A DNA stretch of 64,000 nt from positions 372,001 to 436,000 of the forward strand of contig NZ_BDCO01000002.1 of assembly GCF_001613545.1 (NCBI RefSeq), given 5' to 3'. Positions 1-64,000 of this stretch are shown in pieces. Each line of letters opens with the position of its first letter. Positions within the stretch are counted from its first letter, which is position 1. The position numbers and the translations under genes are program-made. This DNA is from Terrimicrobium sacchariphilum. Its GTDB lineage: Bacteria; Verrucomicrobiota; Verrucomicrobiia; Chthoniobacterales; Terrimicrobiaceae. The notes under the pieces are model-generated. The model searched no databases. It had not been told where the DNA came from and worked only from the letters and a program-made list of their open reading frames with translations.

Positions 1-1
1 G

Positions 2-100
2 CAGATCTTCAGCGAGGAAAACCGGCTTCGCCAGATCGCCTCATCCCACGCTTTGCTGCAAGCCCCGGAAGCCGCCCTGCCTGCCCATGGGAACTGCTGA
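2..100 (+). CDS. eutB: C-terminal end of ethanolamine ammonia-lyase large subunit (partial)
   Basis: An open frame enters from the left edge and stops with TGA at 98-100, giving 32 residues that begin IFSEENRLRQIASSHALL. The stop lies 14 bases inside the eutC start, as expected for a coupled eutBC operon. The tail resembles the end of EutB, where a Gly-Ile/Leu is followed by a short acidic stretch and an Arg-Leu. The fragment is too short to prove identity. The call rests mainly on eutC immediately downstream, because EutB and EutC form the adenosylcobalamin-dependent lyase that splits ethanolamine into acetaldehyde and ammonia. Confidence 0.5.
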   Translation, partial: QIFSEENRLRQIASSHALLQAPEAALPAHGNC

Positions 101-854
101 TCCCTGGCCGCATTTGCGGACGCATACTGCAGCACGAATCGCCCTCGGTCGCGCGGGCGCCAGCCTGCCTACTGCGCCATTGCTCGATTTCAAGCTGGCC
201 CACGCGCGGGCGAAGGATGCGGTGCTGACGCACTTCGACCCGGAGTTGCTTGCCGCGCAGCTTCGCCCACTGGATCCCGGCCTCCTGATCGTGGAGAGCG
301 AGGCGCAGGATCGCGCGACCTATCTGCAGCGTCCGGATTACGGACGGCGGCTTTCCGCGGAATCCGCTACAATGCTTTCTGCGCGTGCGGCGATGCCCGG
401 GCCGGACCTTGCGATCCTTGTTTCCGACGGACTCTCCACCACGGCGGTGATGACGCAGGCGCTGCCGGTGCTGACGGCCCTGCTGCCACTGTTCCGCGAG
501 GCAGGCTGGATGCTCGCACCGCTGCTCGTGGTGAAACACGGTCGCGTGGCGATTCAGGATCAGGCGGGGGCTTTGCTCCATGCGCAGCTGAGCTTGATCC
601 TGCTCGGCGAGCGCCCGGGGCTCGGGTCGCCCGATAGCCTTGGCGCGTACTTCACCTACAATCCCGTGCCGGGTCGAAGCGATGCCGAACGCAACTGCGT
701 CTCCAACATCCGTCCACAGGGACTCGATCCCGCGCTGGCGGCGCGGAAACTCTTTCATCTCCTCAGCGCCAGTCGTCACCTGAAGCTCAGCGGCGTGAAT
801 CTCAAGGACGACGAACCCCTCCTGGGAGGAGGCGTCGTTTCGGAAATCGCGTAG
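87..854 (+). CDS. eutC: Ethanolamine ammonia-lyase small subunit EutC
   Basis: This is the light chain of the B12-dependent ethanolamine ammonia-lyase. Family hallmarks are visible in order: ARIALGRAGASLPT near residue 17, the AHARAKDAV segment near 38, YLQRPDYGRR near 80, VSDGLSTTAV near 111, GERPGLGSPDSLGAYFTY near 174, and DAERNCVSNIRPQGL near 200. The length of 255 aa is normal for the family. The ATG at 87 overlaps the end of the presumed eutB frame. The gene ends two bases before the convergent LysR gene. No microcompartment shell genes are visible in the window, so the enzyme may serve simple nitrogen or carbon salvage, although genes upstream of the window are unknown. Confidence 0.93.
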   Translation: MGTADPWPHLRTHTAARIALGRAGASLPTAPLLDFKLAHARAKDAVLTHFDPELLAAQLRPLDPGLLIVESEAQDRATYLQRPDYGRRLSAESATMLSARAAMPGPDLAILVSDGLSTTAVMTQALPVLTALLPLFREAGWMLAPLLVVKHGRVAIQDQAGALLHAQLSLILLGERPGLGSPDSLGAYFTYNPVPGRSDAERNCVSNIRPQGLDPALAARKLFHLLSASRHLKLSGVNLKDDEPLLGGGVVSEIA

Positions 855-856
855 CG

Positions 857-1735
857 TCAGGACAAAGCCGACAGGAAAATCTGCCGCAATCCGACCGGGT
901 CCGGTCCGAGGGGCAGGATGGCGGAGAACGGGCGGCGAATTTCCAACCCCTTGATATTGGCGATGTCGAGCGAGGCGGTCGCGAGCTCCTGAGTGATGGC
1001 GATTCTGGAGACGCAGCCGACCCCGAGACCGGCCTCCACCGCGCGTTTGATTGCCTCGGTGCTGGGCAGTTCCTGCACGATGCGGCGCTTGCGCGGGTCG
1101 AGTCCCACGGCGTTCAGCGCGCTCTCGATATAGCGGCGCGTACCGGACCCGTGCTCGCGGGAGATGATGGGGTATTTCAGCAACTCCGAGGGAGGGACCG
1201 CTTTTGGGCGAGCCAGCGGATGGCCGACAGGGACGATGAAAACCAGCAGATCATCAAAGAAGCGCCGCACCCGCAGGTCGCGCCGGCTGCAGGGACCCTC
1301 AATAAGCCCCAGGTCGATACGCTGGCCGAGCAGGTGCGAGATCACGGCATCCGTGTTCCCTTCAACAACCTCGATCTCGACTTCGGGATGGCGCATTTTG
1401 AAGGAGGTAAGCACGTTGGGCAGATAATATTGCGTCACCGTCGTGCTGGCCCCGAGGCGCAGGCGACCGCGCAGAAGGCTGTCGTCCTTGCGGATTTTTG
1501 CCATCACCTCATCCTCCATCCAGGCTACCTGACGGGCGTGCTCCAGGAGAACGACGCCAGCCTCGGTCAACGCGACGCCCGAGCGGGAGCGTGTGAGCAG
1601 CGTGGCTTGATAAGTTTCCTCCAGCATCTTGATATGCCGGGTCACGGCGGGCTGGGAGATGTTCAGCACCCGCGCTGCCGCGCTAATGCTCTGATGTTCA
1701 GCCACCCGCGAAAAAACTTCCAGCCGGTAATCCAT
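857..1735 (-). CDS. LysR-family transcriptional regulator (CysB/YeiE-like)
   Basis: The 292-aa protein has the standard LysR layout: an N-terminal winged helix-turn-helix (residues 1-60, with SISAAARVLNISQPAVTRHI) and a two-lobed substrate-binding domain from about residue 90. It is transcribed divergently from a YeiH-family exporter. In enterobacteria the same pairing occurs as yeiE-yeiH, where YeiE has been linked to sulfite handling. A palindrome sits between the two genes. The inference is that it controls the exporter gene and possibly itself. It converges on eutC, so control of ethanolamine use is the alternative, but divergence from yeiH makes the exporter the likelier target. Confidence 0.88.
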   Translation of the reverse strand: MDYRLEVFSRVAEHQSISAAARVLNISQPAVTRHIKMLEETYQATLLTRSRSGVALTEAGVVLLEHARQVAWMEDEVMAKIRKDDSLLRGRLRLGASTTVTQYYLPNVLTSFKMRHPEVEIEVVEGNTDAVISHLLGQRIDLGLIEGPCSRRDLRVRRFFDDLLVFIVPVGHPLARPKAVPPSELLKYPIISREHGSGTRRYIESALNAVGLDPRKRRIVQELPSTEAIKRAVEAGLGVGCVSRIAITQELATASLDIANIKGLEIRRPFSAILPLGPDPVGLRQIFLSALS

Positions 1736-1750
1736 GAATAATCAACAGCT

Positions 1751-1767
1751 CATAACATCAAGTTATG
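1751..1767. promoter_or_regulatory. Palindromic candidate operator between lysR and yeiH
   Basis: The bases CATAACATCAAGTTATG form a perfect 6-bp inverted repeat (CATAAC/GTTATG) around a 5-bp spacer. It contains the T-N11-A arrangement typical of LysR binding boxes. It lies 16 bases upstream of the lysR start and 55 bases upstream of the yeiH start, in the only space shared by the two divergent genes. Operator function is inferred from position and symmetry. Confidence 0.55.
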
Positions 1768-1822
1768 GTAAATTCAAAAGCGATATTACCTGTGATTATG
1801 GGATTTTCCGTATCAAGGAAGC

Positions 1823-2854
1823 GTGAAATTTCGATGTCCTCATTTCCGGACAGGGCTGGCGCTCACGGCGTTGATCGCGGTGCTGGCTTTCAACCTGGCG
1901 CATCTACCGGGGCTGGAGCACGTGGGGGCGCTTTCGCTGGCTCTATTGATTGGCATCGCAGCGCGGGCCTTCCTCCATGTGCCGGAGCATCAATCGGTGG
2001 GCATCGGGTTCTCGGCCAAGCATCTCCTGCGTATCGGCATTGTCCTGTTGGGCGTTCGCTTGAATTTTGACCTCATCATGCATGCCGGTCCGCGCATTCT
2101 GATTCTTGCGGTATCGGTTATCATCACCGGCCTTCTCTTTATTACGTGGCTGGGACGGCGCGCGGGGTTGCCGGGATTGCTCCCTGTGATCCTGGCGGTG
2201 GATAGTTCGATCTGTGGAGCCTCGGCGGTGGCGGCGACGGCTCCCGTCATTCGCGCCAAGGCCGAGGACATGGCGCTCGTCATTCCGCTTTGCAGTCTTA
2301 TCGGTACCGGAGGCGTGCTCGCGCTCACGGCCATGCAGGGCATCTTGCATCTGGCGCCCTCGACCTATGGGGTGCTGGCGGGATCGACCCTGCACGAGGT
2401 GGCGCAGGTCATGGCTGCCGCCTCGGCGGTTCCGAGTGCTCTTGAGCCTGGGGCCGTGACCAAGCTCATGCGCGTGCTCTTGCTGGCTCCCACAGTGCTG
2501 TTGCTGGGATTCATCTTTCCCGCTCCGCAGGGAGCCGATGCCGAGGCGGGCGGCTCGAGGTTGGGGGCCATCCTCAAGTCGATCTGGTTTGTCTTCGGCT
2601 TCGTGTTGGTCGGCGTGTTGAATACGGGGCTGCTCCGGGCTTTTCCGGGGCAGGCAGAAACTCTCGCCGTCATCGATCAGCATGTGCTCACCCTCGCGAC
2701 ATTCCTCATGGGAATGGCGATGGCAGGGCTGGGGTTGCAGGTGGATTTCACGGATATCCGCCGCAACGGTCTGCGCACGGCGGGCGTCGCTCTGGCTGGC
2801 TGGCTCGTTCTGGTGGGTCTTGCTGCGATGGAGATCTACGTAATGAAGCTCTAG
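1823..2854 (+). CDS. YeiH/UPF0324-family putative sulfate exporter
   Basis: This is an integral membrane protein of 343 aa with about ten hydrophobic segments. Family motifs include LLRIGIVLLGVRLNFD (near residue 68), VDSSICGASAVAA (near 126), GSTLHEVAQVMAAA (near 187) and LATFLMGMAMAGLGL (near 291). The family (Cons_hypoth698) is annotated as sulfate or sulfite exporters largely by association; the substrate is not proven. The GTG at 1823 is the only plausible start, because an in-frame stop lies at 1793-1795. An AAGGAA sequence sits very close upstream. The divergent LysR gene is the likely regulator. Confidence 0.87.
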   Translation: MKFRCPHFRTGLALTALIAVLAFNLAHLPGLEHVGALSLALLIGIAARAFLHVPEHQSVGIGFSAKHLLRIGIVLLGVRLNFDLIMHAGPRILILAVSVIITGLLFITWLGRRAGLPGLLPVILAVDSSICGASAVAATAPVIRAKAEDMALVIPLCSLIGTGGVLALTAMQGILHLAPSTYGVLAGSTLHEVAQVMAAASAVPSALEPGAVTKLMRVLLLAPTVLLLGFIFPAPQGADAEAGGSRLGAILKSIWFVFGFVLVGVLNTGLLRAFPGQAETLAVIDQHVLTLATFLMGMAMAGLGLQVDFTDIRRNGLRTAGVALAGWLVLVGLAAMEIYVMKL

Positions 2855-2867
2855 AGCGATATTCCCC

Positions 2868-4040
2868 ATGGCGTACTGGTTACGGCTATGCTATCGCACG
2901 GGAATGGGAATCGTAGCTCGATGCATGGCCCTGGCTATCGGGGCGGCCGGTATGGCAGCGTCAGCCTGGGCGCAGGCCGTGGATCCGGATCAAACCTATA
3001 CGGTTCCGATCTATGTTACCGGGAGCCACTCTCCGGCGAACTACCAGATCTACGTGAGTCAGAATGCGGATGGCAGCGATGCTGTCCCGTATCTTTTCGA
3101 TACCGGGTCGCCAAACATGTTCACCGTGCAGGGGACGAATACCTCCATCGCGCCGACGAATACCTTTGTCTTCGGAGACGGCGACCCGGTCTACGGGTAC
3201 TACGTCGAGGGGCGGAGCCTGAGTCTCACCACGAAAGCCTCTGTGCAGGTCACGCCCGTCGTTTCAAACTTCAACACGGCCATGGTCGTTCAGATCAATG
3301 GCAATACGGTCGCAAGCAGTACGCCGCTGGCCGACGGCACCTATGGAGACTTTGGGGCGGGACTTTACGGCACGAGCACGCTGAGCACGCTGCTGACGGC
3401 CCTCCCCATCGGCAGCAACGCCCGGCTCGGGTATGTGGTCAATGTGGCGGGAATTTCCTCCGGTGAGGGGGCGCTCACCATCGGCCTTACCCAGCAGACC
3501 ATCGACACCCTGACGAACTCGCCGGGAGCGATCCAGCTCCATATGAATCACTCGGGCGACCAGATACAGGGGCCAGATGGCCGCCTGATCACCGGCTATC
3601 TCAAGGGTGTCGCCGTGACCACAGTCACGGTACAGACGGCTGAGGGGGTGGCGTCAGCGGATCTGGCGACAGTGTTTGATACCGGAGGCGGACCCAATGG
3701 TGTGATCTACTATGGGAACTCCAGTACGCCACCGGGAGTTTTTGATGGCTACCTGCCCAATGGATCGTTCTCTCTCACCTCCCCCGACGGAGAGACTTTT
3801 GATTCATGGGTGGGCAGCAGCCCATGGGGAGGCTCCGTGGCGGTGATCGGCAATCAGGCACCGAGCGAGAATCGGGTGAACTCTGGCGGGTATCTCTTCG
3901 AGAACTACGTGGTCATGTACGATCTGGAGTCGGCCGTGCTTACGTTGGTGCCCGTGCCGGAACCCTCGACATGGACCCTGCTGGCCGTAGCGGTTCTGCT
4001 CGTGGTTCCTGCCGTCATCCGCAGGAAGTCCCGCGGATAG
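2868..4040 (+). CDS. Secreted pepsin-like aspartic peptidase candidate with PEP-CTERM anchor
   Basis: This 390-aa protein has an N-terminal signal peptide ending near SAWAQA (about residue 36). A C-terminal PEP-CTERM tail reads PVPEPSTWTLL, then a hydrophobic stretch, then RRKSRG. Between them are two Asp-Thr-Gly motifs: LFDTGSPN with Asp78 and VFDTGGGPN with Asp271. The spacing of about 190 residues is that of bilobal pepsins, which carry one catalytic Asp per lobe. The segment ENYVVMYDLESAVLTLVP near the end resembles the closing strands of pepsin-family enzymes. Peptidase activity is inferred. A duplicated retropepsin-like, non-peptidase fold is possible. An alternative start is the ATG at 2904 (Met13). 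Confidence 0.62.
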   Translation: MAYWLRLCYRTGMGIVARCMALAIGAAGMAASAWAQAVDPDQTYTVPIYVTGSHSPANYQIYVSQNADGSDAVPYLFDTGSPNMFTVQGTNTSIAPTNTFVFGDGDPVYGYYVEGRSLSLTTKASVQVTPVVSNFNTAMVVQINGNTVASSTPLADGTYGDFGAGLYGTSTLSTLLTALPIGSNARLGYVVNVAGISSGEGALTIGLTQQTIDTLTNSPGAIQLHMNHSGDQIQGPDGRLITGYLKGVAVTTVTVQTAEGVASADLATVFDTGGGPNGVIYYGNSSTPPGVFDGYLPNGSFSLTSPDGETFDSWVGSSPWGGSVAVIGNQAPSENRVNSGGYLFENYVVMYDLESAVLTLVPVPEPSTWTLLAVAVLLVVPAVIRRKSRG

Positions 4041-4061
4041 GCACCCCTCTTGAAACGTCGT

Positions 4062-5432
4062 CTAGAGCGAGATCTTCTTCCCGGGTTCCGGGATGAGCAC
4101 CTCAGTCTCGGGCAGTTCCTTGTAGATTTTCAGCTCGAACCATTCGATCGCGGAGCGATCGCCATGGACGAGGACGATCTTCTTGGGCCGGAGGCCGACA
4201 GCGTAGTTCAGGAGCGTTTCGCGTGAGGCGTGGGCGCTAAAGTTAAACTCCTGGATGTTGCACTGGAGCTTGATCGGAGGCTGCTTCGAGTCGAGGACGA
4301 CTTCATCGCCAGGATTGGCGGAGCGGATGCGCCCGGCAGGAGATTCCGGATCGGAGTAGCCGACGAAGAAAAGGCTCTGGTTGGGATCTCCGAGGATGCG
4401 TCGACAGAAGAGATTGGAGAGAGTGTTCTCCGTCATCATGCCGCTGGACAGGGCGAAGATGCATTTCTTCCGCGGGGCGATGGTAAAGACCTCATTGCCC
4501 GAGAGGACATAGGGAGCCATTTCCTGGAGGAGCTGGAGTTCCGGATGGGCTCGTTGAGGGTCGTGGGAGAGAGCGTCGTAGATGTTGGTGAGCTTTGTGC
4601 TCAGGCCACCGATGTAGATCGGCACAGGGGCGAGCAGGCCTCGCAGACGCATTCGCCAAAGCATGGCGAGGAGTTCCTGGGTCTTGCCGAGGGCAAAGAC
4701 GGGGATCGTCACGCTGCCTCCGCGGTCGAAGGCCTCGCGGATGGAGCGGGCGAGACGTTCTTCCTCCTTCGCGCGGGTAAAGCCGATCGGCGTCGGTGAG
4801 TCGCCACGCGTGGTTTCCATGATGAGCGTATCCACGCCGCTCTCGGGGAAGTCTGCTCCCTGGATGAGCGTCTGGTTGTCGAAATTGACGTCGCCCGTGT
4901 AAAAAACCTTCTTCCCATCGCAGCGAATCAGCACTCCGGCTGCACCGAGGATATGGCCGGAGTTGTAAAACTCGATGGTCGGGTTGTCCTTGTCCGTGGC
5001 TCGCTCTCCAGTGAGCGTGTAACGCTGGTTGGGCTTGCAGGGGACCCACTGCTGGCGGGAGAACTCGACACCCCGGTGGGTGAAGAGCGGGTACTCGGTC
5101 AGGTTGTGCTCCTCGCGCTGGCGGAGCATGACATTCACCGAGTTGTGCAGCATCACATCGGCGATTTTTGCCGTGGATTCCGTCATCAGGACGCGAGCCT
5201 GGGGTTCCCGGCGGGTCAGGAACGGGAGCGAGCCGAGGTGATCCTGGTGAGCATGCGAGACGATGATGGTCTGCACGGAACCGGCTGGCACCTGGGAATA
5301 ATCCGGAGTAGCGCTCAGGCCCTCGTCCTTGGGGTGCAGTCCGGCGTCGATAATCACGGACTGGCCTTTGATCTTTAAAAGATAGGAGTTTGCACCGATT
5401 TCGACGCGTCGCGTGAGGTTGATCAACTCCAT
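4062..5432 (-). CDS. Beta-CASP metallo-beta-lactamase ribonuclease (RNase J/CPSF73-like)
   Basis: The protein is a metallo-beta-lactamase fold hydrolase with a beta-CASP insertion, the arrangement of RNA-processing nucleases. The zinc motif SHAHQDHLG (His60, His62, Asp64, His65) is followed by a conserved NSGHILGAAGV histidine segment, FYTGDVNF, METTRGD, the beta-CASP part (IPVFALGKTQELL, SSGMM) and a C-terminal FSAHASRE plus VHGD. The length of 456 aa matches the stand-alone CPSF73/YSH1-like bacterial group and lacks the long C-terminal domain of RNase J. The ATG at 5432 is preferred over a TTG two codons upstream. It is convergent with the pepsin-like gene. Confidence 0.88.
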   Translation of the reverse strand: MELINLTRRVEIGANSYLLKIKGQSVIIDAGLHPKDEGLSATPDYSQVPAGSVQTIIVSHAHQDHLGSLPFLTRREPQARVLMTESTAKIADVMLHNSVNVMLRQREEHNLTEYPLFTHRGVEFSRQQWVPCKPNQRYTLTGERATDKDNPTIEFYNSGHILGAAGVLIRCDGKKVFYTGDVNFDNQTLIQGADFPESGVDTLIMETTRGDSPTPIGFTRAKEEERLARSIREAFDRGGSVTIPVFALGKTQELLAMLWRMRLRGLLAPVPIYIGGLSTKLTNIYDALSHDPQRAHPELQLLQEMAPYVLSGNEVFTIAPRKKCIFALSSGMMTENTLSNLFCRRILGDPNQSLFFVGYSDPESPAGRIRSANPGDEVVLDSKQPPIKLQCNIQEFNFSAHASRETLLNYAVGLRPKKIVLVHGDRSAIEWFELKIYKELPETEVLIPEPGKKISL

Positions 5433-5521
5433 AAACAACGGTATGCAGGGAAACGCCCGGCTGGAAAAGAAATTCTCGCCTATCGAAACTTTCGATCTCG
5501 TGCTTTGTTCAATCTGCTGAC

Positions 5522-6949
5522 ATGCCCGCGACGAAATCCAGCGATGCTTGGACCCCCTTGCTAGCGGCTCATCTGCTGAGCCGGGCAGGCTTTGGGGGAT
5601 CGCCTGAGAGTATTTCCTCCCTTCACGGCATGGGCCGCACGGCTGCTGTGGAGTACCTGCTGGCCGGGGACGAGGACACGGATATTTTTCCTCCCCCCGA
5701 GCTCACGCCGGTGGCCGAGGCCTATTGGGCGTTTCGCCAGGCAAACATGATGGCGGAGGGAGAGGAGAAGCGCGAACTCTTGGGAGAGCTCCGTCGCGCT
5801 CAGGACGAGCAGCTTCGCGCTGTACGGGCCTGGTGGCTTCAGCGCATGCGCTACACCCGGTATCCCCTGCGGGAAAAGATGACGCTTTTCTGGCATGGGC
5901 ACTTTGCCACCAGCTTTGATAAGGTAAACAGCGCCAATCTGATGTATCAGCAGAACGAGACGTTCCGCACGCATGCGCTGGGAAACTTCAATTCGCTGAC
6001 CAAGGACATTTCCCGCGATCCCGCGATGATGAGGTATCTTGACCTCAACCGGAGCGAGGCCAAGCGGCCCAACGAGAATTTCGCGCGGGAGTTGATGGAG
6101 CTTTTCACTCTGGGCGAGGGGGTGCGATACACGGAGACTGATGTGCGCGAGGCCGCCCGTGCTCTTACGGGCTACCGGATGACCCCGGCCTCAGGTGCCT
6201 TTCGCTATCAACCCAAGGCTGCCGATCAAACCGAGAAGACCTTCCTGGGACGGACCGGCAACTGGAATGGCGATGACGTCATCGACATCATCTGCGAGCA
6301 ACCCGAGTGCGCAGCCTTCATCTCTCGAAAAATCTGGGTTTACCTCGCCGGTACGGAACCCGGGCCGGACCTGCATGCCCGGCTGACACGGCATTTCCAG
6401 GATTCCCGATACGAGATCAAGCCGCTGTTGCGGGAGATCCTGCTCAGCCCGGAGTTCTATTCCCCCCAGGTCGTGCGTCGTCAGGTGAAAAGCCCGGTGC
6501 AGTGGCTCGTGCAGATTTCCCATTCCCTGGAGGCGCCGCTGCCTCCGCCGAATGCCTGCGAGTTCATCCTTCGCTCCATGGGGCAGGTGCTTTTTGCTCC
6601 GCCGAATGTGAAGGGATGGGCCGGGGGGCGCAGCTGGATCAACGGGTCCACCTATCTGTTGCGCTGCAACCTCGCCGGAACCATCGTCGGAGCGGACGAC
6701 AAGCCGCTGGATAAATCCCGCGATGCCATCCCGGTCGAGTGGGACCGTATCGCTCCCGCCGGGTTGAGGGGGAATCCCGAGGCCATGTGCGATGCCTTTG
6801 CTTTTCGCTTTCTTAATGTCCCGCTGGAGCCGACGGACCGCCAGAAGGTGGTCGCCTTCCTCGCCAAGCGCGGACCCGAAATTAACGATGCCACGGTCAA
6901 AGACTGTGTGCATCTCATCATGAGCACCCCGGAGTTCCAACTCACATGA
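5522..6949 (+). CDS. DUF1800 domain protein
   Basis: The family is recognised by LSRAGFGGSP near the N-terminus, MTLFWHGHFATSFDKV near residue 119, and NFARELMELFTLGEG near 186, followed by TETDVREAARALTGYR. The length of 475 aa is usual. DUF1800 proteins are common in Verrucomicrobiota, Planctomycetota and Bacteroidota and are almost always next to a DUF1501 gene. Here the next gene overlaps by four bases (ATGA). The biochemical role is unknown; association with secreted or Tat-exported material is suggested by the DUF1501 partner. No clear signal peptide is visible in this protein. Confidence 0.92.
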   Translation: MPATKSSDAWTPLLAAHLLSRAGFGGSPESISSLHGMGRTAAVEYLLAGDEDTDIFPPPELTPVAEAYWAFRQANMMAEGEEKRELLGELRRAQDEQLRAVRAWWLQRMRYTRYPLREKMTLFWHGHFATSFDKVNSANLMYQQNETFRTHALGNFNSLTKDISRDPAMMRYLDLNRSEAKRPNENFARELMELFTLGEGVRYTETDVREAARALTGYRMTPASGAFRYQPKAADQTEKTFLGRTGNWNGDDVIDIICEQPECAAFISRKIWVYLAGTEPGPDLHARLTRHFQDSRYEIKPLLREILLSPEFYSPQVVRRQVKSPVQWLVQISHSLEAPLPPPNACEFILRSMGQVLFAPPNVKGWAGGRSWINGSTYLLRCNLAGTIVGADDKPLDKSRDAIPVEWDRIAPAGLRGNPEAMCDAFAFRFLNVPLEPTDRQKVVAFLAKRGPEINDATVKDCVHLIMSTPEFQLT

Positions 6950-8241
6950 GCGACGAACAGACATTACGCACTCGCAGGCAATTCCTCCGCACCGGCGTAT
7001 TGGGCGGTGCCATGGCCTGGACGCTTCCCGCCTTCATTGAAAAGACCTTCTTTGCCCTCGATGCGGCGGCGGCGGATTCCGCCTTGCAGGTGGCGACGGG
7101 CAAGGACAGCCCCATCCTCGTCATTCTTCAGATGGCGGGCGGCAATGACGGTCTGAACATGGTCGTGCCCTATGGAGATGATGCGTATTACCGCGCCCGC
7201 CCCAAGATCGGTCTCGCCGCAGGCAATGTGCTCAAGGTCGACGACCATATCGGGTTGCACCCCAGGCTGAAGACCCTGCGCGGGTTTTATGACGAGGGCC
7301 GTCTCGGCGTCATCCAGGGCGTCGGATATCCCAATCCCAATCGCTCCCATTTTCGCTCGACCGACATCTGGCAGACGGCGACCGACTCAAACAAATTTGC
7401 CAACAAAGGCTGGCTGGCGAATTACTTCGACTCCTGCTGCAAGGGCGAAGACCCCGTCGTCGGGGTGTCGATCGGCTCGGAAACGCCGCTTTCATTCTCC
7501 GGCAGTGCTGGTGCGGGGATCACGCTCTCCCGGCCCGACCAGTTTCGCTTTATTTCCAACGATCCGGCGGCTGGGGAGGCCTTTGCCGATATGACGAGTT
7601 TATCGGACAATACAGGCGGCTCGGTCCAGTCGCTATCCGGGGACAAGGCGCAGGGCGATGGCAATACACTGGATTTTGTGAGGCGTACCGCTTTGGACGC
7701 CCGCATCAGTTCGGATCGCATCCTTGAGATCACCCGCAAGTCCAAGGCGCCCGTCTCGTATCCCGGAGGGCGGCTTGCGACAGATCTGAACCTCGTGGCC
7801 CGGCTTATCGCCGGAGGGCTGCCCACGCGGGTTTACTATGTCTCCCAAGGCGGGTACGACACGCACAGCGGGCAGCTGGGTTCCCACGATCGGCTGCTCG
7901 GCGAACTGGACTCCTCTCTGGGTGCTTTCGTTGCCGACCTCAAGGCCCAGGGGAATCTCGATCGCGTGACGATCATGACTTTTAGCGAGTTCGGCCGCCG
8001 CGTGGCGGAAAATGCCAGCGGGGGAACCGACCACGGGGCGGCCGCTCCGATGTTTGTCCTGGGCGGAAAGGTGAAGGCAGGCTTGCATGGCACACAGCCG
8101 AGCCTCACTGAGCTCGGCGATGGGGACCTGATCTACACGGTTGATTTCCGCAGCGTCTACGCGACGATGCTCGACAAGTGGCTCCACGCTCCCAGCGAGG
8201 CTGTGCTCGGGCGGAAGTTCCCGTCGCTGGGCTTTGTGTAG
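6946..8241 (+). CDS. DUF1501 domain protein with Tat-type leader
   Basis: The 431-aa protein starts with RTRRQFLRTGVLGGAMAW, a twin-arginine leader followed by a hydrophobic stretch, so export by the Tat pathway is expected. The DUF1501 core includes ILVILQMAGGNDGLNMVVPY (near residue 51), the GLHPRLKTLRGFYDEGRLGVIQGVGYPN-type segment, and SEFGRRVAENASGGTDHG (near 345). The family belongs to the alkaline-phosphatase/sulfatase-like fold group, but no reaction is established. It is translationally coupled to the upstream DUF1800 gene and ends three bases before the convergent nagB. Confidence 0.92.
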   Translation: MSDEQTLRTRRQFLRTGVLGGAMAWTLPAFIEKTFFALDAAAADSALQVATGKDSPILVILQMAGGNDGLNMVVPYGDDAYYRARPKIGLAAGNVLKVDDHIGLHPRLKTLRGFYDEGRLGVIQGVGYPNPNRSHFRSTDIWQTATDSNKFANKGWLANYFDSCCKGEDPVVGVSIGSETPLSFSGSAGAGITLSRPDQFRFISNDPAAGEAFADMTSLSDNTGGSVQSLSGDKAQGDGNTLDFVRRTALDARISSDRILEITRKSKAPVSYPGGRLATDLNLVARLIAGGLPTRVYYVSQGGYDTHSGQLGSHDRLLGELDSSLGAFVADLKAQGNLDRVTIMTFSEFGRRVAENASGGTDHGAAAPMFVLGGKVKAGLHGTQPSLTELGDGDLIYTVDFRSVYATMLDKWLHAPSEAVLGRKFPSLGFV

Positions 8242-8244
8242 CGG

Positions 8245-9024
8245 CTAGCGCTGCCAGCCGGGCTTGTTGTCAAAGACCCAGCGGTAGTAGTCCGTCCGCT
8301 GGAGTCTTGAAGCGGCGGCCTCGTCGATCACGATCTTGGCCGTCGGATGAAACTGCAGCACAGATGCCGGCACGTTGGCAGTCACTGGTCCCTCGACCGA
8401 GGCGGCAATGGCGTCGGCCTTGCCCTGACCGAAGGCGAGGAGAAAGATCTCCCGTGCCTCCATGATAGTGCCGACCCCCATGGTGAGGACGTGGTGGGGG
8501 ACTTCCTCCGGGCTGGAGAAAAAGCGGGCATTGTCCTCCCGGGTGCGGGGGGTAAGTGTCTTCAGCCGCGTTCGCGATGAGAGCGAGGAGGAGGGTTCAT
8601 TGAATCCGATATGGCCGTCTCCCCCGATGCCGAGGAGCTGAAGGTCGATGCCGTTGTAGGCTCTGATCTTGGCTTCGTAATCCGCGCAGGCGGCGGACAC
8701 GTCGGAGGCCTGCCCGCTGGGAATGAAGGTGCGCCCGGGGTTGAAATTCACATGCTGGAAGAGATTTTCCTGCATGAAATGGTGATAGGATGCCGGATGC
8801 TCCGGGGCCAGTCCCAGGTATTCGTCGAGATTGAAGGCTGCGGCGTGGGAAAAGTCTGCTTCACCGCGTTGGTGGAGCTGGATCAGCTCGCGGTAGACGC
8901 CGACGGGGGTGCTTCCGGTCGCGAGACCGAGCACGGCGGCAGGTTTGGCAGAGAGGAGGGAGGCGATGCGACCGGCGACATAGCGGCAGGCAGCCTCGGG
9001 GGTGGGTTGAATGATGATTTCCAC
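8245..9024 (-). CDS. nagB: Glucosamine-6-phosphate deaminase NagB
   Basis: NagB converts glucosamine 6-phosphate to fructose 6-phosphate and ammonia. Family signatures are LGLATGSTPVGVYREL near residue 34, FNLDEYLGL near 63, LLGIGGDGHIGFNEP near 122, and LTMGVGTIMEAREI near 180. The 259-aa length is typical. The GTG at 9024 is chosen because it begins directly at the conserved VEIIIQPTPEA strand and lies two bases after the stop of the upstream PIG-L gene; a longer frame would overlap that gene heavily. It is the last gene of a four-gene minus-strand operon with a deacetylase and an M23 peptidase, which suggests reuse of cell-wall amino sugars. Confidence 0.94.
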   Translation of the reverse strand: MEIIIQPTPEAACRYVAGRIASLLSAKPAAVLGLATGSTPVGVYRELIQLHQRGEADFSHAAAFNLDEYLGLAPEHPASYHHFMQENLFQHVNFNPGRTFIPSGQASDVSAACADYEAKIRAYNGIDLQLLGIGGDGHIGFNEPSSSLSSRTRLKTLTPRTREDNARFFSSPEEVPHHVLTMGVGTIMEAREIFLLAFGQGKADAIAASVEGPVTANVPASVLQFHPTAKIVIDEAAASRLQRTDYYRWVFDNKPGWQR

Positions 9025-9026
9025 GA

Positions 9027-9890
9027 TTACAGAGAGAGGGCGTGGCCGAGCTTGGTGCGGATGTCGGCGCGTAACCGGTCCACAAAGCCGAGGGTGAACT
9101 CCAGCGGATCGAGTGAGTCGTCCGTGATAAGCGGGGTGAGGTCGAGCGCGAGCGAAGCGCGGGAGACCGCATCGGCGGCGTGGGAATTGCCAAAGGTGGC
9201 ATTGGCGCAAAGCCGGCCCACCGTGGCGAGATCGTAGCGTTTTCCGCCCGCGATCTGGGAGTCAAAGATCCCGGCCAGGGCGGAGAAAAGATGCTCGCGC
9301 TGGCTGACATCGAGAATGGTCTTTTCGGAGTCGATGACCCAGTCGAGTCCACGCCAGCCCTCGTAGCCGAGCAGCTGCCGGGGGCGTTTTGCCATCGGGA
9401 GGCTGCGCAGGGCCTTGAGCGTGGCGCTGAAGACCGCCAGGTGCGTCTCGTGTTTGTCGGCGGGATTGTGGGTGTAGACGACTTCCGGGCGAAGCTCGGA
9501 TACCAGCTTCGCAAGATCACTGGCGAGCAGGGCATTGTCCGCTGATTTCAGCTGCTGGGAACTAAAGTCCAGCTGGGCAAGGAGACGATATTCGCCCGTC
9601 ACGGCGGCGGCCCGTTGCTCGCGCTGGCGGATGGTGCGCATTTCCTGATCCGAGACCTGGCCGTATGGGCCCGTGCGGGAGCTGCCGGCGCCATCCGTGC
9701 AGATCACCCCGGCGAAGGCGCGCCCCGGGACATGGTAGCAGGTCAGGATGCCGTGAAACGCATTGAACTCGAGGTCGTCCTGATGAGCCCCGATCCCGAG
9801 GTGGGAAACTCCTTCGGCGAGTACGGCTTCGAGTGGTTTGCCGTCGGGAATGAAGAGATCAGCGTCAGGTTGCGAGAGGGTCAGGGCCAT
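9027..9890 (-). CDS. PIG-L/LmbE-family deacetylase
   Basis: This is a 287-aa zinc-dependent N-deacetylase family member. The metal motif is GAHQDDLEF (usual form AHPDDxE), followed by VICTDGAGSS and by a VYTHNPADKHETHLAV segment carrying the later histidine ligand. Relatives deacetylate GlcNAc-containing small molecules and lipids. The ATG at 9890 gives MALTLSQPDADLF and overlaps the M23 gene stop by ten bases. Immediately downstream is nagB, which would consume a deacetylated, phosphorylated glucosamine. The substrate is therefore inferred to be a GlcNAc derivative, but this is context only. The AHPDD proline is replaced by glutamine. Confidence 0.86.
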   Translation of the reverse strand: MALTLSQPDADLFIPDGKPLEAVLAEGVSHLGIGAHQDDLEFNAFHGILTCYHVPGRAFAGVICTDGAGSSRTGPYGQVSDQEMRTIRQREQRAAAVTGEYRLLAQLDFSSQQLKSADNALLASDLAKLVSELRPEVVYTHNPADKHETHLAVFSATLKALRSLPMAKRPRQLLGYEGWRGLDWVIDSEKTILDVSQREHLFSALAGIFDSQIAGGKRYDLATVGRLCANATFGNSHAADAVSRASLALDLTPLITDDSLDPLEFTLGFVDRLRADIRTKLGHALSL

Positions 9891-10900
9891 GCGAGGAGAG
9901 CGGCGAATCGTTTGCCGGAGTCTGTCAGGCGGGGCGAGGCGCCCGGCACGCCGGTGATCAGTCCCTTGGTGGTGTAGGTATAGGCATCGCCGGTATCCTT
10001 TACCCACAAGGCAACGGGACCTTGGAGAGGCTGGTTGAGCGCCTCGACGCGAATTGGCACGCCGTGGCGGGTGAAGGTGATGGCCCACGCCTGGGGATTG
10101 GCTGGCTGGCCGGCAGCGAGCCAGGGGTAATTCCTGATCAAGTCGAACGTCGGCCTGGCAGGAATCCCGATCTTGAAAGCCGGTTCCTGGTTCGCGACGT
10201 GGCTGCGGATATCGAGATTTTCATTCTGCTGCGAGGCGATAAGTACCTTCGCCGGGTCCATGCCTACGAGGTTCAGTCCGTTGTAGAGTCCGTGTTTATT
10301 GGGACTGCCCGGGAAATTCGTGGCATGCCAGCTGTCGAAATTCCGGCTTAGGAGCATGCACACCTCGAAATGAACGTGCGCTCTCGGCCGATCGATGCCT
10401 GCTCCGGTAAATCCCATCTGGCCAATCGTTTGACCCTGGCCGACCGCCTGCCCCGGTTCCACTGCGATCGTCGAGAGGTGAGCGTAAAGGGTGTAAAACG
10501 GAGAGCCGCCCCATTGATGCTCGATCACGACATAGCGACCGTAGTTGGAGGCGCCTGCCTCGCGACTCACATGCACCACCTTGCCAGCGGCAGCGGCCTT
10601 CACAGGATCGAGCGGATTTCCCGCCGCGTCGCGGGTGAGGGGCTTGATGTCGATGCCCTCATGGATCTGCGCGTAGAGTACCTTGCTGCCGACGCGCACC
10701 GGGCCGCGGACGTAGCCAAATTGCCCGCCCTGCCAGGGCTGGCTCTTTTCACCCTCGAAATCGCGGTTCACGTACATGAAGAAATCCTGCGGCCGACCAT
10801 CGAGGATGGCGTGGTTGGCCGTGGGGAAATCAATGAGCGGGGCTGCGCCGAGCGACAAGCTGGTCGCAAGCAGCAGGAGACCGGCAAATCCTCTGGTCAT
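9881..10900 (-). CDS. Secreted M23-family (LytM) metallopeptidase
   Basis: The protein has a signal peptide (MTRGFAGLLLLATSLSLGAA) and a LytM-type domain. Zinc ligands are visible in HEGIDIK (His-x3-Asp, near residue 81) and in the closing RAHVHFEVC (His-x-His, near 173), with YTLYAHLS between them. M23 enzymes cut glycyl or peptide cross-links of peptidoglycan, although some lytic-inactive members only scaffold. About 150 further residues follow without a recognised domain. The start overlaps the stop of the upstream secreted protein by four bases (ATGA), and the end overlaps the PIG-L gene, so the four genes look like one transcript. Confidence 0.87.
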   Translation of the reverse strand: MTRGFAGLLLLATSLSLGAAPLIDFPTANHAILDGRPQDFFMYVNRDFEGEKSQPWQGGQFGYVRGPVRVGSKVLYAQIHEGIDIKPLTRDAAGNPLDPVKAAAAGKVVHVSREAGASNYGRYVVIEHQWGGSPFYTLYAHLSTIAVEPGQAVGQGQTIGQMGFTGAGIDRPRAHVHFEVCMLLSRNFDSWHATNFPGSPNKHGLYNGLNLVGMDPAKVLIASQQNENLDIRSHVANQEPAFKIGIPARPTFDLIRNYPWLAAGQPANPQAWAITFTRHGVPIRVEALNQPLQGPVALWVKDTGDAYTYTTKGLITGVPGASPRLTDSGKRFAALLAWP

Positions 10901-11475
10901 TGGCTGATGACCTTCTGGTTCTTCTTCTTGGCCTCTTCCTTCGCCTCGGCTGCCTTCTGCCGCTCGGATTCCTTCAGGATCGTCATCGCATTCTTTTTCT
11001 GCGTGGCGAATTCCTTTTCCTTCCCGATGATCGGGAACTTTGTCTGCAACTGCGTGATTTCCAGCGGGGAGAAGCCCGTGGGAACCATGAGCAGGCCGTC
11101 CTTGATTTTCTTGTCCACCTGCATCGCGGGACCGACACGTCCATTGATCAGGACCACGTCGAGGGTATCGCGGGATGCGGTGGTGTGTTGCTCGAGCTTA
11201 TTGGTCCCGTTGGCATCGAGTTGGAAATACGCGCCGATCGAGCCGGAGTTGTCCTGCGCGGGGAAGGGATAGAACGCCACCACGTCCTTTTCGGAGATGA
11301 TGGGGACTTTCTCGATGAATATTTTCTTCTGCGGGTTGAAGAGCTGGATTTCCGCGACAAAAGAATCCCCGCCCTTGGAGTTGCCTTCCGCGTGGAGGCG
11401 TACCGTGACGAGGTATTTATCAGCTGCGATGAGAGGACTCAGGGAGAGTAGGAGGAGGCACAGGATGCGGCCCAT
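10897..11475 (-). CDS. Secreted protein of unknown function
   Basis: I do not recognise this 192-aa protein. It starts with a short, strong signal peptide (MGRILCLLLLSLSPLIAA). A predicted beta-rich middle follows, then a C-terminal basic and acidic helix (ERQKAAEAKEEAKKKNQKV) likely to be extended or coiled. It is the first gene of the minus-strand operon with the M23 peptidase, PIG-L deacetylase and NagB, and overlaps the M23 start by four bases. An envelope role is inferred only from the leader and neighbours. Confidence 0.72.
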   Translation of the reverse strand: MGRILCLLLLSLSPLIAADKYLVTVRLHAEGNSKGGDSFVAEIQLFNPQKKIFIEKVPIISEKDVVAFYPFPAQDNSGSIGAYFQLDANGTNKLEQHTTASRDTLDVVLINGRVGPAMQVDKKIKDGLLMVPTGFSPLEITQLQTKFPIIGKEKEFATQKKNAMTILKESERQKAAEAKEEAKKKNQKVISQ

Positions 11476-11542
11476 GTCGGGATCATAATTCTGAACTCGG
11501 GATTTGCAACACGCGCGGCCCTACAGTAGCAAGAGACTCCTG

Positions 11543-12229
11543 ATGAAACGCCGTTACCTCGCTCTGATTGCCATCCTGCCCCTGGCCGCCCAGGCTCAGG
11601 AACTCAATCCGGCTGCGGACAAGGTGGCTGCAGAGCAGGCTGCGGCGGCTTTTGCAGTCCGTCCGATCGATGAAAGCAGTCCGTTCTTCGTTCAGCGCGA
11701 GCGGGCCAAGTTTGACCTCAGCCAGGCTGGCCAGGCCCGGACGGCTGATGCCAATGTCGCCGTCTATCCCAAGGTGAAAAACAGTGAAAATGCCGCCTCC
11801 ACCATGGTGACGCGCTTTTTCACCGACATGTTTTCCTCGATCCACATCGGCCGGCTGCGCCAGGAGCCAACGACTGAGACGCTGACGATCGAGCCTAAAA
11901 GCTTTTCCGTCGGTGACCGCCGCGAGCTGGATACCACCTACGTCGTGCGTAACAACACGAACAAGCTCTTGCGCCTTGATTTCACGACCAGCCAGCGCAT
12001 TGAGATCATCACCCGCGACGCTTCAGGCAATGTGATCGACAAATGGTCCGATGACCGTGCTTTCAAGCCCCAGGAGGGCATCATCATCATCAACCCCAAG
12101 GAACGCATCCAGTATAACGAGACTGTTCCGACGCGTGATATGAAGCCTGCGGAGCCCTACACGATCCAGGCGGATGTCGTCGGCTATCCCGACTACTCGG
12201 CCAATAAGGTCGTAACGCCCTCGCCCTAG
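11543..12229 (+). CDS. Secreted protein with BsuPI-like (proteinase inhibitor) domain
   Basis: The ATG at 11543 gives a clean signal peptide (MKRRYLALIAILPLAAQAQ), so it is preferred over a longer start at 11504. The C-terminal half resembles the BsuPI fold: TYVVRNNTNKLLRLDF, then TSQRIEIITRDASGNVI, KWSDDRAFKPQ, and a closing PYTIQADVVGYP strand. BsuPI was first described as a Bacillus intracellular serine-protease inhibitor, but most relatives have unknown roles. The 228-aa protein stands alone between a divergent operon and acpP. Inhibitor activity is not shown by the sequence. Confidence 0.7.
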   Translation: MKRRYLALIAILPLAAQAQELNPAADKVAAEQAAAAFAVRPIDESSPFFVQRERAKFDLSQAGQARTADANVAVYPKVKNSENAASTMVTRFFTDMFSSIHIGRLRQEPTTETLTIEPKSFSVGDRRELDTTYVVRNNTNKLLRLDFTTSQRIEIITRDASGNVIDKWSDDRAFKPQEGIIIINPKERIQYNETVPTRDMKPAEPYTIQADVVGYPDYSANKVVTPSP

Positions 12230-12351
12230 ACGCGATTTCCTCTTGACGTTGCTGGAAAATCGGCAATTTTGCCTCCCCTTACCCGCGTGTAAATATTTGT
12301 TGCCAAAGCGACAGACGAACACTACGCCTACCTACCAACTAAACATCTGCC

Positions 12352-12597
12352 ATGTCCGAAAAATCCATTGAAGAAAAAGTAAAAGACATCATCGTCGAGC
12401 AGCTGGGAGTGAATCCCGAGCAGGTTACCCCGAGCGCCTCGTTCATCGAAGACCTCGGTGCGGACTCCCTCGATACCGTCGAGCTCGTGATGGCTTTTGA
12501 GGAAGAGTTTGGCGTTGAAGTGCCGGACGAGGACGCTGAGAAGCTCCAGAGCGTCGGCGACGTCATCAAGTACATCGAAGAGCGCAGCCAGAAATAA
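12352..12597 (+). CDS. acpP: Acyl carrier protein
   Basis: The 81-aa protein carries growing acyl chains in type II fatty acid synthesis. The phosphopantetheine attachment serine is Ser39 in [14 protein letters not shown]. The helical, acidic composition and length are typical. It is not surrounded by fab genes, unlike in many bacteria, and has its own strong terminator downstream. The 122-base leader upstream contains a TTGACG at 12243 that could be a -35 element, but no convincing -10 accompanies it. No Shine-Dalgarno sequence precedes the ATG. Confidence 0.96.
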
Positions 12598-12629
12598 CGC
12601 GCGTCATTCGTTTGTCGATTGACCTTTTG

Positions 12630-12666
12630 CGTCCCGAGCGCCTCGGCGTTTCGGGACGTTTTTTTT
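12630..12666 (+). terminator. Rho-independent terminator of acpP
   Basis: An 8-bp perfect stem CGTCCCGA/TCGGGACG (12630-12637 with 12651-12658) closes a 13-base loop and is followed by eight T residues (12659-12666). It lies 33 bases after the acpP stop. Confidence 0.9.
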
Positions 12667-12708
12667 CCGGGCGACGCTTCTTCGTCCGGCTAGATTGAGC
12701 AGTTACCT

Positions 12709-13878
12709 ATGGCCGGACTCGTCATTCGTCCCCGCGCCCGCATCTTGCATGGCCACGACTGGGTTTACTCCAGCGAGGTCCTCAAGGTATTTGGCAATCC
12801 CGTCGATGGAGATGTGATCTCGATCAAGGATGGCCGGGACAAGCTTCTTGGCACTGCCATCTACAACTCGAAGTCCCAAATTGTCGCGCGGCGCTACTCC
12901 CGTCGCCGCCAGGACCTCGATCTCGATTTTTTTGTGCGTCGCATCACCCAGGCCATTGAGTGGCGGGTGAATGCCGGTTGCGATCCCACGCTCAGCCGTA
13001 TCGTCTGGAGTGAAGCCGATGGCCTGCCTGGTGTGGTGGCCGACCGATACGGGGATGTGATCGTCCTTCAGACGCTTACGCTGGGCATGGACCAGCGCAA
13101 GGACCTCATCGTGCAGGCGCTCGCTCAATTGCCCGGCGTTGCGACCATCATTGAGCGCAATGACGCGCCGATCCGCTCCGCCGAGGGGATGGAACTCGTC
13201 ACCAGCGTGCTTTTTGGCCAAGACCCAGGCGACCGGGAGATCACTCTGCGCGGGATCCGTTTCGGGGCGAATTTCCTCCACGGCCAGAAAACCGGACTCT
13301 ATCTCGATCAGGCTGACAACTACGCTGCGGTGGCCCGGCTGGCGCAGGGGAAGCGTGTGCTGGATTGTTTTTCCAACCAGGGTGGTTTTGCTCTCGCCTG
13401 TGCTCTCAATGGGGCAGCAGCCGTCACCGCCGTGGAGAGCGGGGCGGAAAGCGCCCGCCGCCTGCGGGAAAACACCGATCGCAATGGAGTGACCGTTCAA
13501 ACGCTGGAAGCCGACGTCTTTGAAATTCTCAAGGATGCCGAGCGCGCTGGCAGTCAATACGACCTGATCATTCTCGATCCGCCGTCCTTCACCAAGGCGC
13601 GGGCAAAGATCAAGGATGCCATCCGCGGTTACCACGAGCTGCACCTGCGTGCCGCCCGGTTGCTCGCGCCTCATGGTCTGCTGGCCACGTTCTCCTGCTC
13701 TCACCATGTGTCTGCCGAGGAGTTTGAGTCCACCGTCGCGAGCGGTCTGGGTGACGCCCGGCGATCTGCCCGGGTGCTGGCCCGGCTGGGACAGGCCACG
13801 GATCACCCTGTTGTGCTTCATCTGCCGGAGACCCACTACCTGAAGGGGCTCATCGTGCAATTGATGCCCGGCAGGTAG
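12709..13878 (+). CDS. RlmI-like class I rRNA cytosine methyltransferase
   Basis: The 389-aa protein has an N-terminal PUA-like RNA-binding domain (HDWVYSSEVLKV, GDVISIKDGRDKLLGTAIYN, about residues 1-75). A middle EEHEE-type domain (SEADGLPGVVADRYGD) follows, then a Rossmann methyltransferase. SAM-site elements are TGLYLDQADNY, VLDCFSNQGGFALA and the catalytic LDPPSFTK. A late FSCSHHV carries the cysteine typical of m5C enzymes. RlmI of E. coli makes m5C1962 in 23S rRNA; the same target is likely but inferred. It stands between two terminator-like or empty gaps, so it is probably monocistronic. Confidence 0.88.
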   Translation: MAGLVIRPRARILHGHDWVYSSEVLKVFGNPVDGDVISIKDGRDKLLGTAIYNSKSQIVARRYSRRRQDLDLDFFVRRITQAIEWRVNAGCDPTLSRIVWSEADGLPGVVADRYGDVIVLQTLTLGMDQRKDLIVQALAQLPGVATIIERNDAPIRSAEGMELVTSVLFGQDPGDREITLRGIRFGANFLHGQKTGLYLDQADNYAAVARLAQGKRVLDCFSNQGGFALACALNGAAAVTAVESGAESARRLRENTDRNGVTVQTLEADVFEILKDAERAGSQYDLIILDPPSFTKARAKIKDAIRGYHELHLRAARLLAPHGLLATFSCSHHVSAEEFESTVASGLGDARRSARVLARLGQATDHPVVLHLPETHYLKGLIVQLMPGR

Positions 13879-13941
13879 TTGTTTCTGCTGGAATTTTCTC
13901 CGCATCGCCGTACTAGTGGTGCAAGCGTAAGCATTTATCTC

Positions 13942-14559
13942 ATGCCATCGGATTTTACCAAGGACCCGGACCCTTACCTGGAACTGCAGGAATCACCGGA
14001 GGACCTGGGCGATGAGGTCCAGAAAACCAATACAGAACTCGAGAAGCTCAAGAGGCAGCTCGAGGACATCGAGAAGCAGAAGCAGCGCCTCGAGGAGCTG
14101 AAGCGACGTCAGGACGAGCTGGAAAACGGTCGCATCGACATGACCGACAAGCTCACGCGCTCCCTCGTGACCGTGCAGCGCGAAATCGAGGAATCCCAGA
14201 AGCGTCTCGAGCAGCTGAACCAGATTTTCAACTCCTTCACCCAGCATCTTCGGTACATCGAAGGCATCAATGCCAAGTCTTGGGGCACCAATGAACTGCC
14301 CAAGGAATTGAGCAAGGCATTGAGCGCCGTCGAGGACGCCCGTGCCGACTACGCCAAGGCGCTTCCCAAGATCACGCCCGACCTGCCGGTCGAGGCCGCC
14401 CCGGCCGCTGCCGGCTATGAGGCCGAGTACGGCTATGCCGAGGAGCGTGGTTTTGTTTACTGGCTCAAGAGCGGCGTGGCCTTCACGCTTCCTCTCTGGG
14501 TGTTGGGTATCGTGGGACTTCTCGTCTGGATCTGGTCGATTTCTACGGGAACCCACTAA
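13942..14559 (+). CDS. Coiled-coil protein with C-terminal membrane anchor, unknown function
   Basis: I do not recognise a family. Residues 25-100 are a long charged heptad-rich region (EKLKRQLEDIEKQKQRLEEL and further), predicted coiled coil. An alanine/tyrosine-rich linker follows (near 150-170), and a single membrane segment (FTLPLWVLGIVGLLVWIW) sits near the C-terminus. The 205-aa start at 13942 is chosen because upstream codons look non-coding. The next gene starts one base after this stop and encodes another coiled-coil plus C-terminal membrane segment, so the two are probably partners. Confidence 0.75.
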   Translation: MPSDFTKDPDPYLELQESPEDLGDEVQKTNTELEKLKRQLEDIEKQKQRLEELKRRQDELENGRIDMTDKLTRSLVTVQREIEESQKRLEQLNQIFNSFTQHLRYIEGINAKSWGTNELPKELSKALSAVEDARADYAKALPKITPDLPVEAAPAAAGYEAEYGYAEERGFVYWLKSGVAFTLPLWVLGIVGLLVWIWSISTGTH

Positions 14560-14560
14560 A

Positions 14561-14923
14561 ATGGCGAAGCCCAATGGACCGAAACGCTCCCGGCTTTCCG
14601 CCGAGGAGCAATTGCTCGAGCGCCAGCGCAATGAAATCGTGCGCCGCCAGGAAGAGCTGGAGCGCCGTCTCAAGCAGCTCCCTGTCGTCCTTGAGGCCCA
14701 GGAGCAGCAGAAGCGCGCGCTGACCGAGCGTCGGGCCAAGGAGGCCGCTCCCGCCATCTCTCCCTACATGGGGAGTAGCATGCGCCGCCGCAATCGCACC
14801 AAGGGTCGCAGCCTGCGCACGCCCTCCCGTGAACGGTTTCTGGTCCGCTCCAAGACGATCCTGCTGCTTTTTATCCTCGCTGTGATTGTCTGGCTTCTCA
14901 TGCGCCAGATTCCTTCTGTCTAG
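14561..14923 (+). CDS. Small coiled-coil, C-terminally anchored membrane protein
   Basis: This 120-aa protein begins at an ATG one base after the previous stop. Residues 12-60 are charged and helical (EEQLLERQRNEIVRRQEELE), a basic linker (MRRRNRTKGRS) follows, and a single hydrophobic segment (TILLLFILAVIVWLLM) ends near the C-terminus. The topology mirrors the upstream gene. I know no family for it. A tail-anchored or single-pass protein acting with its neighbour is inferred. Confidence 0.7.
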   Translation: MAKPNGPKRSRLSAEEQLLERQRNEIVRRQEELERRLKQLPVVLEAQEQQKRALTERRAKEAAPAISPYMGSSMRRRNRTKGRSLRTPSRERFLVRSKTILLLFILAVIVWLLMRQIPSV

Positions 14924-14980
14924 AGGAGTGAATAAGGAAAGCATTGCAGCCTTGGTAGGCACTGCGTAATTCTTTCGGGA

Positions 14981-15994
14981 ATGTCATCCGACCGCGGGAG
15001 AGAGACCGCCCCACGCACAGAGTATCTCAAGGCGTATCGCGTCATGCTGATGGCGCGAGTCCTCGAGGAAAAACTGTCCAGCCTGTATCGCGCCGGCCAT
15101 ATCAAGGGCGGCGTGTTCCTTGGCCGCGGCCAGGAGGCTCTCAGTGTCTCCGTGGGCATCAATTTACGCAAAGGCGATATTTACGCTCCGCTCATTCGCG
15201 ACCAGGCCGGTCGCATGGCTTTTGGCGATACCGCTCTCGATACCCTGCGCACCTACCTGGGTTCGCAACTGGGCTCCATGAGAGGCCGCGACGGAAATAT
15301 TCACCGTGGACGTCCCCGCGAGGGCTATTACGCGATGATCAGCCATCTCGGCGCGATGATCCCAACCGTCACTGGCGCTCTGCTCGCCCGGCGTTTCCGT
15401 GGGGAAACCGGGGTGGTCGGGGCCACTTGCATCGGCGATGGCGGAACCTCGACGGGCGCTTTTCATGAAGGTCTCAACGCGGCCGCGGTGGAGAAGCTTC
15501 CCTTGATCATGGTCGTGGCGAACAACCAGTACGCCTATTCCACTCCCAACGACCGGCAGTATGCCTGTGCCGACCTGCTCGACAAAGCTGCTGGATATGG
15601 CGTGGCTGGTCATGATGTGGACGGCACGGATCTGGGCGCGTGTCTTGAGGTGCTGGGCAAGGCTGTCGCGGCGGCTCGAGCCGGAGGAGGCCCCCAGTTG
15701 ATCGTCGGTCGCCTGCTGCGACTCGTCGGCCATGGCGAGCACGATGATGCCAGCTATGTCGATCCGGCCCTGAAGGCCTCCCATGTCGGGAGAGATTGCC
15801 TGAAGGTGGCGGAGGACTACATCGTGGAAAATGGCTGGGCGACCCCGGAGGAGATTGCCTCCTGGAGGGTCGAGGCCAAATCCGAGGTGGATGTCACGGC
15901 AGCCAAAGTGCTGCGCGAACCCGCTCCGGACCCGAATGAGGAAGAGTGGATGGCGATTTCCGAAACCCGCCTCCAGGATAATTTTGCCGCATGA
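14981..15994 (+). CDS. 2-oxoacid dehydrogenase E1 component, alpha subunit (pyruvate/acetoin type)
   Basis: The thiamine diphosphate motif is visible as GDGGTSTGAFHEGLN near residue 149 and continues to ANNQYAYSTP near 177. FLGRGQEALSVSVG near 46 and the HLGAMIPTVTGAL segment near 123 are further family marks. The length of 337 aa fits E1-alpha. Decarboxylation of a 2-oxoacid, probably pyruvate, with transfer to the lipoyl E2 is expected. The stop overlaps the E1-beta start by four bases (ATGA). An acetoin or branched-chain substrate cannot be excluded. Confidence 0.9.
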   Translation: MSSDRGRETAPRTEYLKAYRVMLMARVLEEKLSSLYRAGHIKGGVFLGRGQEALSVSVGINLRKGDIYAPLIRDQAGRMAFGDTALDTLRTYLGSQLGSMRGRDGNIHRGRPREGYYAMISHLGAMIPTVTGALLARRFRGETGVVGATCIGDGGTSTGAFHEGLNAAAVEKLPLIMVVANNQYAYSTPNDRQYACADLLDKAAGYGVAGHDVDGTDLGACLEVLGKAVAAARAGGGPQLIVGRLLRLVGHGEHDDASYVDPALKASHVGRDCLKVAEDYIVENGWATPEEIASWRVEAKSEVDVTAAKVLREPAPDPNEEEWMAISETRLQDNFAA

Positions 15995-16953
15995 TCACGT
16001 ATCTCGACGCCATCCGCAGTGCCATGGATGAGGCCTTGGGCCGCGATCCACGCGTTTTTCTTTACGGCCAGGATATCGGGTCGTTTGGCGGCGCTTTCAA
16101 GGCCACCAAGGGTCTCGCGAAAAAATACCCCGGCAGAGTGATGGATGCACCACTCAGCGAGGACGCCATTGTCGGCATCGCCATCGGTGCGGCCATCGAG
16201 GGGATGCGCCCGATCGTTGAAATGCAGTTTGCCGATTTTTCGACGTGTGGGTTCAACCAGATCGTCAACCACGCGGCGACGCTCTTTTATCGCACCGAGG
16301 TATCCTGCCCGATCGTGGTGCGGTTGCCCTCGGGGGGCAGCCCTGGCGGCGGTCCTTTCCATAGCCAGAGCATGGAGGGGCTTTATGCCCAGTACCCCGG
16401 CTTGGTCGTGATGACTCCCGGCACGGTGGAGGATGCCTACAGCATGCTCCTCGACGCGGTGACGATCGACGATCCGGTGATCTTTTGCGAACACAAGTTT
16501 CTCTATAACCACCTGCGAGCCGAGGAGTTGCCCAAGGAGACAACCCCCATTGGCAAGGCTCGCATCGTACGGCATGGCCGCGATGTCACGGTGGTGACTT
16601 ACAGTGCGATGGTCCACGAGTCCCTCGCCGCTGCGGATGAACTCCGCGAGGACGGTTATCAGGTCGAGGTGGTGGACCTGCGCACGGTCAAGCCGCTCGA
16701 TACCGATACGGTACTGGCTTCCGTCGCCCGCACAGGACGGCTGCTCTGCGTGAGCGAATCTTTCCCATGGGGAGGCGTATCGGCCGAGGTGATCGCGCGA
16801 GTGACGAGTGAGGGCTTCGGCCTGCTCGACGCTCCTCCGCAGCGCCTGAGTGCAAAAGATACCCCGGTCCCGTATCACCCGAATCTTTGGTCGTCGCATC
16901 GGCCGACGGCGAACGCGATCGCGTCCGCGTTACGACGCCTGCTGGAAATGTAA
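15991..16953 (+). CDS. 2-oxoacid dehydrogenase E1 component, beta subunit
   Basis: The transketolase-like beta chain of 320 aa shows LYGQDIGSFGGAFKATKGL near residue 24, DAPLSEDAIVGIAIGAAIEG near 51, EMQFADFSTCGFNQIVNHAA near 77 and a C-terminal VVDLRTVKPLDTDTVL near 228 with SESFPWGGVSAEV. It pairs with the alpha chain encoded just upstream to form the alpha2beta2 E1 enzyme. The E2 gene begins four bases after its stop. Confidence 0.91.
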   Translation: MITYLDAIRSAMDEALGRDPRVFLYGQDIGSFGGAFKATKGLAKKYPGRVMDAPLSEDAIVGIAIGAAIEGMRPIVEMQFADFSTCGFNQIVNHAATLFYRTEVSCPIVVRLPSGGSPGGGPFHSQSMEGLYAQYPGLVVMTPGTVEDAYSMLLDAVTIDDPVIFCEHKFLYNHLRAEELPKETTPIGKARIVRHGRDVTVVTYSAMVHESLAAADELREDGYQVEVVDLRTVKPLDTDTVLASVARTGRLLCVSESFPWGGVSAEVIARVTSEGFGLLDAPPQRLSAKDTPVPYHPNLWSSHRPTANAIASALRRLLEM

Positions 16954-16957
16954 AATT

Positions 16958-18160
16958 ATGGCCCGCGTTCCCTTGCTCATGCCCCAATTGGGCGAATCCA
17001 TCGCCGAGGCGACCATCCTGCGCATCCTTTTCAAGGAGGGTGACGCGGTGGAGGCCGATCAAGATGTCATCGAAGTCGAGACGAACAAGGCTGTGATGGG
17101 CGTGACGTCGTCCAACACGGGCCTCCTCATGGAGATTTCCGTCGAGGAGGGACAGAGTTATCCGGTCGGAGCTGTCCTTGGCTACATTGAGGTCAGCGAT
17201 GAGGAGGCTCGCAGGCTGGGACTCGATGAGGCTCCCACCGAGGAAGAAAAGGTCACACGCAAAAAAGAGGCCAAGCGCCCTGCCGCACCGCCGGTGCCGC
17301 AGCAGGTGGAGCCGACCGTGCAGGGACTCCCGGTTCCCGCCCATGCGGGGGGAGCCAGCTATCTTTCGCCTCGTATGAAGGCGCGCATGACGGAACTTGG
17401 TCTCCATGCTGCGGATCTCGCGGGCATTGCGGGTCGAGGGGCCGGCGGTCGTGTCACCATCGAGGATCTCGAGCGCTTCCTGGAGGATCTCGAGCGCAAC
17501 CGCATCACGCCTGCCTCATCCATGCGAGTGGCTGTGGCCGATGCGATGCGCCGCAGCGCCACCCGGCCGCTGGCCACCGTGGTGCTGCCCGTTCGCATGG
17601 ACACGATGCTTGCGCATCGCCGCACCCAGGTTCCTCATAAGGCGGGTCCGGCCCTTTATGCCATGCGTGCACTGGCCGTGGCTCTTTCTGAAAACAGCGC
17701 CCCTGCGGGCCGCCTGATTGGTGACCGTATCGTGCATCCGCGCTCGATCGATATCGGGTTTGCCGTGGAGGCCGAGGACGGCGTGCTCGTGCCGGTCATC
17801 CGCAATGCCGACCAGTTCCGCCTTGTGGATCTCATCGATCGGTACAATCGCCTCGTGGATCTCGCCCGTCAGCGTCGCCTGCCTGCCGGGGAGACTGGAG
17901 GCTCCATCGCGACCGTGACGAATTACGGAGTCTTTGGCCTCACGATTGCCACGCCGATTCCGCTGCCCGAGCAGACCCTCCTCCTGGGAATGGGCGCAGG
18001 GCAGACCGTGCCGCACTGGGATGCGGGAAAAGGTGCATTCGTTCCGGTCACGGAGGCGGCTTTCACGCTGAGCTTTGACCATCGCGTGCTCGATGGCGGC
18101 GCAGCAGGCCGACTGCTTCGCCGCGTCGCCGAGCTTCTGAACAGCCCGGACGAACTCTAG
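16958..18160 (+). CDS. Dihydrolipoamide acyltransferase (E2)
   Basis: The ATG at 16958 starts directly at a lipoyl domain (MARVPLLMPQLGESI). The lipoylated lysine lies in EVETNKAVMGV near residue 43. A Pro/Ala-rich linker follows, then a peripheral subunit-binding domain (YLSPRMKARMTELGL near 131 to RVTIEDLERFL). The catalytic domain ends with the HxxxDG motif in SFDHRVLDGGAAG. The 400-aa enzyme accepts the acyl group from E1 and passes it to CoA. No E3 lipoamide dehydrogenase gene follows, so E3 must be supplied from elsewhere. Only one lipoyl domain is present. Confidence 0.92.
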   Translation: MARVPLLMPQLGESIAEATILRILFKEGDAVEADQDVIEVETNKAVMGVTSSNTGLLMEISVEEGQSYPVGAVLGYIEVSDEEARRLGLDEAPTEEEKVTRKKEAKRPAAPPVPQQVEPTVQGLPVPAHAGGASYLSPRMKARMTELGLHAADLAGIAGRGAGGRVTIEDLERFLEDLERNRITPASSMRVAVADAMRRSATRPLATVVLPVRMDTMLAHRRTQVPHKAGPALYAMRALAVALSENSAPAGRLIGDRIVHPRSIDIGFAVEAEDGVLVPVIRNADQFRLVDLIDRYNRLVDLARQRRLPAGETGGSIATVTNYGVFGLTIATPIPLPEQTLLLGMGAGQTVPHWDAGKGAFVPVTEAAFTLSFDHRVLDGGAAGRLLRRVAELLNSPDEL

Positions 18161-18300
18161 AGTATTCTCGGAAAGGGGAGATGATCCGGGCGGTGTGAGC
18201 CGCCAGGAGTCCCGATGCTGTCGCGCAGGCTTCTTGCCTGGGCCAAACCTCATCGCGTTTCAGAGAACGCCCCTGCTTAATGGCTGGAGCGCGGGCGGCA

Positions 18301-18912
18301 TCAGTTAAAGTAACATGGTCGGGCCGCGTTCCTTTGAAAAGCGTGCGCCCGGCGAATTTCCTCCGCGGAAACGCGATCCCGGTCCAGCGCGGGAAGGTTG
18401 TCGGTCGGGAAAAAACCGATCTCCGTGCTTTCGATGCTCGTGCGGGCTTCCCCGCCGATGATCTGGCAGAGAAAGAAGATCTTGTAGATCGTGTGAGTAT
18501 GGACGGGAAAACCCGCCAGTTCCCGATCGATGACAGAGGTGATGGCCACGGCTTTCACCTGGTAGCCACTCTCTTCCAGGAATTCCTTTTCCACGTTTTG
18601 CGCCGCGGAGAGATTCACGTCGGCCCATCCGCCTGGCGTGGTCCAGAGGCCGGAGCTTGATTCCTTGATCAGCAGCACGGAGTCTCCCCGGAAGGCCACT
18701 CCCCGCACATCGACTTTTGGTGTCGGATAGCCTGATTCTGCCGGCCAGCGAAAACCGCTTTGCCCGATTTCCACGGTCATGATCTCTCCCGCCATCTCGC
18801 GCAGGCGGTTGAATCGCTCGCGGTCAAAGGGATCTTTGGAGAAGGCAAGTCCGGCCTGTGAAATTGCGGCGAGTTCGCGGGAGACCTCCAGAAGAGAACG
18901 GGGAGCAGGCAT
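18301..18912 (-). CDS. Nudix hydrolase with Nudix_N domain
   Basis: The 203-aa protein has an N-terminal helical domain typical of PF12535 (ISQAGLAFSKDPFDRERF near residue 17). The Nudix fold follows, with the box GGWADVNLSAAQNVEKEFLE continuing ESGY. The first glutamate of the canonical GX5E is replaced, as in the GGWADV subgroup, but the catalytic REUXEE part is kept as KEFLEES. Such enzymes cleave nucleoside diphosphates linked to another moiety, for example ADP-ribose. The substrate is not determined. No operon partner is apparent. Confidence 0.87.
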   Translation of the reverse strand: MPAPRSLLEVSRELAAISQAGLAFSKDPFDRERFNRLREMAGEIMTVEIGQSGFRWPAESGYPTPKVDVRGVAFRGDSVLLIKESSSGLWTTPGGWADVNLSAAQNVEKEFLEESGYQVKAVAITSVIDRELAGFPVHTHTIYKIFFLCQIIGGEARTSIESTEIGFFPTDNLPALDRDRVSAEEIRRAHAFQRNAARPCYFN

Positions 18913-19144
18913 GAAGTGCGGGATGCGGGATATTGCCGGGTCGAGCGTGTCAATGCACGATAATTAGCATTTCCTTCGTTGCTGTTAGGAGTCCGCGCAG
19001 GCCCTGTCTTCCCGCTTTCCCGCGCTGTTAGCTAATGAAACCAGATGCATGGCGCACGGAAGTTTGCGGCGCCGCCGGGGCAGGTGATGCCTTCCGCCGG
19101 GCGATATTGGCTGATCCCCTCGGTTTTGCGCGGTGCGGCGGAGA

Positions 19145-20131
19145 TCAGGCGTCGCCGTCGGACTGGTTGTCGCGGGAGGAACCCTTTCCGGGCTTTTCCT
19201 TGAAGGCGAGCGAGGCCGCGATCGAGACGAAAAGCAGTGCCGCGACGACAATGAGCGATTGCTCCGTCTTCAGGGCAAATGACGTGCCCGAGAGCAGCAT
19301 CTTCGTGCCGATGAAGACGAGGATGGCGGAGAGTCCATAGTGCAGGAAGCGGAAGAGCTTCAGGATGCCGGCCAGGGCAAAATAAAGGGCGCGCAGGCCC
19401 AGGATGGCGAAGACGTTGGAGGTGAAAACGACGAAGGGGTCCCTCGTCACCGCCAGTACAGCCGGGATGGAGTCGACGGCAAAGATCAGGTCGGTGGTCT
19501 CGATCGCCACGAGGACCACGCAGAGAGGCGTCGCCATCAGGCGGCCATCGACCCGGTTGAAGAAATGGCTGCCCCGATAGTTCTGGTCGATGGGAACAAG
19601 ACGCCGGAAGAGCTTTACCACTGGATTCTGCGATGGGTCCTGATCGTCCTTGTCGTCACCGATCATCTTGATGCCGCCGTAGATGAGGATCGCGGCGAAG
19701 ATATAAATGACCCAGTGAAACCGCTCCAGCAGAGCGATACCGGCGAAGATCATCGCCGCGCGCATGCACAGAGCGCCGAGGATACCCCAGAAGAGAATGC
19801 GATGCTGGTACCGGGCGTCGACGCGGAAATACCGGAATACCAGCGCAAAGACGAAGACATTGTCGACGCTGAGCGCCACCTCGACGATATACGCGGTGAG
19901 AAACTCGATCGAAGCCTGACCGCGATGCGCGGCGGAACCGTAGTTCCCGATCCAGCCCATGTAGAGTCCCAGACAGAAGATGAGCGCCAGGGCGACGCGG
20001 AGAGCGGTAGACTGGAGCGCCTCGGAGAGCTTGAGTTCGTGGACCTTGCGCTGGAATAGCCCGAGATCGGCAGCCATCAACACAGCCACCACAGCCAGAA
20101 ACAATACCCACCAGTACCAGTCAACAGACAT
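19145..20131 (-). CDS. TerC/Alx-family membrane protein
   Basis: This is a 328-aa polytopic protein with eight to nine hydrophobic segments. The TerC signatures are IVEVALSVDNVFVFALVF near residue 82 and the mirrored ETTDLIFAVDSIPAVLAVT near 211, carrying the acidic residues thought to bind metal. Family members act in manganese homeostasis (Alx, MntP-like) or tellurite resistance. The gap to the tRNA gene upstream is only about 42 bases, so no yybP-ykoY type manganese riboswitch fits there. The C-terminal tail is charged. Confidence 0.92.
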   Translation of the reverse strand: MSVDWYWWVLFLAVVAVLMAADLGLFQRKVHELKLSEALQSTALRVALALIFCLGLYMGWIGNYGSAAHRGQASIEFLTAYIVEVALSVDNVFVFALVFRYFRVDARYQHRILFWGILGALCMRAAMIFAGIALLERFHWVIYIFAAILIYGGIKMIGDDKDDQDPSQNPVVKLFRRLVPIDQNYRGSHFFNRVDGRLMATPLCVVLVAIETTDLIFAVDSIPAVLAVTRDPFVVFTSNVFAILGLRALYFALAGILKLFRFLHYGLSAILVFIGTKMLLSGTSFALKTEQSLIVVAALLFVSIAASLAFKEKPGKGSSRDNQSDGDA

Positions 20132-20173
20132 TGAGCGATTCTTGGGAACCGGCTACCCATTCCCGGTGAGGGG

Positions 20174-20248
20174 TGGTGCATCGCGTAGGACTCGAACCTA
20201 CAACCAAGAGATTAAGAGTCTCCTGCTCTACCATTGAGCTAGCGATGC
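20174..20248 (-). tRNA. tRNA-Lys (anticodon CTT)
   Basis: On the minus strand the acceptor arms GCATCGC and GCGATGC pair perfectly, with discriminator A and an encoded CCA. The D arm is GCTC/GAGC, the anticodon arm is GGAGA-CTCTTAA-TCTCT with anticodon CTT, and the T arm is GTAGG-TTCGAGT-CCTAC. The total is 75 bases including CCA. It reads AAG lysine codons. Confidence 0.96.
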
Positions 20249-20322
20249 ATTGCGGATCGAAGGTGATAATCACCCCCGGCTCGTCGGCAAGGAGGGTGAG
20301 TATTACAAAAATTTCCGCGAGA

Positions 20323-22935
20323 TCAACCGGAAATTCGTGCAGAAGCTACTGCACGCTGCACAACCTTCTCAAGTTCCTCGAGGTGAATGGGCTTGGCGAG
20401 GAAGTCATCCATGCCGGCAGTGAAGCAGGCGGTCCGGTCGGAATCGGCAGAATTTGCGGTCACGGCCGAGATGCGGACGGGGTGCAGCCCTTCCCGCGAC
20501 TCGATGCCCCGGATCTGGCGGGTTGTTTCCAAACCGTCCATTTCCGGCATCTGAATGTCCATGAGGATGAGCTCAAATTTACCCGAGGTGAAGGCGGCCA
20601 GAGCCTGCTCTCCAGAGGATACGGCCTGCGCGACGCTCCCGAGTTTGTCGATCATGTGAAGCATCAGCTTGCGATTGATCGGGTCATCGTCGACGACGAG
20701 GATCGTCGCCGGGTTTTGCTCGCCGGACGTGGAGAGCTGGGTGGGTGAGGCGGCAAGCGCGGGGAAATCCGGCGTGCGGATCGGCAGGGAGAAAAAGAAG
20801 TCGGAGCCCTTGCCGGGAGCCGTCTGGACGCTGATTTCGCCTCCCATGGTTTCAACCAGCCGTTTACAGATGGAAAGCCCCAGCCCGGTGCCGCCGAAGC
20901 GACGGGTGAAGGAAGGATCGACCTGGCTGAAGGGCTTGAAGAGCCGGTCGATCATCTCTGTGGGAACGCCCGGGCCGCTGTCCACGACATGGAAGGTCAC
21001 CTTGTCCCCGGCTTCGGAGGACGTCATCGAGACCTTGATCAGGATGAATCCCTCCTTGGTAAACTTCACCGCGTTGCCGACGAGGTTGACCAAAATCTGG
21101 CGTATGCGGACATCATCACCGAGGATTTGCGCGGGAACGTCCTGCTCGACCTTGGTTACGAGCTCGATCGAGCGGTCGCTTGAGGCCAGGACAAAGAGCT
21201 GGCTGATCTGGCGAACGACCTCGCGGATGTCCACCGGCACCCGCTTCATGTCGAGCGCTTCGTACTCCATGTGCGAGTAGTCCAGGATGTCCTCGAGGAT
21301 TCTCAGGAGAGCTTCGCCGCTCATGCGGAGGGTGGAGACGTAGTCGGACTGCTCCTTGTTGAGCGGAGTGCGTTCCAGCAGGGAGGCAAAGCCGAGGAGG
21401 CCGTTCATCGGCGTGCGAATCTCGTGCCCCATCAGGGCGAGGAACTGGCTCTTGGCGCGGTTGGCGATTTCTGCCGCGTCCTTCGCTTGCTGCATCTCGT
21501 GAACGGTGAGCTTTTGCTGGGTGATGTCGGAGAGCGTGAGCACCACGCCATCATTGAGCTTTACCACCGTGATGCGGAACCAGACCCGACCCAAGGGGCC
21601 GGTTTCCGTCGAGTGCTCCATCTCGTAGCGGCTTCCGCTCATCGTGACATGTACGCACCGACCGAAGAAATCCGGTGAGAAGGAGAGGGGGAACTCGGTG
21701 GAACTCCAGGGGTGCTCGCGGTCGACGATCGCGTTGCGCAGGATGCTCTCGGCGGCCGGGTTGTAGAAGACGAGACGGAAATCCTTGATGTCTCCGCGCG
21801 CGTCTCGGATCGCCTCCCCGGCGACGATGCCATCCAGCGAGGAATCTGTGATGCTTTGCAGGAGCGCCCGGGTGTCTTCGCGGCTGCGGGCGGCTTCGCG
21901 GTGCTGTTCGCGGGCGGTTACCAGGACGTAGGTCGTCGGGACCAGTAGACCGACGCACCCGGCGACGATCCACCAGAGGAGAGAGGTGGATTCGTGGCGT
22001 CTTTGCTCGATGGTCTCTGGCCGCAGCCAGCTGAGGATTTTCCAGCTTTGCGGATTTCGCAGTGAGGACTGGCCTCCGGATTGGCCGATCCGGATCGTAT
22101 CATAAGAGAAGAACCCCTGGTTGTCGGTGGACAGCGATCCGGTCAGCGGCAGGCTGGCATAGTTCCACTGCTGGCTTCCTACCCGGGGTGGAGCGCTCAG
22201 GTCGTCTTCATTACCGATCCATCGGCCAGTAGAGTCGGCGAGGTAGGTCGTACCATTCCAGCGGGCATCCTCTGATGAGATGCGCTTGAGGATGCGGTCG
22301 ATGGGGTAATCCAGAACGACGAATGCCACGGGGACGCCCGCCTCGCTGCCGTAGATGGGGGAGCCGACACGCACGACCCCAGGAAGCCTCTGGCTTTCGC
22401 TGGCGGCGGGATGAATGCCCAGAAAGATGGCCTTTTCGGGGGCGGCGTTCTCGAGGAGCTCTGGCAGCCAGGGTTCGTTGGCGGCGGCGAGGTCGTTATC
22501 CGTCGAGACATCCTCAAAGGTATACGCTCCGTTGTTACGGGAGACGCGCGTGATGTTGAGGATGCGCTCACCCGATGGCTTGACGATCTGGAGTTGATCA
22601 AAAGTGCCGCGTGAACGAAGGAAAGCCAAATGCTCGTCCCTCAGCAGGTTGCGGGTGAGGGCGCTATCGTTGGCGCTGTGCTGAAACTGATCTGCGGAGA
22701 TGTAGGCGAGGAGATTGGAACTCGATGCCAGGTCGTCCAACATGGACTGCACCAGGTATTTCTGCTCGCGGACGACCTTTTCCTGCTCGGCGAGGAGGCG
22801 GCGTTCCGTATCCAGAGCCGTACGATAATGGACGAGCCAGCCGAGGGCGAGAATCAGCCCGGCTACTGCAAATGAGGATGCCAACGCCTTTAGGGAAGAG
22901 GCGCCGCTCTCATGCTGACTCCCTATGCGCAGCAT
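20323..22935 (-). CDS. Membrane-bound hybrid sensor histidine kinase/response regulator
   Basis: The start at 22935 is supported by an AAGGAGGT element five bases upstream and lies immediately before the first membrane segment; a longer start at 23049 lacks such support. The 870-aa protein has TM1 (about residues 18-37), an extracytoplasmic sensor region of about 280 residues of PDC/Cache type, TM2 (about 320-342) and a PAS-like domain. A HisKA domain follows with the phospho-acceptor His in LMGHEIRTPMNGLLG, then HATPase_c (GTGLGLSICKRLVETMGG) and a receiver domain (VVDDDPINRKLM, LILMDIQMPEMDG). No partner regulator is adjacent, so its output and signal are unknown. Confidence 0.93.
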   Translation of the reverse strand: MLRIGSQHESGASSLKALASSFAVAGLILALGWLVHYRTALDTERRLLAEQEKVVREQKYLVQSMLDDLASSSNLLAYISADQFQHSANDSALTRNLLRDEHLAFLRSRGTFDQLQIVKPSGERILNITRVSRNNGAYTFEDVSTDNDLAAANEPWLPELLENAAPEKAIFLGIHPAASESQRLPGVVRVGSPIYGSEAGVPVAFVVLDYPIDRILKRISSEDARWNGTTYLADSTGRWIGNEDDLSAPPRVGSQQWNYASLPLTGSLSTDNQGFFSYDTIRIGQSGGQSSLRNPQSWKILSWLRPETIEQRRHESTSLLWWIVAGCVGLLVPTTYVLVTAREQHREAARSREDTRALLQSITDSSLDGIVAGEAIRDARGDIKDFRLVFYNPAAESILRNAIVDREHPWSSTEFPLSFSPDFFGRCVHVTMSGSRYEMEHSTETGPLGRVWFRITVVKLNDGVVLTLSDITQQKLTVHEMQQAKDAAEIANRAKSQFLALMGHEIRTPMNGLLGFASLLERTPLNKEQSDYVSTLRMSGEALLRILEDILDYSHMEYEALDMKRVPVDIREVVRQISQLFVLASSDRSIELVTKVEQDVPAQILGDDVRIRQILVNLVGNAVKFTKEGFILIKVSMTSSEAGDKVTFHVVDSGPGVPTEMIDRLFKPFSQVDPSFTRRFGGTGLGLSICKRLVETMGGEISVQTAPGKGSDFFFSLPIRTPDFPALAASPTQLSTSGEQNPATILVVDDDPINRKLMLHMIDKLGSVAQAVSSGEQALAAFTSGKFELILMDIQMPEMDGLETTRQIRGIESREGLHPVRISAVTANSADSDRTACFTAGMDDFLAKPIHLEELEKVVQRAVASARISG

Positions 22936-23024
22936 TTGACCTCCTTCATAGCTGGTTATGCAACGTTGATCAACAAATTCGTTTGCCAGAATATCGCTCG
23001 GGGGAAGGAAAATACGAAAACTTC

Positions 23025-23053
23025 TTGACCGTCCGGAAACCCGCCGCAATCTT
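23025..23053 (+). promoter_or_regulatory. Candidate promoter of the SAM riboswitch transcript
   Basis: TTGACC at 23025-23030 and AATCTT at 23048-23053 are separated by exactly 17 bases. The implied transcription start, about seven bases later, falls at the first paired base of the riboswitch. The -35 matches the sigma-70 consensus at five of six positions, but the -10 matches at only three. Position is the best argument. Confidence 0.42.
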
Positions 23054-23061
23054 TCCCACGA

Positions 23062-23206
23062 TTCTTATCGAGAGTGGCGGAGGGACTGGCCCTGTGATGC
23101 CACGGCAACCGCTTCCAGCCGAGCAGAGCACTCAAGCTCTCCGAGGCGGGAAGGCCCAGGTGCCAAATCCTGCTCTGGCGCGAAAGCGTCGGGGAAAAGA
23201 TGAGGA
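23062..23206 (+). promoter_or_regulatory. SAM-I (S-box) riboswitch aptamer
   Basis: The core consensus of the S-box is present in order. P1 is TTCTTATC (23062-23069) pairing with GATGAGGA (23199-23206). GAGAGTGGCGGAGGGACTGG follows, with the GGAGGGACTGGCCC kink-turn signature, then GATGCCACGGCAACC. The downstream core element GGTGCCAAATCC is at about 23159. A P4-like stem sits near 23171-23192. SAM binding normally turns the downstream gene off. There are 75 bases between P1 and the threonine-synthase start, with no hairpin followed by a T run, so control at translation initiation is more likely than termination. Confidence 0.93.
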
Positions 23207-23281
23207 TGCGACAGTCACAATGGTCCTTGGGGAAAATTGTCGTCGTCTCTCGTCACTACGCTCGGTGGGAAGACAAAGACA

Positions 23282-24544
23282 ATGAACGAAGACAGACCTT
23301 TCTTTTCCAACCTGAAATGCCGTGAGTGCGGCCGCCTTTATCCGAAGGAGGCCATCCACATCTGTGAGTTCGATTTCGGCCCGCTTGAGGCGGCCTACGA
23401 TTACGACGCCATCCGCTCCAGCATCAGCCGAGAGCGCATTACCTCCCGCCCGCAGACGATGTGGCGGTATCGCGAGTTTCTTCCCATCGACGGCGCACCG
23501 ACAGTGGGCGCGCAGGTGGGCTTTACTCCGCTGGTCAAGGCCGATCGCCTCGCCGCCGCGCTCGGCGTGAAGGAGCTTTACATCAAGAACGACACGGTGA
23601 ATTACCCGACCCTTTCCTTCAAGGATCGTGTCGTCTCCGTGGCTCTCAGCCGCGCCCGCGAGCTGGGCTTCAAGGTTGTCGCCTGTGCCTCCACGGGCAA
23701 TCTGGCCAATTCCGTCGCCGCCAATGCCGCCGCCGCCGGACTGCGCAGTTATGTCCTGATCCCGGCCGACCTCGAGCAGAGCAAGGTGCTCGGCTCGCTC
23801 GTCTACGGGACGAACGTCATCGGCATCCACGGCCCCTACGACCAGGTGAACCGCCTTTGCTCCGAGATTGCGGGCAAGTACGGCTGGGGATTCGTCAATG
23901 TGAACCTGCGGCCCTACTACGCCGAGGGATCGAAGACGATGGGCTTTGAAATCGCCGAGCAGCTCGGCTGGAAGCTTCCGCGCCACACAGTCGTCCCGAT
24001 GGCCAGCGGGTCGCTCCTGACCAAGATTCACAAGGCCTACAAGGAGTTCATCCACACGGGCATCATCGAGGACCAGCCGTTCACCATTCATGGTGCGCAG
24101 GCCAGCGGATGCTCGCCCATCAGCGAGGCGATGAAGAAGCAGGTCGAGATCGTCAAGCCGGTGCCGAAGCCGGAGACCATCGTGAAGTCCCTCGCCATCG
24201 GCACCCCGGCGGACGGTTACTACGCCATCCGCACCATGAAGGACACCGGCGGCAGCGCCGAGGACGTGTCCGACGCCGAGGTGATCGAGGGCATCCGTCT
24301 CCTTGCCGAGTACGCCGGCATCTTCGCCGAGACCGCTGGCGGAGTGACGGTTGCCAGTGCCCGCAAGCTCATCGAAAGCGGCAAGATCCCGCGGGATGAG
24401 AGCATCGTCCTGTGTATCACCGGCCATGGCCTGAAAACCGCCGAGGCCGTGCAGGGCAAATGCGGCGAACCCCGTCTCATCAAGCCCAGCCTCCGCGAGT
24501 TTGAAGCGCTCGTGGCCGACGAAGTGGCTGCCGCAGCCAACTAA
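23282..24544 (+). CDS. thrC: Threonine-synthase-like PLP enzyme (SAM-riboswitch controlled)
   Basis: The 420-aa protein is a fold-type II PLP enzyme of the threonine synthase family. The Schiff-base lysine is Lys114 in YPTLSFKDRVV, and the phosphate-binding loop is ASTGNLANSVAANAA near residue 139. The N-terminus carries LKCRECGRLYPKEAIHICEF with Cys13, Cys16 and Cys28, like a partial zinc ribbon. Threonine synthase converts O-phosphohomoserine to threonine. The SAM-I riboswitch upstream and a MoaD/ThiS-type carrier 14 bases downstream are unusual for that role. They suggest use of the same substrate with a sulfur donor to make homocysteine or a related product. Ordinary threonine synthase remains the default call. 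Confidence 0.85.
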   Translation: MNEDRPFFSNLKCRECGRLYPKEAIHICEFDFGPLEAAYDYDAIRSSISRERITSRPQTMWRYREFLPIDGAPTVGAQVGFTPLVKADRLAAALGVKELYIKNDTVNYPTLSFKDRVVSVALSRARELGFKVVACASTGNLANSVAANAAAAGLRSYVLIPADLEQSKVLGSLVYGTNVIGIHGPYDQVNRLCSEIAGKYGWGFVNVNLRPYYAEGSKTMGFEIAEQLGWKLPRHTVVPMASGSLLTKIHKAYKEFIHTGIIEDQPFTIHGAQASGCSPISEAMKKQVEIVKPVPKPETIVKSLAIGTPADGYYAIRTMKDTGGSAEDVSDAEVIEGIRLLAEYAGIFAETAGGVTVASARKLIESGKIPRDESIVLCITGHGLKTAEAVQGKCGEPRLIKPSLREFEALVADEVAAAAN

Positions 24545-24558
24545 CTTTCCTTACTACC

Positions 24559-24834
24559 ATGCCAATCCAAGTCCGTATTCCCACACCCCTGCGCAAGCTG
24601 ACCGGCGAAAACGAAGTCGTCGAGGCAGAGGGCGCAACCGTATCCGAAATCTTCAAGAGCCTCGAGACGACCTATCCCGGTCTCGGTGAGCGCATCCTCG
24701 ACGAGCAGGGTGCCGTTCGCCGTTTTGTGAATGTCTACCTCAACGAGGACGACATCCGCTTCCTCAATGAACTGGCCACGCCGGTCAAGGAAGGCGACGA
24801 GATCAGCATCGTTCCCGCCATCGCCGGAGGTTAG
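24559..24834 (+). CDS. MoaD/ThiS-family sulfur carrier-like protein
   Basis: This 91-aa beta-grasp protein ends in ISIVPAIAGG, the exposed Gly-Gly that is adenylated and thiocarboxylated in ThiS, MoaD and CysO. Other family features are VRIPTPLRKLTGENEVVEAE at the start and FVNVYLNEDDIRFLN near residue 55. It starts 14 bases after the ThrC-like stop, so the two are co-transcribed behind the SAM riboswitch. In Mycobacterium, CysO donates sulfur to the PLP enzyme CysM; a comparable donation to the ThrC-like enzyme is inferred. No activating E1-like (MoeB/ThiF) enzyme or JAMM protease is present in the window. Confidence 0.85.
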   Translation: MPIQVRIPTPLRKLTGENEVVEAEGATVSEIFKSLETTYPGLGERILDEQGAVRRFVNVYLNEDDIRFLNELATPVKEGDEISIVPAIAGG

Positions 24835-24913
24835 TCGCAAAAATCCGCCATCTTCGCGGCATGCTGAGTTTTTCTCTCGGTGTGCCGCGATCCCTCTGTG
24901 TAAAACCTTCGTC

Positions 24914-25360
24914 ATGACTCTCAGCGACGAACAGAAATCCGCCATCTCCCAATGGATCGAGGGAGGCGCGAGCCTTTCGGAAATCCAAAAACGGCTGAAG
25001 GAAGAGTTTCAGATTTCCCTGACCTATCTGGAAACCCGTCTGCTCGCCGACGACCTCAAGCTCGCCTTCAAGGAGCCTGAGCCCGAGCCGGCCGTCGACC
25101 AGCCTCTGCCGCCGCCGGAACCGGAAGTCCCAGCCGAGGCACCCGGCAAGGTTACTGTCACCATCGACCAGATCACCCGCCCGGGTTCCATTATCAGCGG
25201 GCGCGTGACTTTTTCGGACGGCGAAAAGGCCGAATGGTATCTCGACCAGATGGGCCGTCTCGGCCTCAATGCCAATACGCCCGGCTACCGTCCCTCGCAG
25301 GACGATGTGATGAGCTTCCAGATGGAGCTCGAGAAGGCTGCGCGCGGATCAGGTCTGTAA
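24914..25360 (+). CDS. Uncharacterised protein with helical N-terminus and beta-type C-terminus
   Basis: I do not recognise a named family for this 148-aa protein. The first 50 residues look like a small helical, DNA-binding-like region (GGASLSEIQKRLKEEF). A proline- and glutamate-rich linker (EPEPEPAVDQPLPPPEPE) follows, then a compact C-terminal part (VTIDQITRPGSIISGRVTF, WYLDQMGRLGL). The ATG at 24914 is used because codons upstream overlap the sulfur-carrier gene. It follows that gene by 79 bases and may share its transcript, but a functional link is unproven. Confidence 0.7.
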   Translation: MTLSDEQKSAISQWIEGGASLSEIQKRLKEEFQISLTYLETRLLADDLKLAFKEPEPEPAVDQPLPPPEPEVPAEAPGKVTVTIDQITRPGSIISGRVTFSDGEKAEWYLDQMGRLGLNANTPGYRPSQDDVMSFQMELEKAARGSGL

Positions 25361-25395
25361 GCGGGCGTATTTAGCCCTCTGCCATCAACTTATCG

Positions 25396-25421
25396 TTGCC
25401 CGGAAGCTTACTTCCGGGCAA
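25396..25421 (+). promoter_or_regulatory. Strong 11-bp hairpin before the FabZ-like gene
   Basis: TTGCCCGGAAG and CTTCCGGGCAA pair perfectly around a CTTA tetraloop. The hairpin ends 11 bases before the ATG at 25433 and is followed by A residues, not T residues, so it is not a classical terminator on the plus strand. It could end transcription from upstream without a U tract or control translation of the following gene. Confidence 0.55.
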
Positions 25422-25432
25422 AAAACTCCGGC

Positions 25433-25840
25433 ATGGACCCGGTTTCCCTCGGCTTGCCCCATCGCGATCCGTTTGTCTTTGTCGATCGCGTCGTGGATTT
25501 GCAGCCCGGGGAATCTGCCCGAGGCGAGAAGGTCTTTTCACCTGACGACCCGATGTTTCGCGGTCATTTTCCCGGCGATCCACTGGTGCCTGGCGTCATT
25601 CTCACCGAGGCGCTCGCCCAGATGGCGGGAATCGCCGGAGGCGGCGATGGGCGGCGCTTTTTGCTCTCGGCCATTCGATCGATGAAATTTCCTTCCGCTG
25701 CGCGACCGACGCAGATCATCGCCCTTCGAGCCCGTCGGACCGGGGCAATGGGAGGCTTGTGGATGTTCGATGTTTCCGCCCGGGTGGGTGAGGTGGTGGT
25801 CGCCGAGGGACAGGTCGTTTTGAACGAGGTGACGGCATGA
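25433..25840 (+). CDS. FabZ-like 3-hydroxyacyl-ACP dehydratase
   Basis: The 135-aa hot-dog fold protein carries the catalytic pair in FRGHFPGDPLVPGVILTEAL (His of GHFPG and the later Glu of LTEAL), with LPHRDPFVFVDRV near the N-terminus. FabZ removes water from 3-hydroxyacyl-ACP in fatty acid elongation. The context is unusual: it heads a chain of four genes whose ends overlap by four bases with the next start (TauE/SafE, DUF1634, MFS) and is not near fab genes. A second dehydratase with a special substrate is possible. Confidence 0.84.
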   Translation: MDPVSLGLPHRDPFVFVDRVVDLQPGESARGEKVFSPDDPMFRGHFPGDPLVPGVILTEALAQMAGIAGGGDGRRFLLSAIRSMKFPSAARPTQIIALRARRTGAMGGLWMFDVSARVGEVVVAEGQVVLNEVTA

Positions 25841-26676
25841 CGGACCCGCTCTTTGCCATTTCCATTGCCGTGGTGGCACTCTTTGCCGGGTTGATCGGCT
25901 CCCTCATCGGGCTGGGCGGCGGAGTGATCATCACCCCGCTGCTGGTTCTCGGGTTTGGCATCGATATTCGCTACGCGATGGGAGCCGCGCTGGTCTCCGT
26001 GATTGCCACCTCGTCCGGAGCGGCAGCCGCCTACCTGCGCGACGGAATTTCCAACATGCGCATCGGCCTCTCCCTGTGCGTGGCGACCACGATCGGCGCG
26101 GTCGGCGGAGCCATGGCGGCGACGGTGCTGCCGCAAAATACGCTCTCCATCATTTTCGGCGTCGCTCTGCTCTCCACCGTTGCCCTTTCGTTGGGGAATA
26201 AAAAGCCCAAGGCGCAGGTCGAGGACAAGTCCGACCCTCTCGCGGTGAAGCTGAATCTGCCCGGCTCCTTTCCCACGCCGCAGGGAATGCAGCAGTACAC
26301 CGTGCACCGGTTCATCCCCGGCTTTCTCATGATGGGTGTGGCAGGCATCCTCTCCGGGCTGCTGGGCATCGGCTCCGGCGCGTTCAAGGTGGTGGCGATG
26401 GATCAGATCATGCGCATCCCGTTCAAGGTCACGACGGCGACGAGCAATTTCATGATCGGCGTCACCGCCGCAGCCAGCGTGGGCATCTATCTGAAGCGCG
26501 GCTATCTCGATCCGGCACTGGTCGCGCCGGTGTCGCTGGGCGTGCTGGTCGGAGCTTTTCTCGGAGCGCGGCTGCTTTCCGTGGCTCCGGTGAAAATCCT
26601 CAAGATGATCTTTCTCGTGATGGTGTCCCTTATCGCCGTGCAGATGATCCTGCGCGGCAGCGGAGTTTCCCTATGA
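25837..26676 (+). CDS. TauE/SafE-family membrane transporter
   Basis: This 279-aa protein has about eight membrane segments in two related halves. The family motif is seen as GSLIGLGGGVIITPLLVL near residue 21 and repeated as GILSGLLGIGSGAFKVVAMD near 170. TauE/SafE proteins export sulfite, sulfoacetate or related anions. The start overlaps the FabZ-like stop by four bases, and its stop overlaps the DUF1634 start. DUF1634 proteins commonly accompany this transporter family. Confidence 0.91.
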   Translation: MTDPLFAISIAVVALFAGLIGSLIGLGGGVIITPLLVLGFGIDIRYAMGAALVSVIATSSGAAAAYLRDGISNMRIGLSLCVATTIGAVGGAMAATVLPQNTLSIIFGVALLSTVALSLGNKKPKAQVEDKSDPLAVKLNLPGSFPTPQGMQQYTVHRFIPGFLMMGVAGILSGLLGIGSGAFKVVAMDQIMRIPFKVTTATSNFMIGVTAAASVGIYLKRGYLDPALVAPVSLGVLVGAFLGARLLSVAPVKILKMIFLVMVSLIAVQMILRGSGVSL

Positions 26677-27044
26677 CCGACGAAAAAATCCAGAGCCTCC
26701 TCGCCCGCGTGATGGTCGGCGGCGTCATTATCTCGGGCATCATCATCTTCAGCGGGCTCACGTGGTATCTCGCCACCCACATCGGCGTGCCGCCGGGCGA
26801 CCATGTCTTCAGCGGAGAGCCGAAGTACTTCGAATCCTTTGGCGGGATGATTCGACGTGCGTTTTCCTGGCACGAGTTTGGGGAGCGTCGCAGTGTGATC
26901 ATGGTCGGCATCGTCCTTCTGCTGTTCAATCCCATCGTCCGGGTGGGGTTGGCGGTGGCGGGGTTCTTTGCCCAGAGGGATTGGCAATATTGCGCCATCA
27001 GCGCCCTTGTCTTCGCGGTGCTGGTGTTTAGTTTCTTTGCGTGA
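26673..27044 (+). CDS. DUF1634 membrane protein
   Basis: The 123-aa protein has three hydrophobic segments (ARVMVGGVIISGIIIFSG, a middle VIMVGIVLLLFNPIVRVGLA and a C-terminal ALVFAVLVFSFFA). DUF1634 members are small membrane proteins encoded beside TauE/SafE transporters, as here, where starts and stops overlap by four bases. A role as accessory subunit is inferred from that conserved neighbourhood. The stop overlaps the GTG start of the following MFS gene. Confidence 0.87.
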   Translation: MTDEKIQSLLARVMVGGVIISGIIIFSGLTWYLATHIGVPPGDHVFSGEPKYFESFGGMIRRAFSWHEFGERRSVIMVGIVLLLFNPIVRVGLAVAGFFAQRDWQYCAISALVFAVLVFSFFA

Positions 27045-28627
27045 GCAGTTCGACGTCTCCCGGTTTGTCGGCCCCGCTGAAGATAGCGGCCTTCCGCAAC
27101 CTCTGGATGGCGAACATCGTTTCCAACGTCGGCACGCTCATGCAATCCGTCGGCGCGGCGTGGCTGATGACGTCGCTGACGTCCTCGACCACCCTGGTGG
27201 GATTGGTCCAGACGGCGTCCACGCTGCCGGTTTTTCTCGTGGGATTCCTCGCCGGGGTATTGGCCGATACGGTGGAGCGCAAGCGGCTCCTCTTCTGGTC
27301 GCAGCTCTGGATGCTCGTCGTGGCCCTGGTGCTGGCGGTCATTACGTGGATGGGGCTGATCACGCCATGGGTTCTGCTCGGGCTGACCTTCGCGCTGGGA
27401 TTTGGGGCGGCCATCAGCCTTCCAGCCTGGCAGGCGACGGTGCAAGACATGGTGCCTCGGGAATCGGTCCCTGCGGCGGTTTCGCTTAATAGCATAGCCT
27501 TCAACGTGGCGCGCGCCGTGGGTCCTGCCATCGGTGGCGTGCTGGTGGCGGCAACCGGGGCGGCCAGTGCGTTTTTCGTGAATGCCGTCTCGTTCGTAGC
27601 CGTGATCGGAGCGGTGACGACCTGGAAACCTGCCGCCCGGCAAAAGTCGCGGTTGAGCGAGGATATGTTCGGCGCGCTCCGAGCCGGCTTTCGTTACCTG
27701 ATCCACTCAAAGCGCCTGCAAAGCCCGATCATTCGCGCCTCGGCGTTCAACTTCTTTGCCTCGGTCGTCTGGCCACTGGGACCGCTTTATGCCAGGGACG
27801 TCCTACACACGACGGCCAGCGGGTTCGGCCTCCTGCTCGCGTTCTTCGGTACGGGGTCCATTGTCTCGGCGCTGCTCGTACCCCGTTTGCGCAGCGTGAT
27901 GCAGCTCGAGCGTATCCTGGCAGTGGGATCGATGATTTCGGCGAGTTCCCTCATCGGGCTGGCTTTCGCTCACGAATTCTGGGTGGCGGCGGTGGCGATT
28001 TTCTTTGCTGGAACCGCCTGGGTCGGTGTGCTGGTGAATTTCAATGTGGCGACCCAGACCGCCGTTCCGGCGTGGGTGCGCGGCAGGGCGCTTTCGTTTT
28101 ATCTCCTCGCCTTCCAGGGCGTGCTGGCCTTGGGTGGCCTGCTTTGGGGCTATCTCGCGGGTCATATCGGCATCGCCCCGTGTTTCCAGGTTGCCGCCGG
28201 GGGGTTGGTTGTCGGGCTGATCCTGACCCGGTATTTCCCGATTTCTCTCAACGAAGACGTCGACCTGCGCCCGTCCATGCACTGGCCGGAGGTGCACGAG
28301 AGCATCGACCTCGATGTCGAAGACGGCCCGGTGTTGGTCCTGGTGGAGTTTCAGATCGCCCCCGAGAGAGCCGACGCCTTCCGGGAAACCATGCGGGGCA
28401 TGCGCGAGCAGAGGATGCGCAATGGTGCGCATCGCTGGCGGCTTTATCAGGACATCCAGGACCCCCAGCGGTTCGTGGAGCTTTTCCGGGTTGATTCCTG
28501 GGGCGAGCACCTCCGGCAGCATGAGCGCCTGACCGTGACCGATCTCGAGGTGCAAACCGCAGCGCTGGCATTCCATGAGGGCCCGGAGAAACCTCGCGTC
28601 CATCATTACCTCAACATCGAGGGATGA
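27041..28627 (+). CDS. MFS_3-family exporter with C-terminal ABM-like domain
   Basis: The 528-aa protein has a 12-helix major facilitator core with the ENTS/MFS_3 pattern (FRNLWMANIVSNVGTLMQSV near the start, SLNSIAFNVARAVGPAIGGV near 148). From about residue 430 a soluble domain follows (PVLVLVEFQIAPERADAF, RMRNGAHRWRLYQD, HERLTVTD) that resembles antibiotic-biosynthesis-monooxygenase-type ferredoxin-like folds. This extension is seen in MFS_3 proteins. The GTG at 27041 overlaps the DUF1634 stop (GTGA). Substrate unknown; efflux of a small organic compound is the family expectation. Confidence 0.87.
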   Translation: MSSSTSPGLSAPLKIAAFRNLWMANIVSNVGTLMQSVGAAWLMTSLTSSTTLVGLVQTASTLPVFLVGFLAGVLADTVERKRLLFWSQLWMLVVALVLAVITWMGLITPWVLLGLTFALGFGAAISLPAWQATVQDMVPRESVPAAVSLNSIAFNVARAVGPAIGGVLVAATGAASAFFVNAVSFVAVIGAVTTWKPAARQKSRLSEDMFGALRAGFRYLIHSKRLQSPIIRASAFNFFASVVWPLGPLYARDVLHTTASGFGLLLAFFGTGSIVSALLVPRLRSVMQLERILAVGSMISASSLIGLAFAHEFWVAAVAIFFAGTAWVGVLVNFNVATQTAVPAWVRGRALSFYLLAFQGVLALGGLLWGYLAGHIGIAPCFQVAAGGLVVGLILTRYFPISLNEDVDLRPSMHWPEVHESIDLDVEDGPVLVLVEFQIAPERADAFRETMRGMREQRMRNGAHRWRLYQDIQDPQRFVELFRVDSWGEHLRQHERLTVTDLEVQTAALAFHEGPEKPRVHHYLNIEG

Positions 28628-28723
28628 AACTCGTCGGGAAAGTGACTTTTTCTTGCCGAACGAAGGCCGCGCACCGATACCTTTTCCGAGTCAAACGGGC
28701 TGTCCGGGCGAAAAATAACTACG

Positions 28724-30352
28724 ATGAGTTCAACAGCAACTGAAGTTCCAATGCTGAACGTGCAGGTGGATGGGGAGTGGAAACAATTCCCCAAGGGCAC
28801 GCGCTTGATTGATGCGTGTATGAAGAGCGGGAGTTATGTCCCGCATTACTGCTATCATCCGAAGCTCAGTACACCCGGTAACTGCCGCATGTGTCTCGTC
28901 GAAATGGGCATGCCCAAGATGACCCCGGATCGCAAGCCGATCCTCGGTCCCGACGGTCGTCCCGAAATCGGCTGGAGCCCGCGTCCCGCCATTTCCTGCG
29001 CCACCGAGGTGAGCGAGGGCATGGCCGTGCGCACCGCCTCCCCGCTCGTCGAGGAGTGCCGCAAGGGCGTGATGGAGTTTCTGCTCATCAACCACCCGCT
29101 TGACTGTCCGATTTGCGACCAGGCTGGCGAATGCCGCCTGCAGGAGTTTTCCGTTGAGTACGGCAAGAGCGACAGCCGCTTCGTCGAGGAGAAGGTCAAG
29201 AAGCCCAAGCGCCAGGATATCGGGCCGCGCATTGTCCTCGACGACGAGCGCTGCATCATGTGTTCCCGCTGCATCCGCTTCATGCAGGAAGTGGCGAAGG
29301 ACGATGTGCTCGGCTTCGTCAACCGCGGCAGCTACACGACCGTTACGGTTTACCCCGGGCGCACGCTCGATAACAACTACTCGCTCAACACCGTCGACAT
29401 CTGCCCCGTCGGCGCGCTGACCTCGAAGGATTTCCGCTTCAGCATGCGCGTGTGGTTCCTTCGCGAGACCAAGTCGATCGATGTCAACTGCGGCCTCGGC
29501 ACGAACATCCTCATCGGCAGCCGCGAAAACACGATCTACCGCATCACCCCGCGTGAGAACGAAGCGGTCAACTCGTGCTGGATGCCCGACAGCCATCGCC
29601 TGAATTTCCATTACGTCAACAGCCCCGAGCGTCTGACCGAGCCGACCGTGAAGGGTCGCACGTCGACGACGTGGAAGGAGGCCGTCCAGGCCGCCGCCGA
29701 CCTGATCAAGAAAGACCCGGCCACGACCGCAATCATCGCCTCGGCCCGCATGACGAACGAAGAGCTCTTCCTCACCCGCCGGTTTGCCCAGGCGGCTGGA
29801 GTGGAGAAGTTCGATGTGCTCCCGCGCCCGCAGAAGGGTGATGGATTCCTTATCTCCGAAGACGGAAACCCGAATACCTCGGGCGCCAAGCTCCTCGGTC
29901 TCGCCACCGGCAAGCTTTCCGAGATCGCCGCAGGCGTTGCCAGTGGCTCGATCAAGACGCTCGTCGTCCTCGGTGAAGATGCCACGGACTGCGGCATCTC
30001 CGAAGCGGATCTCGCCAAGCTCGATGCCCTGGTCGCCACTGGTATCCTCGGTACCAAGACCACTGCCGCCGCCAAGGTCGTCCTCCCGACGGCCTCGTGG
30101 GCGGAGAAGCGGGGCTCGATGATCAACATCAAGGGCCGCCTCCAGCGGCTCAACCAGGCCATTCCTTCGCCGGGCAAGGCTCGCGACGACTGGGAGGTCC
30201 TGCGTGACCTCACGCAGGCCGTCGGCGGCTCCAACGGCATTTACACCATCGACGAAGTCTTCAAGCAGCTCGCTGCGGAGGTCGCGCCCCTGAATGGCCT
30301 GACCCTCTCGAAGATCGGCGACCTCGGTGTCCAGCTCACTCTGCCATCATGA
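28724..30352 (+). CDS. nuoG: NADH-quinone oxidoreductase subunit G
   Basis: NuoG is the large Fe-S subunit of the complex I electron-input module. In this 542-aa protein the 2Fe-2S ligands are Cys43, Cys54, Cys57 and Cys92. The His/Cys 4Fe-4S site is His124 with Cys128, Cys131 and Cys137 (HPLDCPICDQAGEC). A further 4Fe-4S site is Cys177, Cys180, Cys183 and Cys227 (CIMCSRCIRF and DICPVGAL). The remaining C-terminal part is a short molybdopterin-oxidoreductase-like domain, so the protein is smaller than the roughly 900-aa E. coli NuoG. Its stop overlaps nuoH by four bases. Confidence 0.94.
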   Translation: MSSTATEVPMLNVQVDGEWKQFPKGTRLIDACMKSGSYVPHYCYHPKLSTPGNCRMCLVEMGMPKMTPDRKPILGPDGRPEIGWSPRPAISCATEVSEGMAVRTASPLVEECRKGVMEFLLINHPLDCPICDQAGECRLQEFSVEYGKSDSRFVEEKVKKPKRQDIGPRIVLDDERCIMCSRCIRFMQEVAKDDVLGFVNRGSYTTVTVYPGRTLDNNYSLNTVDICPVGALTSKDFRFSMRVWFLRETKSIDVNCGLGTNILIGSRENTIYRITPRENEAVNSCWMPDSHRLNFHYVNSPERLTEPTVKGRTSTTWKEAVQAAADLIKKDPATTAIIASARMTNEELFLTRRFAQAAGVEKFDVLPRPQKGDGFLISEDGNPNTSGAKLLGLATGKLSEIAAGVASGSIKTLVVLGEDATDCGISEADLAKLDALVATGILGTKTTAAAKVVLPTASWAEKRGSMINIKGRLQRLNQAIPSPGKARDDWEVLRDLTQAVGGSNGIYTIDEVFKQLAAEVAPLNGLTLSKIGDLGVQLTLPS

Positions 30353-31596
30353 ACCTGTCCGCCCTAGCGATGCAGCCCGAGATTTTTCTCGCCTGGACAT
30401 CGATCATCAAAACCCTCGTCATCGTCTTCGGAATCGTCCTTCCGATCGTTTCGCTCACGGTGTTTGCGGAACGCAAGGTCTGCGCCTTCATCCAGGATCG
30501 CGTCGGCCCGAACCGTGTCGGTCTCCCGACCACGATTCTCGGCTTTAAGAAGGACATCCGCCTGCTGGGTCTTGGCCAGATGATCGCCGATCCGATCAAG
30601 CTGCTCCTCAAGGAGAACTTCATCCCCAACAGCGTCAACAAGTTCTACTACTACATCGCCCCCAAGCTGGCGATGATCCCGGCGCTGCTCGTTCTCGCCG
30701 TGTTGCCCTTTGGCCCGAACGTGTTCTTTGGCGACATCAAGGTCCCGCTCATGGTGGCCAATGTCGATATTGGCATCCTCTGGGTGTTCGCGATTTCCTC
30801 GCTGGGCGTCTACGGCATCGTGCTCGCCGGCTGGGCCTCGAACTCGAAGTACCCCTTCCTCGGCGGCATTCGCTCGAGTTCACAAATGATTTCCTACGAG
30901 CTTTCGCTCGGCCTTTCCGTCATCCCGGTCTTCCTCATTGTCGGTACACTGAACATGCAGGAAATCGTGATGTGGCAGCGTGAGAACGGCTGGATGGTTG
31001 CTCCGTTCTGGCCCAAGGGCTTCAGCCTTGAGCAGCTTCTCCATGGCGATTTTGCTGCGATCGGCGCTTCCTTTGCCGCCGGATTCTCCGTTCAGCGCCT
31101 GCTGATCTGGCTCCCGATGGTGATCTCGTTCATCATCTTTCTCATCGCGATGTTCGCGGAGACCAACCGCGTGCCGTTCGATCTTCCCGAGGCCGAGCAG
31201 GAGCTCGTCGGTGGTTATCACACCGAGTACTCCTCGATGGGCTTCGCGCTCTTCTTTCTCGGTGAATATGCGGCGATGGCAGCTGGTTCCGGCGTGATCG
31301 TCACGCTGTTCCTCGGCGGCTGGAGCCTGCCCTTCATCCCGGATGGCAGCGCAACGTCATTCTTCGGCATCCCTTTCATTCCCGCCTGGGGCGCGAGCCT
31401 TATCTGGGGGCTGATCGGCATGACCATCTTCCTCGCGAAGATTGCCGCCATGCTGTTTCTCTTCATCTGGGTCCGCTGGACGCTCCCGCGTTTCCGCTAC
31501 GACCAGTTGATGAAGCTCGGCTGGTACTTCTTCTTCGAGCTGGCGCTGGTGAACATCTTCATCACCGCGCTGATCCTCGCCCTCGTAAAGTTCTAG
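30349..31596 (+). CDS. nuoH: NADH-quinone oxidoreductase subunit H
   Basis: NuoH is the membrane subunit at the quinone-binding interface of complex I. The 415-aa protein has about eight to nine membrane segments. Conserved parts are FAERKVCAFIQDRVGPNRVG near residue 40, ADPIKLLLKE near 80, and the loop RVPFDLPEAEQELVGGYHTE near 269 followed by YSSMGFALFFLGEYA. It overlaps nuoG, but no other nuo gene follows in the window, so the remainder of complex I must lie elsewhere. Confidence 0.95.
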   Translation: MNLSALAMQPEIFLAWTSIIKTLVIVFGIVLPIVSLTVFAERKVCAFIQDRVGPNRVGLPTTILGFKKDIRLLGLGQMIADPIKLLLKENFIPNSVNKFYYYIAPKLAMIPALLVLAVLPFGPNVFFGDIKVPLMVANVDIGILWVFAISSLGVYGIVLAGWASNSKYPFLGGIRSSSQMISYELSLGLSVIPVFLIVGTLNMQEIVMWQRENGWMVAPFWPKGFSLEQLLHGDFAAIGASFAAGFSVQRLLIWLPMVISFIIFLIAMFAETNRVPFDLPEAEQELVGGYHTEYSSMGFALFFLGEYAAMAAGSGVIVTLFLGGWSLPFIPDGSATSFFGIPFIPAWGASLIWGLIGMTIFLAKIAAMLFLFIWVRWTLPRFRYDQLMKLGWYFFFELALVNIFITALILALVKF

Positions 31597-31623
31597 GGCG
31601 TCATTTGACCCTCTCATGCTAGG

Positions 31624-32256
31624 ATGGCGGCGGTGCAAAGCGCTCCCGCCATCTTCGAGAAGTCCTTTCGCGAACACGACCGCCATTGTGTTATCGCGTC
31701 GGTCCTGAGCCTCATCGGCGCGTGGTTCAGCTGGCTCCTTTTCGGGACGGTGTATTGTGGTGCAGTCATTCTTTTCGAGACCGTCCGCACGGGAAACCCC
31801 GGTCTCCAACGAGTCGCCAACGTCTATTGGGTGGTGGGAGCGGGCATTGTCCTGATCCTTTTTGTCTGGACTTCGATCGATCGGTTTCGCCGTCTGTACC
31901 AGCCGCCTCCAGATCGTTCCATCATCGGCTGGCATTTGTTCGCAGATGTCCTCCTCTGGCCTCCCAGGCTGACCTATGCCGTCGCGGACAATATGGCCCT
32001 CAGAACTCACGCCGATGCGCGGATGATCGGCGAGGCGTGGCGATTGCTTGAGGTGATCGTACGGCGCGAGCGGGCGCCTCGCTCTGTTTTGACGTATGAT
32101 TTTCCCGATGACGTAGTCCTGGACAAGCTGCTACGGGCGCTCCAGCTGACCGGCTGGATCGATCTCTATCGCGGGGAACAGGACTGGTATTATCGCATCC
32201 GGACCGACGCGGAGGAAGCCTTGCGCCAAGGGGGCACGCAGGAAGAACCGGCCTAG
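31624..32256 (+). CDS. Membrane protein of unknown function
   Basis: I do not recognise this 210-aa protein. Two hydrophobic segments lie in the first half (VIASVLSLIGAWFSWLLFG and VYWVVGAGIVLILFVW). The second half is soluble, with a winged-helix-like look (SVLTYDFPDDVVLDKLLRAL, GWIDLYRGEQDWYYRI). It begins 27 bases after nuoH and may be co-transcribed. Its stop overlaps the stop of the convergent cytochrome c assembly gene by four bases. Confidence 0.7.
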   Translation: MAAVQSAPAIFEKSFREHDRHCVIASVLSLIGAWFSWLLFGTVYCGAVILFETVRTGNPGLQRVANVYWVVGAGIVLILFVWTSIDRFRRLYQPPPDRSIIGWHLFADVLLWPPRLTYAVADNMALRTHADARMIGEAWRLLEVIVRRERAPRSVLTYDFPDDVVLDKLLRALQLTGWIDLYRGEQDWYYRIRTDAEEALRQGGTQEEPA

Positions 32257-33872
32257 CTGGTCACAACCTGCTCCTCAGCCTTGGAGCGCGATTTCGCTCC
32301 CGGGGATGAACGGAGCGTGCGATTTCTGGCGAACGCCGCGGCCACGAAGACGAGTTCCGCAGCGACAAAGGCGAGCGCCCATCCGAAGCCGCCGGTGCCG
32401 AATCCGTAACTATGCAGGCCGACGCCGAGGACGAAGTTCACTCCATACCACGCCATGAGGACGGCGAGGAAGGAAATCACCGAGCCAACCGCCATGCCGA
32501 AGCCGCCCCAATACCCGGCGATGCGCCCATGGAGGACGATGAGGTAGCCGAGCAGGGTGATGAGCGCCCAGGTTTCCTTCGGGTCCCAATCCCAGAAGCG
32601 ACCCCAGGAGTAGTTTGCCCAGACGCCGCCCAGGATGGTTCCCGTGGCGAGGAGGAGCACGCCGACCTGGAGAGTGCGGTATAGGTAATTGTAGATCGGA
32701 GCGGCTGGTTTTTTCCCGGCCAGGATCTGGATGAGTGCGATGTGCGCGATCCCGAGAGCGAGGGCAAAGGCAGCGTAGCTGAGCGTGATGCTCAGCACGT
32801 GAGTGGTGAGCCAGAAGTTATTGCGCAGGACAGCAGTGAGGGGATTAATTGCCGGGCTGAGGGCGATCGTCTGGGTGTCGGCCAGGATGAGCGAGACCAC
32901 GGCGACGGGGATCGCTCCGAGCAGAAAGTACCGGCTGCGATAAATCGCCTCGAAGATGAGGGCAAACAGCACGGTGCCAAAGGCCACCCAGAGGATTGAC
33001 TCGTACATGTTTGTCACCGGGGCTCGGCCCGCGATGAGAACACGGGAGGTGAACCCGGCGATCTGGAAAAGAAGTCCGGCTACGGCCAGAGCCCATGTCG
33101 CCTTGTAGGCGAGCGGAAAACGGAATGAGAGGCTCAAGGAGAGACCCGCGCCGAGGTAAAGGATCCAGGCCCAGCGAAAGGGGTGGAGCTTTTGGTAGAT
33201 CAACTCCAGACTGATCCGCCATGCAGGCGGCTGGAGGGCGGGTTCCGCGGCGGCCCACTGGGTTTTCAGCTTGAGGCTTTCCGTACGGAAGGCCTCGGCA
33301 TCATTGCGGATCAAGGCATCGCGAAGAGCGGAGACCTGATCGGCGGGAACGGCGAACCAGGGAGATTCTTCGCCCCGGGGATTGGCGATAAAGCGAAAGG
33401 CGGAACCATTGACCAGCGATTCAAACTCGGCCAGCTGCATGCCGACATCCGACGCCTCCTTGGGCAGTCCGGAGAGGCGCGCTGAGCCGGGTTTCATGCG
33501 CAGGGTCTGCGCTTCGCTGAGGAGTTGACGCAGTTGAGGGTTTGTCTCGAGGTCCTGATAAGCGAAGAGCTTCTGCATCGGATCGAGGCCGATAGCCTTC
33601 TTCAGATCGCGATTGTTGATCAGGATGAGGGGTTTGGTCTCCCAGCCCGCCGGGTTGAGCCAGAGAGTGGTCACCAGCTCCGGCGCGGACCACCTGCGAC
33701 CATCGATCGAGACAGCGGTCTTGCCCGCGAGGGCGAGCGTAGTCTCCTGGGCAAAAACGAGATACGGCTTTTTACGGCCCTGTTCCTGGATGGGAACTCC
33801 TTCCAGCACAGAGAAATCCGCCGCCACGCAGGCGGTCACACCGAGGAGGAGAGCGAGGACGGATCGGAGCAT
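32253..33872 (-). CDS. ccsA: CcsA/ResC-type cytochrome c biogenesis protein
   Basis: The C-terminal 300 residues form a multi-pass haem-handling domain with the WWD signature WGRFWDWDPKETWALITLL and histidine-bearing loops (TTHVLSITLSYAAF, VGLHSYGFG). CcsA delivers haem to apocytochromes in system II. The ATG at 33872 follows a signal-like stretch (MLRSVLALLLGVTACVAA) and gives 539 aa. An N-terminal part of about 230 residues precedes the membrane core, so the protein is longer than a minimal CcsA. The usual partner ResB/Ccs1 is not adjacent. Confidence 0.87.
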   Translation of the reverse strand: MLRSVLALLLGVTACVAADFSVLEGVPIQEQGRKKPYLVFAQETTLALAGKTAVSIDGRRWSAPELVTTLWLNPAGWETKPLILINNRDLKKAIGLDPMQKLFAYQDLETNPQLRQLLSEAQTLRMKPGSARLSGLPKEASDVGMQLAEFESLVNGSAFRFIANPRGEESPWFAVPADQVSALRDALIRNDAEAFRTESLKLKTQWAAAEPALQPPAWRISLELIYQKLHPFRWAWILYLGAGLSLSLSFRFPLAYKATWALAVAGLLFQIAGFTSRVLIAGRAPVTNMYESILWVAFGTVLFALIFEAIYRSRYFLLGAIPVAVVSLILADTQTIALSPAINPLTAVLRNNFWLTTHVLSITLSYAAFALALGIAHIALIQILAGKKPAAPIYNYLYRTLQVGVLLLATGTILGGVWANYSWGRFWDWDPKETWALITLLGYLIVLHGRIAGYWGGFGMAVGSVISFLAVLMAWYGVNFVLGVGLHSYGFGTGGFGWALAFVAAELVFVAAAFARNRTLRSSPGAKSRSKAEEQVVTS

Positions 33873-33924
33873 CGGCCGAAAAGGTTGCCCGGCCAAGCCC
33901 ATAGCGCAAGCAAAAGCGGACCGT

Positions 33925-35442
33925 CTACGGTCGCCCGATCCTGTGGTCCTCGGCGACAAGCTTGGCGTAGGTTTCCGCCGGTCGGTCGCCCAGGTGGTCG
34001 ACCACACTTCGCTCGGCATTGCGGGCAAAGTCGACGGTGAACAGGCCAAAGCGTGGAGTGAATGTCCCCCACTCGTAATTATCGGTGATGGACCAGTGAA
34101 GATAGCCGAGCAGAGGGACCCCGTCCTCGCGCAGTCGGCGCACCTGCTGGACGTGGGCGCGGAGGAACTCGCTACGGGTGAGTTTGTCGCGACGCGGGCT
34201 GTTGACGCTGTTGTCGTACTTGCGACGTAGCGCCATGCCATTTTCCGCGATCAGGATGGGGCGCTGGTATTCCCGCGCGTAAAAATCGCAGAAGAAGTGC
34301 ATGCCCTCCGGCAGAACGTGCCAGTCCCACCATTTGCGCGAAAGACTGTCCATGAGTTTGCCGTGGACGCTCTTGCTCTTGAACTCGAGATCGGCAAATG
34401 AAGGGGGCCGGAACAGGTGGCCGGTAAAGGGGTCGTAGTAGTCGAGCCCCAGGTAATCCAGCACCCTGGGACGTTTCGATGCCGCCAGAGTTTCCAGAAA
34501 ATATTGAAAAGCGTCGGTGATCGCGTGTCTGGGGGCCAGCCAGTTGACGAGGAGGTGGATGAATCGGCCAAGCCAGACGAATGGGTCGGTCTGGAACGGC
34601 AGATTGGCCTTCAGCATGGCATGATGAAGGTTGTTCGAACCCTTGCGCAGGTAGGTTTGGAGATCCGTGGCGATGATGCCGCGCTCGCGGGAAACCAGCA
34701 GATCCAGAAGCATCATCTCCGACCAGTAAACGTCGCTGCAAAACGTGTTCATCGTCACCTGCGGTGAAGCCCAGCCGCTTTCCTCGTAAAGGTCGTGGAT
34801 GGCGTTGTAAGCCCGGACATGAGCGGCCAGCAGGCGATTGTAAGCGACGATGCCGACCGCCATTCCGGCTTTTCCTCCCCCGGGGAAATGCCGGTTCATG
34901 TACGTATTGAGGACGAGCATGTTGGGCTCGTTCAGCGTCACGTAGTAGGTGATCGGTTCCTGGCTGTGCTCGGATACGAGCTTGTCATTGATATGCCGAA
35001 CGGCGACAGCGACGAACTGCTCGAAATATGCGGGGGTTTCGTCATCGAGCCACGCATCCAGGCCCAGCCAGGCAGGATGGGTGAAATGCTGGAGGGTAAC
35101 GACAGGCTCCAAGCCGTGCTTGCGGCACGCGGCGATCATGGCTGCGTAGTGATCCAACGCAACGTAATCGAAGGGAGGCGGCGAGGACTTTTCCAGCAAA
35201 GGGGAGGGTTGGACACGGGGCCATTCCACGCTGAGCCGGAAGGCATTCAGGCCCATCTGGCGGCAACGCTCGAAATCCTCCTCGTACCGATGCCAGAAAT
35301 CCGCCGCTTCACCGGTGCGCATTACGCGCCCGGTGGCTTCCGATGAGGACCAGTTGTTTTGCGGATCGCCCGGGGAGTTGTAACCGCCCTCGCACTGATA
35401 CCCTGAACTGGCTACGCCCCAGAGGAACCGCTTTTCCATCAT
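33925..35442 (-). CDS. Glycoside hydrolase family 1 beta-glycosidase
   Basis: This 505-aa retaining beta-glycosidase shows the GH1 N-terminal FLWGVASSGYQCEGG, the acid/base glutamate Glu172 in YVTLNEPN and the nucleophile Glu400 in ILIAENGMALRR. A late YLHWSITDNYEWGTFTPRFG binds the sugar. No signal peptide is present, so it acts in the cytoplasm. The ATG overlaps the stop of the upstream glycosyltransferase by four bases (ATGA), which is an unusual pairing of a hydrolase with a GT28-type glycosyltransferase. The natural substrate is unknown. Confidence 0.92.
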   Translation of the reverse strand: MMEKRFLWGVASSGYQCEGGYNSPGDPQNNWSSSEATGRVMRTGEAADFWHRYEEDFERCRQMGLNAFRLSVEWPRVQPSPLLEKSSPPPFDYVALDHYAAMIAACRKHGLEPVVTLQHFTHPAWLGLDAWLDDETPAYFEQFVAVAVRHINDKLVSEHSQEPITYYVTLNEPNMLVLNTYMNRHFPGGGKAGMAVGIVAYNRLLAAHVRAYNAIHDLYEESGWASPQVTMNTFCSDVYWSEMMLLDLLVSRERGIIATDLQTYLRKGSNNLHHAMLKANLPFQTDPFVWLGRFIHLLVNWLAPRHAITDAFQYFLETLAASKRPRVLDYLGLDYYDPFTGHLFRPPSFADLEFKSKSVHGKLMDSLSRKWWDWHVLPEGMHFFCDFYAREYQRPILIAENGMALRRKYDNSVNSPRRDKLTRSEFLRAHVQQVRRLREDGVPLLGYLHWSITDNYEWGTFTPRFGLFTVDFARNAERSVVDHLGDRPAETYAKLVAEDHRIGRP

Positions 35443-36629
35443 GACTGCTCTTCGATTCGCTTGCGCAGGGCCTTCTCGCGTCGGCGGGAAATGATGGCCG
35501 GTTTGCGCGGTGGGCTGTCGATAACGATGGAAGCGATATCTTTGGCGGCCTCGGGGCGACCAAGCCTGCGGGCGTTATCTCCCATGGCGGCGATACGAAC
35601 GGGGTCCTCAAGCAGGCGCTTGAGCTTGTGGTTCAGGACGGTGACCTCGGTGCATTTCACTGCGGCTCCGGCCTCGAGCAGGACGTCGGCATTGCGCTCC
35701 TCCTGGCCGCCGATGGGATCGAGAATGACCATGGGAAGCCCGCGTGCGAGCGCCTCGGCGGTGGTGAGACCACCGGGTTTGCTCAGGAGCAGGGTGGCCG
35801 CGCCCATGAGATCGGGCATTTCCGTGGTGTAGCCGAGGACGCGGAACTGGGCCTCCCGGCCAGCGACGAGTTCCTCGATGTCCTTTTTCAAATCCTCATT
35901 CTTGCCGCAGACGATGACGGCCTGAAATTTGGTGTCCAATTCCAGGAGCCGTCTTACGACCGCCATGGCGGGGCTGAGTCCCAGCGCGCCTCCCGCGATG
36001 AGCAGGGTGGGTAGCTCGGGGTTCAATCCATGGCGCTTGAGAACGGCGGCAGCATCCACCGTTTCCGCAAACGGCGGATCAACGGGAATGCCGGTGACAT
36101 GGATACGGTCGCCGGGGAGGCCGAGGGCTTCCATGTGAATCTTGTCCTCTTCCTGCGCGACGAAATACCAGTGAAACGCGCGGGTGATCCAGAAGGCGTG
36201 AAAATGAAAATCCGTCACCACGATGCCCAGCTCGGCATCAAGGCGTCCCGCGCCGATGAGGTAGGAAAGCACCCCGGCGGGCATGAAGTGGGTGCAGATG
36301 ATCGAGTCGGGATTGAACTCTCGGACGAGATTGATCAGGGGCAGGGCCTGGGGCAGATCGAGGGCGAGGCGGCCCTTGTCGGAAACCCACGGATCGTCGC
36401 TGGACTCGTACCACCAGCCGAGGAACTCCGGCAGGAGGGCGGAGAGTCGTTTGTACAGCGAGGAGTACAGCTGCTTGTGCAGTACGTTGGTGTGGTCGAG
36501 GGAATCGTCGACGAGGACCTCCTCGACATCCTCCCTCGCGCGGAAGGCCTTGGCCAGTGCGTCGGCCGCTTTGACGTGACCCGACCCTACGGAGGCCGAG
36601 AGAATGAGGATACGCTTCTTCTTACTCAC
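35439..36629 (-). CDS. GT28-type glycosyltransferase (diacylglycerol glycosyltransferase/MGDG synthase-like)
   Basis: The 396-aa protein has the MGDG-synthase N-terminal domain: ILILSASVGSGHVKAADALA near residue 6 and TDFHFHAFWITRAFHWYFVA near 159. The C-terminal GT28 nucleotide-sugar domain carries LLIAGGALGLSPAM and SKPGGLTTAEALARGLPMV. Relatives add glucose or galactose to diacylglycerol at the inner membrane face. A GTG start is used. It is coupled to the downstream GH1 gene, suggesting a linked role in making and trimming a glycolipid or glucoside. Confidence 0.85.
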   Translation of the reverse strand: MSKKKRILILSASVGSGHVKAADALAKAFRAREDVEEVLVDDSLDHTNVLHKQLYSSLYKRLSALLPEFLGWWYESSDDPWVSDKGRLALDLPQALPLINLVREFNPDSIICTHFMPAGVLSYLIGAGRLDAELGIVVTDFHFHAFWITRAFHWYFVAQEEDKIHMEALGLPGDRIHVTGIPVDPPFAETVDAAAVLKRHGLNPELPTLLIAGGALGLSPAMAVVRRLLELDTKFQAVIVCGKNEDLKKDIEELVAGREAQFRVLGYTTEMPDLMGAATLLLSKPGGLTTAEALARGLPMVILDPIGGQEERNADVLLEAGAAVKCTEVTVLNHKLKRLLEDPVRIAAMGDNARRLGRPEAAKDIASIVIDSPPRKPAIISRRREKALRKRIEEQS

Positions 36630-36708
36630 GGGATTGTCATTGGGAAAATACCATGGGCGGAGGAGCGTGGCTTGTTCTTTTCTTTCAGGGGGAAAGATGG
36701 CTGGCAGG

Positions 36709-38055
36709 TCAGGTTCCTACCGGCTCCATGCGATAGAGGCCCGAGGTGATCGTCCAGGCGTCCTCGAAACTCATGCGCTTCTCCTCGTGTCCGTACCCCC
36801 AGGAGTCGGAGTAGAGGATCTCATTCTTTTTCGGATCGTATCCGATGATGAGACGCATATGGCCTCCCGCGTACTGAGGGATGTTTTTTTCCGGGACCAG
36901 GCCCAGGTTGACCGACCAGAGAAGCGGGATGCCCTCATCCACGCTACGGGCGATCTCGCGCTGGAACCTGCCGAAATCGGTCGTCTTTTTCAGGCGCACC
37001 TCGCGGTAGACCTTGGGGTCGGCCTTGGAGAGGAGCTCCTGCACATCGATGACGTTGCCCTCGATGCGGAGTTCATCGACTTTGTCTTTCTTGGCGGCGC
37101 GATTGTAGTCCTTGAGGATGTCGAGGATCTCATTGATGTCCCAGGAGTAGATGGCTTTGATCTTCACCCCTAGGCGAGAGGTGAGCTTGCGGAGGGAGTT
37201 GACCATGGCGCTGACGCTGGTGCCTTCCTTGGCGTCGCTGTTGGCGATCTGCGCGAGCTCGTCCTGGTTCACCTCGGCTCCGTAGTAGCGCATGACGCGT
37301 TCCGTGGTGGCGACGACGCAATAGCCCTTCTCACCCTGATCGACCATCGGAATGCCAGTAATCCGGACCGTGCTGTCGGGGAGCCTCTCGACCTTGTCCT
37401 TGCCTACGAACTTCTTCACGGCATCGCGATTCGCATAGCTTGACGGAGTGGCGGCGCCGATGGCGCGCTGCTCCTTGACGGCGGGGAGGACGGTCAGGCG
37501 GATAAACTCCGCCCGGTACATCCCTGTTGCCATGTCCTTCCCGCCGCTCCACTCCAGAGTGTACTGGGTTTCAGGCGTATTCCAGACGAGGCCGTCTGTG
37601 CGCACCGCGCTGCCCGCGATGCGGCCGCGCTCTACGGGCTGGACTTTCGTGATGGCCGAGAGGTCGTCCGAGATGGCCTTGAGCTTGTCTTCAAAGACCC
37701 GCTTGTTGATGTCTCCCGAGTTTCCGCGGCTGTAATAGAGCAGGATGAGTGAGGCCACCTTGCCTTCTTTCAACCGGATAAGCGTCTCCGAGACGGATTG
37801 AGAGCCGACCGTGAGCCCGGGCGATGTTGATCGCGCCTCGTTTTTATCCGCTGAGGTCCACTCGAAGCGAAGCGTTTGCAGGTAGGGAAGGAGTTCCTCG
37901 CTCGTCCTGCCCCATGGCCCGGGCGGAACGATCAGATCCTGGAAGTTCGTCCCAGGTGCCGGGGCGGTGGGAAGCGTCTGCTGGCTTGCCGGGGTTTCCT
38001 GGGCGAGAGCCGGGCTGACGCAGGCGGCCAAAAACGCGAAGAGGAGGGCCTTCAT
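36709..38055 (-). CDS. Secreted C39-like cysteine peptidase family protein
   Basis: The protein has a signal peptide (MKALLFAFLAACVSPALAQ), an N-terminal domain of about 210 residues without recognised family, and a C-terminal papain-like C39 domain. Candidate catalytic residues are Cys246 in QGEKGYCVVATTERVMRYYG, His399 in GGHMRLIIGYD and Asp417 in ILYSDSWGYG. C39_2 members are often secreted and not tied to ABC exporters. Peptidase activity is likely but unproven. It stands alone, with the pyrophosphatase gene divergent. Confidence 0.76.
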   Translation of the reverse strand: MKALLFAFLAACVSPALAQETPASQQTLPTAPAPGTNFQDLIVPPGPWGRTSEELLPYLQTLRFEWTSADKNEARSTSPGLTVGSQSVSETLIRLKEGKVASLILLYYSRGNSGDINKRVFEDKLKAISDDLSAITKVQPVERGRIAGSAVRTDGLVWNTPETQYTLEWSGGKDMATGMYRAEFIRLTVLPAVKEQRAIGAATPSSYANRDAVKKFVGKDKVERLPDSTVRITGIPMVDQGEKGYCVVATTERVMRYYGAEVNQDELAQIANSDAKEGTSVSAMVNSLRKLTSRLGVKIKAIYSWDINEILDILKDYNRAAKKDKVDELRIEGNVIDVQELLSKADPKVYREVRLKKTTDFGRFQREIARSVDEGIPLLWSVNLGLVPEKNIPQYAGGHMRLIIGYDPKKNEILYSDSWGYGHEEKRMSFEDAWTITSGLYRMEPVGT

Positions 38056-38099
38056 GGGCCTTTTCTATCGGTAAAAAACGGCTACGGTGTCCAGCACGC

Positions 38100-39743
38100 A
38101 TGCAAACATTGGTAATAGGTCACAAGAACCCGGACATGGACGCGATCTGTTCGGCTATTGGATATGCGGAACTGAAAAAGGCCGAGGGAGTCGAGAATGT
38201 CGTTGCCGCCCGCTGTGGCAATACGAACCAGCGGATTGATTTTGCCTTGGGAAAATTTGGATTCGAAGCGCCGCTTTTTGTCAGCAGCGTCCTTCCGCGC
38301 GTCGAGGACGTGATGGAGCGCGACGTCATCTATGCGGGCCGGGATGAACCCGTTTACGATGCCCTCACCCGCATCGGGGACAACCGCTTCCGCGGGCTGC
38401 CCGTTCTGGATGAGCGTAAGCGCTGCGTCGGCCTCATCTCGAGTTTTAAGATCAGCCGATACCTTTTCCCTCATCGGGACCAGGCCAGCACGACTCGCGA
38501 GGTGCATGCCTCGCTAAAGGATATCGTTGATACCATCGGGGGGATCGTGCTGGCCGGACCGACCGACAATGAGATCCTCGATCTCGTGCTCGTGGTGGCC
38601 GCGATGCAGACCGACTCCTTCCAGCGTCGTCTGGAGGATCTCGATCACGGTCGCACGGTGCTTATCGTCGGCGATCGCCGCAACATCCAGCGCATCGCCA
38701 TCGAGGCCGGCGTGCACGCGCTGGTCGTCACCGGCAGCAGAAGGGTCGATGACGGCATCCTTGCGCTGGCCCGTGCCAACAAGACGGTCGTGATCAGTTC
38801 ACCGCACGATACCGCGACCACCGTGCTGCTCGCCCGGAGCGCGGTGCGGGCCGGCCAGATGGTGTACACAGACTTTCACACCCTCACACCGGAGATCCCG
38901 CTGGAGGAAGCCGAGCGCGAGATTGCCATGCTGGCGCAATTTGCCTTTCCCGTCGTCGACGGGGACAAGCGACTCATCGGAATCATTTCGAAAAGCGATT
39001 TCCTCAAGCCCGTGCCGCGTCAGCTGATCCTCGTCGATCACAATGAATTGACTCAAGCCGTCGAGGGCGCGGAAAACGTGCCGATCGTGGAGATCATCGA
39101 CCACCACCGTATCGGTACGGCACCCACGGAAGCGCCGATCCTGTTCATGAACCGGCCGGTGGGTTCCACGTCCACGATCGTGAGCACGCTCTTCCAGCAG
39201 GCGGGCCGTGAGATTCCCAAAAACCTCGCGGGACTCCTCATGTGCGGAGTGATCTCCGATACGCTCAACCTGACCTCGCCGACCACGACGGATGTGGATC
39301 GCCGCATCATGGCTCACCTGTCGAGCCTGAGCGGAATCAATCCCGCCGATCTGGCCGCGGAGATTTTCTCCGTGGGTTCGCCGCTGCTGACCATGACGGC
39401 CAAGCAGGCGATCAACGCGGACTGCAAGGAGTATGAGGAGCGAGGCAAGACCTTCACCGTTGCGCAGATCGAGGAGTTGAGCTTTGCCCTCTTCGAGGAA
39501 AAGAAGGAAGAGTTGCTTCGCGAGCTCGAGACTTCCTGCGCCGAGAACAAATACACGTTCTGCGCGTTGCTGGTCACGGATGTGAACACGCAAAACTCGA
39601 TCCTCCTCGTGTGCGGCGAGAAGTGGTTCACCAAGCTGATTGACTATCCCGAGGTGAGCGAGAATGCCTGGAAGCTCGACGGAGTGGTTTCGCGCAAGAA
39701 GCAGCTTCTCCCGTATCTCACCGGCTTGCTGGCTCGCGGATAG
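38100..39743 (+). CDS. CBS/DRTGG-containing manganese-dependent family II inorganic pyrophosphatase
   Basis: This 547-aa protein has the DHH phosphoesterase fold of family II pyrophosphatases. The N-terminal metal motif is VIGHKNPDMDAICSAIGYA. An insertion of about 220 residues contains two CBS segments (VMERDVIYAGRDEPVYDAL and the later FPVVDGDKRLIGIISKSDFL) around a DRTGG domain. The DHH core then resumes with LVDHNELTQAV and EIIDHHRIG, and the DHHA2 part follows. CBS/DRTGG enzymes are regulated by adenine nucleotides and diadenosine polyphosphates, so energy-state control is expected. Such enzymes hydrolyse pyrophosphate in the cytoplasm. Confidence 0.92.
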   Translation: MQTLVIGHKNPDMDAICSAIGYAELKKAEGVENVVAARCGNTNQRIDFALGKFGFEAPLFVSSVLPRVEDVMERDVIYAGRDEPVYDALTRIGDNRFRGLPVLDERKRCVGLISSFKISRYLFPHRDQASTTREVHASLKDIVDTIGGIVLAGPTDNEILDLVLVVAAMQTDSFQRRLEDLDHGRTVLIVGDRRNIQRIAIEAGVHALVVTGSRRVDDGILALARANKTVVISSPHDTATTVLLARSAVRAGQMVYTDFHTLTPEIPLEEAEREIAMLAQFAFPVVDGDKRLIGIISKSDFLKPVPRQLILVDHNELTQAVEGAENVPIVEIIDHHRIGTAPTEAPILFMNRPVGSTSTIVSTLFQQAGREIPKNLAGLLMCGVISDTLNLTSPTTTDVDRRIMAHLSSLSGINPADLAAEIFSVGSPLLTMTAKQAINADCKEYEERGKTFTVAQIEELSFALFEEKKEELLRELETSCAENKYTFCALLVTDVNTQNSILLVCGEKWFTKLIDYPEVSENAWKLDGVVSRKKQLLPYLTGLLARG

Positions 39744-39746
39744 CCC

Positions 39747-39839
39747 CATAGATAACGGGCCGGATGCAGCCGACAGCGTGGGCGGCTGCGATCTCTCATA
39801 GATAGAGGCCGGATAGCCGGTCCTCGCCTCCCGGCGAGG
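39747..39839 (+). repeat. Imperfect direct repeat and hairpins between the pyrophosphatase and the unknown pair
   Basis: Two related units start with CATAGATA at 39747 and 39797 and continue as ACGGGCCGGATGCAGCCG and GAGGCCGGATAGCCGG, a 50-base period. Between them GCAGCCG/CGGCTGC can form a 7-bp stem. After the second unit, CCTCGCC (39822-39828) pairs with GGCGAGG (39833-39839). No T run follows. It may be an RNA-level element or leader for the downstream genes; I recognise no known class. Confidence 0.5.
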
Positions 39840-39871
39840 TTGGCACGGTCGATGCTTGTTAGGATTCTCCG

Positions 39872-40567
39872 ATGATCCACGCAAATTGCAGGGTGCGGCT
39901 GACGGCGGACGATTTCGCGTTCATCGTCAGGGTATTGTCTCAAAACGAGAGCGACCGGGTATCGCTGGTCAGGCTGCTGACGGATGAGGACACGCGCGAC
40001 GCGATCCTCGACCATGATCTGCTGGCCAAGGCGATCCTGGATTCTCCCGAGCGATTGCCGATCTCACCGCAATTGCTTTTTTACGTCCTCTGTCGCCGCG
40101 TGCTGCGCGACAGCAAGGTGCGAAGTCGCGAGACATCGGATTTCATCGCCTCGCTGCTGGACGGGTTCATGCGTACAGCGCGGCTGGATTCGCCGGAGGA
40201 GCTCGGCCAGCAGAGCATGCGCTACATCAGCGACATGCTTCAGGCGCTCGGCAAGGCCGGAACTCGCGAGGCTTTCCTGCTCCGCTCGCATATCGCGAAC
40301 TACGCGCTCTTTGTCAGCGGCATCTTTGCCGAGAATGTCGAGCAACGCCGTCGCAAGGGCGCGCCGGATATTTCCTTCTACGAGCAGATGGGACGAATGA
40401 ACTACCGGGCAGCGGCGGAATATCGAGAGGCCAAGAAGTTCAATCTCCAGTCGATCTATGAAGAGCTCTCCGACGGGTTCCATGACGTGCGGCTGGCGCT
40501 GAACGATCTGGCCTCCAGGCTGCTGCACGTTGACACGCCACGCCTACCTATCATTGCTGCGCCGTGA
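39872..40567 (+). CDS. Uncharacterised helical protein (first of a coupled pair)
   Basis: I do not recognise this 231-aa protein. It appears almost entirely helical and soluble. Notable stretches are LLTDEDTRDAILDHDLLAKA near residue 35, SPQLLFYVLCRRVLRDSKV near 65 and MRYISDMLQALGKAGTREAF near 116. No signal peptide or membrane segment is evident. Its stop overlaps the GTG start of the next gene by four bases, so the two proteins are likely made together and may form a complex. Confidence 0.72.
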   Translation: MIHANCRVRLTADDFAFIVRVLSQNESDRVSLVRLLTDEDTRDAILDHDLLAKAILDSPERLPISPQLLFYVLCRRVLRDSKVRSRETSDFIASLLDGFMRTARLDSPEELGQQSMRYISDMLQALGKAGTREAFLLRSHIANYALFVSGIFAENVEQRRRKGAPDISFYEQMGRMNYRAAAEYREAKKFNLQSIYEELSDGFHDVRLALNDLASRLLHVDTPRLPIIAAP

Positions 40568-41274
40568 CGACGCTCTTCAGTGACATTCAACGGTTATTCG
40601 AAAGGACGTATGCCAGCCTCGGGGTGAACCTTGAGGAGTGCCTCATCGACAAGCGCCGCTGCCGACAGCTCTCCGCCCTGGCGGGAGCGCAGGCGGCGGA
40701 ACTAAGCATGCTGGCGCGCACCTTTCTGCGTGCGGCAGACGGGCAGTTACGTGTCGGGATATATTACTCCTCGTGGCTGATCGAACAGCTGGAGAAACAT
40801 GATCCGCGACAGGGGTTGAGCGACGAGAATATCGGCCCGCTTATTTCCTTCGTGGAGGAGATCAACCACGCTCTGCACGCGGGGCTGCAGTTTCAGCGCG
40901 GCGGGGTGCCGAGCCAGGACGAAATCTATGCGCGTAACCTGGAGCTCCAGGCCAGCGTCGATACCTATCTCGTATTGCTGCTTTTTGTCGCCTTCTTCCG
41001 CAAGCCCGGGCGGGTGACGCGGGCCGACCGGCGCTGGCTGCGGTTTCACATGTTTCACGGGCAGCAAACGCAGAGGTATCGTGATCCTGCGATTCGCGCC
41101 CGCTATCTGGAAACCACGCTGCTCGCGAAGAAATACACCACGTTTCTCGAGAGCCTCGCCACATCACGGCGCGTCGAGGAGATACGCATCTTTCACGCCC
41201 TGGACTATTCCGCGAAGCGGGAGCACATCCTGGCTCTGCCCGATCGGCAGCCACAACCGGAGGAGATGCCTTAG
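40564..41274 (+). CDS. Uncharacterised helical protein (second of a coupled pair)
   Basis: The GTG at 40564 overlaps the previous stop (GTGA). The 236-aa product is also mostly helical, with a hydrophobic stretch VDTYLVLLLFVAFFRK near residue 131 that could be a buried helix or a membrane contact. A histidine/arginine-rich segment follows (RWLRFHMFHGQQTQRY). No family is recognised. The gene ends shortly before a hairpin that serves the convergent superoxide dismutase gene as terminator. Confidence 0.72.
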   Translation: MTTLFSDIQRLFERTYASLGVNLEECLIDKRRCRQLSALAGAQAAELSMLARTFLRAADGQLRVGIYYSSWLIEQLEKHDPRQGLSDENIGPLISFVEEINHALHAGLQFQRGGVPSQDEIYARNLELQASVDTYLVLLLFVAFFRKPGRVTRADRRWLRFHMFHGQQTQRYRDPAIRARYLETTLLAKKYTTFLESLATSRRVEEIRIFHALDYSAKREHILALPDRQPQPEEMP

Positions 41275-41289
41275 CGAAGCCCTCGATCC

Positions 41290-41333
41290 AGAAAAGGAAA
41301 GCGCCGTCTCCGCGTGGGGCGAGGACGGCGCTT
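41290..41333 (-). terminator. Rho-independent terminator of the superoxide dismutase gene
   Basis: AAGCGCCGTC (41299-41308) and GACGGCGCTT (41324-41333) pair over 10 bp around a 15-base loop. On the minus strand the stem is followed by TTCCTTTTC (41298-41290), a T-rich tail. It lies 23 bases beyond the SOD stop and could also stop transcripts arriving from the plus-strand pair. Confidence 0.72.
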
Positions 41334-41356
41334 GAGAAGAATGATGTGTTACGGGA

Positions 41357-41983
<627 letters not shown>

Positions 41984-42121
41984 AGTATTGTACGGGTTCG
42001 TCGACAAAGTAAGTCGCGGATGTGTGGTTGCAAAGGGAAACCCTGACGAAATTTTTCCACCGCGAGGCGGAGGGAAGTGGGAAATGTCACAAGTCCGTCA
42101 CGTCGGGCGGCTTGCCAAGAT

Positions 42122-43915
42122 ATGGTCGGGGCTGGTAAGGCCGTGCGAAGCTTGAAGACGCCCGAGTTTTTACCTGAAGCGAAGCCGCAGCGCTCGATGC
42201 TGGCGGATGTGATCGTAGTATGTCTGCTGGGCGGTCTCTTGGTGGCGATCCTCACGGTGGGGCGGGAGTGGCATGCTCCGTATCGGGAAGAGACGCAAAT
42301 CGATCTTTCGATCGCGAAGCTGCCCCTCTACACCCTTTATTCGCTGGCGCGCGGGTGGGTGGCCATGGGGTTTTCGTTCGTTTTTGCCATCCTGTATGCC
42401 ACCTGGGCGTACTACGACGCGCGGGCCCGCACCGTGCTGCTGCCGGTGCTGGACATCCTGCAGAGCATTCCGGTGCTGGGGTTCATGCCCGGTCTGGTGC
42501 TGGCGCTGGTGGCGGTCTTCCCGACGAGCAACTTCGGGCTGGAGCTGGCCTGCGTGCTCATGATCTTCACTGCGCAGGTCTGGAACATGGTTTTCAGCTA
42601 TTACGATTCCCTCAAGGCCATCCCGGCGGAACTGCGCCAGATGGGAGCGCTTTGCGGGTTTAGCCCGTTGAAGCGATTTCTTAATATCGAGCTGCCCTTC
42701 GCAGCCCAGGGCTTGATTTACAACTGCATGGTCTCCATGGCGGGTGGGTGGTTTTTCCTTACCATCAACGAGGCATTCACGCTGGGGAACAAGAACTTCC
42801 AGCTCCCCGGTCTCGGCTCCTACATGAGTGTGGCGATCGCCCAGGGAGATGTGACGGCGCAGATTGCGGCCGTGGTGGCGATGGGCGTGATGATCATCTC
42901 GGTGGATCGCCTGATCTGGTGGCCTCTGGTGATCTGGTCGCGCAAGTTCAAGCTCGAGGACACCGCGAGTGGCCCGATGGAGACAACTCTCGTCCAGCGC
43001 ATGCTGGCCAGATCCCACATTCTCAGCACTGCGGCCGAAATGCCGGTGCATCTCGGCAAGCGATTGCTGGATTTCCTGCCCCGGCCCGCCACACCCAAGG
43101 CCAAGCTGGAAAACCCCGCGCGCGCAGCCGAGATCTCCGAGCCGCACGCGCGCGCGATGCGCATTGGTTCGCGGGTTTTCTATGGTGGCCTCATGGCGGC
43201 CATCCTCGCGATCGGCGGATACGGGCTGTATGTGCTCGCGGGCATCCTCGCCGAGATCGACCTGAGGGAGTGGACGTATATCCTGTCTGCCACGCTGGCA
43301 ACCTTCCTCCGCGTGCTGGCGGCGCTCGTCATTAGCTCCCTCTGGACGATTCCGGTCGGCGTCTGGATCGGATTGAACCCCCGTGTGTCGCGATTCCTCC
43401 AGCCCGTCATCCAGTTTGCGGCATCGTTCCCGGCTCCGATGTTGTATCCTCTTGTTCTCGGGGCGATTCTTGCGATTGGCGGCTCGTTGCAATGGGGGGC
43501 GGTCGTATTGATGATGCTCGGCGCTCAGTGGTACATCCTTTTCAATGTGGCCGCAGGTGCGCAGGCCATTCCCGCCGACATGGTCGCCTGTGCGGATGTC
43601 TTCAAGATCAACGGTCTGTCCCGGTGGCGGGACTTTATCCTGCCGGCCATCTTTCCCTCGCTCGTCACGGGCTGGATCACCTCGGCCGGAGGCGCCTGGA
43701 ATGCCAGTATCGTGGCCGAGTACGTGCAGCAGGGTTCGCACACCTACACGGCATTTGGCCTGGGCGAACTCATCAGCCAGGCAACCAACAAGGGAAACTT
43801 TGACGTGCTGGCGGGCGGCGTGGTGGTGATGGCGCTAACGGTGGTTTTGATCAACCGGACTTTCTGGAAGCGCATGCAGCGCGTGGGAGACACTTATTGC
43901 CGATTTGGAGGATGA
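42122..43915 (+). CDS. ABC transporter permease with two fused BPD_transp_1 domains (nitrate/sulfonate/taurine type)
   Basis: The protein of about 597 aa contains two permease units in one chain, each with an EAA-like loop (ELRQMGALCGFSPLKRFLNI in the first and ACADVFKINGLSRWRDFILP in the second). About 10-12 membrane segments are present, with a linker rich in Pro, Lys and Ala near the middle (LPRPATPKAKLENPA). Starts at 42077 (GTG), 42122 (ATG) or 42143 (GTG) are all in frame; none has a good Shine-Dalgarno sequence, so the N-terminus is uncertain. The ATPase gene follows five bases after the stop. No substrate-binding protein gene is nearby. Confidence 0.85.
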   Translation: MVGAGKAVRSLKTPEFLPEAKPQRSMLADVIVVCLLGGLLVAILTVGREWHAPYREETQIDLSIAKLPLYTLYSLARGWVAMGFSFVFAILYATWAYYDARARTVLLPVLDILQSIPVLGFMPGLVLALVAVFPTSNFGLELACVLMIFTAQVWNMVFSYYDSLKAIPAELRQMGALCGFSPLKRFLNIELPFAAQGLIYNCMVSMAGGWFFLTINEAFTLGNKNFQLPGLGSYMSVAIAQGDVTAQIAAVVAMGVMIISVDRLIWWPLVIWSRKFKLEDTASGPMETTLVQRMLARSHILSTAAEMPVHLGKRLLDFLPRPATPKAKLENPARAAEISEPHARAMRIGSRVFYGGLMAAILAIGGYGLYVLAGILAEIDLREWTYILSATLATFLRVLAALVISSLWTIPVGVWIGLNPRVSRFLQPVIQFAASFPAPMLYPLVLGAILAIGGSLQWGAVVLMMLGAQWYILFNVAAGAQAIPADMVACADVFKINGLSRWRDFILPAIFPSLVTGWITSAGGAWNASIVAEYVQQGSHTYTAFGLGELISQATNKGNFDVLAGGVVVMALTVVLINRTFWKRMQRVGDTYCRFGG

Positions 43916-43919
43916 TGAC

Positions 43920-45209
43920 ATGGAACCGCTGATTTCACTGGAAGGGGTCTGGCTCGAGTACCCGGGCGAAAAGCGCGCCCCGGCGGCAACCATCCTCAAG
44001 AAGATCAATCTTGAGGTGGCAGAGAACGACATCATCGCGCTGCTCGGTCCGTCGGGATGCGGCAAAAGCACGCTGATCCGCCTCATCGCGGGGCTGATCG
44101 AACCCACCAAGGGTGTGGTGAAATTTCACGGTAAGGAGGTGCGCGGAGTGTGTCCGGGCGTGGCGATGGTCTTTCAGAACTTTGCACTCTTTCCGTGGCT
44201 GACGGTGAGCGGAAACGTGCGGCTGCCGCTCAAGGAAGCCGGACTCGAGGAGGCTGAGATTGCACAACGCGTGGAGCGTTCGCTCGGGATGGTCGGTCTT
44301 TCGGGTTACGATAACGTCTACCCGCGCGAGCTTTCTGGCGGCATGAAGCAGCGCGTCGGCATCGCGCGGGCCCTCGCGGTGAATCCCGAGGTGCTTTGCA
44401 TGGACGAGCCTTTCAGCGCGCTCGATGTGCTGACGGCGGAATCCCTGCGCGATGAACTCGCCCGACTTTGCGCCGATCCAAAGAATCCCCTGCGCACCAT
44501 GATCTCGGTGACTCACAACATCGAGGAGGCGGTCTATCTCGCCAAGCGCATCATTGTATTGGCTGCTCACCCGGGCCGGGTGGCTCTCGATATGCCGAAT
44601 CCGCTGCCGTACCCTCGCGATCCCGAGTCGCCGGAGTTCCGTGCGGCGATGGAAAAAATTCATGCCATCCTCACCCATACGGAAATGCCGGACACGGGGC
44701 ACACGCCCGAGGGCGAGCGGGGAGAGGATGGGCACATCCGCCTGACGCCCGTGGTCGCGGGCGTGACGATTGGTGAGTTGCTGGGCCTCATCGCCATGTG
44801 CGAACCGACGCCGGCGAACGTCTTCGATCTCGCGGAGGATCTGCGCGAGGAGTACGACTCCATGATCAAGGTGATCCGCGCCGCCGAGGTGCTGGGTTTT
44901 GTCGCCACCCCGGATGACGATGTGGTATTGACCGATCTCGGCGAGGAGTTTCAGCGCGTGGACATGCAGGGCCGTAAGGAAATCTTCACCCGGCAGGTCA
45001 AGACGCTTCCCTTCTACGCCAAGATTCACGAACTGATCGCGCCGCGCGAGAACATGGAGATCGAGATGGATGAACTCGTGGACACCCTCCATGCATGGTA
45101 TCCGCACGACAAGATCGAGCCGCTGGTCCGCTCGATCGTGAGCTGGGGGCGCTATGCGAACCTCATCGAATACGACTCCGCGGGAAAGATCCTGCGACTG
45201 AAGGAATAA
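43920..45209 (+). CDS. ABC transporter ATPase with C-terminal AAA-associated domain
   Basis: The N-terminal 250 residues are a nitrate/sulfonate-type ATPase with Walker A LLGPSGCGKSTLIRLIAGL, signature LSGGMKQRVGIARAL and Walker B VLCMDEPFSALD. From about residue 275 an AAA_assoc_C (PF09821-like) domain follows (TIGELLGLIAMCEPTPANVF, VVLTDLGEEFQ, AWYPHDKIEPLVRSIVSWG), which is winged-helix-like. The ATG at 43920 has a GGAGG element upstream. It energises the preceding double permease. The extra domain probably has a regulatory role. Transported compound unknown. Confidence 0.88.
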   Translation: MEPLISLEGVWLEYPGEKRAPAATILKKINLEVAENDIIALLGPSGCGKSTLIRLIAGLIEPTKGVVKFHGKEVRGVCPGVAMVFQNFALFPWLTVSGNVRLPLKEAGLEEAEIAQRVERSLGMVGLSGYDNVYPRELSGGMKQRVGIARALAVNPEVLCMDEPFSALDVLTAESLRDELARLCADPKNPLRTMISVTHNIEEAVYLAKRIIVLAAHPGRVALDMPNPLPYPRDPESPEFRAAMEKIHAILTHTEMPDTGHTPEGERGEDGHIRLTPVVAGVTIGELLGLIAMCEPTPANVFDLAEDLREEYDSMIKVIRAAEVLGFVATPDDDVVLTDLGEEFQRVDMQGRKEIFTRQVKTLPFYAKIHELIAPRENMEIEMDELVDTLHAWYPHDKIEPLVRSIVSWGRYANLIEYDSAGKILRLKE

Positions 45210-45950
45210 TCAGCTCTGCCGGATGTACGCAGCCCAGTCTGGCGGGTAGGGGAGTTCCTCGATCTTGCTGGCGATGCGGCCCTCCGCGGCGGGCTCAAAG
45301 GTCGTGCTCGTCCCGTAGACCATGAGCAGATCCTCGCTGCCCTCGGCGCGCAGGGCATGGGAGACACCGGGGGGGATGACCACGGCGATGTTGTTGGAGC
45401 CCTTGCGGTCGTCGCCGTCGATGAAGAGGCGCATGACCCGGCGCGGCATGGAATCGCGCTCATCGCAGAGCGTGAGGTCGAGGCGGCCTTGGAGAAAGTA
45501 CATCACGTCCCACTGCTCGAGGTCATAGCGGCGCAGGGAGTAATCGGGTTCCTCGGCGGTAAAGAGCTTTGCGAACCACTCGGCGGCGGTTGCTTCCGTC
45601 GGGATGTGGGGTGGGTGAATGTGAAAACCCTTGGACGAGCCGGCAAACATCTTGGCGGCGGCCCACTGCTTCGGCCAGAGGCCGATTTCCCCGAGGCGTC
45701 CCTGGCCTTCGCGACCGAGCTCGGAAAAGAGCCCCCGATGACGTTGCGGGTGGACGTGACGGAAGATCAGCTCGACGCCTGGAATCCACGCTCCGGCTTC
45801 CTTGAGGACGCGTTCGTTCGCCACGGCGGCTCCGGCTTCGAGTCCTTCCGTGGCGATGCGCAGCTCCACCTCGGGGGCGGAGTAGTTGCGGATGTCGAGC
45901 TTCTTGCGGGCTTCAGGTCGCAGGCCGCGCCAGAGGGAGTCGTCGTGCAT
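45210..45950 (-). CDS. Cupin protein related to dTDP-4-dehydrorhamnose 3,5-epimerase
   Basis: The start at 45950 (MHDDSLWRGL) gives 246 aa. The C-terminal half is a cupin similar to RfbC-type epimerases: MFAGSSKGFHIHPPHIP near residue 100, WDVMYFLQGRLDLTLCD near 148 and VVIPPGVSHALRAEGSEDLL near 196. An N-terminal stretch of about 80 residues is not recognised (ELRIATEGLEAGAAVANERV). It is next to the glycosyltransferase/AsnB block, so action on a nucleotide sugar of a surface glycan is likely. Whether it is a true 3,5-epimerase is open. Confidence 0.72.
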   Translation of the reverse strand: MHDDSLWRGLRPEARKKLDIRNYSAPEVELRIATEGLEAGAAVANERVLKEAGAWIPGVELIFRHVHPQRHRGLFSELGREGQGRLGEIGLWPKQWAAAKMFAGSSKGFHIHPPHIPTEATAAEWFAKLFTAEEPDYSLRRYDLEQWDVMYFLQGRLDLTLCDERDSMPRRVMRLFIDGDDRKGSNNIAVVIPPGVSHALRAEGSEDLLMVYGTSTTFEPAAEGRIASKIEELPYPPDWAAYIRQS

Positions 45951-45954
45951 GGGG

Positions 45955-47079
45955 CTATTCTTTCTCTCCCGCCACGGCGCGCAACACCTTTTCGTAGCCA
46001 TCGACGGATCGATCGACGCCGAAGCTGGCTGCCAGTTTGTGCGAATGCAGCGCCATGCGGGTTTTCAACTCCGGCGAGGTGAGCAGCAGTTGGAGTTTCT
46101 CGGCGAAGGCGGGAGCTTCCAGGGGACACATGAAGCCGTTTTCGTCGTCGGAGAGGACGTCGGCCAGGCCGCCGATATTGGAGCCGACAATGACCAGGCC
46201 ATGGTGCAGCGCCTCGATGGCTGCCATGGGAAGGCCTTCGTGCAGGGAGGGGATGAAGAGCAGTTCAGACTCCGCCATGGCGGCGTGGACGTCGCGGGCA
46301 TCGAGCCAGCCGCGAAAGGTGATGCGGTCGGCAATGCCTTTCTGCCGGGCGAGCTCTTCCATCTGCGCGCGAAGGGGGCCATCGCCGATAACGTCGAGGG
46401 TCCAGGGCAGATCCCGGACCAGTGCAAGGCTCTCGATGGCGAGGAGGGGATTTTTTTGCACGCTCAGGCGACCGACCATCAGGAGCTTGTTGGCGATTTT
46501 CTGGTCTCCCGTATTTGCGGGAGCGGCGATGCCGTTGAGGATCACGTGAGGGTCTGCCGCATAGGCGGCCCGGGCGAGGGCCCCCACATAGGAGCTGACC
46601 GCCGTTGTCGCCGCGGCTCTTTTCCAAAGGATGCGGGCAAACGGGTCGACGATCTTGAAGAGGTGCGACGTTTGCTCCGGTACGCCGCCCGGCACATCGC
46701 CGAGGTGGGCGGTGAGCACGTAGGGGATGCGCGTCAGCGCGGAAACCGAAGCAGCCAATACGCCGGTGGGAACGGCGAAATGCGCATGGATCACGTCGGG
46801 CTTCCACTCGCGGGCGAGCTTCAGGGCGGGCAGGAAGCTGGTGGCGAGATAGAGCGCCATTTCCGGGACGCTGCAGGTGTCCTCCTTTTTGCGGAAGGAC
46901 TCGGCGCGTTCGATGCGCACGCCGTCGCGGTCTTCATGCGCAGGCAGGTGGCGCATGCCCGAGGTCTGGACGCGTACTTCGTGTCCGCGGGCGACGAGGC
47001 CGGTGGCGACCTGGGCGGCCACGCGTCCGCCGCCTCCCCCTACCGGCGGGTATTCATAGCAGAGAACGAGGACCTTCAC
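45955..47079 (-). CDS. Glycosyltransferase family 4
   Basis: The GTG at 47079 begins MKVLVLCYEYPPVGGGGGRV, the glycine-rich N-terminal loop of GT4 enzymes, and overlaps the asnB stop by four bases (GTGA). Further features are DVIHAHFAVPTGVLAA near residue 94, the LLMVGRLSVQKNPLLAIESL nucleotide-sugar region near 203, and IPSLHEGLPMAAIEALHHG with the E-x7-E motif near 285. The 374-aa retaining enzyme transfers a sugar to a growing surface glycan. The acceptor and donor are not defined. Confidence 0.9.
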   Translation of the reverse strand: MKVLVLCYEYPPVGGGGGRVAAQVATGLVARGHEVRVQTSGMRHLPAHEDRDGVRIERAESFRKKEDTCSVPEMALYLATSFLPALKLAREWKPDVIHAHFAVPTGVLAASVSALTRIPYVLTAHLGDVPGGVPEQTSHLFKIVDPFARILWKRAAATTAVSSYVGALARAAYAADPHVILNGIAAPANTGDQKIANKLLMVGRLSVQKNPLLAIESLALVRDLPWTLDVIGDGPLRAQMEELARQKGIADRITFRGWLDARDVHAAMAESELLFIPSLHEGLPMAAIEALHHGLVIVGSNIGGLADVLSDDENGFMCPLEAPAFAEKLQLLLTSPELKTRMALHSHKLAASFGVDRSVDGYEKVLRAVAGEKE

Positions 47080-48932
47080 GCGATGAGCCCCGCCCGCTGG
47101 CGGCGAGCCCGCCATTGCTCCGCCGTGTATTGGCACCAAAGGAAGAGCCGCTCGTCGGATTTCCGGTTGAGATGCGCCACAGCCCTGGCCTGGGCGAAGT
47201 GCGAGGGCTCGGTGATGGTGAGCTTGCCGGTGTGAAACCACGCGCTCATTGGCGTGCCGAAGCCCTTTTTCTTCCGGTAAATGATGTCTGCCGGGAGGAG
47301 CGGTTCGAGGGCTTTTTTCAGGAGATACTTGGTGACGCCGTCGCGAAGCTTGAACCGATTCGGCAGGCGGCGGGCGAAGTTTGCCACCTCGATGTCGAGG
47401 AACGGGCTGCGCGCCTCCAGGCCATGCATCATGCTGGCGCGATCGACCTTCGCGAGGATGCCGTCCTGCATGTAGATCTCGGTGTAAAACTGCAGTGTGC
47501 GGTCGAGCAGGGTTTTCTGGCGGCAGGCATCCCACACCTCGATCGCCTCGGAGTACACGGCTTCCAGGTCGACGGAGCCGCCGAAGCAGCGCGAGAGTTC
47601 GCCGGGGGCCACGGCGCCGAGCCATGCGGCATTCCAGTACGGCGCGGGGTACTGCACGCCGCCGAGGCCGCGCTTGATCTTGAAGTCAAAGCTCAGGTTG
47701 TTGTGCGACACCGGCATGAGCGAGGCCAGCGCGGCGATGCCGTGGTGCACGGGTTTCGGCACCAGACGGGAATACCACTGCGCCTTGTTCAGGCCGCGAA
47801 AGGTCTCGTATCCCGCAAAGAGTTCGTCGCCCCCATCGCCGCCGAGGGCGACGGTGACATGGCGGCGGGTGAACCGGCTGAGCAGCCACGTGGGGAGCAG
47901 TGAGTTGTCGCCCTGCGGCTCGTCCAGCTTGTCGAGGATGAGCGGCAGCACCTCGATGGCCTTGTCGAGATCGAGCATCTCCAGGGAATGCGAGGTTTGC
48001 AAATGCTCGGCGGCGCGTTTGGCGAAGGCGGATTCGTCGAATGTCGGCTCGGAAAAGCCAATGCTGAACGTCTTGAGCTGGCCGCGATCGACATGGCGGC
48101 AGGCCAGGGCGGCAACGGCGGTGGAGTCGATGCCGCCGCTAAGGAATACGCCGAGCGGCACGTCGGACATGAGGCGGCGCGCCACGGCGTCATCAAGCAG
48201 GCTAAGGAGTTCCTCGGCGAGGTCCTGCTCGGGGCGGGAGTTCCACGACTCCTCGGGTTCGAGTTCAAATCTCCAGTACCGCGAAATCTTTGGAGCCTCC
48301 CCAGGGCGGACGAGCAGGTTGTGGCCAGCCGGGAGCTTCCAGATTCCCTCGATGATGGAATGCGGGGCGGGAATCAGCGCGTAGGCGAAGAACTTTTGCA
48401 GGGCCAGCCGAGACTCATTGCGAGGCGACGACGGGTGCTCCAGCAGGGCGGTCAGTTCGGAGCCAAACGCAAACGTTCCCTGATGGTGGAACCAATAGAG
48501 CGGCTTCTTGCCAAAGCGGTCCCGGCTGATGAAAAGCTCGCGCCGCGCATGGTCCCAGATCGCGAAGGCCCACATGCCGTTCAGACGCTCGACGAAAGCC
48601 GCACCGTGTTCGCGATACCCGTGCAGGAGCACCTCGGTATCCGAGTGGTCGGTCTGGAAAACGCATCCCCGCTGCTGGAGTTCCACACGGAGGGCGGCAT
48701 GATTGTAGATCTCGCCGTTGAAGACGATGGAGTACTGTCCATCCGCCGTATGCATCGGCTGGGCTCCGCAGGTGAGGTCGACGATGCTCAGGCGGCGATG
48801 GCCGAGATGCAGTCCCTCGGCCTCGATCTGAAACAACCCCTCGGCGTCCGGCCCGCGGTGGGCCAGGGCATTGGTCATCCTCTGGAGATCGGAACGCGTG
48901 CCCGTCCCGAGAAATCCCGCGATGCCGCACAT
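47076..48932 (-). CDS. asnB: Asparagine synthase (glutamine-hydrolysing)
   Basis: This 618-aa enzyme has a class II glutaminase domain starting at catalytic Cys2 (MCGIAGFLG). AHRGPDAEG and FNGEIYNHAALR follow, then an ATP-pyrophosphatase synthetase domain (PLGVFLSGGIDSTAVAALAC near residue 261, LGGDGGDELFAGYETF near 371). Within glycan clusters such enzymes often amidate sugar carboxyl groups rather than make free asparagine. The four-base overlap with the GT4 gene supports that reading here, but the substrate is inferred. Confidence 0.92.
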   Translation of the reverse strand: MCGIAGFLGTGTRSDLQRMTNALAHRGPDAEGLFQIEAEGLHLGHRRLSIVDLTCGAQPMHTADGQYSIVFNGEIYNHAALRVELQQRGCVFQTDHSDTEVLLHGYREHGAAFVERLNGMWAFAIWDHARRELFISRDRFGKKPLYWFHHQGTFAFGSELTALLEHPSSPRNESRLALQKFFAYALIPAPHSIIEGIWKLPAGHNLLVRPGEAPKISRYWRFELEPEESWNSRPEQDLAEELLSLLDDAVARRLMSDVPLGVFLSGGIDSTAVAALACRHVDRGQLKTFSIGFSEPTFDESAFAKRAAEHLQTSHSLEMLDLDKAIEVLPLILDKLDEPQGDNSLLPTWLLSRFTRRHVTVALGGDGGDELFAGYETFRGLNKAQWYSRLVPKPVHHGIAALASLMPVSHNNLSFDFKIKRGLGGVQYPAPYWNAAWLGAVAPGELSRCFGGSVDLEAVYSEAIEVWDACRQKTLLDRTLQFYTEIYMQDGILAKVDRASMMHGLEARSPFLDIEVANFARRLPNRFKLRDGVTKYLLKKALEPLLPADIIYRKKKGFGTPMSAWFHTGKLTITEPSHFAQARAVAHLNRKSDERLFLWCQYTAEQWRARRQRAGLIA

Positions 48933-48936
48933 GGTG

Positions 48937-49932
48937 TTATCGAACTGTTGCGGTAGCTGCGGCCTGAACCGGGATTGGCAGAACGCTATCGCCGGGGGTC
49001 ACATTGCGCGTACTGCGTACGATGTAGATCGATTTGCCCTGCGACTCGTGGAAGGTGCGCGTCACCATCTCGGCCAGCAGACCCATGAGCACGCAAATCA
49101 CGCCCGTCATGAAAGAAAAGACCGCCATCATCGGCAGCGGGGTCGCGGTGAAATAGTACCCACGCGTCCGCATGTAAAAGGTCCAGACCGTGAAGCCGAG
49201 CGAGGCGGCGAAAAACAGGATGCCCCAGAAGCCGAAAAGGTACATCGGCTTGAGCATGAACTTGTCCATGAACTTCACCGTCACAAGATCCATCAACACC
49301 TTGACGACACGCTCGAGCCCGTACTTCGAGGATCCGGCGGTGCGGGCGTAGTGATTGACGGGGATCTCTGTGATGCGGGCACCATGCCACTTGGCATAGA
49401 TGGGCAGAAATCGATGCATCTCGCCGTAAAGGCGGACGTTCTTGATCACTTCGGCGCGGTAGGCCTTCAGCGAGCAGCCAAAATCATGCAACTGCACTCC
49501 GGAGACGGCCGAGATGAGTTTGTTGGCCAGGATGCTCGGGAGGTTGCGCTGGAGGGCGTTATCCTGTCGATCCTTACGCCACCCGGAGCAAACGTCATAG
49601 CCCGCCTCGATCTGCTCGAGCATGCGGGGAATGTCGTGCGGGTCGTTCTGGCCGTCGCCATCCATCGGGATGATCACGTCGCCGGAGGCGTAGTCGAACC
49701 CCGCCATCATGGCCGCTGTCTGGCCAAAGTTGCGCCGGAAATGGATCACCTTGACCTGCGGATAATCTGCGGCGAGACGATCGAGGATCTGGGCGCTGCG
49801 GTCGACGCTCCCGTCGTTGACAAAGATAATCTCCCAAGGCTGTCCGTACGGGTCCATGACAGCCCGCACTTTTTCGAACAAGGGCTCGATCGAGCCTTCC
49901 TCGTTATAAATCGGAACTGTCAGCGAAATCAT
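48937..49932 (-). CDS. GT2 glycosyltransferase, DPM/GtrB type, with two membrane segments
   Basis: The 331-aa protein has the GT-A start ISLTVPIYNEEGSIEPLFEK, FVNDGSVDRSAQIL near residue 57, IPMDGDGQNDPHDIPRML (DxD-like) near 109 and a DFGCSLKAYRAEVI motif near 171. Two hydrophobic segments follow in the last third. This is the layout of enzymes that load a sugar onto undecaprenyl phosphate. It is separated by four bases from asnB downstream and diverges from the membrane-protein gene at 50113. Confidence 0.9.
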   Translation of the reverse strand: MISLTVPIYNEEGSIEPLFEKVRAVMDPYGQPWEIIFVNDGSVDRSAQILDRLAADYPQVKVIHFRRNFGQTAAMMAGFDYASGDVIIPMDGDGQNDPHDIPRMLEQIEAGYDVCSGWRKDRQDNALQRNLPSILANKLISAVSGVQLHDFGCSLKAYRAEVIKNVRLYGEMHRFLPIYAKWHGARITEIPVNHYARTAGSSKYGLERVVKVLMDLVTVKFMDKFMLKPMYLFGFWGILFFAASLGFTVWTFYMRTRGYYFTATPLPMMAVFSFMTGVICVLMGLLAEMVTRTFHESQGKSIYIVRSTRNVTPGDSVLPIPVQAAATATVR

Positions 49933-49994
49933 CAGCCGGGCAGCATCGGACCAAAATTTCCCGAGTGCCAGAAAAAAGCCGAGGCCGGAACCAC

Positions 49995-50051
49995 GGGGAT
50001 TTCATTTTTTCTTGAAATGCCCCCCTCAATGTCGTTGCTAGCCCTCAATGT
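49995..50051. promoter_or_regulatory. Hairpin and tandem CCCTCAATGT repeats in the divergent glycan-gene spacer
   Basis: GGGGATTTCA (49995-50004) pairs with TGAAAT and CCCC (50013-50023) with one bulged G. Directly after it the 10-mer CCCTCAATGT occurs twice, at 50023-50032 and 50042-50051, a 19-base period close to two helical turns. The repeats lie in the 180-base space between two divergent glycan genes. An activator or repressor binding there is a reasonable inference. No sigma-70 pair is convincing. Confidence 0.42.
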
Positions 50052-50112
50052 TCCCAGCCGCACATAGTTTTCAGGGAAACGCTGCCGGGAGGCTGGAGGC
50101 GGTGACTTGCCC

Positions 50113-51948
50113 ATGACCGGAGCCCCCCAGCCGATTTGGAAGCAGCTCGTGTCGAGGATCGGCCGGGTGGATGCCCGGTCCGCTGCCGTTACCGCGGACG
50201 GCTGGCTTGCGCGGCACGGCTGGCTCCTGGTGTTGGCTCTGGCGGCGCTGTACTATGCGCAATATTACCGCTCCGGGTTGAACCTCAGCGGGGAGGGTGG
50301 CACGGCAGCGGTGATCGCCCTGCGCCTCCTGGAAGGACAGAGGCCGATCGCGGACACATTCCTCGGGTACAATGTCATGTGGTTTTACCCGGTGGTTGGG
50401 TTGTTCAAAGTCGTCGGCCCGAGCTACGTGGCATTACGCATCTTCTTTTTTGCGATCTGCACCTGCTCCGGGTTGCTCGCCTTTTTCACGCTTCGGCGGG
50501 CGACCGGACTCGGCGTTCTCTCGGTGGGAGTGGCTTTTCTGGTCGTTCTCATCCCGGGAATGATCTTCCGCAACTACATGCCATTTCTCGGGTTGCTGAA
50601 TATCTACCTGCTTTTGCAGGCTTATGTTTTTCAGCAGAAATCCTCTGGCCGTCAGCTCCTGTGGATGGTGATAGCTGGTCTGGGTCTGGGGCTGACCTAC
50701 CTGATCCGAGTCGACCTGGGGCTTTTTTTCACCTTCATCATGGTGGGACTGGCCATCCTCGCGCCCTGTATTGCCTCCGGTTCGGTGGTCCGGCGTATCG
50801 GCATCTCCGCCTCGGGGACGGCTCTGGCTCTGGCGGTGGCCGTATTGCTGCATCTGCCGGTATACTTCGACGCGAGAGCCCGCGGGTTTGACCAGCAGTT
50901 TGTTGGGCAATACCTGAACTGGTTCCATCTCGTTCGCACCGGGCTTTTTTCCGCTACGACGGGAGCATCCGATGCTCCGGTGGATGTCACGCCGGCCCCA
51001 GTGGAGAGCGGTTCAGTCCCGCAACCAGTCCCCGAGGCAAACTCGGATGCCTCCGGGCGCTCCATCGACAGAAGCTCACTGCAAAGGCCTCTCATGAGCG
51101 ATGCATGGACGCTGCCCGTATTTTATGACCGGGCATTCGCGGTCATCATTCATCTTCCTCTACTGGTGGCTCCGCTTTTCGTCGGGATATTTTCGGTGAC
51201 GTTTGTCTCGGCGTTGATCCGTCGACAAAAGGAGGCTGGGGCGGACTATCTCGCTGTCCTCACCGCCTTCGGTTGCTCGCTGACCCTGTTTCCGCAGTAT
51301 TACTTTTTCCGGCCCGATACGCCGCACCTCAGCGAATTCATGGCTCCGTTTCTCGTGGCATTGGCCCTTGCCGGTTGGTGCGCAGTGAGGCGCTTTCGCG
51401 CCGCTGGTTCGGTCGGGGTGGTGGTGATTGCGCTCGTCCTTTGCCTGTCGATCCTCGATGCGGGCTTGTACGTTTATCATTCCTTTCCAAAGGAATCGGC
51501 AGGAACCATCGCGGCGAAAAACAAGCGTCGCTACGAGTTTGTCGCCGAAAATGGCGTCCGAGTCTGGCTAAAGAAGAAGGAGCTGGCGGAGATGCAGGGA
51601 GTGTACGATCTCCTGCGCACCCGGACCAAACCTGGCGAGTATGTTGTGTGCTATCCGTACGCGCCGACGATCAACTTTTTCGCCAACCGCCCTTCCTACG
51701 AGTACAATCTCTACATCGACAACGCGACGGCGGGGGCGGATTTTCACCGGGAAACTCTCGCCGAGTTGGCGAAGTATGCCCCGGCAGCTATCGTGATCGA
51801 CAATCGACAGATCAACAAAAACGACGCGTCGCAATTCTCGCAATGGGCTGCGGATACCTACGAATACATTCGCTCCCACTATCACCTGGGAGGCGTATTC
51901 GGACGGCAGGAGGTTTACCTGCGGGACGAAAATGCGACAGAGAGATAG
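50113..51948 (+). CDS. Multi-pass membrane protein, GT39/GT-C-like glycosyltransferase candidate
   Basis: The ATG at 50113 is preferred to a TTG six bases earlier. The 611-aa protein has about ten membrane segments in two blocks separated by a proline/serine-rich periplasmic loop (near residue 290-320). The N-terminal part resembles GT-C enzymes (EGGTAAVIALRLLEGQRPI followed by GYNVMWFYP in the first large loop). A C-terminal soluble region (FVAENGVRVWLKKKELAEMQ, YPYAPTINFFANRPSYEYN) resembles the periplasmic tail of lipid-linked sugar transferases. The specific transfer is unknown. Confidence 0.72.
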   Translation: MTGAPQPIWKQLVSRIGRVDARSAAVTADGWLARHGWLLVLALAALYYAQYYRSGLNLSGEGGTAAVIALRLLEGQRPIADTFLGYNVMWFYPVVGLFKVVGPSYVALRIFFFAICTCSGLLAFFTLRRATGLGVLSVGVAFLVVLIPGMIFRNYMPFLGLLNIYLLLQAYVFQQKSSGRQLLWMVIAGLGLGLTYLIRVDLGLFFTFIMVGLAILAPCIASGSVVRRIGISASGTALALAVAVLLHLPVYFDARARGFDQQFVGQYLNWFHLVRTGLFSATTGASDAPVDVTPAPVESGSVPQPVPEANSDASGRSIDRSSLQRPLMSDAWTLPVFYDRAFAVIIHLPLLVAPLFVGIFSVTFVSALIRRQKEAGADYLAVLTAFGCSLTLFPQYYFFRPDTPHLSEFMAPFLVALALAGWCAVRRFRAAGSVGVVVIALVLCLSILDAGLYVYHSFPKESAGTIAAKNKRRYEFVAENGVRVWLKKKELAEMQGVYDLLRTRTKPGEYVVCYPYAPTINFFANRPSYEYNLYIDNATAGADFHRETLAELAKYAPAAIVIDNRQINKNDASQFSQWAADTYEYIRSHYHLGGVFGRQEVYLRDENATER

Positions 51949-52030
51949 GGTGCTTCGCCCCTCGCGGCGCGACTGCAAGATGATGCGCTTTCCTCTTGCC
52001 CGCCGGGAGTCCGCCCGGTAGGCAACCGTG

Positions 52031-53713
52031 ATGAATCGAGAGAACAAGCAGGCACCACCACCTCTGGCAGGCCTGGCCAAATCGGCCCCGGTCGGCATCG
52101 AGTGGCTTGTCCTGGCCTATCTCCTTTTCTGCGCCTGGCAGGCCCGCGCACCGCTCGCACCAGTACCCTTTGGCGATCCGGATACCTGGGGGTACGTCAA
52201 TCCGGCGCTCTCCTGGCTGAGCGGAGACGGATTCCGGCAAACCAATGGCCGCGACTGGCTTTATCCGGGTCTCGTGACGTTGTTTCTCAAGACCACGGGC
52301 AGCTTTGCCGGGCTTTTCTACTGGCAGCAGGCGCTCGGGTATATCTCGATCATCCTCATGGCCGTGACCTGGCGCATCTGGGTGTCCTTCTTTGATCTGA
52401 AGCCTTGGATTCGTCTCGCCGTGGTCGTGGCGGGTGCGATTCCAATCTGGATGCAGGCTGTAAACCCGCAGCTGATCTTTCTCGAGTCGGCGCTCAGACC
52501 GGAATCTGTAATGCAATTCTTTGGCTACGCCCAGCTCGCCTGCCTCATGGCCTATTGCTGGTGTCGCTGGAAGCGCCCGCATGAGATGATCGCGATCCTC
52601 ACTGCTGCCGGGGCGCTGTTTTTTGCCTACGGGTGCCTCTTGCTCAAGCCCAGTTGGCTGTTTGCATTTCTCGCCACGGTTGCTCCGGTCTTCGTCGGTA
52701 TCGTGGGCAAGGGATTGCCGCTGCGAGCAAAGCTCGTAGGCCCTGCTCTCGGAGTTGTTCTTTGCGGGATCTTCCTCTGGCTCCCGCCCGAGTTGTGGTT
52801 CATCAAGGACAAAAGATCACGCACGTTTCTGCCTTCGACGCTCTTTACGATTCACGCCCGGCTGATCGAGAAAAAGCTCACCGCAGATGCAGCCGCGATG
52901 CCCGCTGGCGACCCGGAAAAGGCCCGGCTGGAGACCTTGCTCGCCGAACTGCGCAGCGAGATGCACGTCGCGGAAACGATGCAGCACAACTACGAGAAGC
53001 TCGGATTCAACCCCGACTATCTCTTTTACCGCTCGCATTTCATGGACTCCCTCTATGAATACGCAGGAGCGGATCCTGAAAAATTCCGATCCTACTGTAT
53101 CAAACTATATCTTGCTACCGCGCTGACCAATCCTCTGGGAATGGCGGGCAAGGTCCTGACTCAACTAAGCCACGTACTGCTGCCGTCGGGCTCAACCTTT
53201 TACCGCGGCGATCTGGTTTGGAGCCGCATCGCGAAGTCGGCCGGAAACTCATTTGAGCTGAACATCGTCGATGATTACCGCCCACACATCCAGGAGATGT
53301 GTCGGGTCTATCTGGATCAGGCCGCGGGGTTGAGCCGCCATCTGCCCCATCTGCACCAAAGTAATGTGGGCCGGGAATGGGCCAAGATCGCGACGAGACT
53401 CCATATCCCGACGATAGTCCTCTTTGCCGCGGCATTTGTCCTGGTGCTGGTGCGTCCGGAGCTTGGTGCCTATCGACTCGCTGCCTGGGGAGCTTTGATA
53501 CTTTTCTCCGCGCCGATGGCAAACGCCTTCACGGTCTCCATTGTCCACGCTCTCGACATCCAGCGATACCGGATCAGCCTCGGCGGATTCCTTCTCTTCG
53601 CCTTGACGGCGATGGCGGTGTTCGTCTTGGTTGTTGCCGCACATTATCTCCGTCCAGTGGTTTGGAAACATCTCCAGCCCATCGTACAGAGGTATCTCCC
53701 AACTCGTTCGTGA
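52031..53713 (+). CDS. Multi-pass membrane protein of the glycan cluster, unknown function
   Basis: This roughly 560-aa protein has about ten hydrophobic segments. The first large loop, FGDPDTWGYVNPALSWLSGD near residue 48, carries acidic residues in the place typical of GT-C catalytic loops. A central soluble region is charged and helical (HARLIEKKLTADAAAMPAGD). No named family is certain. The GTG at 52028 immediately before the ATG is an alternative start. It sits between another GT-C-like gene and a GT2 gene on the same strand and may be part of one transcript. Confidence 0.68.
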   Translation: MNRENKQAPPPLAGLAKSAPVGIEWLVLAYLLFCAWQARAPLAPVPFGDPDTWGYVNPALSWLSGDGFRQTNGRDWLYPGLVTLFLKTTGSFAGLFYWQQALGYISIILMAVTWRIWVSFFDLKPWIRLAVVVAGAIPIWMQAVNPQLIFLESALRPESVMQFFGYAQLACLMAYCWCRWKRPHEMIAILTAAGALFFAYGCLLLKPSWLFAFLATVAPVFVGIVGKGLPLRAKLVGPALGVVLCGIFLWLPPELWFIKDKRSRTFLPSTLFTIHARLIEKKLTADAAAMPAGDPEKARLETLLAELRSEMHVAETMQHNYEKLGFNPDYLFYRSHFMDSLYEYAGADPEKFRSYCIKLYLATALTNPLGMAGKVLTQLSHVLLPSGSTFYRGDLVWSRIAKSAGNSFELNIVDDYRPHIQEMCRVYLDQAAGLSRHLPHLHQSNVGREWAKIATRLHIPTIVLFAAAFVLVLVRPELGAYRLAAWGALILFSAPMANAFTVSIVHALDIQRYRISLGGFLLFALTAMAVFVLVVAAHYLRPVVWKHLQPIVQRYLPTRS

Positions 53714-53723
53714 TTCACCTTCC

Positions 53724-54671
53724 ATGGCCAACTCTCTGTCTCCCACTTCGCCGTCCATAGCGGTACTCGTACCCTGCTACAACGAGGAGAAGACCGTCGC
53801 CAAGGTGGTCGCCGATTTTCAGCGCGTGCTGCCCGATGCAACGATCTGGGTCTTTGACAACCGGAGCACAGATCGCACCTCTGAGGTGGCCCGTGCTGCT
53901 GGAGCCAAGGTGGTTTATTCCCCGGATCAAGGCAAAGGCTGCGTCGTGCGGCATATGTTTTCCGTCATCGAGGCCGACATTTACATCATGGTCGATGGCG
54001 ACTCGACCTACTCGGCCGACTCCGCGCCTGAACTGCTCAAGGCCTTTCACGAGCTTTCCGCCGATATGCTCGTCGGTAAACGATGCACGCCCAAGGAGCA
54101 ACTCGCTGGCGCCTACCGCCCGATGCACCAGCTCGGCAACCAGTTTGTCTGCTGGCTTATTCGCTCCGCGTTTCGAGCGCCGATCGAGGATGTTTTCAGC
54201 GGATACCGTGTCTTCACCCGCAACTTCGTAAAGAGCATCCCCCTTTACGCCTCCGGTTTTCAGATCGAGATCGAGATGACCTTGCAGGCACTCTCCAAGG
54301 GGTATCGCGTCGCCGAGATCGACACGCCCTATGGATCACGCCCGGAAGGAAGCTTTTCCAAGCTCAATACCTACCGCGATGGAGCGCTCGTCGTCTGGGC
54401 CTTTGCCCTCATTTGTCGCGACTATCGCCCGGGTCTATTCTTTGGAATGGTGGCTGCGATCTTCCTGCTCCTGAGCCTCGCAGCTGGCGCACTGCCAATC
54501 ATCGACTACGCGATCTTTCGTTACGTTTATCACGTGCCGCTCGCGCTCCTGGCGGTCGGATTTGCCATTCTGGGCGCTCTCAGCCTCAGCATCAGCTTCA
54601 TCCTGCAAACCCAGCTGCGCTATCACAATGAGCTGCATGCCCTGATCCGGCGCACGTCTCACCTGAAATAG
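53724..54671 (+). CDS. GT2 glycosyltransferase with C-terminal membrane segments
   Basis: The 315-aa enzyme starts at the ATG at 53724 and shows a GT-A fold: SIAVLVPCYNEEKTVAKVV, WVFDNRSTDRTSEVARAAG, the metal-binding IMVDGDSTYSADSAPELL and GYRVFTRNFVKSIPLYASGF. Two membrane segments lie near the C-terminus (FFGMVAAIFLLLSLAAGALP and ALLAVGFAILGALSLSISFI). It resembles enzymes that charge polyprenyl phosphate with a sugar. It is ten bases downstream of the previous membrane protein gene. Confidence 0.88.
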   Translation: MANSLSPTSPSIAVLVPCYNEEKTVAKVVADFQRVLPDATIWVFDNRSTDRTSEVARAAGAKVVYSPDQGKGCVVRHMFSVIEADIYIMVDGDSTYSADSAPELLKAFHELSADMLVGKRCTPKEQLAGAYRPMHQLGNQFVCWLIRSAFRAPIEDVFSGYRVFTRNFVKSIPLYASGFQIEIEMTLQALSKGYRVAEIDTPYGSRPEGSFSKLNTYRDGALVVWAFALICRDYRPGLFFGMVAAIFLLLSLAAGALPIIDYAIFRYVYHVPLALLAVGFAILGALSLSISFILQTQLRYHNELHALIRRTSHLK

Positions 54672-54709
54672 CGGGAGATCAGGCCGGGTGCCCGGGTCCG
54701 GGCGAACTG

Positions 54710-55456
54710 CTACTCGTAGCTGCGCAGCAGATCGTGCCGCCAGGCCGCGGAGTCTTCGCGGACGAAGACCATCTCGGTGAGCCAGAGCGTGCGGCTCCGG
54801 GGCGCGCGATTGAAGTCGGTAAAGTCGAACAGGCGATAGCCGTGCGAACTCAGAAACGAGTAAATGGCGTGGAAGGAGTTTTCCAGCTCCAGGCAGCAGA
54901 CACCGCTCTCCACGAGAAATACCTCCGTTTTTCCCAGCAGAGTCGAGGCCCCTTTTAGGACGCGCAGGTCTAGTCCCTCCGCGTCGATCTTGACCATCTC
55001 GGGGACGCGGCCTTCTGATCGCGCGATCTCATCGAGCGTTGTGATGGGAACGGCTCTCTGGGAAATTCCCAGCCGACCAGCCTCCTCTTTGGAGAGACGA
55101 AAGTTTGAGCTGTCGTCGCGGGACATCAGGGAAAGCTGCAACTCGCCCACCTGGTCGCCGACTCCGGCAGTGAGCCAGCGGATATCGGTTTTTCCCAGCA
55201 GCTCCTCGGAGTACTTCCTGAGCTCCTCCTGAGGCTCGACCAGCAGATAGCTCGCTCTCGGGAAGTACTGAAGCGCCGTCCGTGTCCACTTTCCATGGTT
55301 CGCGCCGACATCGATGATGAACGTTGGCGGAACCCCGATCTGCGTCCATGTCTTCAGGAACTCTTCTAGCGGCGAGCATGTACGTCGGACAGAGTCAATA
55401 CGGCGCAGTTCGAAGCCGAGTTTCCGGAGCGATGATGTTGCCAGACGTCTTAACAT
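54710..55456 (-). CDS. FkbM-family methyltransferase
   Basis: The start at 55456 has GAGG five to six bases upstream and gives 248 aa. FkbM features are [20 protein letters not shown] near residue 45, [18 protein letters not shown] near 68, [20 protein letters not shown] near 138 and the [13 protein letters not shown] motif following it. FkbM enzymes O-methylate sugars or small molecules using SAM. The gene is opposite to its neighbours and its 5' region contains the 21-copy GGCGAT array 67 bases upstream of the start codon. Confidence 0.88.
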
Positions 55457-55522
55457 GGTTTCCTCAGGTAGCCCAACACCGTATATGCGATGTCCGGGAT
55501 GCTGCAACAGACAATGTGCATA

Positions 55523-55648
55523 GGCGATGGCGATGGCGATGGCGATGGCGATGGCGATGGCGATGGCGATGGCGATGGCGATGGCGATGGCGATGGCGAT
55601 GGCGATGGCGATGGCGATGGCGATGGCGATGGCGATGGCGATGGCGAT
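55523..55648 (+). repeat. Perfect (GGCGAT)21 hexanucleotide array
   Basis: The hexamer GGCGAT is repeated without error from 55523 to 55648, 126 bases in all, and ends in a degenerate GATGGC. It lies between the 5' end of the FkbM gene and a gene-poor stretch. Every reading frame through it is open, giving Gly-Asp, Met-Ala, Trp-Arg or, on the other strand, Ser-Pro, His-Arg or Ile-Ala repeats, so small reading frames there are products of the repeat. A hexamer array can change length by slippage without shifting a reading frame, and here it would alter promoter or leader spacing. Confidence 0.97.
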
Positions 55649-56065
55649 GATGGCAGTCGGAGTTTCTTGCAGGAAATGGGTGTGTGTTTCCTTCGCGAAG
55701 CTCCTGTCCCAAATTTCACAGTACGCGCGGTGACGCGCATGACACCAAGACCTGCCTGAACCGAACGATGCGTCGAATGTTACGCGAACGAAGTAAGAAT
55801 AATTGTCATGGACGCCTCTTAAGGCGCCCTCCCTCCCAAAGGGAACGATCCGGCAGTCACCATACCGAATTGGCGGTGCCCGGCGTCAGGCGCATTCCTT
55901 TACGAGAAAATCGGGCCCGTAGCACCGGCCCGCAACGTGGCCTTGCCATCCGTATCATTGACCAAAAGACACATCTTCTTCACGGTAAACCGAAGTGAAG
56001 GGAGTTTGGTTGCCTTCATTTTTTATTGAAATCAATGAAGTTCGGGATAACACTCTATCCCAGAC
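55649..56065. other. Gene-poor stretch between the hexamer array and the GbsR-type gene
   Basis: About 417 bases hold no reading frame I would defend; a 104-residue frame at 55684-55998 has no family features. Visible structure is a short GCCT/AGGC hairpin near 55815 and a 7-bp stem CTTCATT/AATGAAG (56014-56020 with 56034-56040) just before the regulator gene. The latter could be an operator or a leader hairpin. No tRNA or known RNA class is recognised. Confidence 0.5.
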
Positions 56066-56578
56066 ATGCTGGAAAAACCGATCACCCTGCCACAGGAAGC
56101 GGACAAAGAGTTGTCGGAGATCGAGATTGAAGCGATCCAGATGTTCATTAACTTCCTGAAACTGATTGGGTTGCCGAAATCGGTTGGGGAGATCTACGGT
56201 CTTCTCTTCGTCGCGCCAAAGCCTTTGGCGATGGACGAGATCATGAGCAGGCTCAACATCAGCCTCGGCGCAGCCAGTCAGGGGCTCAAACTCCTCCGCG
56301 GAGTGGGAGCCGTCAAAACCACCTATGTCCCGGGAGATCGGCGAGACCACTATGTCGCCGACTTGGAATTGAGCAAATTTGCCACCGCCTTCATCAAGGA
56401 AGAGCTGCACCCTCGGATGGAGCGCGCCCTGGAGCGCATCCGCCGCATGGAGCAGCTCTCCGCCGACATGACCCCCGAGCAGCGCAAAGCCACCATGATG
56501 AAAATCGAGCGGCTCAAACACTGGCTCGAAAAGGGGAACAAAATGCTCCCCTGGATCCTGAAGTTCCTCGTCCGATGA
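56066..56578 (+). CDS. GbsR/MarR-type transcriptional regulator
   Basis: The 170-aa protein has a winged helix-turn-helix (VGEIYGLLFVAPKPLAMDEI, then MSRLNISLGAASQGLKLLRG near residue 65, with wing VKTTYVPGDRRDHYVAD). A long helical C-terminus follows (ELHPRMERALERIRRMEQLS) that would dimerise. This matches GbsR-like MarR proteins. It is immediately upstream of the Wzm/Wzt exporter and the glycan genes, so control of that locus is a plausible inference. The effector is unknown. Confidence 0.82.
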   Translation: MLEKPITLPQEADKELSEIEIEAIQMFINFLKLIGLPKSVGEIYGLLFVAPKPLAMDEIMSRLNISLGAASQGLKLLRGVGAVKTTYVPGDRRDHYVADLELSKFATAFIKEELHPRMERALERIRRMEQLSADMTPEQRKATMMKIERLKHWLEKGNKMLPWILKFLVR

Positions 56579-56702
56579 CCCCGCTCCCTTGAGGAGTACT
56601 GTCTGTGAAGCAGACAAAACCCAACATCTTAGAACTTAAAAAATGGTCTCGCCGTAAAGCGAGCTACCAAGGGCGGCAGCATGCCCGGAAAAATTCAATT
56701 TA

Positions 56703-57575
56703 ATGGATAGCCTCGTAAAAACACCCGGCATCTCTTCCGAGAAATGGGACAGAATCATTACATCGAAGAGATCGTGGTTTGATTTGAACCTCGCCGACGT
56801 CTGGCGGTATCGGGACCTGATCTACCTCTTCTTCCGCCGGGATTTTGTTTCCACCTACAAGCAGACGGTACTCGGCCCGGTGTGGTTCATCCTGCAGCCC
56901 TTGTTGACGACACTCGCCTTTGCTCTCGTCTTCGGCCAGATCGCCAAGATGGGTACCTCCAGCGTACCGCCCTTCATTTTCTATATGCCCGGCATCGTGA
57001 TGTGGGGGCTCTTTTCCGCCTGCCTCATGCGCTGCTCCGGAGTTTTCTCCGCCAATGCGCAGATCTTTAGTAAGGTGTACTTCCCCCGGCTTACTGTCCC
57101 TATTGCATCGGTGTTCTCTGTGCTGGCGACGTTTGTCCTCCAGTTCCTGATGTTTCTGGCCTTTCTGCTGTTCTTTTATCTGAGGGGAAATGACATCCGC
57201 CCCGGCATCGATGTACTTACTTTCCCGGTCCTTGTACTGCAAGTCTGCCTGATGGGGATAGGATTCGGCTGCATCGTCAGCTCGCTGACCACTCGCTACC
57301 GCGATCTCCAGATGGCCCTGAGCTTTGGCATGCAGCTCTGGATGTATGGGAGCTGCATTTTTTACTCCCGCTCGCAGATCGATGAAAGATATCGCTGGAT
57401 CCTCGATCTCAATCCGGTCGCCCCGATCATCGAGACCTTTCGCAATTCCTTCCTCGGAACCGGCATTGTAAATTATCCCGAGCTGGGCATCCTGACCGTA
57501 GTCTCCTTGATCATCTTTGCCGCTGGAGTCGCCATCTTTAACCAGGTCGAGAAAGACTTCGCCGATACCATTTAG
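56703..57575 (+). CDS. wzm: ABC-2 polysaccharide export permease (Wzm-type)
   Basis: The 290-aa permease has six membrane segments and the family opening DLNLADVWRYRDLIYLFFRR, then YKQTVLGPVWFILQPLLTT. A late segment LNPVAPIIETFRNSFLGTG near residue 239 is typical of O-antigen and teichoic-acid exporters. It forms the membrane channel with the Wzt ATPase encoded 21 bases downstream. The 124-base gap before it contains a GTCTG/CAGAC hairpin and a CTCGC/GCGAG hairpin. No Shine-Dalgarno element is evident. Confidence 0.92.
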   Translation: MDSLVKTPGISSEKWDRIITSKRSWFDLNLADVWRYRDLIYLFFRRDFVSTYKQTVLGPVWFILQPLLTTLAFALVFGQIAKMGTSSVPPFIFYMPGIVMWGLFSACLMRCSGVFSANAQIFSKVYFPRLTVPIASVFSVLATFVLQFLMFLAFLLFFYLRGNDIRPGIDVLTFPVLVLQVCLMGIGFGCIVSSLTTRYRDLQMALSFGMQLWMYGSCIFYSRSQIDERYRWILDLNPVAPIIETFRNSFLGTGIVNYPELGILTVVSLIIFAAGVAIFNQVEKDFADTI

Positions 57576-57596
57576 AAGAGAGGCGAACGGAAACTA

Positions 57597-58871
57597 ATGT
57601 CTGAACTAATCCGCATTGAGAACGTCTCCAAGCGCTACCGCTTGGGCACCATCAACCGGGGCATGCTCGTCAAGGACCTCCAAAGCTGGTGGGCTCGTAA
57701 AAGAGGTAAGGAAGATCCAAACTCTGTCATAGGCGAACATAGTAAACGAATCGAAAAAGGTGATGAATTCTGGGCTTTACGGAACATCAATCTATCGATC
57801 CAGGCAGGAGATACTCTTGCAGTGATTGGGCGAAATGGCGCAGGTAAATCAACCCTCCTAAAAATTTTAAGCCGCACGACATCGCCGACCTCTGGCGCGA
57901 TCAAAACACGCGGTCGCATCTCGAGTCTGTTGGAGGTGGGGACCGGATTTCACCCGGAACTAACCGGGCGTGAAAACGTTTATCTCAATGGTGCGATTCT
58001 TGGGATGAGTCGCCGTGAAGTGCGGGTTAAGTTTGATGAGATAGTGAGCTTTGCTGAAATTGGGGCCTTCATCGATACTCCTGTTAAACGATACTCAAGT
58101 GGGATGTATGTAAGGCTTGCGTTTGCGGTGGCTGCGCACCTTGATCCAGAGGTTCTTATTGTTGATGAAGTGTTGGCGGTTGGGGATGTGAATTTTCAGA
58201 AAAAATGTACCGGTAAGCTGAATGAGGTTCATAGGGAGGGTCGGACTGTTGTGTTTGTTAGTCATAATATGGCTACACTTTCCAGCTTGTGTACGCATGC
58301 GGTTGTGCTCGAGGAAGGAAAGGTGGTGCTTCCTAAAAGTGGAATTTCGGAAGCGGTTAACTTTTACTTGGGACGAATATCTGAGATTTCTGCGACCTCA
58401 TTACTTGAGCGGCGGGATAGGGTTGGGGTTGGGGCGATTCGGGTTAAGGATTTGAGTATTGTGGGTCCGGATGCCGAAGAGCAGAGAGTTTACCTTTCAG
58501 GTCAAGAAATTGAATTTAGGATAAAGTACGTTAAGGATCCGAGGGTGAAATTGGAAAATGTTGCATTTGCTATAAGTATTTATCATGGTCAGTCGACTTT
58601 TTTGGCGACGCTTGGAAATGAATATGCGCGAGGTTTTTTTGGGGTTTATGATACTGAGGGCATTGCGGTTTGCCGTTTGAAAAAGCTACCCTTATGTAAG
58701 GGTACATATACGATGAATGTGATTGTATTCAATAATGGCGTTATCCAGGATTGGATTCAGGAGGCTAAAGTGATGGAGGTTGAGAATGGAGATTTCTACG
58801 GTACAGGCCGGATGATTCCTGAAACTCATGGAGGCGTCTTGCTTGAGCAAGCATGGGAGTTGGAGGGATAG
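57597..58871 (+). CDS. wzt: Polysaccharide export ATPase with C-terminal substrate-binding domain (Wzt-type)
   Basis: The 424-aa protein has an ATPase domain with Walker A VIGRNGAGKSTLLKILSRTT, signature YSSGMYVRLAFAVAAHL and Walker B VLIVDEVLAVGD. From about residue 270 it has a Wzt_C-like beta domain that recognises the glycan end (VYLSGQEIEFRIKYV, YARGFFGVYDTEGIAVC). After the first roughly 100 bases the codon use turns AT-rich; 58201-58260 is 43% G+C and 58561-58620 is 38% by direct count, against 57% at 56881-56940 in wzm. The change inside a gene suggests recombination that swapped the ligand-specific part. Confidence 0.92.
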   Translation: MSELIRIENVSKRYRLGTINRGMLVKDLQSWWARKRGKEDPNSVIGEHSKRIEKGDEFWALRNINLSIQAGDTLAVIGRNGAGKSTLLKILSRTTSPTSGAIKTRGRISSLLEVGTGFHPELTGRENVYLNGAILGMSRREVRVKFDEIVSFAEIGAFIDTPVKRYSSGMYVRLAFAVAAHLDPEVLIVDEVLAVGDVNFQKKCTGKLNEVHREGRTVVFVSHNMATLSSLCTHAVVLEEGKVVLPKSGISEAVNFYLGRISEISATSLLERRDRVGVGAIRVKDLSIVGPDAEEQRVYLSGQEIEFRIKYVKDPRVKLENVAFAISIYHGQSTFLATLGNEYARGFFGVYDTEGIAVCRLKKLPLCKGTYTMNVIVFNNGVIQDWIQEAKVMEVENGDFYGTGRMIPETHGGVLLEQAWELEG

Positions 58872-58876
58872 TTGCA

Positions 58877-59578
58877 ATGTTCGCTAAAGTAGGCGGATTT
58901 CTTCAACGATTAAGGCGCGATGAGACAGAAGGCTGTGCCAGTTGTTCCTTCTTTGCGCAGGAGGGCGAGGATGCTGTTCTAGCTGGGTTGATTGATCCTG
59001 AGTGGAATCGCAAGGGTTTTTTTGTCGATGTAGGGGCGCACCATCCTACGCGGTTTTCTAATACGTGGATGTTCTATCAGGCGGGCTGGCGAGGGATTAA
59101 TATCGATCCTACTCCGGGGAGCATGGTGCCGTTTCGGGAGCTTCGGTCAGAGGATGTTAATCTCGAGGTTGCAATCAGCCGGGAAGCTGCGGTGCGCAAG
59201 TTCTATTGCTACAATGAACCTGCGCTGAACGGCATTGATAATGATCGGCGGGAGGAACTTAAGGATACGCACTATAAACTAGAGCGGATCCTTGATATTG
59301 AGACGCTTCCGCTTTCAGAAATTCTCAAACGCCACCGCGAGCGGTTCGTTAGTCCGAGTTTTTTGACCATTGATGTCGAAGGGTTGGAGGTCGAGGTGCT
59401 TTCATCCGTCGATCTGCAGAAGTACTCCTTTGATTTCATCTTAGTCGAGCAAATGCTTCCCGATCTCATGGCCTTAGGCAAATCCGATGTGTGGAAATAC
59501 GTGACGGAACGGGGATACAAGGCTGTCGCCTGTACAGGACGGACGGTTTTCTATCAGAGGACGGGTGACGTGGCGTGA
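58877..59578 (+). CDS. FkbM-family methyltransferase (second copy type)
   Basis: The ATG at 58877 has GGAGGG nine bases upstream, giving 233 aa. Features are FFAQEGEDAVLAGLIDPEWN, FFVDVGAHHPTRFSNTWMFY near residue 49, GINIDPTPGSM, and LTIDVEGLEVEVLSSVDLQ near 162. It belongs to the FkbM superfamily but differs clearly from the copy at 54.7 kb in its N-terminal half. The gene overlaps the next glycosyltransferase start by four bases (GTGA). Modification of a surface glycan is likely. Confidence 0.87.
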   Translation: MFAKVGGFLQRLRRDETEGCASCSFFAQEGEDAVLAGLIDPEWNRKGFFVDVGAHHPTRFSNTWMFYQAGWRGINIDPTPGSMVPFRELRSEDVNLEVAISREAAVRKFYCYNEPALNGIDNDRREELKDTHYKLERILDIETLPLSEILKRHRERFVSPSFLTIDVEGLEVEVLSSVDLQKYSFDFILVEQMLPDLMALGKSDVWKYVTERGYKAVACTGRTVFYQRTGDVA

Positions 59579-60501
59579 CTGAAGCGTGTCCATTCGCGCC
59601 GATTGCGCTTTTCGCATACAATCGACCGCTGCATCTGCAGCGAACAGTGGAGGCCCTCGCGAAGAATACGATCGCCCGTGGCTCCGCGCTGTTTGTCTTT
59701 CTGGATGGGCCACGGAATGAAGACGATAGAGGCCTCGGCGGCGAGATTCGTGAGTATGTATCGTCCATCGATGGTTTTCAGTCTGTTTCGCTGGTCGAGC
59801 AGAGCGAAAACATCGGGCTTGCGGCATCCATCATTAGGGGGGTGTCGGGAATGCTTGAGAGGCACGAGTCGGTTATCGTAATGGAGGATGACCTCGTAAC
59901 CGCCCCTTTCTTTCTCCAGTACATGAATGATGCCTTAACGACTTACCGCGATGATGAAGCGGTCGCGAGCATTCATGGGTTTGTTTATGATATCAAGGGA
60001 CTCCCTGAGACGTTTTTTCTGAAAGGTGCAGACTGCTGGGGATGGGCTACTTGGCGACGGGCATGGAGGGTTTTTGAATCAGATGGGAATCGGCTGCTGC
60101 AAGGTCTCCAAGAGCGAGGACTGCTGAACGAGTTTGATCTCGATGGTGCAGCGTCTTACACGCAAATGCTTCGCGATCAAATCGAGGGACGAAATGACTC
60201 TTGGGCGATCCGGTGGCATGCCTCCGCCTTTTTGAAAGATATGCTCACTTTGCATCCCGGGCGTTCCCTCGTCCGAAATATCGGTCTTGATGGAAGCGGG
60301 ACGCACTGCCATGACGTTCCCGCCCACCTTTTGGTCGAGGCGGATAGTCGTCCCCTGTGTGTTGATCGCCTTCCCGTTTCGGAGAATACAAGGGCCAGAA
60401 AAAGGATTATCGATTTTTTGCGCGATCAGTTGCTTCCCCACTATACCAATGGTGGCATCTTTCTCCGAGTGATCAAGTATTTGAAATCGGTGTTTAATTA
60501 A
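59575..60501 (+). CDS. Glycosyltransferase (GT2-like)
   Basis: The 308-aa protein starts at a GTG overlapping the FkbM stop. A GT-A-like N-terminus (PIALFAYNRPLHLQRTVEAL, LFVFLDGPRNEDD) is followed by the acidic metal site VIVMEDDLVTAPFFLQYMND near residue 99 and a conserved GADCWGWATWRRAWRVF near 150. Proteins of this type are annotated as GT2 family members in glycan clusters. No membrane segment is present, so it acts in the cytoplasm before export by Wzm/Wzt. Donor sugar unknown. Confidence 0.84.
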   Translation: MTEACPFAPIALFAYNRPLHLQRTVEALAKNTIARGSALFVFLDGPRNEDDRGLGGEIREYVSSIDGFQSVSLVEQSENIGLAASIIRGVSGMLERHESVIVMEDDLVTAPFFLQYMNDALTTYRDDEAVASIHGFVYDIKGLPETFFLKGADCWGWATWRRAWRVFESDGNRLLQGLQERGLLNEFDLDGAASYTQMLRDQIEGRNDSWAIRWHASAFLKDMLTLHPGRSLVRNIGLDGSGTHCHDVPAHLLVEADSRPLCVDRLPVSENTRARKRIIDFLRDQLLPHYTNGGIFLRVIKYLKSVFN

Positions 60502-60504
60502 GTA

Positions 60505-61353
60505 ATGGCTCTGCGTGATATCCCATCGTTCCGCGAATACCTATGGAAGGTTTATTCCGCATTGCGAGGTACTGCGGATGAGCCCGAACCGGCTGCGGCG
60601 GCGATCGAGCCGCCGGTTTTTTCCGGAGACTACCCGTCCTGGGACGTCGCTGCCGCGGAGTGCGGAGGCTACGATGCAGACCAGATTTTTATCAAAATCA
60701 AGGAGGCAGCAATTGCGGTGCGGGATGGGTTTGCTGCGTTTGAGCGGGATTCGGTGCTTTTCGAAAAACCGGAATATCGATGGGAAACTCTCGCGGCGCT
60801 GCTCTGGCAGGCGGCGCGAGATCGAGGGGAGCTGCGGGTGTTGGATTTTGGCGGTTCGCTCGGCAGTGTCTACTTTCAGTCACGTGTTTATCTGACAGGT
60901 CTTCCCCGCCTCCTCTGGGGGGTCGTGGAGCAACCGCATTACGTGGATTTCGGAAACCGTGAGCTGTCTTCCGAAGCCCTGCGGTTTTTTCGGGAGATCG
61001 ATCAGGGCATAGAGGAGGTCAGGCCCAATGCTGCGTTTTTTGGTGCCTCGCTACAGTACGTCGACTCTCCTTTTGATATCCTTGATAGCTTTTTATCCCG
61101 GCGGGTATCGTCTGTTATTTTCGACAAACTGGCCTTGATCGATCAACCCGAAGATCGGTTGACTATTCAGCGTGTTCCGAAGAATGTTTACGAGGCGTCT
61201 TACCCTGCCTGGTTCTTTTCGGAGTGTCGCTTCCTGAAGTATGTGAAAAGTGCGGGGTACTCCTGTGTCTCGGAATGGAGGAACGTTGATCACTATCTGC
61301 TAGAAGGCGGACAAACCATCTTCAAGGGATATCACTTTGTCAGGCGCGATTAG
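60505..61353 (+). CDS. TIGR04325-type methyltransferase
   Basis: The 282-aa protein matches the pattern of the TIGR04325 putative methyltransferases: FSGDYPSWDVAAAECGGYD near residue 39, FERDSVLF near 78, the SAM loop LRVLDFGGSLGSVYFQSR near 109 and WGVVEQPHYVDFG near 137. Members occur in surface polysaccharide clusters. The gene begins three bases after the glycosyltransferase stop. Which sugar or group is methylated is unknown. Confidence 0.84.
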   Translation: MALRDIPSFREYLWKVYSALRGTADEPEPAAAAIEPPVFSGDYPSWDVAAAECGGYDADQIFIKIKEAAIAVRDGFAAFERDSVLFEKPEYRWETLAALLWQAARDRGELRVLDFGGSLGSVYFQSRVYLTGLPRLLWGVVEQPHYVDFGNRELSSEALRFFREIDQGIEEVRPNAAFFGASLQYVDSPFDILDSFLSRRVSSVIFDKLALIDQPEDRLTIQRVPKNVYEASYPAWFFSECRFLKYVKSAGYSCVSEWRNVDHYLLEGGQTIFKGYHFVRRD

Positions 61354-61359
61354 GTAATT

Positions 61360-62193
61360 ATGGAAATGCTTGTTAATGTGGGTTGCGGCTGCCGTGTTCA
61401 TCCTGACTGGCTCAATCTCGATCTTCATGCCTCGGTGCCTGGTGTCATCCTTTGCGATTTGACTCGGGGCTTGCCGTTGGGCGATGGCGAAGCCGACGTT
61501 GTATATTCGGCGGCTGTTCTGGAACATGTGCGCCGTGAAAATGTCCCCGCTTTTCTCGCGGAGTGCCGACGTATTCTGAAGGCAGGAGGTTATCTGCGTC
61601 TGGCAGTTCCTGACTTCGAGAGACAAGCGAGGGTTTATCTCGAGTGTATTGACCGCCTGGATCGCGGAGATATTACTGCGGACGCGGACCATGAGTGGAT
61701 GATGGTGGAAATCTTCGATCAGATTGCGCGGGAGCGTAGCGGTGGGGAAATGGGAGATATGCTGGCACGGACCAATCTTCCAAATGAGCGCTTCATCGTT
61801 GATCGTATTGGCAAGGAGGGTTCGGATCTCATAAAGATATTGAAGGGATCCCGACGAGATTCTTCGTCGAGAACTTCCCTTGCCGATAAGGTTCCGTGGG
61901 GGCGATTGGGGCAGTTCCTGCTTAAAAAGTTGCTGAACTGCAAAACCCTTGAAGACGATCTGCGAGCTCTGGAGATCGGGCGATTCCGGTTGCTCGGTGG
62001 CGAAGTGCACCAGTGGGCTTATGACCGCTACGAGATGATGCGAGTTATGCGGGACGCTGGATTCAGGTCCATCATAGCAAGAAATCACGGCGAGAGCGAA
62101 ATCCCGAGATGGGCGTACTATCATCTGGAGGTTGATGAGGCGGGCGTGATTGAGAAACCCGATCTCATGGTGATCGAAGCGAGAAAATCTTAA
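61360..62193 (+). CDS. Class I SAM-dependent methyltransferase (Methyltransf_11 type)
   Basis: The 277-aa protein opens with MLVNVGCGCRVHPDWLNLDL, in which the SAM-binding glycine loop is VGCGCR. ADVVYSAAVLEHVRRENVP near residue 46 and CRRILKAGGYLRLAVPDFER near 67 follow. These are typical of small glycan-cluster methyltransferases. The C-terminal 120 residues are not recognised (QFLLKKLLNCKTLEDDLRAL). It starts six bases after the previous stop and is part of the run of methyltransferase genes. Confidence 0.87.
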   Translation: MEMLVNVGCGCRVHPDWLNLDLHASVPGVILCDLTRGLPLGDGEADVVYSAAVLEHVRRENVPAFLAECRRILKAGGYLRLAVPDFERQARVYLECIDRLDRGDITADADHEWMMVEIFDQIARERSGGEMGDMLARTNLPNERFIVDRIGKEGSDLIKILKGSRRDSSSRTSLADKVPWGRLGQFLLKKLLNCKTLEDDLRALEIGRFRLLGGEVHQWAYDRYEMMRVMRDAGFRSIIARNHGESEIPRWAYYHLEVDEAGVIEKPDLMVIEARKS

Positions 62194-62203
62194 GGAAGTT
62201 TTC

Positions 62204-63166
62204 ATGAAAGCACTCATCACTGGCGGACTCGGCTTCATTGGCTCGAATCTGGCTCGGCGGCTTGTGGCTGAGGGGGCGACGGTTACTTTGATCGACAGCC
62301 TGGTGCCGGAGTATGGCGGCAACCTCTTTAACATTGAAGGTATCGAGGATAGGGTGCGAGTCAATATCTCGGATGTGCGGGACCAGTATAGTCTCTGCCA
62401 TTTGGTGAAGGGGCAGGATGTCTTGTTCAATCTGGCGGGGCAGACGAGCCACATGGACTCGATGGCTAGGCCGGAGATTGATCTGGATATCAACTGCAAG
62501 GCGCAGCTTTCGATTCTCGAGGCTTGCCGACATCATAATCCAAATATTCGTGTCATTTTTGGCAGTACCCGGCAGATTTATGGGAAGCCGCGTTATCTGC
62601 CAGTGGATGAAAACCATCCGCTCGATCCGGTGGATGTGAATGGAGTCAATAAGCTCGCGGGCGAGCAATATCATCTGCTTTATGGTAAGGTTTATGGCAT
62701 AGCAACAACTGTGCTGAGATTGACCAACGTGGTTGGTCCTCGCATGCGGGTAAAGGATGCCCGCCAGACGTTTCTTGGCGTCTGGATTCGCAATTTGATC
62801 GATGGCAAGCCGATCGAGGTCTGGGGGGGGGAGCAGTTGCGCGACATCCTTGATGTTATTGATTGTGTGGATGCCCTTGTTCTTGCGGCGCGCTCGGACA
62901 AATCCGCCGGACAGGTTTATAATGTCGGCTCCAAAGAATCGATCAACCTCCTCGATCTCGGCAGATTGTTGATTGATGTGAATGGCGGGGGCGAACTCCT
63001 AGTGCGCGAGTACCCTACCGATCGCAAAAGCATCGACATCGGCGACTACTATACAAATGCCGACAAAATTCACGCCGACCTCGGATGGGCTCCCGATGTC
63101 AGCCTGCGGGATAGTCTGGCAGGCCTGCTGGCTTATTATCGGAAGAATCTCTTCTCCTATGTCTGA
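62204..63166 (+). CDS. NAD-dependent epimerase/dehydratase (extended SDR) lacking the catalytic Tyr
   Basis: The 320-aa protein has the Rossmann start MKALITGGLGFIGSNLARRL and the GSTRQIYGKPRYLPVDENHP substrate region. The RLTNVVGPRMRVKDARQTFL segment and the WGGEQLRDILDVIDCVDALV segment follow. At the place of the YxxxK catalytic pair the sequence is DVNGVNKLAGE, so the lysine is kept while the tyrosine position is asparagine. I recall related epimerases with the same NGxNK arrangement, so this is probably a subfamily trait rather than damage. The reaction is uncertain: an epimerase, dehydratase or reductase acting on a nucleotide sugar. Confidence 0.83.
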   Translation: MKALITGGLGFIGSNLARRLVAEGATVTLIDSLVPEYGGNLFNIEGIEDRVRVNISDVRDQYSLCHLVKGQDVLFNLAGQTSHMDSMARPEIDLDINCKAQLSILEACRHHNPNIRVIFGSTRQIYGKPRYLPVDENHPLDPVDVNGVNKLAGEQYHLLYGKVYGIATTVLRLTNVVGPRMRVKDARQTFLGVWIRNLIDGKPIEVWGGEQLRDILDVIDCVDALVLAARSDKSAGQVYNVGSKESINLLDLGRLLIDVNGGGELLVREYPTDRKSIDIGDYYTNADKIHADLGWAPDVSLRDSLAGLLAYYRKNLFSYV

Positions 63167-64000
63167 TCCGTTCCTTGTCTTTCCCGCGAATCCGTCGGCT
63201 TCCTACCAAGTTCACCGCGAGGAGATCGATGCGGCGCTACATACGGCGCTGAACGGGACGAACTACATCCTCGGCGATCAGGTGGCCGCTTTTGAGAGAG
63301 AGTATGCGGAATGGATGGGCGGAGGGTATGCGATCGGCCTGGCAAACGGCACCGATGCCGTGGAACTTTGTCTGCGGGCTTGCGGGGTGCAGCCCGGCGA
63401 CCACGTGGCGATACCCACTCATACGGCGGTGGCAACGGCTACGGCGGTGGTCAGGGCTGGTGCCAGACCGGTGTTTCTCGATATCAATCCGGAGACATTT
63501 TTGCTCGATCTCGCCTCCTTAGAAAAGGTGCTGGTTTCGGAGAGAAAGCTGGCGGCCGTGGTACCGGTGCATCTTTACGGTCAAGCGATTGACATGACGA
63601 CGCTCATGGCCTGGGCGGAAATACATGGCTTTCAGGTGGTGGAAGATTGTTCGCAGGCTCACGGGGCTTTGTGGAATGGGGGCAAGGTTGGAACGTTCGG
63701 TCATGCCGCGGCATACAGCTGTTATCCGACCAAAAATCTTGGAGCCATGGGAGACGCCGGTGTGGCTTTCACTCGGTCACCGGAAATCGCTGAGTGCATT
63801 CTCTCGCTGCGTCAATACGGGTGGCGGGAACGGTACATTAGTTCCGAGGTGGGGATGAACTCTCGGCTCGATGAACTGCAAGCGGCAATCCTGCGGGTAA
63901 AACTCCGCCATCTCAATGCGGACAATGCTCGGCGTCGCGCTATTGCCAGTCAATACGACAAGGCGTTTGCCGCGCTGGACATCCTTCGCCCAGTGGTTCA
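63159..64000 (+). CDS. DegT/DnrJ/EryC1/StrS-family sugar aminotransferase (partial, runs off window)
   Basis: An open frame starts at the ATG at 63159, overlapping the epimerase stop by eight bases, and continues to the window end without a stop. Visible PLP-enzyme features are NYILGDQVAAFEREYAEWMG near residue 32, IGLANGTDAVELCLRACG, VVPVHLYGQAIDM near 129, VVEDCSQAHGA near 152 and the Schiff-base lysine in AYSCYPTKNLGAMGDAG near 182. These enzymes transfer an amino group to a keto sugar made by upstream SDR enzymes, fitting the preceding epimerase gene. The C-terminal third is missing. Confidence 0.9.
   Translation, partial: MSDPFLVFPANPSASYQVHREEIDAALHTALNGTNYILGDQVAAFEREYAEWMGGGYAIGLANGTDAVELCLRACGVQPGDHVAIPTHTAVATATAVVRAGARPVFLDINPETFLLDLASLEKVLVSERKLAAVVPVHLYGQAIDMTTLMAWAEIHGFQVVEDCSQAHGALWNGGKVGTFGHAAAYSCYPTKNLGAMGDAGVAFTRSPEIAECILSLRQYGWRERYISSEVGMNSRLDELQAAILRVKLRHLNADNARRRAIASQYDKAFAALDILRPVV

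Follow-up and report, generated by a model that had tools for sequence, protein, structure and literature searches.

A SAM-I riboswitch and a predicted MetM/MetO homocysteine synthase pair in Terrimicrobium sacchariphilum and other Verrucomicrobiota

In the CysO/CysM/Mec+ system of Mycobacterium tuberculosis, a sulfur carrier is partnered by a CysM-type enzyme that acts on O-phosphoserine, and in the HcyS/HcyD/HcyF system of Wolinella, which leads from a thiocarboxylated carrier to homocysteine, MetY and O-acetylhomoserine are used. In Streptomyces, the carrier MetO reportedly acts as a thiocarboxylate with O-phosphohomoserine. Its partner MetM was identified as a homocysteine synthase, with homologues in cyanobacteria, by Hasebe et al. 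(2024; AEM 90:e01247-24), according to the accessible portion of PMC12172450, which also names metO as the carrier gene and implies that a SAM riboswitch lies upstream of metM in S. albulus. The same portion describes a threonine synthase (ThrC) of Microcystis, 51.6% identical to S. albulus MetM, that made and deaminated threonine in vitro and with sulfide gave only an unidentified peak; its authors do not count the protein as a full MetM in vivo. Literature searches that combined threonine synthase with a carrier or MoaD and with homocysteine or a riboswitch found nothing beyond PMC12172450, and the accessible parts of PMC7311316 and PMC12452182 hold nothing on a pair of ThrC-like enzyme and carrier.

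The locus described here lies in a 64,000-nucleotide stretch of the T. sacchariphilum genome (hereafter the window; contig NZ_BDCO01000002.1, positions 372,001 to 436,000, forward strand). Sequence comparisons make it very probable that its ThrC-like enzyme and carrier form a MetM/MetO homocysteine synthase system behind a SAM-I riboswitch. As the carrier-dependent route itself is already published, to judge from the accessible text of PMC12172450, the window is a further case, in Verrucomicrobiota. The relevant features are:

23062..23206, + strand: SAM-I (S-box) riboswitch aptamer (Rfam RF00162, 72.3 bits)
23207..23281, + strand: leader from aptamer to start codon (coordinates between the RF00162 match and the ATG)
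23282..24544, + strand: MetM-type ThrC-like PLP enzyme, 420 amino acids (ATG at 23282; PALP and TIGR00260 matches)
24559..24834, + strand: MetO/CysO-like sulfur carrier, 91 amino acids (ThiS match, C-terminal Gly-Gly)

The SAM-I aptamer that the initial annotation had placed ahead of the ThrC-like gene is matched by RF00162 over the full model, positions 1-108 of 108 (23062-23206, + strand; 72.3 bits, gathering 44.4, E 5.5e-15), and its coordinates for the unit agree with ours except for the start, 23025, which falls 37 bases 5′ of the aptamer. No other SAM-I was found in the genome of the window (4.75 Mb, 3 contigs, 96% complete). An intrinsic terminator search found no terminator-like site between aptamer and start codon of the ThrC-like gene, and the single-strand fold of 23055-23300 (z = -2.0) shows no clear expression platform.

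Open reading frames and domain searches agree with the arrangement first read from the sequence, a ThrC-like PLP enzyme gene followed after 14 bases, counted from its stop to the carrier start, by a MoaD/ThiS-fold protein ending in Gly-Gly. The enzyme matches Pfam PALP with 226 bits and NCBIfam TIGR00260 (thrC) with 282.7 bits (cut-off 167.1), and falls under the cut-off of a second threonine synthase model, NF006050. The carrier, whose C terminus reads SIVPAIAGG, matches Pfam ThiS with 71.4 bits and exceeds the NCBIfam cut-offs of both SAMP1 and moaD_arch. Its nearest PDB sequence is chain 3dwg_C of M. tuberculosis (E 3.5e-21), entered as 9.5 kDa culture filtrate antigen, which we take to be CysO. 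Downstream of the carrier lie a small ORF of 148 amino acids without a Pfam match at 0.001 (24914-25360) and, about 1 kb past the carrier, genes for a TauE/SafE sulfite-exporter family protein and a DUF1634 protein (25837-27044), which may be connected with sulfur metabolism.

How does this locus compare with the described systems? With Streptomyces MetM/MetO, as far as the available text of PMC12172450 describes it, the window shares a ThrC-homologous enzyme, an adjacent carrier gene and an upstream SAM riboswitch, but it lies in Verrucomicrobiota, in a genome that encodes MetX and MetY as well. The order of SAM-I, ThrC-like gene and carrier seen in the window recurs in the actinobacterium Nonomuraea, whose enzyme is 54.7% and whose carrier is 56.0% identical, and which is the only proxy on which the link to Streptomyces MetM rests. 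The carrier fold and Gly-Gly end are shared with CysO, but the partner enzyme is ThrC-type rather than CysM-type. The proposed route resembles that of Wolinella in leading from a thiocarboxylated carrier to homocysteine and differs in its ThrC-type enzyme, whose substrate would be O-phosphohomoserine. The cyanobacterial ThrC lineage is close to the window: among the best 80 of at least 591 matches in genome contigs, 12 cyanobacterial loci fall in the same clade, 11 of them with a carrier behind the gene, and the two enzymes compared are 60-61% identical to that of the window. Microcystis differs in that its gene has no SAM riboswitch upstream and its product is reported, in the accessible text of PMC12172450, as a threonine synthase/deaminase in vitro.

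To place the pair within its phylum we used 144 verrucomicrobial genomes, evenly drawn and at least 90% complete. (Handles beginning with G, C, L and f denote our genomes, contigs, loci and families.) An orthologue of the enzyme is encoded in 9 of the 144, that of the window included, with the other eight 66-76% identical; the match that scores next shows 39% identity, and although 45 of the 144 genomes have a match at 1e-40, the non-orthologues are only 30-40% identical. A carrier lies immediately 3′ of the gene in all nine orthologous loci, and eight of the nine carriers end in AGG. The ninth, in G121 (L025:1170-1466), carries seven extra residues behind AIAGG, such that trimming would be needed before activation.

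The pair is anticorrelated with conventional genes for homocysteine synthesis. MetX, counted at E ≤ 1e-30, occurs in 125 of the 144 genomes, none of which reaches the 500-bit cut-off of TIGR01392; by this count it is missing from eight of the nine pair genomes, all but that of the window, versus 11 of the 135 others (Fisher p 1.7e-7, inflated by the relatedness of the genomes; p = 0.0015 with 42 families as units). Some weak PF01053 match exists in all 144 genomes, but the same eight of nine, versus 3 of 135, have none as strong as 1e-20 (Fisher p 3.9e-10, likewise inflated by relatedness). In 11 genomes MetX is lacking though the pair is lacking too. The expectation that conventional genes would be absent where the pair occurs is borne out for MetX and for strong matches to the MetB/MetY/MetZ family (PF01053) in eight of the nine genomes and fails for the window's own, which has MetX and MetY.

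In that genome MetX and MetY are convergent neighbours (MetX, NF001209, 371.8 bits, cut-off 331; MetY, TIGR01326, 660.6 bits, cut-off 495.1), and the Rfam scan of the genome found no SAM-I ahead of either. The initial annotation had asked whether metX and metY, among other genes, are missing where the pair occurs; their presence rules out loss of the conventional pathway in this genome, and the pair is therefore not its sole homocysteine route. It had also asked for a second thrC beside the pair; this genome has one, and a second ThrC above the TIGR00260 cut-off occurs in all nine pair genomes. A full conventional pathway with no other thrC, the combination that the annotation had set against its own proposal, is not what the genome holds, because another thrC exists. 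Canonical ThrC motifs are present in the second copy in eight of the nine genomes; they were sought and not seen in that of G121.

The genome of the window encodes seven PALP enzymes, that of the pair included. One is a canonical ThrC (TIGR00260, 320 bits) whose gene lies, by eye, between those of homoserine dehydrogenase and aspartokinase. Also by eye, two others are CysK-type, one is a further CysK/CysM-like enzyme and one is TrpB. A third ThrC-like protein (L006, G000:C3:424936-425853) is very divergent and sits on a long branch of the tree described below.

The partners that the route would need were sought in the same nine genomes. Each encodes exactly one ThiF-domain protein, with a rhodanese domain in both of the two that were checked, and seven of the nine have a methionine synthase fold (PF02574 or PF01717). 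Neither fold was detected in the remaining two, G036 and G057 (0.9 Mb). We rejected the DUF39 homocysteine route for the pair genomes, as PF01837 occurs in none of the nine, while the same search was positive in three of the 14 genomes used as controls.

A tree of 111 ThrC-like rows, built by a quick maximum-likelihood method, rooted at the midpoint and carrying a long-branch warning for rows that include the third ThrC-like protein of the window's genome and Nonomuraea, places 89 rows in a single MetM group (SH-aLRT 100). Nonomuraea lies within this group; the canonical ThrC of the window's genome and six like it lie outside. The MetM rows stand apart from the canonical ThrCs at 32 positions, where 93% or more of the 89 have a common residue unlike that of at least six of the seven canonical ThrCs; at several of these positions the MetM residue also occurs in part of the remaining ThrC-like set (14 rows). 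Examples are R210 in place of N, Y213 in place of R, and ETAGG in place of an EPASA stretch. Y213 occupies what we take to be the position of the phosphate-binding arginine in Thermus ThrC.

Rfam finds 15 copies of SAM-I in 14 of the 144 genomes, although its filters lose some weak matches. By coordinates, six lie ahead of the MetM pair, which is six of the nine pair genomes, and seven ahead of metX/metY, of which six precede a PF01053 gene (G035, G038, G047, G050, G087 and G127) and one MetX (G074). One riboswitch class is thus found ahead of either of two unrelated homocysteine routes in the same phylum. The filtered scan found no SAM-I in three pair genomes, G036 and G057 among them. Two further copies, both in G120 (C81:3001-3115 and C29:12699-12809), have no assigned downstream gene. 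Outside the sample, Rfam was run on 36 of the 80 more distant loci described below (L051-L085, together with L101, which was chosen for its motif) and places SAM-I ahead of the gene in 33 of them, with L074 and L101 barely above the cut-off; the other 44 were searched only with a weak regular-expression pattern that misses real S-boxes.

Our findings that a second ThrC accompanies the pair, that MetX and strong PF01053 matches are missing from most pair genomes and that the S-box stands ahead of the gene, together with the published MetM/MetO system, support the carrier-dependent route from O-phosphohomoserine to homocysteine that the initial annotation had proposed. We infer the following sequence of events. 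When S-adenosylmethionine is low, the riboswitch would permit expression of metM and metO, presumably from one transcript. The single ThiF-rhodanese enzyme would adenylate the C-terminal Gly-Gly of MetO and convert it to a thiocarboxylate, the likely sulfur donor. MetM, as a threonine synthase paralogue, would build a PLP intermediate of O-phospho-L-homoserine and take the sulfur from the carrier to yield L-homocysteine, which methionine synthase would then methylate.

It is also conceivable, if rather improbable, that the enzyme is bifunctional, yielding threonine when alone and homocysteine when supplied with the carrier, a reading that overlaps with the MetM/MetO assignment. The threonine synthase activity of the cyanobacterial homologue, as given in the accessible part of PMC12172450, would fit, as would the fold and family common to ThrC and the enzyme of the window. 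However, all nine genomes already have a second ThrC, and placing threonine supply under SAM control makes little sense.

We consider it distinctly unlikely that the gene encodes simply a second threonine synthase, or synthase/deaminase, behind a SAM switch, with the carrier serving molybdenum cofactor synthesis or tRNA thiolation. Although the enzyme scores above the TIGR00260 cut-off and the available text of PMC12172450 reports threonine synthase and deaminase activity in vitro for the Microcystis homologue, another TIGR00260 ThrC is present in nine of nine genomes, in the window's own beside homoserine dehydrogenase and aspartokinase. The 32 near-uniform differences of MetM from the seven canonical ThrCs also argue against a second threonine synthase, even if some are shared by other ThrC-like groups, and this explanation does not account for why eight of the nine genomes lack MetX and PF01053 enzymes. 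That the pair forms a CysO/CysM-like cysteine route, in which the ThrC-like enzyme would be an unusual cysteine synthase passing carrier sulfur to O-phosphoserine, is highly improbable even though M. tuberculosis CysO is the PDB sequence closest to the carrier, since the enzyme scores 36.3 bits against TIGR01138 (cysM; cut-off 394.2) compared with 282.7 against thrC, its genome has, by eye, three other CysK/CysM-like enzymes, and the genes seen to be missing from most pair genomes are those of MetX and PF01053 enzymes.

If the MetM/MetO assignment is correct, it bears on organisms with reported gaps in methionine synthesis. The pair is a good candidate for the source of homocysteine, the methionine precursor, in several Verrucomicrobia that lack the usual genes, and automatic models label MetM a threonine synthase; the Nonomuraea enzyme, too, exceeds the NCBIfam thrC cut-off. 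Three of our genomes (G042, G054 and G072) are probably Methylacidiphilum, since they belong to the family of G008, and the G008 enzyme clusters in the tree with the one of Methylacidimicrobium tartarophylax (L055). The latter is a culturable methanotroph, and the route is open to testing in such isolates. The authors of a metabolic model of Methylacidiphilum fumariolicum state, in the accessible text of PMC12341988, that they could identify no genomic evidence for synthesis of L-homocysteine, and hence of L-methionine. The pair genome G036 is probably that of Xiphinematobacter americani. Xiphinematobacter, a nematode symbiont, retains most steps of the essential amino-acid pathways, methionine excepted (PMC4607532, accessible part), and methionine is listed among the pathways missing several genes (PMC7857533, likewise in part). 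In Methylacidiphilum as in Xiphinematobacter, the step to homocysteine has a direct candidate in MetM/MetO. G036 and G057 retain MetM, MetO, the ThiF-type enzyme and canonical ThrC; in the tree, their MetM proteins (L026 and L024) group with L027-L029 of family f6, not with the window's own order, which may reflect transfer or fast evolution.

Beyond the phylum, the best 80 of at least 591 matches in genome contigs include loci from Verrucomicrobiota, Mariprofundaceae, Thermodesulfobacteriota, Nitrospirota, Planctomycetota, Omnitrophota, Elusimicrobiota and Cyanobacteriota; as these are only the best 80, counts by lineage are not frequencies. Within this set of 80, 74 have a carrier ending in A-x-A-G-G no more than 1.5 kb 3′ of the gene (48 under tighter limits on distance and terminal motif), and of the remaining six, three have no carrier, two have a carrier whose end is unread and one stops at a contig end. 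Five Nitrospirota loci in the best 80 have an additional canonical ThrC that groups with that of the window's genome, some of them, by eye, with aspartokinase or homoserine dehydrogenase, which fits a branch at O-phosphohomoserine.

Among the same best 80 of at least 591, 50 carriers stop at Gly-Gly and 24 continue, including seven frames with a NIL match. With home-made profiles, a NIL-like frame on the same strand was found within 4 kb in 44 of these 80, in 42 of them within 1.5 kb downstream, and the profiles also placed ThiF (21), TusA (10) and JAB (8) near MetM in this set; JAB accompanies 7 of the 24 longer carriers and none of the 50 that stop at Gly-Gly. Pfam confirmed one profile call each of a carrier-NIL fusion, a separate NIL, JAB, ThiF and TusA. 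In L051, a near-identical record, the profile search found no NIL within 4 kb of the gene. NIL domains likewise figure in the DUF39/NIL-ferredoxin route (PMC5764234, accessible part), which differs from the MetM loci in its DUF39 protein, PF01837 being found in 0 of the 9 pair genomes. Operons of ThiS/MoaD proteins have been described (PMC1779556), with neither threonine synthase nor NIL named there, and a literature search for NIL joined to a sulfur carrier gave no paper with the phrase NIL domain among the matches listed.

Three leads may go further than published work: the NIL partner, the extra residues that follow Gly-Gly in some carriers, and the retention of the pair in Xiphinematobacter. 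One possibility, which we regard as tentative and somewhat doubtful, is that MetM/MetO was ancestrally a three-part system; in several lineages MetO would be made as a precursor, with a tail or an entire NIL domain behind Gly-Gly, and be freed by a JAMM protease, and the NIL protein would be a subunit that senses methionine or handles substrate; the lineage of the window would have dropped NIL and have the riboswitch instead, and in Xiphinematobacter homocysteine would be methylated by the nematode host.

Several arrangements at these loci deserve mention. Carrier and NIL share one frame, with NIL behind Gly-Gly, in L091 (5269-5784; confirmed by Pfam) and, by profile, in L086, L088, L102, L106, L108 and L114; NIL is a separate gene in L128 (Pfam) and, by profile, in other loci. 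In L073 (5265-5834), two carrier genes in tandem lie 3′ of MetM, followed by a NIL-like gene. In the cyanobacterial loci L117, L118 and L123, a second small protein, MoaD-like by eye and ending in PPVSGG, is encoded upstream of the ThrC-like gene. Finally, a ThiS-like domain is fused to a PALP enzyme adjoining the MetM locus in L110 (1845-2978; Pfam) and, by eye, in L100 (518-1657).
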